Shown: positions 1 through 22,079 of the stretch, one piece after another
How the letters are laid out: the number at the start of each line of letters is the position of its first letter
Numbering within the stretch: the stretch's first letter is position 1
Source of the DNA: a virus
Length of the DNA: 22,079 nucleotides
Strand: one strand, 5' to 3'
IMG/VR virus record: IMGVR_UViG_3300033146_001093
Span: 1 to 22,079 of that record
Made by a program: the position numbers and the translations under genes
The notes under the pieces: model-generated
What the model was told of the DNA's origin: nothing
Seen by the model: the letters and a program-made list of their open reading frames with translations, nothing else
Database searches by the model: none

Positions 1-1108
1 TATTACTATTCATGGTGGAGATTCCGTTGGTGATGGTGGCGATGTTAAGATAGAAGGTGGTGAGAGTGATATGGGCGATATAGGAAGGATTTATATAGGT
101 GCTGCGAATACATCAGCTATCTTTTCAAAAAAATCAACATTTCCAACTGGTGTTCCAGACGCAGACGAGGTTTTGTTTATTGATAATAATAATCAAATAA
201 AGAGAGGAAATGTTGATTTAGGTGAACAAGGAGATGTTTACTGGGCAAATGGAAGTCATGGTTCAAATAATCAAATTTTAACTTCTAATGGTGATGGTTC
301 TATTGTTAGCGAATCTATTTTAACATTTACAGGAGGTAATCTTACACCACCTACTCAATCAACTGGATTAGATTTAACAATCATTGGTGGAGAATCAATG
401 GTAGATGATGGTGGCGATTTAAAATTACAAGGTGGTTCACAAAGTGTAAATTTTATGTTTGGTGGAGAAATTATAATGCACGGTGTAGAATCAACTATAG
501 GGAAGGGTGGTGATATTACTATTCATGGTGGAGATTCCGTTGGTGATGGTGGCGATGTTAAGATAGAAGGTGGTGAGAGTGATATGGGCGATATAGGAAG
601 GATTTATATTGGTGCTGAAAATACGTCAGCTATATTTTTAGGGACCACTATATCTATTCCTACAGGTACACCAGATTCAAATGAAATACTTTTTATAGAT
701 ACTAGTGATTCTAATCAATTAAAAAGAGGAACAGTTTCATCAGCAACTGCATCAGATAGAAGATTTAAAGAAAATATAGAAGATATATTATATGGCTTAG
801 ATGCTATTAAAAAATTAGAACCGGTTGAATTTGAATGGAATGAAACTATTAAAAAATTGGATAGTAGAAAAACTGGACATGATATTGGTTTAATTGCACA
901 GGATGTAGAGAAAATATTACCTGATGTAGTTAAACCTATTTATAATGATTATAAATCTGTTGATTATGCAAAATTAACAGTTTATTTAATAGCAGGAATG
1001 AAAGAACAACAAAAAATGATTGATCATCTTATAGCAGGAATGAAAGAACAACAAAAAATGATTGATCATCTTACAAAAGAGATACAAACATTAAAACTAA
1101 ATAAATAA
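1..1108 (+). CDS. Tail fibre / receptor-binding protein, 3' part, with C-terminal peptidase S74 chaperone (partial)
   Basis: The frame is open to the left edge, so the ATG at 71 is probably internal and the gene starts outside the window. The upstream part repeats short Gly-rich units such as GGDVKIEGGES and GGDITIHGGDS, which suggest a beta-helical or beta-roll trimeric shaft. It also contains two versions of a 'PTG.PD..E.LFID....LKRG' segment. From about nt 749 follows a peptidase S74 intramolecular chaperone: ASDRRFKENI, then 'GLIAQDVEKILPDVV' and 'KSVDYAKLTVYLIAGMKEQQ'. In this family the chaperone trimerises the fibre and then cuts itself off just before the Ser of 'SDxRxK'; here Ser is at 752-754 and the catalytic Lys at 767-769, at the usual five-residue spacing. 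The C-terminus is a coiled coil with an exact 14-residue duplication. It is the first gene of the rightward structural block. The family call is firm; the receptor is unknown. Confidence 0.9.
   Translation, partial: ITIHGGDSVGDGGDVKIEGGESDMGDIGRIYIGAANTSAIFSKKSTFPTGVPDADEVLFIDNNNQIKRGNVDLGEQGDVYWANGSHGSNNQILTSNGDGSIVSESILTFTGGNLTPPTQSTGLDLTIIGGESMVDDGGDLKLQGGSQSVNFMFGGEIIMHGVESTIGKGGDITIHGGDSVGDGGDVKIEGGESDMGDIGRIYIGAENTSAIFLGTTISIPTGTPDSNEILFIDTSDSNQLKRGTVSSATASDRRFKENIEDILYGLDAIKKLEPVEFEWNETIKKLDSRKTGHDIGLIAQDVEKILPDVVKPIYNDYKSVDYAKLTVYLIAGMKEQQKMIDHLIAGMKEQQKMIDHLTKEIQTLKLNK
514..609 (+). repeat. Exact 96-nt direct repeat within the tail-fibre gene (other copy at 1-96)
   Basis: Positions 514-609 are identical to 1-96, an offset of 513 nt or 171 codons, so the repeat is in frame. 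Similarity continues past 609 with a few changes. The first copy touches the window edge and may extend further left. It encodes Gly-rich shaft units. Confidence 0.95.
989..1072 (+). repeat. Perfect 42-bp tandem duplication in the fibre chaperone coiled coil
   Basis: Two identical 42-nt units lie at 989-1030 and 1031-1072. Each encodes IAGMKEQQKMIDHL, 14 residues, which is exactly two heptads. The duplication therefore lengthens the C-terminal coiled coil without breaking its phase. Confidence 0.97.
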
Positions 1109-1118
1109 AATAAAAAAT

Positions 1119-1544
1119 ATGGCAATTTTAATTAAAAAACAAACAGAAATTTTAGGAAACATCAATGTAAATGAATTATATCTAAGATTTGATTTATTTT
1201 ACGATGTAAATGGAGAAAAGGTTAATGTGACTACACATGTATATCCTTCGAAATCGGCATATGATTTAAATTCGTATAATAACTCTATACATGTTAATGG
1301 AATAGCAGATGATATGACATATAACTATAATAGATCAAACGACGGAGTTGATTTATTATTAGCTATGCATAATAAGATCAGAGAAACTTTAACTACTGAT
1401 AGAATGAAAACGATAAACCTAACAGATCCATCAACTGGGAATTATTTATTAGATCCATCAACAGGCAACTTATTAACAGAAGAAATAATTTCAAAGTATA
1501 AATTTGCCGAAGATTCATCTATTGTATATATAGATATAGAATAA
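1119..1544 (+). CDS. Small structural-block protein of unknown function (141 aa)
   Basis: I do not recognise this protein. It starts 10 nt after the tail-fibre gene and ends 24 nt before the next large gene, so it is probably made with the tail proteins. The upstream region is A-rich (aaataaaataaaaaat before ATG) with no Shine-Dalgarno site, as elsewhere in this window. The sequence is soluble and mixed in charge, with no signal peptide or membrane segment. The C-terminal third has an imperfect internal duplication, 'DPSTGNYLL' followed by 'DPSTGNLLT'. Position suggests a tail or fibre accessory role such as a fibre connector or assembly factor, but nothing in the sequence proves it. Confidence 0.75.
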   Translation: MAILIKKQTEILGNINVNELYLRFDLFYDVNGEKVNVTTHVYPSKSAYDLNSYNNSIHVNGIADDMTYNYNRSNDGVDLLLAMHNKIRETLTTDRMKTINLTDPSTGNYLLDPSTGNLLTEEIISKYKFAEDSSIVYIDIE

Positions 1545-1568
1545 TAACAACTAAAAATATAAAAAAAC

Positions 1569-3878
1569 ATGACAAATAATATAAATTCATTTAGTCAAAC
1601 AGTAGCAGATTTAACTAGAAGTGTTAATGTTGCATTATCTTCTGTCCAAGGAATGAATGAGACTTTGACAACAGAAAAATCAACAGTCACTGTTGATTTT
1701 GAAGGTGTAGATGAAATAACAGGAGAGAAAAAAATTTTTTCTTATTCTATGCCATCGTATCAATACTCTATAAACGAATTGAACAGGATAAAAAATACAG
1801 TCGATAGATTAATTTCTGGAGACGGTGTAGTGTTATTAAATGATGGGACTTATAGATCTGTGACAACTGTGCCTTTAGCTAAATCTCCTATCCCTATAGA
1901 AAATTTACAAAAACCTACAGAATTTAACTCTAAAAATAATTGGTTTTTTGAAGATTTAATTTTCCCTAAGATTTTAGTAGATTTTAATCTAAAAGGATTT
2001 ATAGATGATAGGTCTGATAGAGTTCAAGTAAAAAGAATTATATTTGATAACAAAGATTTCGACGAAACACAATGGTTCAAAGATAATTTTATTGATCAAA
2101 GTTTTACATATGAAGAAACTATAAATTTATTATCTATTAATAATAAAAAATATTGGGAAGATGATGAAATATTAGATTTACCTTTAAAACCTACTAAATA
2201 CACAGGTAGTTTTGGTGTAATAGATAAAAAAACTATAGATAATAAAGTATGGTATTTTTTAAACACTTTAAGTTATGGAGAAACTAGCGATCTTGAAGTT
2301 ATAAATAATATAGAAATTAAAATAGGAGATCAACTTAGATTTAAAGAAACTTTATATAAAGTAGTTGAAGTTGAATCTTCTGAAAAAAGAGTAAATCTTA
2401 TTTCTACAGTAGGAGTAGCAGAACCTGGCATAGATGGAATATTTTATATATATTCTCCTCCGTTTGAAGAAAAGATTATTTCTATACCAGTTGGTTACGA
2501 TGAATGTGATATAATTTTCATGAAAGGAGTTAATGATGACTTTAATATATTAGCGGATTCTTGGGGATATAATACATCAATATACACTAATGATTTAGTG
2601 TATAACGAAAACAACAGCATGGATCTAGAAAGTTTTTATTTTAAATATGTATCTGATTTCGGAAAACAGCTAGAAAGTCAAGCTAAAGATAGAATAATAC
2701 CATCTATTAATGCAGTAAAACCAGATGCTCCGGAAATCAAACCTGAATTTTTTAAAGTAGAACAAGTAAATAAACAACTAAATGCAGCTTTAGATAAAGA
2801 CGAAATAAAAAATACACAATTTCAGATAGAATCTACTAAATCAGTAATTAATTCATTAAAATCTACAATAGCACAACAGAAAGCAGAACTAGTTGAGTTA
2901 ATTGATCCAGGTTTAAGGAATAATTTACAGGATACTATAGATAATAACATTTCTCAGCTTAGTAAAAAAACAGTAGAATATCAATCTTTAGTTAAATCGT
3001 TATCTACATTAGCTTATGAAAATGATGCAGTATTTGGGTCACTTAAATACAGAACAAGAGGATTTTTTCCTATACCTTTTGGAAAAAGATCTACTACAAA
3101 TGAAGACGAAATACCACAGGAAATAATTCAATTTGAATTGCAATATAGATATCTCAGATTAGATAATACAGGAAATCCTTTAAATACATTTACTTTTGTA
3201 GATCCTTCTACAAATCAAAAAGTAACAGGTACATTTACTGACTGGGTCACAGTTATTTCTCCTATTAGAAATAAAAAATGGGATAAATCATCTGATATGT
3301 ATATCTGGGAAGAAGAAAATATAGGTGATGGAGAAGTTATAAATATAAATCAAGTAGATATTCCTATAACTAAAGGAGAAAAGGTAGAATTTAAAATTAG
3401 ATCTATATCAGAAGCTGGTTGGCCTGCTACTTTAGTTAAATCAGATTGGAGCGATACAGTAATTATAGAATTTCCTGCTAATTTAGTAGGATCAGATCAA
3501 GTTACAAATATTTTATCAGATGCTATATCCGAAGAATCTGATATTAAATTAAACGAAACATTAAATTCTACCGGTGTTCTTACTCATTTAAATGATGGAT
3601 ACCCTAATCCTAATTCTGGCAAAGGTACTTATTTTAAACATCAAGATAGATTCATTTCTCATGATTTAAAGGTAAAGAATATAGAAGGGAATACTATTAA
3701 AGAAGAATCAATAGAATTAAGTACATTCATGGATAATTTGCCATATAATGTATATGTTACAGTAAAGAATCCAAATAGTGCAGAATTAAAAACTGTTTCT
3801 GTACAGGAATTATTTTACAAAATAGTATTGAATGATCCTTCAATTTATGATAGTTTAGAAAACGAAAACGGAAATTAA
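1569..3878 (+). CDS. Putative baseplate/tail structural protein with coiled coil and Fn3-like domain (769 aa)
   Basis: A large protein with no signal peptide or membrane segment. Residues about 1-390 look like mixed alpha/beta structure, rich in Asp, Asn, Ile and Phe. Residues about 400-480 form a probable coiled coil, a Gln/Lys/Ser/Leu-rich run from 'NKQLNAALDKDEIK' to 'YQSLVKSLSTL'. Residues about 515-640 look like an Fn3-type beta sandwich: 'FELQYRYLRLD', then 'DWVTVISPIRNKKWD', then 'KGEKVEFKIRSISEAGWP', ending 'SDWSDTVIIEFP'. The last 120 residues include a 'FKHQDRFISHDLKVKNIEG' segment. It lies between the fibre gene block and the 1592-residue protein, with only 10 nt to the latter. Such architecture fits a virion protein of the baseplate or fibre attachment region. 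The exact role is inferred from position only. Confidence 0.8.
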   Translation: MTNNINSFSQTVADLTRSVNVALSSVQGMNETLTTEKSTVTVDFEGVDEITGEKKIFSYSMPSYQYSINELNRIKNTVDRLISGDGVVLLNDGTYRSVTTVPLAKSPIPIENLQKPTEFNSKNNWFFEDLIFPKILVDFNLKGFIDDRSDRVQVKRIIFDNKDFDETQWFKDNFIDQSFTYEETINLLSINNKKYWEDDEILDLPLKPTKYTGSFGVIDKKTIDNKVWYFLNTLSYGETSDLEVINNIEIKIGDQLRFKETLYKVVEVESSEKRVNLISTVGVAEPGIDGIFYIYSPPFEEKIISIPVGYDECDIIFMKGVNDDFNILADSWGYNTSIYTNDLVYNENNSMDLESFYFKYVSDFGKQLESQAKDRIIPSINAVKPDAPEIKPEFFKVEQVNKQLNAALDKDEIKNTQFQIESTKSVINSLKSTIAQQKAELVELIDPGLRNNLQDTIDNNISQLSKKTVEYQSLVKSLSTLAYENDAVFGSLKYRTRGFFPIPFGKRSTTNEDEIPQEIIQFELQYRYLRLDNTGNPLNTFTFVDPSTNQKVTGTFTDWVTVISPIRNKKWDKSSDMYIWEEENIGDGEVININQVDIPITKGEKVEFKIRSISEAGWPATLVKSDWSDTVIIEFPANLVGSDQVTNILSDAISEESDIKLNETLNSTGVLTHLNDGYPNPNSGKGTYFKHQDRFISHDLKVKNIEGNTIKEESIELSTFMDNLPYNVYVTVKNPNSAELKTVSVQELFYKIVLNDPSIYDSLENENGN

Positions 3879-3888
3879 ATAACAATAC

Positions 3889-6800
3889 ATGAAAACAAAT
3901 TTTCAAGAAAATGGTGAAGTTGTTTTGACTACACAAGAACCTAATGCTATATTGAATTTCGAATACGATGGTAATGATTATATCATTATCCCAGAGATGA
4001 TGGATATTTCTGCTGGAGAATTATATATAAACGGTTTAGATATAAGCAAGGATGCTAGTATTTTTGATGATGCATCACTAGGATATTATTTGAAACTGAA
4101 TAATTATGTAGATCTAGCTTCTTTTCAAATCTATACTAAAAAACTGGGCAAGACAACTTACAATTTGAATTTTATTGTTAAGCATAGTCCTAGTACAGTT
4201 TATTACAAAACCATTAGTGTGTCTGTTTTCAATAGACCTTATATTGTAGATTCTAATACATTAAATATATTAAAAAGTGCAAATAATCAAATAGACAATG
4301 ATACATCATATTTGGTATTAAGGACTAATCCAAAAATATCAGGAAATATAAAATTAGTAATAGATACAAAAGAAAATTTATTTTTTGATACATTTAAGGT
4401 ATCTGATATACTTTCTAATAAGTTATACAGAAAACAGAAGTTATCAGCTAATTCAGTTCTTTCTGGAGACGTGAGGAGGGTATTTTCTTCTCTTCCTGGA
4501 GGAGAAGTGTTTAGATTAGATAACGAAGACACACTAAATATATCTCTACCTAAAACAGAATTAGATAAACAATATAATATGAATTATTCATATGGTTCTA
4601 GGATTTTGAATGATGAACTTTATGACGAGTCATTTAGTATGTTATCCCCTATCTGGATTAATAATAAATTGCCAGATTATTTTGCTTTATTTAGATTAGA
4701 TGGAAAATTCAACGAAGAAACTTATGACCACGGGGATTTAAAAGATCTTGCAACTAAATTTATCACTAATGGAAAATTGTTTAATTCCTATAGTTTAAAA
4801 GAAAAAACAAATTTAGGTACTTATCTTAGAAATCATATATCAGAATTGAATAATATCATAGCTCCTACTTTTATAACATTATCTCCGAAGGAAGAATTTA
4901 ACCCTGATCCTAATACATGGTATGGTATAGCAATAGACAAAGGAATTATAACAGGAAGATCTGAAACTCCGTATTTCTTTAATAAAAAATCTTCTAATTT
5001 TACAGATTTGACTGCATTTACAACTGAGGGCTTCGAAAGATTGAATTTATTATGCCCTAATTTGATAAATTTGGAATATATTTTCGATGATGATGTTGAA
5101 GATTATACAATGCATAGATATTTTGGTTTATATCTAACAGAAAATGCATTATATAATATTTCTTATTATGCAGAAGATCCAGATTCTTCTATAAATATTC
5201 TACAATTAGATGATAAAGATATTAATGATTTTATTGATTCTTCTATTTTTGACACATCAACTGGTGATATTATTGATAATTTATCTAATAGATTATTTAC
5301 TATTAATGATATTGACAAAGTTAAAAGATTTACAAATAAATCGGAAGTAGACGGAGATTCATCTACATTAATAAATGAATGGATAAATAAACCAGGTATT
5401 AATCTATTTTCAGAAAAATCTACTTTAAAAGAATTACCTAAATTTACTTTAATAAAAATAAAAAATTTATTAAGACAAGGTGAACATTTAAGAGTAAATG
5501 ATTTAACTAATAATATTATTTATGAAGTATATGGTATAGATTCATCGATATTAAACCCAGGAGAATCTATAAATTATGCTGCTGAATATGAATCTTATAA
5601 TAAACCTACCGTAAGAAGAAGTATATTTTCTGTAAGCGGTACTATAGAAGATCAGGTTAATGCTATATGGAAAGCATTTAACACTTTCAAAGATTATGAA
5701 GATACCCCATTTGGAGTATACACAAAGGAAAATGATGGTTTATCGATAAAAATCAAAGAAGAATTTAGAAATAATGAATTTAAATTCCAAAGGTTAACAG
5801 CAGATTTTACCGAATATATTTTTGATATATCTACTGGTTTATATGACCCAAATTCTGTATTTAATTCCAATGATAAATTTTCGGATATAGATTTTTATGG
5901 AACACTTGATCCTACTGTAGAAGATTTTGATAGATTAAAATACGATAGTTCGTTTGGCCCCATAAGTTATGAATTATATGGGGATAGAATGAGCATAGAA
6001 ATAGATTTCATAGATACTTCATCTTATTATGTTTATTCATTAAATGAAGATATATCTAAAACCTTTAGAAAATTTATGTTATATCAGGCAGATGATAATT
6101 GGTATCGTTTAATATCTAATTTTGATGTAAGTACAAATAGGGATTGGAATCTAAGATTTTCAGAAGATCCAGAGGAATCTAATAAAATTATATTAATAAC
6201 TAAACATCCAGTTAATACTATAAATTATATATTTAACGGGTATTCTGTTTATCCTCTTAATTTATCCTTGATGGGCATAAATCCTGTCAAAGATTTTGAT
6301 ACAACTGTTTATGATTCATCTACAAATGGAATGAATTTTAAATCAGAATATTGGTATAAACGAGAAGGAGATTTAGATATTACAAAAATAACAATACCTG
6401 AAAATACAATCTATACTTTATCTCATGAGGATAATTTTATAATTGAATCAGGCGAAGGTAGTATATATTTCCAAGGTGAACCCTTCAAAACATATTCAGT
6501 GGGGTTTCCTTTTAATACATTTTTAAAATCAGCAGAAATTTCAACTACCACTGAAACTACAATATCAAAAGGAATCCAAGACGGATCAGCTAATTTTTAT
6601 TCATATAATGACAATTATTCAGAAGAATATTTAAAAGATTATTATTTAGATTATGACGGCTCTACATTCGATGGATCAAAAAAATTAAAATATGGATTAA
6701 CTATACCTACTAATATAAAATGGTCTGGTTTAGGTTTTGATTGTAGAGGAAATGATATAAGATTAAATTTAGATTCTTCTATTTTAGATCCATCTATACA

Positions 6801-8667
6801 TTCTACTTTTATACCTAGCCCTAGTGAATTCTCTGATGAAATTTTTTATCCATCATATAAATATTTTACTCCCGGTGATAGGAATTGGAAAGATTATGTT
6901 TATTTTGATATAAATGATTCTGTTGAAACTGTGAAAGATGGTATAATAAAATATTACACATTTAAGGAATTGCTTTTAAATGAACCATATGTAGATATAT
7001 TTTCTAAATTTATGTATTTTAATAAAGATGCAAATGAAACTATAACTCGTTCATCTATAACTTATTACAACAATTTCAAGAATACTATTGATACTATTTT
7101 AAATGGTTTAAATATCTCTATCTCTATTAATGAAAATGCTCAAAATACATTAGATATACAAGATTGGGATAGATTTAGAATATCAGCAGTGTCTATATCA
7201 TCAAGAAATAGAGACAATGTTAAACCTATAGAAGTAATAATCAACGAAAATACTAAAACTATATTAATTATATGGTACCAGGGTAATGATGTCTTGAATT
7301 ATAACCTAAGACATTCTTCTACTGTATTGGGCAAAAGTCTTTTAGATCCTGATAGTATTTCTTTTTGGGATCCTGTTTATTTTAAAAGTTTTAATGACTC
7401 TAGTATTTATAATTATTACAAAACTCCATTTGGTGTCAATACTGCAGCTATTTCTACTAATATTTTCCATATGTATGACAATAAAGTAGATTTATCCGAT
7501 GTATCAATAAATACACAGAAATTTTTACAATTGAATTTAAACGAAGGAGATAATTTATTTTCAGTATTTAGTGCATATCATAATAACGATGTTGTTGGTT
7601 CTGGATTTCAATTTGACAGATCGTTCGATACATTTAAACGATATTATTCTTATACGTATTTTAAAAATGCTGCTACATATGGACCTAATGTAAATAATAT
7701 GCCATTTACTTATAATAATAATATTAATTATTATAAAGATAAAACTACACAATATAATTTGTTAGAAGATATATTCCGAACTAATAATATAGAATATTTT
7801 ATTTTAAAGGACAATGAAATTATAAATAATAATATGTTTTCCTATGCTCCAGTTAAGATAAAAATAAATAAAGCCAGAGAATATGAAGGGATAAAAACTA
7901 ATAATGGTTGGTTTAGACCTATGTTTAAAAATATATTAAATTTTTCTAGCAATGAATCTGATATCATTTTAAATACAACAAAAATAGATTTTATATTAGG
8001 TAATACTAGCTTAGAAACATATAATAATATCCAACAACTATGGTATAATAAGATAGTATCAACAGTTACAGAAAATGATGTATCTGTTGCAAATGCTATT
8101 TATTATAAAGAAGATTATAATCCTTTTTATTCGCAATGGGACAGTGGATATTATCAACTAGATAATAATCCAACAGATGGATATAATTCAATAGTTGAAA
8201 TGCCTAGTTATTTTGGTTCTAAATTGCCTAAATTGCCTAAAGAATTAATATTAGATTCTTGGACTGCTTCTACAACATCTGAAGAATATGGTATAGATAG
8301 ATTAACTATGAAATTTAATTTAACAAAAACGATTATTAATATTTTCAAAGAGAACTCTGTTTTTATAAATAATTGGTCGGGTTTACCTCAACAGAACGAT
8401 GTTATAATAGATGGATATATAAAACAAACAGTATTAGAATCTTATAACATAAGAAAGTCTTTGATTAAAATTGAATTATATACAAAAGATTACGATGGAA
8501 ATGGCAACAAATTAGCATTTACTTTAGATAATTCATTTGACTTAAATACAAAAGCAAATATAGATGGAGAATTATTATATATTAATAATGAATATATTTA
8601 TAATATTAATACAACGCTAATACCAGAATTAATATATTTTGTAAAAATAACTTTATTTGAGAAATAA
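3889..8667 (+). CDS. Giant tail/baseplate structural protein of unknown fold (1592 aa)
   Basis: This is the largest gene in the window. No catalytic motif, signal peptide or membrane segment is visible. The N-terminal 130 residues look like one or two beta-sandwich domains ('NAILNFEYDGNDYIIIPEM', 'TYNLNFIVKHSPSTVYYKT'), followed by 'LVLRTNPKISGNIKLVIDT', which I associate with large uncharacterised structural proteins of Bacteroidota phages. The rest is very rich in Asn, Asp, Ser, Tyr and Phe, with many short 'DSS', 'DTSTG' and 'DPS' motifs, consistent with a beta-rich extracellular protein. Its stop is 2 nt before the ATG of the next gene, so the two are probably translated together. A role in the baseplate or as a long tail fibre is likely from size and neighbours. 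I cannot assign a named T4 counterpart. Confidence 0.8.
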   Translation: MKTNFQENGEVVLTTQEPNAILNFEYDGNDYIIIPEMMDISAGELYINGLDISKDASIFDDASLGYYLKLNNYVDLASFQIYTKKLGKTTYNLNFIVKHSPSTVYYKTISVSVFNRPYIVDSNTLNILKSANNQIDNDTSYLVLRTNPKISGNIKLVIDTKENLFFDTFKVSDILSNKLYRKQKLSANSVLSGDVRRVFSSLPGGEVFRLDNEDTLNISLPKTELDKQYNMNYSYGSRILNDELYDESFSMLSPIWINNKLPDYFALFRLDGKFNEETYDHGDLKDLATKFITNGKLFNSYSLKEKTNLGTYLRNHISELNNIIAPTFITLSPKEEFNPDPNTWYGIAIDKGIITGRSETPYFFNKKSSNFTDLTAFTTEGFERLNLLCPNLINLEYIFDDDVEDYTMHRYFGLYLTENALYNISYYAEDPDSSINILQLDDKDINDFIDSSIFDTSTGDIIDNLSNRLFTINDIDKVKRFTNKSEVDGDSSTLINEWINKPGINLFSEKSTLKELPKFTLIKIKNLLRQGEHLRVNDLTNNIIYEVYGIDSSILNPGESINYAAEYESYNKPTVRRSIFSVSGTIEDQVNAIWKAFNTFKDYEDTPFGVYTKENDGLSIKIKEEFRNNEFKFQRLTADFTEYIFDISTGLYDPNSVFNSNDKFSDIDFYGTLDPTVEDFDRLKYDSSFGPISYELYGDRMSIEIDFIDTSSYYVYSLNEDISKTFRKFMLYQADDNWYRLISNFDVSTNRDWNLRFSEDPEESNKIILITKHPVNTINYIFNGYSVYPLNLSLMGINPVKDFDTTVYDSSTNGMNFKSEYWYKREGDLDITKITIPENTIYTLSHEDNFIIESGEGSIYFQGEPFKTYSVGFPFNTFLKSAEISTTTETTISKGIQDGSANFYSYNDNYSEEYLKDYYLDYDGSTFDGSKKLKYGLTIPTNIKWSGLGFDCRGNDIRLNLDSSILDPSIHSTFIPSPSEFSDEIFYPSYKYFTPGDRNWKDYVYFDINDSVETVKDGIIKYYTFKELLLNEPYVDIFSKFMYFNKDANETITRSSITYYNNFKNTIDTILNGLNISISINENAQNTLDIQDWDRFRISAVSISSRNRDNVKPIEVIINENTKTILIIWYQGNDVLNYNLRHSSTVLGKSLLDPDSISFWDPVYFKSFNDSSIYNYYKTPFGVNTAAISTNIFHMYDNKVDLSDVSINTQKFLQLNLNEGDNLFSVFSAYHNNDVVGSGFQFDRSFDTFKRYYSYTYFKNAATYGPNVNNMPFTYNNNINYYKDKTTQYNLLEDIFRTNNIEYFILKDNEIINNNMFSYAPVKIKINKAREYEGIKTNNGWFRPMFKNILNFSSNESDIILNTTKIDFILGNTSLETYNNIQQLWYNKIVSTVTENDVSVANAIYYKEDYNPFYSQWDSGYYQLDNNPTDGYNSIVEMPSYFGSKLPKLPKELILDSWTASTTSEEYGIDRLTMKFNLTKTIINIFKENSVFINNWSGLPQQNDVIIDGYIKQTVLESYNIRKSLIKIELYTKDYDGNGNKLAFTLDNSFDLNTKANIDGELLYINNEYIYNINTTLIPELIYFVKITLFEK

Positions 8668-8669
8668 CA

Positions 8670-9974
8670 ATGAATAAAACATATAAAAATAAATTCAAAT
8701 ATAGCCCAGGGATGCTCGGTTACGGTGTTAATGGTATACAAGGAGAAAGAGGGTTATTGGGTATGTCGTTATATATTTCTAATTACAGCGGCAGTGAAGA
8801 CAACTCCATTATAAGAAATAGAATTATCAATAATGAATCTTTGTTAACTTTATCTATTAATAAAATACCAGGATATCCGTATAGAGTTTATAAAAATGAT
8901 GATTTATTTATTGATAAAAAGGGAAATTTATATAAAATAGACTTCTCTGATTCTGATTTATATACACCTTATTTATGTAGTGGTGGCTCTCAGTGTAATT
9001 TGGGATTTGAGAATTTATTTATAGATGGGCCTATACAAACAGAGAATCCAAAATTCTCTAAATATATTAATGAATTCCAGGAAGAACATATTTTAATAGA
9101 TACAGTTTATTCAAATAAAATATCAACTTATATTGATAATAATACTATTTATGATAATTCAATAATTCAATATGGTAATGTTTTTTTAATAGATCAAAGT
9201 ATAGCAGATATAACTAATAATTCCAGACCATATAATATATGGAATACTCTGAATGATATATTAGCTATGTCACGTTCTAGTGATAACACTTGGAGCTTAG
9301 GTAAAAAAACAGAAGAGATAATAGATAATATTGATTTAGCTTTAGATTTTAGTAATGTTACTTTAAATGACATAAGCACTAATAAATTATCTACTAATAC
9401 CATAACGACAGATGATATTAATGTAGAATTAGATGCATTTATATTGGGAGATGCTAGTTTAGAAAGTAATGTAACTATTGGACAAGATGATATAATTCAA
9501 TCTGTTTATTTAGTCAAATCTTATTTACCTGTCAGGATATACAAAAATTCTACAAATACTGAAATGCCTATAGTACCTAGTGGTATTTATCCAGAGAAAG
9601 GTACAGTTATTACTAATTCAGAAATAAAGTTGGATAGAATGTTTGATGGAATTTTTATAGAAAATCCTCCATCATTTACGGCTATTTCTTCAACAGGAAA
9701 TCTTGTTATACAGTGGATCAAAACTGATTTCTTCAATACAAACATACCGGCTGAACTTAATAATTATAAAATGAGTTTGCATATATCAAAAATAAAAGAA
9801 TCTAATAATTATGATTTTGAAATAAAAGAAAAAGAAACTATAATTGAAGAAATGAATGACTCTGGTACAATAACAATCACTGATGTAGAATTACATTCTA
9901 CATATAATATAAATTTCGAATTTCAATATAACGGCTGGGTCATTATTAGTGATATAAAAACTGTCACTATTTAA
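8670..9974 (+). CDS. Tail protein with collagen-like N-terminus and C-terminal Fn3-like domain (434 aa), paralogue of the next gene
   Basis: The N-terminus has 'KYSPGMLGYG' followed by about four Gly-X-Y triplets (GVNGIQGERGLLG), a short collagen-like segment that may hold a trimer together. A middle domain contains 'NRIINN...DDLFIDKKGNLYKIDFSD' and 'IDGPIQTENPKFSKYI'. Residues about 340-434 resemble an Fn3 domain ('PPSFTAISSTGNLVIQWIK' to 'HSTYNINFEFQYNGWVI'). The protein lines up with the first ~435 residues of the next gene over its whole length: shared 'PG(M/L)(L/V)G(Y/F)G', 'YDN(S/T)(I/V)(I/M)QYG' and 'GTVITN(S/T)EI'. It starts 2 nt after the giant gene's stop, suggesting translational coupling. 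Most likely a fibre or baseplate decoration protein. Its function is not established. Confidence 0.82.
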   Translation: MNKTYKNKFKYSPGMLGYGVNGIQGERGLLGMSLYISNYSGSEDNSIIRNRIINNESLLTLSINKIPGYPYRVYKNDDLFIDKKGNLYKIDFSDSDLYTPYLCSGGSQCNLGFENLFIDGPIQTENPKFSKYINEFQEEHILIDTVYSNKISTYIDNNTIYDNSIIQYGNVFLIDQSIADITNNSRPYNIWNTLNDILAMSRSSDNTWSLGKKTEEIIDNIDLALDFSNVTLNDISTNKLSTNTITTDDINVELDAFILGDASLESNVTIGQDDIIQSVYLVKSYLPVRIYKNSTNTEMPIVPSGIYPEKGTVITNSEIKLDRMFDGIFIENPPSFTAISSTGNLVIQWIKTDFFNTNIPAELNNYKMSLHISKIKESNNYDFEIKEKETIIEEMNDSGTITITDVELHSTYNINFEFQYNGWVIISDIKTVTI

Positions 9975-9982
9975 ATTCAAAG

Positions 9983-9996
9983 ATATATAAAATAAA
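9983..9996 (+). promoter_or_regulatory. Candidate late-promoter element ATATATAAAATAAA before the BACON-domain gene
   Basis: The 42-nt gap between the two paralogous tail genes holds ATATATAAAATAAA, ending 20 nt before the ATG at 10017. The same 14-mer lies before the genes starting at 13513 (plus) and 17890 (minus). A promoter role is inferred from this recurrence. An A-rich translation signal is the alternative. Confidence 0.35.
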
Positions 9997-10016
9997 TACT
10001 AAAACTAAATAATAAA

Positions 10017-12710
10017 ATGGACGATAAATTATTTCAATATGCACCGGGTTTAGTAGGATTTGGCTCCGAAGGTAAAGATGGCTCTTCTGGAGAAACTGGA
10101 CTTTCGTTTTATTTTTCTACATACGATGGGCTACAAGAAATCGCTATAATTAAATCAAAAATAGACATAAATATTCAATTAAACGAGAATGGTCAAAATT
10201 TACCTGATAATAGATCTTATATTTCTGGTGATACATTTTTAGACGTGAATGGAAGAATTTTTGAAATAGATTTGTCTCTGGGAAATAGATACAAAAATAC
10301 AGGAATGGCTTTAAATAGCACTAGTATATTTGAAGCAGGACCTACTCAATCTTCATCACCTGGCTTTACAAGATACAGTAATCTATATAAAACTGATAAA
10401 ATATTAATTGATTCAATTTATGGAAATGACCCTAATAGTATAAATATTTACACTAATTATCCTGATAAAATCTATGATAATACTGTAATGCAATATGGCA
10501 AAATCAATTTTATAAATGATGATATAGTTACAGATTTAAATAATGTATTTTTATTTAATGTATGGTCTACTGGATTAACTAATGATGATGCAATAGCATT
10601 AGTGAAAGAAGGAGCTAATAATATTTGGCATTTAGGCAACAAGGAAAACGTATCAGATGCAAATTCTAGAAATATTCAACTTGACCTGGATTTTCAAAAA
10701 ATACAAATAACCCATGATTTAAGTGTAAATAACAATATTGATGTCAAATCACAAACAACTACATATAATTTAACTGTTAGGAATGATGCTGTAATTGAAG
10801 GAGATTTAGATGTTGTAAAAAATGTAACTATAGGTGTACCTGGCAACTTAACAGATAAAGTAAATAGTTACTCTCAGATAGAAATTGATAAAGGAACATT
10901 ATTAAATCCTTTGAATAAAGTAACTCAATCTTCTCCGTCTGGAACAGTAATAACTAACACAGAAATAAATACAGGTTTATTATTTGATACTAAATTTGAT
11001 CCTAAACCATCATCATTTAATGTATCAAGAACATTTCCTAGTACTATACAAGTTAGTTGGGATAAGGCTGATTTTTTAAACGAAATTTTCCCACCTATCA
11101 TAAGCCAATATAAAGCTTCATTATATATACTTGCGCCACAAGATAATTCTACTATAATTAGCTTTACTGATTCTAATTTTAAACCTTTAGTAATATCTGA
11201 TTTAGATCAAAGTGGAACTATTGATGTTTCTGCTCTAGATCCTGCTGTTAATTATAAAGTTTATATAGAATTTTCTTTTAATGGGTGGAAAAGAAGATCA
11301 GAGACTGATATTATATTTTCTGCTTATCCTACTAATTTTTCATATACTGCACTAGATTCAAATGACCAAACATTAACCGTTAATTCTGGTAACTCATGGA
11401 CAGCCACAGCTGACCAGACTTGGATTAATCAATCTATGCTAGGAGGCACAGGTATTCAAACTATGGATGTATCTGTTGATAGAAATTATACCATAGTACC
11501 ACGTTCTGGCACTATAACTTTAGACGAAACAGGCACATCAGTGCCAGATATTATAATAAATATATCACAAGATGCTTCATTATATATGACAGTTAGTAAT
11601 GATAATTTAAATGCGCCTGGAACTGCATCTAGCATTGACATTTCTGTTTATTCTAATACTAGCAATTTAGCTTTAACTAATGTTCCTGCTTGGATAACTC
11701 CTACTTTAAGTTCTACTACTGGTGATGCTAATCTAAACTTGAATATATCATTAAATCCAGATGGAGATGATACAAGAAACACAGCATTCCAAATCACAGG
11801 TAACGATGTTCCTAATATCGTTATCGATTTATTACAAGCAGAAGGTCCTGATACTTTAACAGTAATTCCTACATCTCTGAATTTTGATGTATCATCAAAT
11901 GAAAGTCAAGTTATTGCTATTACTACAAATAACGATACATACAATGTAGTAGAAAATGATCCAACAGATAGTTACTTAGTAAGTCCTATAGGAAATGTTG
12001 CATCAGGTACTAATATAACAGTTACGACTAAGAATGATAACATCTCATTAACTGAAAAAGATTCATCTATTGTAATAACAGCAGGAACTCAAACACAGAT
12101 AGTTACATTTAATCAATTAAACGAAGATCCTAGTCTTATAATCACTGAAAGTACTATTATGGTCCCATCAACTGTAAATATAGAAGATATATTTACATTT
12201 AGTATAATTTCTAATACATCAGGAGTTGTTACAGTGACACAAAATGGAGTACCTAGTAAACAAGTTATATCTGATTGGTATCCTAAAACATTTGATAATG
12301 ATACTAATATCACATTTGAAATATTTAACAATTCTGGTAGTACCAGAAGATATGCTTCATTTGATGCAAGTGCATTAATAGAAGGAATAGTATACAAAGA
12401 CACAGTAAATATTATCCAATATGCTGATGATGATAATTATATATCAGTTACACCCCAGGATAATTATATAGATGATAATGGAGGAGATTTAGATTTTTCT
12501 ATTAATGTAAACGGAACTGAATTTAATTGGACGGCTACAGCATCAGAACCTACCGCAATAACATTTACTGATGGTTCTTCAGGTTCAGGTGATTTAGCTG
12601 ACTATACAATAACTGTTAGTAAAAATCTTTCAGGATCAAGTAGAAATATATTTATAACATTTGACTCAGAAACTGAATCAGATACAATAACTATTAACCA
12701 AGGAACTTAA
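10017..12710 (+). CDS. Tail protein with collagen-like N-terminus, Fn3-like domain and about five tandem BACON-like domains (897 aa)
   Basis: Residues 1-435 are a paralogue of the preceding protein: 'QYAPGLVGFG', four Gly-X-Y triplets (GSEGKDGSSGETG), a shared middle domain and an Fn3-like domain ('PSSFNVSRTFPSTIQVSWDK' to 'VNYKVYIEFSFNGWKRR'). From about residue 437 to the end there are roughly five beta-sandwich repeats of about 85-100 residues, starting near 437, 520, 610, 703 and 803. The first is a clear BACON type: 'NSGNSWTATADQTWINQ', 'VDRNYTIVPRSGTITL', 'DIIINISQDA'. The others keep the pattern of a W or Y core, a Thr/Asn-rich strand and a final '(I/V)xxxQ' strand. BACON domains are typical of Bacteroidota surface proteins and also occur in phages of that phylum, where carbohydrate or mucin binding is proposed. 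Likely a host- or glycan-binding virion protein. Confidence 0.85.
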   Translation: MDDKLFQYAPGLVGFGSEGKDGSSGETGLSFYFSTYDGLQEIAIIKSKIDINIQLNENGQNLPDNRSYISGDTFLDVNGRIFEIDLSLGNRYKNTGMALNSTSIFEAGPTQSSSPGFTRYSNLYKTDKILIDSIYGNDPNSINIYTNYPDKIYDNTVMQYGKINFINDDIVTDLNNVFLFNVWSTGLTNDDAIALVKEGANNIWHLGNKENVSDANSRNIQLDLDFQKIQITHDLSVNNNIDVKSQTTTYNLTVRNDAVIEGDLDVVKNVTIGVPGNLTDKVNSYSQIEIDKGTLLNPLNKVTQSSPSGTVITNTEINTGLLFDTKFDPKPSSFNVSRTFPSTIQVSWDKADFLNEIFPPIISQYKASLYILAPQDNSTIISFTDSNFKPLVISDLDQSGTIDVSALDPAVNYKVYIEFSFNGWKRRSETDIIFSAYPTNFSYTALDSNDQTLTVNSGNSWTATADQTWINQSMLGGTGIQTMDVSVDRNYTIVPRSGTITLDETGTSVPDIIINISQDASLYMTVSNDNLNAPGTASSIDISVYSNTSNLALTNVPAWITPTLSSTTGDANLNLNISLNPDGDDTRNTAFQITGNDVPNIVIDLLQAEGPDTLTVIPTSLNFDVSSNESQVIAITTNNDTYNVVENDPTDSYLVSPIGNVASGTNITVTTKNDNISLTEKDSSIVITAGTQTQIVTFNQLNEDPSLIITESTIMVPSTVNIEDIFTFSIISNTSGVVTVTQNGVPSKQVISDWYPKTFDNDTNITFEIFNNSGSTRRYASFDASALIEGIVYKDTVNIIQYADDDNYISVTPQDNYIDDNGGDLDFSINVNGTEFNWTATASEPTAITFTDGSSGSGDLADYTITVSKNLSGSSRNIFITFDSETESDTITINQGT

Positions 12711-12721
12711 TTTAATTCAAT

Positions 12722-13492
12722 ATGAAAAAATATATACAACCTATAATAATTATTATAATATTAATAGTATTATTTTCTTTGTGGCAACGTAATAGAACAT
12801 TAAATTCTAAAATTAAAACACATCAAAATAATATAGAAGTATTAAATGATACTATAACTACTATTAAATTGAGGAACGGAGATTTAGAATCTTCAGTTCT
12901 TGGATTTAAAGCAAATGCTAAAGAATTAAAAGATTATAATGATAAATTAGCTAAACAGGTCAAAAAGGAAAAGGGTAAAGTAATTACTTTAAATAATATA
13001 GTTTTTACTTTAAATCAAAATTTAACTGATTTAAACCAATATATAGATTCTTTGCAATCTATATTTGATAAACCTACTCAAATCAATGATTCGCTTTGGG
13101 TTATCAAATGGACATTGCCTTATTATTACAATGATGATAATTATGATATTTATTCAGGGTCTACTTATATTACAGTTAATGGTAAATTAGAATGCATAAA
13201 AAATATCAAATTAAATCATAAATTTACAGAATTAACAAACAGAGATTCTAAAATGACATTAACATGGGGTCAGAAATACGAAGACGGTAGAGTTCATATA
13301 TTTGCAAGAACTTCTCATCCTGCATTCCAAGCACAATTATTAGAAGGAACATACGTAGATTATCCTAAAAAAAGACATTGGTTTACTGGTTTCGGTATAG
13401 GTCCTAATTTTACACTAGGGTATGATTTTGTAAATAGCAAATCAGCTGCAATATTAGGCATCGGAATACAATACAATATTTATCAATGGTAA
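12722..13492 (+). CDS. Membrane-anchored coiled-coil protein, possible spanin-like or lysis-related protein (256 aa)
   Basis: Residues about 4-21 are a strong N-terminal transmembrane segment rich in Ile (IQPIIIIIILIVLFSLW), with Lys before it and Arg after it, giving an N-in, C-out topology. Residues about 25-115 are a long coiled coil ('RTLNSKIKTHQNNIEVLND' to 'LNQYIDSLQSIFDK'). A compact domain follows ('DSLWVIKWTLPYYYNDDN'), then a C-terminal run of alternating aromatic/Gly strands ('HWFTGFGIGPNFTLGYDF', 'AAILGIGIQYNIYQW') that resembles an outer-membrane strand pair. An inner-membrane anchor, periplasmic coiled coil and C-terminal membrane-contact segment fit a spanin that links both membranes at lysis. 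That is inference; no recognised spanin motif is visible. It lies among virion genes, 11 nt after the BACON gene. Confidence 0.72.
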   Translation: MKKYIQPIIIIIILIVLFSLWQRNRTLNSKIKTHQNNIEVLNDTITTIKLRNGDLESSVLGFKANAKELKDYNDKLAKQVKKEKGKVITLNNIVFTLNQNLTDLNQYIDSLQSIFDKPTQINDSLWVIKWTLPYYYNDDNYDIYSGSTYITVNGKLECIKNIKLNHKFTELTNRDSKMTLTWGQKYEDGRVHIFARTSHPAFQAQLLEGTYVDYPKKRHWFTGFGIGPNFTLGYDFVNSKSAAILGIGIQYNIYQW

Positions 13493-13505
13493 TATATAAA
13501 ATAAA
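13492..13505 (+). promoter_or_regulatory. Candidate late-promoter element ATATATAAAATAAA before the 550-aa structural gene
   Basis: Exact copy of the 14-mer found at 9983-9996 (plus) and 17902-17915 (minus). It overlaps the last base of the preceding stop codon and ends 7 nt before the ATG at 13513. If it is a -10-like element the transcript would be almost leaderless, so a translation-start role is also possible. Confidence 0.3.
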
Positions 13506-13512
13506 ACAATAA

Positions 13513-15165
13513 ATGGCAACTAATATATCAAAATACGTAAGTTTAAATGACTTCATTTTATTAGAATACGAATTTAACAAATCAGAAGAACATACAGAAT
13601 TAACTTCTAAGAATATAAAATCGTATATAGCTAATACTATTTTTAATGATAAGCAATACTTTAATATGTATAGCCAGGGTTATTTGAATAATGATCTTCA
13701 TTTAAATTCTCTTCCTGTATTAGAAAATAAGTCTCAGTGGTTTATAAACCCTGATGATACTACTGAATATTGGGATTTTTTCCAATCTTATAGTTTAATA
13801 AATCAATCGTCATATCCGTTTGATACTATTAAAATTCACGTAGAGTCTGGGTATAATTTTGATGATATATCAGGTTTTCTGTTACAAGTAAAAGCAGAAG
13901 ACGTTTCTAGTAATCTTGTAACGCTTTCTAATTTTACTTGGATTAATCAAGTACAAGGAACAGATGTTCTTAAATTTAGCAATAATAATTTATTTTTAGC
14001 TGGTAAATACTATGATAAGTATATAGAATTAAAAGTGCCATCTGTTCAAAAACTAGGTGGCAGTTCTTTAGCACCTATAGAACAGGCACTAATGATTAAA
14101 CCTCTTTCTGATATATTTTTGGAATTTAATATTATACCAGAAATTGATGATACTAAATATATTATACAAAATAGAATAGAATTACAATTACCTGTTTCAT
14201 CTAATGCAGATAATTTTAATGCATTTATTTCAGAAAGCACTGAAGGTGATTATATTGAATTTTATGCTACATGGAAAGATTCTATTATTGGTAACTATAT
14301 CGGTGATATAGAAAGTGGCCGAATTAAATTATTTACATCTAGCGATCCTAATGATAATTATGATAATTTTGTAGATTTATACGGTAATACTAATAAATGG
14401 ATAGTTATGCATGAAATTTATTTATATGAACATATACCCGGTAGTTCTATACTCACTCAGCAGTATGTATTCTCTCAAGATGATAATTTCAATACAGCTA
14501 ATTATTTTAGACCTATTATAAGATATGCTGACGTAGCTTCATCGTATACTATTGATTATGTATGTAGATTGACTAATAGAATGGACGGAACACAAATAAT
14601 AAGGAAAGCTAGTTTTGCTTCTGTTGATCCTAAAAAATACGGCAAGAAATTACAATCGCTGAATGTAGATAATATGGCTTCATATAAAATATTCAATCGT
14701 ATCGACGGCGATACAGCTCCACGGATCATGTATAACGAAGATGCTAAGGTTCAATATGTTAAAGTGTTCTATGATACCACAAACATATACCTAAATATGA
14801 ATAATGAAGTGATGCCTCAAGGTACTGGAGCTTTGTATTTGAAACAATCAGATGGATTTTATAAATTTTCATTCAAAAAAGTAAATGAAAATAATAATGA
14901 AGAATTTGTTAATGTAGACTTATCTGGAGCTTATCAATATTCGTTTACTGTCAAATTAGATAATGGAACAAAGATAGAAATAAATCCATCATTTTCCGAG
15001 AATATGAATTTAGTGATAGGAGAAATAGAATTTAAAATCACAGAAGAACAGAGTGAGATGTTAAGAAACCAGTCTACTAACATTTACTCTATTGTTATTA
15101 AGAATACAAATGGAACTACTTATACTCTTTATCAAGGAAAGTATTATGATATAAGCAAAAAATAA
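13513..15165 (+). CDS. Putative tail/virion structural protein (550 aa)
   Basis: I do not recognise the family. The protein is soluble with no signal peptide or membrane segment and has the same Asn/Asp/Tyr-rich, beta-prone composition as the tail proteins upstream. Visible blocks include 'ISKYVSLNDFILLEYEFNKS' at the N-terminus, a beta-rich middle ('DNFNAFISESTEGDYIEFYA', 'YIGDIESGRIKLFTSSDP') and a C-terminal domain with 'SYKIFNRIDGDTAPRIMYNE' and 'GEIEFKITEEQSEMLRNQ'. It is the last gene of the rightward block. Its stop codon lies inside the stem of the terminator it shares with the opposing gene. A virion role is inferred from composition and position. Confidence 0.78.
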   Translation: MATNISKYVSLNDFILLEYEFNKSEEHTELTSKNIKSYIANTIFNDKQYFNMYSQGYLNNDLHLNSLPVLENKSQWFINPDDTTEYWDFFQSYSLINQSSYPFDTIKIHVESGYNFDDISGFLLQVKAEDVSSNLVTLSNFTWINQVQGTDVLKFSNNNLFLAGKYYDKYIELKVPSVQKLGGSSLAPIEQALMIKPLSDIFLEFNIIPEIDDTKYIIQNRIELQLPVSSNADNFNAFISESTEGDYIEFYATWKDSIIGNYIGDIESGRIKLFTSSDPNDNYDNFVDLYGNTNKWIVMHEIYLYEHIPGSSILTQQYVFSQDDNFNTANYFRPIIRYADVASSYTIDYVCRLTNRMDGTQIIRKASFASVDPKKYGKKLQSLNVDNMASYKIFNRIDGDTAPRIMYNEDAKVQYVKVFYDTTNIYLNMNNEVMPQGTGALYLKQSDGFYKFSFKKVNENNNEEFVNVDLSGAYQYSFTVKLDNGTKIEINPSFSENMNLVIGEIEFKITEEQSEMLRNQSTNIYSIVIKNTNGTTYTLYQGKYYDISKK

Positions 15166-15190
15166 AAGGACTAATTAAAGTCCTTTTATT
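15161..15190. terminator. Bidirectional hairpin terminator between the convergent blocks
   Basis: AATAAAAGGAC (15161-15171) and GTCCTTTTATT (15180-15190) are perfect 11-bp complements around an 8-nt loop. The A-run on one side and T-run on the other allow intrinsic termination in both directions. The stop codon of the rightward gene (15163-15165) lies in one arm and the stop of the leftward gene (15175-15177) in the loop. Confidence 0.88.
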
Positions 15191-15648
15191 AATTCTAAAA
15201 TATTAAATTTATTAAATGCTACTATGATAGATATCCATAAAGCTAATCTATACAAAACCCACTTAAGTGATAATCTTTTGAAAGCAAATTTATACACTAA
15301 ACCATATTTTAATGTAGGTAGATTATTTTCGTCATAGAATTCACTAACTTCTGGAACTAAATAATCAGCAAAACCTAAATCTTCGTCTAAGTACCTATTT
15401 ATAGGTGCCATTAACTCCAATACTTTCATTTTCTTTATCTCCTCAGGTAATACTTTTTCTTCATCTTTAAGAGAGATGACAGTATAAATAACATAAAAAA
15501 TATTATTGCTAAAATCGAATTTGTTATATTTAGATAACGGATTTGATTTTTCTTCTTTTATAACACTAATCCATTTGCTGTAATTTGATAAATCTCTTAT
15601 TATATTAAAAGAAAAGTACGATTTTAGCTTAGCTATAAATTTCATCAT
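15175..15648 (-). CDS. Small protein with C-terminal membrane segment, overlapping the sigma factor gene (157 aa)
   Basis: Unrecognised. The first ~125 residues look cytoplasmic and mostly helical ('NYSKWISVIKEEKSNPLS', 'LELMAPINRYLDEDLGFADY', 'PEVSEFYDENNLPTLKYGLV'). Residues about 131-148 (WVLYRLALWISIIVAF) are a likely single membrane segment preceded by Lys/Arg, followed by a short tail. The gene overlaps the end of the sigma factor gene by 20 nt (15629-15648), so the two are almost certainly translated from one transcript. Genes coupled directly to ECF sigma factors in bacteria are often membrane-anchored anti-sigma factors, which makes that role worth testing, but the sequence shows no recognisable anti-sigma domain. 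A phage structural or assembly role is equally possible. Confidence 0.72.
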   Translation of the reverse strand: MMKFIAKLKSYFSFNIIRDLSNYSKWISVIKEEKSNPLSKYNKFDFSNNIFYVIYTVISLKDEEKVLPEEIKKMKVLELMAPINRYLDEDLGFADYLVPEVSEFYDENNLPTLKYGLVYKFAFKRLSLKWVLYRLALWISIIVAFNKFNILELIKGL

Positions 15649-16249
15649 AATATGATTCTATTAATTTCTTGTTAGTTTTTTTAATTTTCTTCGCCACATC
15701 TAATTTAGCCTTTCTTAATCTAGTTTTTACTGTAGAAATATTCCAATCTAGATCTTTTGCTATATCTTGCAGTTTTTTATTATTTAATTCTCTTTCAATC
15801 ATAACAGTTTTATATGGTTCATCTAGAGAATTTATAACTTTTACAGTTTCTTTATAAAGAGATACAAATACATCTTCTTTATTATCTATTAATTCTATAT
15901 TGATATTATCAATAGGAGAATATAATTTCAAAAGTTTACTATGATTTTCTGTTAACATCTCATGAGAAATAGTTTTATTGCTTTCTTTGATAAAATGTAA
16001 ACATTCATTTTTAGCTATAGCATAAACCCATGTTGAAAAATTAAACTTTGTGTTATATTGTTCTATCTTTTCCCATACAGTTATGAAAGTTTTAGATACA
16101 ACATCGTTCGCATTATCTCTATCTTCTAAAAATCTATATACAAAAGAATTTAGACCTGGTTTAAGTCTATCTAATAAAATACTAAATGTTTTCTCATTTT
16201 TATTCTCAACAAAATCCATTGCGATTCGTTGTATTGTCTTTTTTGCCAT
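15629..16249 (-). CDS. ECF-like sigma-70 family RNA polymerase sigma factor (206 aa)
   Basis: Region 2 spans about residues 21-88: 'FLEDRDNANDVVSKTFITVW', followed by 'FNFSTWVYAIAKNECLHFI', the ECF pattern of core-binding and -10 recognition helices. After a linker of about 45 residues, region 4 spans about 132-190 with a helix-turn-helix at about 157-182 ('NKKLQDIAKDLDWNISTVKT', 'RLRKAKLDVAKKI'). Region 3 is absent and the length is right for an ECF sigma factor. In T4 the late genes are read by the small sigma factor gp55; here this protein is the obvious candidate for redirecting host RNA polymerase to phage late promoters. That role is inference. A terminator lies directly upstream and the gene overlaps the next one by 20 nt. 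Confidence 0.92.
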   Translation of the reverse strand: MAKKTIQRIAMDFVENKNEKTFSILLDRLKPGLNSFVYRFLEDRDNANDVVSKTFITVWEKIEQYNTKFNFSTWVYAIAKNECLHFIKESNKTISHEMLTENHSKLLKLYSPIDNINIELIDNKEDVFVSLYKETVKVINSLDEPYKTVMIERELNNKKLQDIAKDLDWNISTVKTRLRKAKLDVAKKIKKTNKKLIESYYDEIYS

Positions 16250-16270
16250 AAAAATTATTATAAAATGTTA

Positions 16271-16304
16271 AAAAAAAGTTCTTTAGAAATTAATCTAAAG
16301 AACT
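16271..16304 (-). terminator. Rho-independent terminator between the 103-aa gene and the sigma gene
   Basis: On the minus strand AGTTCTTTAG (16304-16295) pairs perfectly with CTAAAGAACT (16286-16277) over 10 bp around an 8-nt loop, followed at once by TTTTTTT (16277-16271). It ends only about 21 nt before the sigma factor ATG. Confidence 0.88.
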
Positions 16305-16328
16305 AATACTTATTAAAATCAGTTTAAC

Positions 16329-16640
16329 CTATTTCTCAGAAGATGGAGCTTCTACTTCTTCTTCTGGTATTTCTTGCTCTACATAACTATTAATATTAGT
16401 TAGCAATTGAAACACATTCTGGTATGGGAAATTTCCTAACACATTGATTATCTGTGTTAAAGTATTATGGTCCATAACTTCAACGTTAACAGCTTGCATA
16501 ACACTATTAATTTGGTTAAATGGAAACTTTCCGATTGCATCAAATACAGCTTGTTTAAATTCAGGCTTTACTTTATAAGTAGGTACATATGCTTGTTGTT
16601 CTACTTCTTGATGCGCATTTTCATTTACTGTTTTTGGCAT
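16329..16640 (-). CDS. Small conserved-looking phage protein with internal repeat (103 aa)
   Basis: Function unknown. The N-terminal 22 residues are polar and probably flexible. The core holds two similar helical units, 'KFPFNQINSVMQAVN' and 'NFPYQNVFQLLTNIN', each built as F-P-(F/Y)-N/Q followed by an amphipathic helix, linked by 'VEVMDHNTLTQIINVLG'. The C-terminus is acidic (EQEIPEEEVEAPSSEK). There is no membrane segment. The gene stands alone between a weak hairpin (16695-16717) and a strong terminator (16271-16304), so it is probably its own transcription unit. The compact duplicated fold suggests a small structural or binding protein, but nothing shows which. Confidence 0.8.
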   Translation of the reverse strand: MPKTVNENAHQEVEQQAYVPTYKVKPEFKQAVFDAIGKFPFNQINSVMQAVNVEVMDHNTLTQIINVLGNFPYQNVFQLLTNINSYVEQEIPEEEVEAPSSEK

Positions 16641-16694
16641 AATTTTTTACTTTTTTTGTTGTTTAATTAATAATATATTATATAGATAAAAACA

Positions 16695-16717
16695 AAAAAA
16701 GTTTTGATATTAATCAA
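16695..16717 (-). terminator. Possible weak terminator after the 69-aa gene
   Basis: On the minus strand TTGAT and ATCAA form a 5-bp hairpin (16717-16704) with a 4-nt loop, followed after a few bases by seven Ts (16700-16694 region). The stem is short and has only one G-C pair, so termination may be weak. Confidence 0.35.
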
Positions 16718-16919
16718 TAACCCATCCGTTATTTTTTAGATGAGTCAATCTATTAGGGATATCTCCTATGATCATTGTTTCTGTTAAAATTATTTCTTCA
16801 GATTTAGTTTTATATTTAGTAACTTCTATAAACCAATTATCTTTATCATTAGTCCATATCTTATAAAATGACCTAGCATTAGGTTTATTCAAAATATACA
16901 TTACCCTATCTTCTTTCAT
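16710..16919 (-). CDS. Small protein of unknown function (69 aa)
   Basis: A short soluble protein with no recognised family: 'MYILNKPNARSFYKIWTNDK', then 'WFIEVTKYKTKSEEIILTET' and 'IPNRLTHLKNNGWVID'. The alternating hydrophobic pattern and the final 'LTHLKNNGWVID' suggest a small alpha/beta fold. Met1 (MKEDRV) is used as start, but Met7 (MYILNK) is also plausible. A TAnnTTTG box lies 22 nt upstream of the ATG and a weak hairpin at the stop, which supports an independently transcribed small gene. Such genes in phages are often early host-takeover functions, but no function can be given here. Confidence 0.65.
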   Translation of the reverse strand: MKEDRVMYILNKPNARSFYKIWTNDKDNWFIEVTKYKTKSEEIILTETMIIGDIPNRLTHLKNNGWVID

Positions 16920-16941
16920 GGTTCATTATTTTTATGTATTA

Positions 16942-16949
16942 CAAATATA
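16942..16949 (-). promoter_or_regulatory. Bacteroidota-type -7 box (TATATTTG) before the 69-aa gene
   Basis: The minus strand reads TTATATTTGTAATAC. TATATTTG matches the Bacteroidota TAnnTTTG -7 consensus exactly, 22 nt upstream of the ATG. No good -33 TTG element is seen at the usual distance, so the call is tentative. Confidence 0.5.
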
Positions 16950-16992
16950 AGATATAAATTAAAAAATGATCGGAAATTTGTGTTAAACTTTG

Positions 16993-17292
16993 TTAATTTT
17001 TTGAAAATATTTCAGAAGTAAAATAATAAGCTACATATCCAACTGAAATAAGTTCTATATTATTCCACTGATAACTAAATAACGACATAATACCTATACC
17101 AAAAAGAACAGAATTTACAATTCTCTTTGATATATTATAAATAAATTCAGCAAATAACAATTTATTGCTGAATTTATCTGTTTTAGTTTCTTTTTTTGGT
17201 TTTATTATAATATCGTCTTTTTTAGTATCTGGCATTGGTTGTCCTGTAATAAACGAATTCAGGACATCTGCTAACATATTATTCTTTATCAT
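16993..17292 (-). CDS. Small membrane protein of unknown function (99 aa)
   Basis: The N-terminal half is polar and Lys-rich ('PDTKKDDIIIKPKKETKTDK'). The C-terminal half has two likely membrane segments, about residues 57-73 (VNSVLFGIGIMSLFSY) and 79-95 (ELISVGYVAYYFTSEIF). The start at 17292 lies inside the end of the 203-aa gene (14-nt overlap). A second in-frame ATG at 17277, just after that gene's stop, would give MLADVLNSF and may be the true start. Either way the two genes are translationally coupled. No family is recognised. Confidence 0.68.
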   Translation of the reverse strand: MIKNNMLADVLNSFITGQPMPDTKKDDIIIKPKKETKTDKFSNKLLFAEFIYNISKRIVNSVLFGIGIMSLFSYQWNNIELISVGYVAYYFTSEIFSKN

Positions 17293-17890
17293 CTGTTTTT
17301 TCTTTAGGTGCTGATTTCTTGAATTTTAATCTTTTTTTGGATTTTAATTTAGAAGATGTTTTTTCTTTCTTTTCAGTTGAATCTTCTTTTATTTCCTTAC
17401 CAGAACCATCATCTACAGTCTTAGCCTTTACTGATATATTAGATTTAGATTTTACGTCTGCTGGTGATTGCTCGTCCGACTCTTTTGCTTGTGGATTAGT
17501 TGGAGTTTTTTCTGTACCTTTAGACATACCTTCTGGGGCTTGAGTTGTTCCATCAGTATTACCAAATAAACCTGGTTTAAATTCATTACTGTCACTATCT
17601 GTTGCAGAAAGAGATGACATACCAGGCTCAAATTTAGCACCCATTTGTTTAATCTCTACTTTAACTTCTACTTTTGCTTTATCGTATTCTCTTTTAATCC
17701 AATCATAAGCTCTCTTATTCTCATCTGGTATAATGATACCTATACCTGGATCACCAGATACACCGCCTTCTGGTTTTATTGCATCAGATATTTCTTTAGA
17801 ATCTTCTGTCTTAAGATCTTCTGTTTTTTGTTCAGCTTCTTCATTTAGCTTATTTAAATAATCGTGTATGTTAAAATTACCTACTGCCAT
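17279..17890 (-). CDS. Highly charged, low-complexity protein, possibly an internal head or scaffold-type protein (203 aa)
   Basis: The N-terminus 'AVGNFNIHDYLNKLNEEAEQ' looks like an ordered helix. Residues about 35-95 include 'KPEGGVSGDPGIGIIIPDEN' and a charged helix ('RAYDWIKREYDKAKVEVKVE'). From about residue 95 the protein is disordered and rich in Lys, Glu, Ser, Thr and Pro, ending in a strongly basic run ('SSKLKSKKRLKFKKSAPKEK'). There is no membrane segment. A basic disordered tail would suit DNA contact, as in internal head proteins or prohead core proteins, and the gene lies downstream of the portal region, but no homology to T4 gp67, gp68 or gp22 can be seen by eye. The candidate promoter motif at 17902-17915 precedes it. 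Confidence 0.72.
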   Translation of the reverse strand: MAVGNFNIHDYLNKLNEEAEQKTEDLKTEDSKEISDAIKPEGGVSGDPGIGIIIPDENKRAYDWIKREYDKAKVEVKVEIKQMGAKFEPGMSSLSATDSDSNEFKPGLFGNTDGTTQAPEGMSKGTEKTPTNPQAKESDEQSPADVKSKSNISVKAKTVDDGSGKEIKEDSTEKKEKTSSKLKSKKRLKFKKSAPKEKTDDKE

Positions 17891-17901
17891 AATATATTGG
17901 T

Positions 17902-17915
17902 TTTATTTTATATAT
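17902..17915 (-). promoter_or_regulatory. Candidate late-promoter element ATATATAAAATAAA before the 203-aa gene
   Basis: The minus strand reads GATATATAAAATAAAACC, ending 11 nt before the ATG at 17890. It is an exact copy of the 14-mer before the plus-strand genes at 10017 and 13513, so the motif follows gene starts on both strands. Confidence 0.4.
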
Positions 17916-17936
17916 CTCTAAAATATAATTCTCTTT

Positions 17937-18296
17937 CTAAAGAAAATTCAGACTTAAATAATTTATAGTTATATGTATTATATTATCTATAATTATCATT
18001 AACCAAACAGACAACCAAATTGGAGTGCCTTTTGGAAATCCAAAATCCCCCGACCATTCCCAGTTTTTTAATCTTATTAAATATATAGCTAATCGATATT
18101 TATCAATTAAAAAATGTGTAATAAAAATCATAAAACATGCTGTATATGATCCTATAAATAAAAAAGGTATAGTATATATGATAGAATGAATTAAAGCAGC
18201 TAAATAACCCCTAACTGAATTCTTAACCTTGTTTACACTCATCCAATGATTCTGTGTTATGTAATCTCCCCACAAATGAAATAATAATTGAACCAT
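17937..18296 (-). CDS. DUF3307-like integral membrane protein (119 aa)
   Basis: The sequence opens 'LLFHLWGDYITQNHWMSVNK', close to the (H..GDY..Q..WM..K) signature of DUF3307 membrane proteins common in phages. It continues with 'AALIHSIIYTIPFLFIGSY', 'CFMIFITHFLIDKYRLAIYL' and 'TPIWLSVWLMIIIDNIIHITIN'. Three or four membrane segments are likely, with conserved His and Asp residues within or beside them (GDY, THFLID, IDNIIH). The biochemical role of the family is not known. The gene starts 1 nt after the stop of the 89-aa gene, so the two form a coupled pair behind the TAnnTTTG box at 18589-18596. Confidence 0.85.
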   Translation of the reverse strand: MVQLLFHLWGDYITQNHWMSVNKVKNSVRGYLAALIHSIIYTIPFLFIGSYTACFMIFITHFLIDKYRLAIYLIRLKNWEWSGDFGFPKGTPIWLSVWLMIIIDNIIHITINYLSLNFL

Positions 18297-18297
18297 A

Positions 18298-18567
18298 TTA
18301 AAATTCTTCTTCTGGTAATGTATTAGGTAATTCTATATCAAGAAAATCAGCAGGAGTTATTGGCAATATATGATCTTGATGTTGATTTTCACAAGGTATC
18401 TCTATATCACTTTTTCTTCTATACCACATTTCCCGTTTGTTTATAATATCATTAAACATTTCCAATGATCTAATCATATATTCTGCTAACATGAAATCTG
18501 GGGTGTCAGAATCATTTTCTTTGGAATATTTATTAATAAGTTGTTCTAATTCTTTTTGAAAATCCAT
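18298..18567 (-). CDS. Small phage protein of a widespread uncharacterised type (89 aa)
   Basis: The first half, 'ELEQLINKYSKENDSDTPDF' followed by 'MLAEYMIRSLEMFNDIINKR' and EMWYRR, matches a pattern I know from many phages: 'LINxxSxENxSxTPDFxLAEY', then 'LxxFxxxxxxRExWY'. The rest is a short polar tail ('PITPADFLDIELPNTLPEEE'). The function of this type is unknown to me. It is the first gene after the tmRNA terminator and has its own TAnnTTTG box 21 nt upstream of the ATG. It is coupled to the DUF3307-like gene downstream. Confidence 0.82.
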   Translation of the reverse strand: MDFQKELEQLINKYSKENDSDTPDFMLAEYMIRSLEMFNDIINKREMWYRRKSDIEIPCENQHQDHILPITPADFLDIELPNTLPEEEF

Positions 18568-18588
18568 AATATGTAATTTAGTATTTTA

Positions 18589-18596
18589 CAAATATA
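18589..18596 (-). promoter_or_regulatory. Bacteroidota-type -7 box (TATATTTG) between the tmRNA terminator and the 89-aa gene
   Basis: The minus strand reads TTATATTTGTAAAATAC, nearly the same as the box at 16942-16949 (shared TTATATTTGTAA). It lies 21 nt before the ATG and just downstream of the tmRNA terminator, where a new promoter is needed. No clear -33 element is visible. Confidence 0.55.
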
Positions 18597-18615
18597 ATAA
18601 AAATAATTTAATTAT

Positions 18616-18649
18616 AAAAATCTGGACAGATTTTAAATCTGCCCAGATT
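18616..18649 (-). terminator. Strong intrinsic terminator of the tmRNA gene
   Basis: On the minus strand AATCTGGGCAGATT (18649-18636) pairs with AATCTGTCCAGATT (18632-18619) over 14 bp with one G-U pair and a 3-nt loop, followed by a T-run (TTTTT, 18620-18616). It lies about 20 nt after the tag stop region and shows that the coding piece is the 3' end of the transcript. Confidence 0.93.
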
Positions 18650-18670
18650 ACATTTCGTTAAGTCAACGTC

Positions 18671-18703
18671 TTACGCTGCCATTAACATTTCTTGGTTGTT
18701 TGC
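18671..18703 (-). other. tmRNA proteolysis-tag reading frame, peptide ANNQEMLMAA
   Basis: After AATAAAC the resume codon GCA starts GCA AAC AAC CAA GAA ATG TTA ATG GCA GCG TAA. Together with the alanine carried by the tmRNA this gives a tag ending in Met-Ala-Ala. The AN(N/D) start and hydrophobic-Ala-Ala end are typical of ssrA tags recognised by ClpXP-type proteases. Confidence 0.93.
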
Positions 18704-18770
18704 GTTTATTAAAACACCTATTAAATCATTCGATAAAGCCTCAGATTACTTGTCAAATCCGGTCATCCCC

Positions 18771-18785
18771 ATATATTTAAAGTTG
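18771..18785 (-). other. Intervening segment of the permuted tmRNA precursor
   Basis: An A/T-rich spacer of about 15 nt joins the 3' end of the acceptor piece to the 5' end of the coding piece. In known two-piece tmRNAs such a segment is removed to expose the 3' acceptor end and the 5' G. RNase P would be expected to cut before GGGG at 18770. Confidence 0.75.
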
Positions 18786-18898
18786 TGGAGATGCAGGGAA
18801 TCGAACCCTGGTCCAATATAACATCCTCATTATTATAGTTACCTAACAGATAACAGATTTAATTATTCTTTATATCTTTATTTTTCTAATAGTTTTAT

Positions 18899-20713
18899 TT
18901 AAATTTCTTCGCCTACTCCTTCTTCGCCTCCCAGATCTTCTTCTCCGCCTGCTTCCTCGTCGCCGAATTCTTCACCGAATGTTCCTCCGCTTAGAGAATT
19001 GTCTCCTCCGCCTCCAAAGTCTCCTCCGCCTCCAAAGTCTCCTCCAAAGTCTCCTCCGCCAAATCCACCATCATCTGCTCCAGCTTCTGCTCCAGCTTCT
19101 GCTTGCATTTTAGCATATATAGCAGCGAGCTTTTTAGTTTCTGCTTCTCTTTCGTTTTTGTATTTTTTATTTAATTTAATATCTGCTTCTGGCATTTCCA
19201 TGTATTTTTCTACTAAGAATTTAACATCAAAAAATGATTCTTCTGCTACTTGTCCATCAGGAGAAACAGTAGGTTGTTTTAATCCGAGTAAATTTGTAAT
19301 AGTTGTAGCTCCTGCTTCTGCTATCTGACGTTCTTTCATTTGCTTGAATAGATTTTCTTCTACCCATTTAAACCCTATTGAAGTTTTAAGCATCATATCG
19401 TCTTTGAATTCTGGATGCTTAAGTAAAAATTGAATCCAAGTAGCTTTAGTTATAATTTCTCTAAACATAGACCTTATTCTGTTTATGAAAAGAGAAAATC
19501 TTATTTCTTCTAAACTTGCATTATCGTTGCCCGAATTCCAGCTAGCTCCTTCTGAATCTGAAAATAAAGAACTAGAAAATCTGGATTGAGGTATTTTTGA
19601 CTCAATTACGTATCTTAGCCAAAAATATTTTAAAGATTCTACACTAGATAAGTCATACCCTGCTGGCTGAAAGCTATCTATTTCAGTTTGAGCACCATCC
19701 TTTGTTGGTATGATAAATGTTTTAGCGAAGTTGAATTGCGGACTTCCGTTATAAGTAACTTCACCTGAAGTATCATCGATATTAAGTTCTTCTTTGTACA
19801 TACCTCTTAATTGAGCTAATCTTGTTCTTGCTTTGGTTTCTGATTGAGAACCTATCGGTACTAATATTTTAACTCTCATCTGAGCATTCCAAACATTCCA
19901 GATTATTCTAGAATTTTCTAAAGTTCTTAACATATTAAAAGATCTAACTAATCTTTCTACGTACGAAATCCTGGAAATAAAATTACCCCTTGCCCAAGAC
20001 ATATAAATTAAGTTAGAATCTAAAAGTTCTCTTTCTTTTTCGCTATCTTCCCTATACTGAATCCATACTCTATATTCTTTGCCATCGTCATCAATACGTA
20101 TCTCTGGTTCTAAAGAAATAGGATCTAATTCTTTCATACCTATTACATTTTTAGCCTCTTCTTCATCTTCTCCGTCGTAAATAATCTCGAAGGCTAAGAA
20201 GCCGTCAACTAAAAACTTCTTTAAATAATGCCAAGCATCATGACTGTTATTAAATCCAAATGCATAATATACTTTTTTGAATGCTTCGTTTAAATCATCT
20301 ACTATTTCTTTAGCTTTTTCTTGCTTTAATACACTTTTTAAATTTCGTGTGTCTGGATAAATAAAATAGTTATTTAGATCATAGATAACAGATTCATCTG
20401 CTAATATATCTAAAATATGTTCTATTTCTCCATTCATAGCAAATTTCCTAAGAAATTCTCTACGTGTAGCATATTCTTTGTCAAAAAATGCAATATACTC
20501 AGAAGAACCGTAATCTGTACCATGATATTGACCCTGGTTATATAAACCATATAGCTCGTCTAATTGAGCTTCTGCTACACCTATAGATTTAGATTGTTTT
20601 ATTAATTTATCTTCCCATCTGATCCCTATTTTAGCTAAGTCTCTGATATTACTTTGAATATTCTTAACTTTGCCTGTAGTTAGATCAAATTGTCTTACAG
20701 TGAATCCTGCCAT
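18899..20713 (-). CDS. Portal vertex protein, T4 gp20 type (604 aa)
   Basis: The portal forms the dodecameric ring at one head vertex through which DNA is packaged and to which the tail attaches. Matches to the gp20 family run along the protein: 'EIEHILDILADESVIYD' (T4: VDNAVSEIVSDAIVYED), 'VIGMKELDPISLEPEIRI', 'SNLIYMSWARGNFISRISYV', 'FNMLRTLENSRIIWNVWNAQ' (T4: [20 protein letters not shown]), 'FQPAGYDLSSVESLKYFWLR', 'ESKIPQSRFSS', and 'FINRIRSMFREII'. The family is usually about 520-560 residues; this one has an extra C-terminal tail from about residue 537 made of Gly/Asp/Phe repeats ('GGGDFGG') followed by Glu/Gly-rich sequence. That tail is more G+C-rich than its surroundings. The tmRNA gene follows directly downstream. 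Confidence 0.95.
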   Translation of the reverse strand: MAGFTVRQFDLTTGKVKNIQSNIRDLAKIGIRWEDKLIKQSKSIGVAEAQLDELYGLYNQGQYHGTDYGSSEYIAFFDKEYATRREFLRKFAMNGEIEHILDILADESVIYDLNNYFIYPDTRNLKSVLKQEKAKEIVDDLNEAFKKVYYAFGFNNSHDAWHYLKKFLVDGFLAFEIIYDGEDEEEAKNVIGMKELDPISLEPEIRIDDDGKEYRVWIQYREDSEKERELLDSNLIYMSWARGNFISRISYVERLVRSFNMLRTLENSRIIWNVWNAQMRVKILVPIGSQSETKARTRLAQLRGMYKEELNIDDTSGEVTYNGSPQFNFAKTFIIPTKDGAQTEIDSFQPAGYDLSSVESLKYFWLRYVIESKIPQSRFSSSLFSDSEGASWNSGNDNASLEEIRFSLFINRIRSMFREIITKATWIQFLLKHPEFKDDMMLKTSIGFKWVEENLFKQMKERQIAEAGATTITNLLGLKQPTVSPDGQVAEESFFDVKFLVEKYMEMPEADIKLNKKYKNEREAETKKLAAIYAKMQAEAGAEAGADDGGFGGGDFGGDFGGGGDFGGGGDNSLSGGTFGEEFGDEEAGGEEDLGGEEGVGEEI

Positions 20714-20729
20714 GTTTAATTATATTTTA

Positions 20730-20743
20730 GTTTATCTATATAT
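20730..20743 (-). promoter_or_regulatory. Near copy of the candidate late-promoter motif before the portal gene
   Basis: The minus strand reads ATATATAGATAAAC, differing from ATATATAAAATAAA at two positions, and ends 16 nt before the portal ATG at 20713. Support is only by similarity to the exact copies elsewhere in the window. Confidence 0.25.
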
Positions 20744-20754
20744 TCGTGATTAAA

Positions 20755-21450
20755 TTATTCAAATGTTTTTATAAGTGATTTCATATAAATCTTATAGATT
20801 ATATCAAAACTTATTTTCTTAATGGAATTACTAGGATTGAAAAATGGCAAATATTTCCATTCATTATATTCTACCATCCTAAGATTTTTTATACTTCTGT
20901 AATTATACTGTCTGTATGCAAATTTTAAATTAGTTTTAGACATGCGGCTAAATGTTTCTAATAATTTATTACCATAACCAGATTTAACAGAATCCAAGAA
21001 ACCTTTATTAAATACTATCTTGTCATTATCTAATTTTTCATCTAATATATTATCAAAGAAATTTCTATATGAATTATAATATGTTTCTAGAAAGTATAAT
21101 CTATGTTTAGGTGGTAGTAGATTAAAATTTATTCCTTTAAAGCTATTATTATCCATAGAAAAACAAAATACTATAGGAGCATAGTCTACAAAACTATAAA
21201 CTGTTGAACTATTTGTTAATTGTTCTATTAAATTACTTTTGTATACAAATGTATAAACAGAACCTGGTATAGGTAGCCCTCCGTTTATATTAAGCACTTT
21301 AGATTCTTGGTCTGTTGAATCTATTTCTTGTAATTTCTCAGGACCTCTTTTATTTAATTTTAAATATTTGTCAAATAATTCATATTTAGCCAAATCTTCT
21401 ATCTTAGATAATTTCCTTAAATATTCATAAGTTTCTAAAGGAGAATCCAT
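20755..21450 (-). CDS. Conserved T4-like phage protein of unknown role, probably virion- or head-related (231 aa)
   Basis: The middle of the protein has 'PGSVYTFVYKS', 'YAPIVFCFSMDNN' and 'FKGINFNLLPPKHRLYFLE'. I know this pattern ('Y.F.Y......YYD..P....', then 'F.GLN.HYLPP..R...L') from uncharacterised proteins of T4-like phages, especially marine ones, encoded among structural genes. The C-terminal half ('RMSKTNLKFAYRQYNYRSIK', then 'NEWKYLPFFNPSNSIKK') continues that pattern. There is no membrane segment or signal peptide. It starts 3 nt after the stop of the gp4-like gene and ends about 40 nt before the portal gene, so a head or neck assembly role is a fair guess. I cannot name a T4 counterpart with confidence. 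Confidence 0.78.
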   Translation of the reverse strand: MDSPLETYEYLRKLSKIEDLAKYELFDKYLKLNKRGPEKLQEIDSTDQESKVLNINGGLPIPGSVYTFVYKSNLIEQLTNSSTVYSFVDYAPIVFCFSMDNNSFKGINFNLLPPKHRLYFLETYYNSYRNFFDNILDEKLDNDKIVFNKGFLDSVKSGYGNKLLETFSRMSKTNLKFAYRQYNYRSIKNLRMVEYNEWKYLPFFNPSNSIKKISFDIIYKIYMKSLIKTFE

Positions 21451-21453
21451 AAT

Positions 21454-22041
21454 TTATTTATATTTGAAATTAGGACTAAGTACACCTAGTCTTTTTAATT
21501 CTACTTCAGTGAAGATGTAAAATTTTGCATTCCTTTCCATGCACCATTTTTTAGCAGCAGCAAATTTACCCTCATTTAAAAGATATTCTCTTGCTTGATA
21601 ATTAAACCTTTTCATATCTTTCATTTTTGCATTTTGTTTAGGGGGCTTGGGTCTAGCTAATTTGTTAGCAGGCTTAACTTCTATAAACCATTGCTCTGTA
21701 ATATTATCTGGCATTAATATTTTGATCCAAAAATCTAAATTATAGTTTCTAACTTTCCAATTGACAGGATTATTTGGGTCTAATCCAGCTTTTTTGATTT
21801 CCTTTAGATTACTTACTCTGTCATAATATTTTATTTTAACAGGTTCACTACTCCACTTTTGTATAGATGGAGTAAAATCACACCATTTACAGAAGCTGTA
21901 TTCCCATGAGCTTCTGTAAATTATTAAATTAGGATCTCCTACATACTTATTTAAATTTGTAGGCTTGTAATAACCTTGCTTTGTTCTAGATTTCTCTTCT
22001 GATATAGGCTTGTGCCATTTTTTATACGCATCATTAACCAT
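21454..22041 (-). CDS. Head-completion nuclease-fold protein, T4 gp4 type (195 aa)
   Basis: The core 'VGDPNLIIYRSSWEYSFCKW' followed by CD matches the gp4 head-completion signature (GDP..I.YRS.WE..F...CD). The residues expected for a PD-(D/E)XK/TnsA-like nuclease are present: Glu47 (YRSSWE), Asp103 (YNLDFW), and Glu121/Lys123 in 'WFIEVKP'. T4 gp4 acts in head completion before tail attachment. The protein is about 195 residues against roughly 150 in T4; the extra part includes an insertion ('NLKEIKKAGLDPNNPVNWK') between the first and second active-site strands and a longer C-terminus. It is followed by the 231-aa gene after a 3-nt gap and then the portal, which supports a head assembly operon. 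Confidence 0.88.
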   Translation of the reverse strand: MVNDAYKKWHKPISEEKSRTKQGYYKPTNLNKYVGDPNLIIYRSSWEYSFCKWCDFTPSIQKWSSEPVKIKYYDRVSNLKEIKKAGLDPNNPVNWKVRNYNLDFWIKILMPDNITEQWFIEVKPANKLARPKPPKQNAKMKDMKRFNYQAREYLLNEGKFAAAKKWCMERNAKFYIFTEVELKRLGVLSPNFKYK

Positions 22042-22050
22042 TAAATTTGT

Positions 22051-22079
22051 TTATTTTACATCTATCCATTTGCCAAGGG
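22051..22079 (-). CDS. Possible C-terminal end of an upstream gene (partial)
   Basis: At the right edge one minus-strand frame reads LGKWIDVK and stops at TAA (22053-22051), 9 nt before the ATG of the gp4-like gene. The tight spacing matches the rest of the operon. Eight codons are too few for a family call, and another frame with a nearby stop cannot be excluded. Confidence 0.35.

Follow-up and report, generated by a model that had tools for sequence, protein, structure and literature searches.

A tandem array of BACON-type units on a putative tail protein of a huge-phage lineage related to the Lak megaphages

The 22,079-base virus fragment analyzed here, referred to as the window, encodes a protein of 897 amino acids whose residues 435 to 897 form a tandem array of five β-rich units of 86 to 101 residues each. 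Units U1, U2, and U5 are classified as BACON domains by sequence profile, and U3 and U4 are probably BACON units as well, as suggested by a shared strand signature and its spacing. A sequence-only reading of the same DNA had proposed about five tandem BACON-like units, and this count holds; the region it indicated is right, but its start at nucleotide 11325 lies two codons inside the array, which begins at nucleotide 11319 and runs for 463 residues to nucleotide 12707, up to the stop codon. The protein is, judging from its gene neighborhood, probably a tail-fibre or baseplate-attached protein. The favored interpretation, with chances that are about even, is a trimeric, exchangeable attachment fibre with multivalent weak attachment to a host-surface glycan. 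The protein and its tandem paralogue show the following features.

8670 to 9974, plus strand: 434-aa tandem paralogue (copy A), anchor and FN3-like domain without the array
10017 to 12710, plus strand: ORF of the 897-aa slot protein (copy B), paralogue of 8670 to 9974, with the BACON array
10017 to 10916, plus strand: anchor region, residues 1 to 300, from the alignment of copies
10062 to 10106, plus strand: collagen-like (Gly-X-Y)5 N-terminal stretch, residues 16 to 30
10917 to 11318, plus strand: FN3-like domain, residues 301 to 434, from a Pfam fn3 match below the cut-off and Foldseek
11319 to 11576, plus strand: U1, BACON domain, residues 435 to 520, from PF13004, PF19190, and 3zmr
11577 to 11846, plus strand: U2, BACON-like unit, residues 521 to 610, from the relatives-only HMM and the strict signature
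11847 to 12128, plus strand: U3, probable BACON-like unit, residues 611 to 704, from the relaxed signature (K for R) and the HMM
12129 to 12431, plus strand: U4, probable BACON-like unit and the least certain, residues 705 to 805, from the relaxed signature, with the HMM not significant
12432 to 12707, plus strand: U5, BACON domain forming the C terminus of the protein, residues 806 to 897, from PF13004 and the HMM

The Pfam BACON family PF13004 has a gathering cut-off of 25 bits, which the whole 897-aa protein passes with 26.9 bits. U1 alone scores 28.0 bits, above the cut-off, and 26.4 bits with BACON_2 (PF19190), which agrees with its earlier description as a clear BACON domain. Among solved structures, U1 is closest to the cellulase 3zmr (E 5.3e-6), which we take to be BoGH5A of Bacteroides ovatus, followed by the sulfatase 9s8x (E 0.0053). 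U5 is borderline for PF13004, with 24.3 bits alone and 25.4 bits together with its neighbors, and U2, U3, and U4 give no PF13004 match as single units, so that the Pfam search bears out the first unit, marginally the last, and none of the three between them. A relatives-only HMM, built from the BACON domains of five relatives and controlled with 2000 shuffles of each unit, gives 39.7 bits for U1, 26.6 for U5, and 16.9 for U2, with none of the 2000 shuffles as good in each case. U3 reaches 6.6 bits, a score equaled by 19 of 2000 shuffles, and the 2.4 bits of U4 are not significant (389 of 2000 shuffles equally good). U1 as the sole BACON domain is rejected, since U2 and U5 pass the shuffle controls. 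The array therefore contains at least two BACON units in tandem, with U1 and U2 adjoining and U5 at the end.

The C-terminal strands of the units show a common signature, R/K-x3-h-x-h-x(6,14)-h-x-h-x-Q, derived from U1, U5, and the BACON domains of the five relatives. In the alignment of these sequences the W, the R, and the final Q are invariant; the W is missing from U3. The strict form matches U1, U2, and U5, U4 is matched once Ala is allowed, and U3 is matched once Lys may stand for Arg, both widenings having been adopted once U3 and U4 had already been inspected. The relaxed signature occurs once per unit in all five units and is absent from residues 1 to 434, with the last-strand Gln at positions 518, 607, 700, 801, and 895 (spacing of 89, 93, 101, and 94). 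In each of the three signature forms, the strict one included, none of 20,000 shuffled arrays reaches the observed count. In real proteins of the relatives the relaxed signature is commoner than in shuffles, with 0.32 occurrences per 463 aa in a redundant background of ORFs of at least 250 aa that includes the slot proteins.

The units are only 14 to 25% identical to one another, with weak pairwise alignments, and a recent duplication of array units is rejected on this identity. With 57 D/E versus 12 K/R and a pI of 4.05, the array is strongly acidic; it contains no Cys. Close relatives of the array itself were found in none of the viral contigs, phages, and genome contigs searched, and the search against plasmids gave one weak match only (E 0.3). 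The AlphaFold model of the array consists entirely of strands with a mean pLDDT of 34.7 and shows no usable fold; this includes U1, and the poor model therefore says nothing against U3 and U4. For the full-length protein the mean pLDDT is 46.8, with fair confidence for residues 30 to 100 of the anchor.

In front of the array, the protein shares its organization with the other proteins of the same gene slot. The glycines at positions 16, 19, 22, 25, and 28 of the (Gly-X-Y)5 stretch are invariant in all 18 aligned slot copies, and the first ∼240 residues, the anchor proper, are common to all of them. Residues 301 to 434 miss the gathering cut-off of Pfam fn3 (PF00041) with 14.4 bits versus 25, and their best Foldseek matches are mostly FN3 domains with a top E of 1.1e-3, for which reason this region is labeled FN3-like only. 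Copies A and B of the window are 34% identical (E 3e-49), and copy A ends after the FN3-like domain. A Peptidase_S74 chaperone is absent from the 897-aa protein in the Pfam scan.

The slot lies within a conserved tail cassette, whose members in the window are listed here together with the fibre at the left edge.

2 to 1108, plus strand: C terminus of a tail fibre with S74 chaperone, truncated at the edge of the window (Peptidase_S74, 63 bits; PHROG tail fibre families)
1569 to 3878, plus strand: conserved cassette gene, 769 aa, phrog_29329
3889 to 8667, plus strand: conserved cassette gene, 1592 aa, directly upstream of the slot
12722 to 13492, plus strand: conserved cassette gene, 256 aa, weak Rz-like spanin match, directly downstream of the slot
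13513 to 15165, plus strand: conserved cassette gene, 550 aa

Eleven distinct relatives (L020, L038, L039, L040, L041, L043, L044, L045, L047, L048, and L051) enter the synteny count, which is restricted to those whose contig includes all or part of the slot gene; near-duplicates are merged, namely, L039 with L031/L032/L054 (two near-identical contigs), L040 with L034, L041 with L033, and L045 with L050. As far as the contigs reach, the gene order in all 11 is the 769-aa gene, the 1592-aa gene, one or two slot proteins, and the 256- and 550-aa genes. The two downstream neighbors are present in 11/11 relatives, and the 1592-aa gene lies immediately upstream in 10 of them, L043 being cut on that side. 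L051 has a gene homologous to the 141-aa gene of the window that separates the slot from the 256-aa gene, and L033/L041 and L034/L040 carry an additional ORF between the 256- and 550-aa genes. In L045/L050 (positions 200 to 2535) the 769-aa gene is split into a 389-aa and a neighboring 380-aa ORF, which meet at residues 390/394 of the window's 769-aa protein.

Most slot proteins contain the FN3-like domain, and their ends differ. Among the 17 copies from relatives scanned with Pfam (L043A partial; BACON counted at an E of ≤1e-3), BACON ends are found in five, L031A (= L039A), L034A, L034B, L043A, and L047A, and weak BACON signals are found in L044A and L048. One end each is PKD_6 (L033, 980 aa, 108 bits), Ig_7 (L033, 999 aa, 65 bits), and Peptidase_S74 (L020, 55 bits, on the same anchor), and the remaining 7/17 copies have no end recognized by Pfam. 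With the relatives-only HMM, L044A seemingly has a pair of BACON-like units, scoring 14.5 and 14.9 bits. Beyond the BACON domain, L039A, L040A, L043A, and L047A continue for another ∼165 to 200 residues. In the whole-record search of 15 related records, all five BACON matches sit in slot proteins, and in a 260-kb record the sole BACON match likewise falls in the slot protein. The location of the slot proteins on the virion is derived from synteny. Since L020 carries an S74 chaperone on this anchor, the slot proteins most likely belong to the fibre class; the conserved tail cassette and this chaperone agree with the tail setting that the sequence-only reading had proposed.

The L020 protein (7328 to 9139) is a single slot protein that joins the anchor to GGDG-type repeats and the S74 chaperone. 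These repeats and the chaperone resemble the first ORF of the window (2 to 1108), a pattern suggestive of recombination between two tail proteins. A BLAST comparison of the S74 fibre of the window with five slot proteins gave no match, which conflicts with a match obtained in another comparison; the latter is relied on here.

In a tree built from residues 1 to 240, both window copies fall with L020, L038, and L051 (support of 100/99), three relatives that have neither BACON nor an FN3-like match, and are separate from the relatives with BACON. The 434-aa copy forms a long branch whose exact place is unsure; in the tree of residues 300 to 434 the two window copies again stand together (95/91). 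Grouping of the 897-aa copy with a six-row BACON group that includes L044A, a group named only after the tree had been seen, is rejected by the AU test (P of 6e-7), and with it common descent of the array and the relatives' BACON domains as far as the anchor is concerned. BACON requires three changes on the anchor tree at the Pfam threshold of an E of ≤1e-3, with L043A, whose contig does not include the anchor, left out. Judged from these trees, the array and the BACON domains of the relatives probably had independent origins; alternatively, the BACON end alone may have been swapped in by recombination. Either history, separate gain or recombination swap, implies that the end of the slot is exchangeable.

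The sequences of the 769-aa and portal proteins assign the window to a huge-phage lineage akin to the Lak megaphages. The nearest named phages for these two proteins are the Lak megaphages of Prevotella (37% and 41 to 42% identity) together with uncultured huge phages of 462 to 735 kb, followed by phages of Tenacibaculum, Chryseobacterium, Flavobacterium, and Sphingomonas. The portal is 64 to 74% identical in 17 IMG/VR loci, homologues of the 550-aa protein occur in 20 loci with 27 to 59% identity, and the largest related IMG/VR contig measures 405 kb.

The proposed mechanism begins at the N terminus, where the (Gly-X-Y)5 stretch would trimerize the 897-aa protein, as is suggested by the occurrence of such a stretch at a phage fibre N terminus. 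The conserved anchor of ∼240 residues would attach the protein to the tail in the vicinity of the 1592-aa protein, followed by the FN3-like domain and an interchangeable distal module. In the window this module would consist of the five BACON-type β-sandwiches up to the C terminus, so that the array itself forms the tip and a trimer displays up to 15 BACON-type domains. Such an array would most likely make many weak, reversible contacts with envelope glycans of a Bacteroidota host and thereby keep the virion in place during engagement of a specialized receptor-binding fibre, for example, the S74 fibre at the left edge of the window. Adhesion to a capsule or a host-associated surface by this putative adhesin array is possible. 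The higher epithelial adherence reported for phage K1F displaying BACON/Ig proteins (PMC13370021) speaks for an attachment fibre. The filling of the same slot by BACON, PKD_6, Ig_7, or S74 also counts in favor of an attachment fibre, and the lack of BACON on the nearest anchors (L020, L038, and L051) counts against it. Most of the named relatives have hosts among the Bacteroidota (Prevotella, Tenacibaculum, Chryseobacterium, and Flavobacterium), which argues for attachment to such a host, and Sphingomonas phage PAU, a named relative with a non-Bacteroidota host, argues against it. The acidity of the array does not favor binding to an acidic glycan.

The main rival to glycan attachment, though a somewhat unlikely one, is a passive spacer, in which the BACON units bind nothing and serve just to extend the fibre, and binding takes place elsewhere, for example, in a protein docked at the tip. 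The identity of the best solved match of U1, 3zmr, fits a spacer: PMC9853417 reports that the BACON domain of BoGH5A bound no tested substrate, and PMC6949934 and PMC11216935, the latter listing 3zmr as a BACON structure, term BACON a linker or spacer. Direct carbohydrate binding by BACON is described as unproven in PMC6949934 (de Jonge 2019). The stretches that follow BACON in four relatives would also give a spacer something to present, but in the window the last unit is the end of the protein and leaves nothing in the same protein to hold out, since the array stops two residues after the last-strand Gln. The 434-aa paralogue, moreover, exists without any spacer. Sticking of the array to a non-host surface such as mucus or particle polysaccharide, which would keep the phage near the habitat of its host, is quite improbable; it draws on a 2026 study in which phage K1F displaying gut-phage proteins with BACON, PKD, or Ig-like domains showed higher epithelial adherence and greater retention in the mouse gut (PMC13370021), and it is countered by the gut relative Lak-A1, which has no BACON in 541 kb.

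The composition of the array itself allows a further reading, in which BACON identity is limited to U1 and U5, with generic Ig-like domains in the positions of U2 to U4. Pfam detection of BACON in U1 and U5 only, the failure of the HMM to separate U4 from shuffles, and the mixture of BACON with PKD and Ig_7 in the slots of the relatives are consistent with a mixed Ig-like array of this kind. It is nevertheless unlikely, since U2 beats 2000/2000 shuffles with a profile made from BACON domains only and one evenly spaced signature is common to all five units. A more far-reaching proposal, to which little probability is given, regards the slot as a permanent docking position of huge-phage tails that has repeatedly and independently been given unrelated surface-binding modules, with the 434- and 897-aa copies forming mixed trimers. 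If this were true, the phage could tune its stickiness via the ratio of the naked 434-aa copy to the BACON-loaded 897-aa copy.

Tail-associated BACON arrays are already known from gut phages, and the window is a new, informative example. PMC6949934 describes tandem repeats of five or six units in two lineages and of eight units in crAssphage, compared to five here; like the window array, crAssphage gp64 and the arrays of de Jonge 2019 are tandem BACON units beside tail genes in phages of, or related to those of, Bacteroidota. The window lineage, as placed by two proteins, is nearest to Lak and other huge phages. Unlike crAssphage gp64, the window array is carried by a (Gly-X-Y)5/FN3-like anchor, the protein has a tandem paralogue, and the divergent units show no sign of recent duplication. 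The modular adhesins described in PMC13370021 show the same mixture of BACON, PKD, and Ig domain types near structural genes of Bacteroidota phages, in that case Crassvirales and Flandersviridae-related phages, whereas the variants described here share one defined huge-phage tail slot. The BACON domain of 3zmr, the closest solved sequence to U1, differs from the window array as a single unit preceding an enzyme on the bacterial cell surface. The slot proteins of Lak MK250016 (375 and 1271 aa, with TAG read as Q) resemble those of the window in gene order, Gly-X-Y N terminus, and organization as a tandem pair adjoining the 1592-aa homologue; neither gives a Pfam match, and no BACON is found in the whole 541-kb genome. 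A search of open-access PMC for BACON combined with jumbo phage/Bacteroidetes or with Lak/megaphage/tail fiber gave no report of the slot. With the window, the known range of BACON arrays on tail proteins comes to include a huge-phage lineage akin to the Lak megaphages. The slot variants of the relatives are natural swaps on one anchor for asking whether phage BACON binds or spaces, and a single genome holds the same anchor with and without the BACON stack.

Two further loci in the window are observed outside the cassette. A permuted tmRNA gene (18580 to 18875, minus strand; Rfam RF04321, 81.1 bits at 18671 to 18843) lies beside the portal gene, with the ARAGORN tag ANNQEMLMAA. ARAGORN gives a permuted tmRNA in 8/15 related loci, 3 of which stop short of the portal side. 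One paper is said to mention a permuted tmRNA together with a phage, in a methylophage. An ECF-like sigma factor is encoded at 15629 to 16249 on the minus strand (Sigma70_r2, 54.5 bits; Sigma70_r4_2, 35.5 bits), followed by a small protein without a Pfam match (15175 to 15648, minus strand), which at a guess might be an anti-sigma factor. Homologues of both the sigma factor and its small partner occur in several relatives.

Follow-up and report, generated by a model that had tools for sequence, protein, structure and literature searches.

A gene for transfer-messenger RNA (tmRNA), which rescues stalled ribosomes, in permuted order, in which the acceptor piece precedes the coding piece, lies at positions 18863 to 18612 on the minus strand of the window (i.e., the whole 22,079-nucleotide stretch of viral DNA analyzed here, from IMG/VR record IMGVR_UViG_3300033146_001093). 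This gene and its counterparts in related phages are very probably permuted tmRNA genes of a distinct type. On its sequence, the window comes from a large phage of the T4 type with kinship to the Lak megaphages (Lakviridae, Grandevirales), and its permuted ssrA gene appears functional.

Anatomy and classification of the gene

Read directly from the letters of the minus strand, to which all window coordinates refer, the gene runs 5' to 3' through a T-arm, the 3' acceptor strand, a 15-nt spacer, GGGGATG, a D-region, the tag frame, and a terminator. A sequence-only reading had described this reversed ssrA order, and we found every element that it named at the place given for it. The 5' boundary extends beyond the range proposed then (18616 to 18855), with an extra strand of a long-range helix at 18863 to 18857. 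This strand, ATTAAAT, forms 7 of 7 pairs in the window with ATTTAAT (18726 to 18720), and the resulting outer helix, recognized by RNAalifold and pair counts in 30 relatives, joins the acceptor and coding pieces. A further helix, H2, is formed by GTTATATT (3' strand, 18822 to 18815, with one bulged A) and AAGTAAT (5' strand, 18751 to 18745, located by alignment); the window was out of register in the alignments for H2 and the terminator, and both were read by eye there.

The T-arm, CAGGG-TTCGATT-CCCTG (18810 to 18794), and the 3' acceptor strand, CATCTCC (18793 to 18787), were placed by the RF04321 alignment and are supported by covariation. On its 3' side, the acceptor piece is predicted to end with the discriminator A at 18786. 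CCA is absent from the gene in the window, where ACAA is found instead, and it is unencoded in most clade members and therefore must be added. The intervening spacer, CAACTTTAAATATAT (15 nt, 18785 to 18771), is predicted to be cut out, and GGGGATG (18770 to 18764) would begin the coding piece at an RNase P site, so that the predicted ends, 18786 and 18770, match those proposed earlier. The two acceptor strands pair over all 7 bp, as had been claimed, and include a G3-U70 pair. Downstream lie the D-region GGATTTGAC (18760 to 18752; direct reading and RF04321 alignment) and the tag frame (18703 to 18671), which ARAGORN reads from the resume codon GCA to the stop codon TAA as ANNQEMLMAA and which aligns with GGC-starting tags of relatives. 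A stop-codon hairpin, CAGCGT-AAG-ACGTTG (18678 to 18664), is 94% paired, exceeding all strand shuffles, and the gene closes with an intrinsic terminator (hairpin plus U-run, 18649 to 18612), the hairpin of which is kept in relatives.

The tmRNA gene follows a T4-type portal gene of the gp20 family (20713 to 18899; PF07230, E 4e-49; phrog_213), with a gap of about 100 nt between the portal and acceptor in the window. When the 1.2 kb that follow the tag were scanned, no T-arm with a partner for GGGGATG turned up, and the sole one lies upstream. An ECF-like sigma factor gene with Sigma70_r2 and r4_2 domains is present at 15629 to 16249 on the same strand.

The general, merged permuted model RF04321 (tmRNA_permuted) matches 18843 to 18671 with 81.1 bits (E 2e-14; cut-off, 47), and ARAGORN calls the window gene a permuted tmRNA, although it overlooks the permuted genes of many relatives. 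The one-piece model RF00023 reaches 32.4 bits against a cut-off of 47, without a full-length match, and mispairs CATCTCC with a local GAGGATG. Thus, the earlier warning that standard models may miss such a gene applies to RF00023 and, among relatives, to ARAGORN, but both RF04321 and ARAGORN find the gene in the window.

The subtype models for alpha, beta, and cyano tmRNAs were run on the window and ten further contigs, all of which scored under the cut-offs. RF01849 (alpha_tmRNA; cut-off, 50) gave 38.3 bits for the window, RF01850 (beta_tmRNA; cut-off, 84) gave 39.8 bits for the window and no more than 52.2 for relatives, and RF01851 (cyano_tmRNA; cut-off, 70) gave 38.5 and no more than 48.8 bits, respectively. 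The controls passed in each case: a Rhodocyclaceae gene with the beta model (235.6 bits), that of pelagiphage Mosig with the alpha model (67.6 bits), and that of cyanophage S-CAM1 with the cyano model (128.2 bits). Since the three models miss their cut-offs while their controls pass, the proposal of a separate permuted lineage is upheld. The highest alpha score among the relatives tested was that of L130, nearly at the cut-off (49.8 of 50 bits), and given this score the clade may be remotely connected with the alpha type.

Relatives and covariation

We fetched relatives from IMG/VR with the portal as the probe, obtaining first 17 close contigs and later a wider set that comprised 80. RF04321 located the permuted gene in 14 contigs of the close set and 18 of the wider set, i.e., in 32 relatives (33 phages with the window), the T4-type portals of which are 57 to 72% identical to that of the window. 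Five of these genes fall under the gathering score (37 to 47 bits), their anatomy being unchanged. The position of the gene was measured in 30 relatives; in every one, it lies on the strand of the portal, 55 to 3,644 nt downstream of it. No tmRNA was found in three clade members (L065, L070, and L083) with RF04321, the motif, or a clade-built model. A blastn search of the window tmRNA against phage records returned T-arm fragments only, one of which pointed to the crAss-like phage cr50_1. The tags of the relatives begin with GE or GN, as exemplified by GENVYNEYRIAA, GEQFNEYRIAA, and GETVNEMRMAA.

Several genes have T-loops unlike TTCRANN with their stems kept, namely, the permuted L041, L044, L126, L130, and L132 and the one-piece L144; such aberrant loops (GGCGGAA, GGCAGAA, AGGCATA, GTCGGAT, and GGCGGTT) occur in both gene forms. 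The spacer ranges from 15 to 186 nt among relatives. Structured inserts in it are shared within four groups (L037/L041/L130, L135/L141, L125/L133, and L035/L038/L129). The spacers of L135 and L141 are 94% identical and their coding pieces 82%, and the tmRNA of L134 is nearly the same as that of L135, yet it has a 20-nt spacer without an insert. An Rfam search of the inserts found no known ribozyme or element; the inserts seem to have been gained and lost over time.

The acceptor strands are 7 of 7 paired in all 34 permuted sequences, but pairing had helped to pick the strands in those 34, and the pairs were hence recounted on a MAFFT alignment (A2; 31 sequences with the spacer removed, the segments still being chosen by script). 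Over the 20 pairs of A2, 93.2% of cells are standard pairs, and 17 pairs have changed on both sides. The covariation score was 0.545, compared with 0.156 ± 0.015 for shuffles, none of 500 being as high, and it was at most 0.110 when slid. In the split acceptor stem, 99% of cells are paired, with compensatory change in four of the seven pairs and the other three invariant; this is the kind of change that the sequence-only reading had proposed looking for among related phages. G3-U70, the alanine identity pair, is present in 31 of 31 sequences. Compensatory change was also observed in every pair of the T-stem (5/5) and H2 (8/8). For the outer helix in 30 relatives, it was observed in six of six pairs, with 87% pairing, above all strand shuffles, and in a longer alignment the outer helix, the stop-codon hairpin, and the terminator each exceeded all strand shuffles. 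A local minihelix with GAGGATG (18828 to 18822) as the acceptor partner was also considered and was dropped, as it is unconserved in relatives. The covariance model, the covariation in 31 sequences, and the lack of a downstream T-arm all support the earlier identification of a permuted two-piece tmRNA gene.

Origin of the permutation

RF00023 detected one-piece tmRNA genes in Lak-A1, LR756500, and LR756504, as well as in six further contigs (those of L095, L097, L105, L106, L119, and L121), and RF04321 found no match in these phages and contigs. Thus, unlike the clade, Lak megaphages and their kin (MK250016, LR756500, and the L095, L097, L105, L106, and L119 contigs) have a standard-order one-piece tmRNA, which is above the RF00023 cut-off in most (that of L119, with 46.2 bits, is slightly under it). 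The Lak-type one-piece gene also adjoins the portal, but one-piece genes of the sister phages are found on its upstream side or within arrays of tRNA genes, whereas the permuted gene lies downstream. The tags of the one-piece kin (e.g., GEYNEYRMAA and GNNAEMRMAA) have the endings EYRMAA and EMRMAA in common with tags of permuted relatives, and the one-piece L145 shares TTGATTGCA and GTAAGACCAGGGTTCGACTCCCTG with L134 and other permuted genes.

The window portal is 41% identical to that of Lak-A1. One branch of the portal tree, with support of 87/74, has every permuted phage on the same side, and this tree has one change of form. The head-gene tree, based on the portal and two more genes, likewise has one change of form, with support of 95/89 for the permuted clade and 100/99 for the one-piece Lak-type group as its sister clade. 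Because of the phage tree and the shared tag and sequence features, we favor a permutation within the lineage, and we give roughly an even chance to the permuted gene having arisen inside the phage group from a one-piece gene of the kind kept by the sister phages. The fuller account, in which the permutation was independent and took place in a virus rather than a cell, the spacer served as an insert site, and the gene later spread to other Bacteroidota phages, may equally well be right or wrong. Counted against it is the different position of the sister one-piece genes relative to the portal; besides, no remnant of a tandem-duplication route conserved across relatives was seen. The one-piece genes of the closest phage kin set a narrow phylogenetic bracket around the change of form, which permits a hunt for intermediates and a before-and-after comparison and makes this virus family suited to studying how rearranged RNA genes arise. 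L046 (LR756504.1:280507-280863) is a standard tmRNA that is divergent and has an unusual T-arm, and a second GGGGGTG-like acceptor start approximately 60 nt past its end might represent duplication or an intermediate form.

Alternatively, a host or phage that already had a permuted ssrA (of the alpha, beta, or cyanobacterial type or of an unsampled one) could have passed it on by horizontal transfer, and the incoming gene, working alike, would have displaced an ancestral one-piece gene; we consider this a serious possibility, somewhat short of an even chance. The tmRNA-only tree (147 columns), which has no supported grouping of permuted genes with one-piece phage genes, leaves room for acquisition by its lack of resolution, and forcing the phage permuted and Lak-type one-piece genes together costs 5.2 log units (p 0.38). 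In the same tree, a constraint that unites all permuted genes, those of the known types among them, is worse by 31.7 log units (p-AU 0.052), which speaks against acquisition. The alpha score of L130 and the detection of the S-CAM1 gene by the clade-built model (56 bits) point toward a foreign source, whereas the failure of all three subtype models to reach their cut-offs and the resemblance of the tags and TLD motifs to those of the one-piece genes of sister phages point away from it.

Similar permuted genes in unrelated phages likewise favor acquisition. RF04321 detected permuted genes outside the clade in contigs G001 to G003 (L002, L003, and L004), and the G002 portal has 52% identity with its counterpart in Flavobacterium phage immuto, on which RF04321 gave no match. 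These contigs form a second T4-type group, with sizes from about 170 kb upward, that is akin to immuto, with the tags GESVEMAMAA, GEQVEMAMAA, and GNFLQKAA and with the gene near a conserved membrane-protein gene. The crAss-like phage cr50_1 (MT774375.1:39374-39869, L171) has a permuted tmRNA with the tag GNNFVTDYTAIGA, annotated merely as transfer-messenger RNA. Like the clade genes, it is called permuted by ARAGORN and RF04321 (60 bits) and has a GN-type tag, its phage belonging to the gut Bacteroidota order Crassvirales; unlike them, it comes from an unrelated phage, its spacer exceeds 200 nt, and its tag ends in GA. A permuted tmRNA with the tag GNNFTNNTQKVMYAAA was also found at 864 to 1059 (L158) of CAMEUD010000120.1, a 3.7-kb contig of a gut Clostridia metagenome-assembled genome (MAG). 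The same MAG has a separate standard tmRNA, and the contig is probably a misbinned phage piece. A motif scan of the genomes of 84,980 species, covering canonical T-arms combined with short spacers, gave two hits, namely, this contig and one true beta gene; within that scope, the motif thus occurs in the own ssrA of bacterial genomes only as the beta gene, which weakens the case for a bacterial donor. The occurrence of similar permuted genes in unrelated phages therefore implies transfer between phages or an origin elsewhere.

It is very improbable that the gene is decayed or that only its upstream T-arm piece is active, as a decoy that resembles a tRNA and is closed by the local GAGGATG (18828 to 18822). 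RF00023 does use this local pairing, if only at its subthreshold 32.4 bits, and a TLD-only phage element has been reported in mycobacteriophage DS6A (PMC4131195, PMC11915505), which provides a precedent. However, the local GAGGATG is unconserved, whereas covariation with the 3' strand is seen for the GGGGATG that follows the spacer; both halves are connected by H2 and by the outer helix, and the tag frame and stop hairpin are kept in relatives. An ordinary one-piece tmRNA with its true 3' part downstream and a stray tRNA remnant upstream, for which the one-piece genes of sister phages might speak, is refuted by the downstream scan and by the upstream arm being kept and covarying in 31 sequences, and the closing terminator and the lack of a full-length RF00023 match agree with its rejection.

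Host, predicted processing, and comparison with known two-piece tmRNAs

The window phage probably has a Bacteroidota host, because its portal relatives include Lak phages (Prevotella), Tenacibaculum phages, and Chryseobacterium phages, a structural protein contains a BACON domain, and the GE and GN tag starts of its relatives are in Bacteroidota style. The earlier label of a Bacteroidota-type phage accords with these three features, the host itself being likely rather than established. It has been reported that huge phages carry tmRNA and SmpB (PMC7162821). Lak-A1 encodes its own SmpB (MK250016.1:507053-507484, L204; E 5e-55), and no SmpB was found in the permuted-clade contigs, which are incomplete and reach up to 405 kb. 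Host SmpB is the likely partner of the clade tmRNA.

Because known two-piece tmRNAs work in this way, we infer two-piece processing, charging, and tagging in the window phage. One transcript would be made from the gene at 18863 to 18612; RNase P would cut before GGGG (18770), and 3' tRNA-processing enzymes would trim past A18786, after which CCA would be added. Pairing in the acceptor stem, in H2, and in the outer helix would hold the acceptor and coding pieces together. The RNA would be charged by AlaRS via G3-U70, host SmpB would aid entry into stalled ribosomes, and truncated proteins would receive a tag ending in MAA.

Descriptions of permuted tmRNAs exist for mitochondria and for three main clades of bacteria. 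Permuted tmRNA in phages as such is already known, and the novelty implied by the sequence-only reading was too strong: genes of this form have been published in OM43 phage Melnitz, pelagiphage Mosig, and cyanophages (PMC9004378), and the cr50_1 record holds another. In a partial literature search, we found no description of a permuted type in Bacteroidota phages, whether Lak-related or not, and the permuted lineage of Lak-related phages is apparently undescribed so far. Type-tuned models and plain "tmRNA" annotation overlook the permuted form in Bacteroidota phages.

The genes of Melnitz, Mosig, and the cyanophages resemble those of the clade in being permuted ssrA genes carried by T4-type phages. 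However, the marine phage genes are of the type found in the lineages of their hosts, alpha or cyano (Mosig passes RF01849 and S-CAM1 passes RF01851), whereas the clade members tested pass neither model. With the alpha, beta, and cyano two-piece tmRNAs in general, the clade shares the gene order, split acceptor stem, T-arm, H2, tag frame, and short spacer. In contrast to these types, the tags of the clade relatives start with Gly (GE or GN) and end with MAA, and the spacer often has structured inserts. Furthermore, compared with RF04321, the clade has an outer helix and an acceptor-piece stem-loop beyond the model boundaries.
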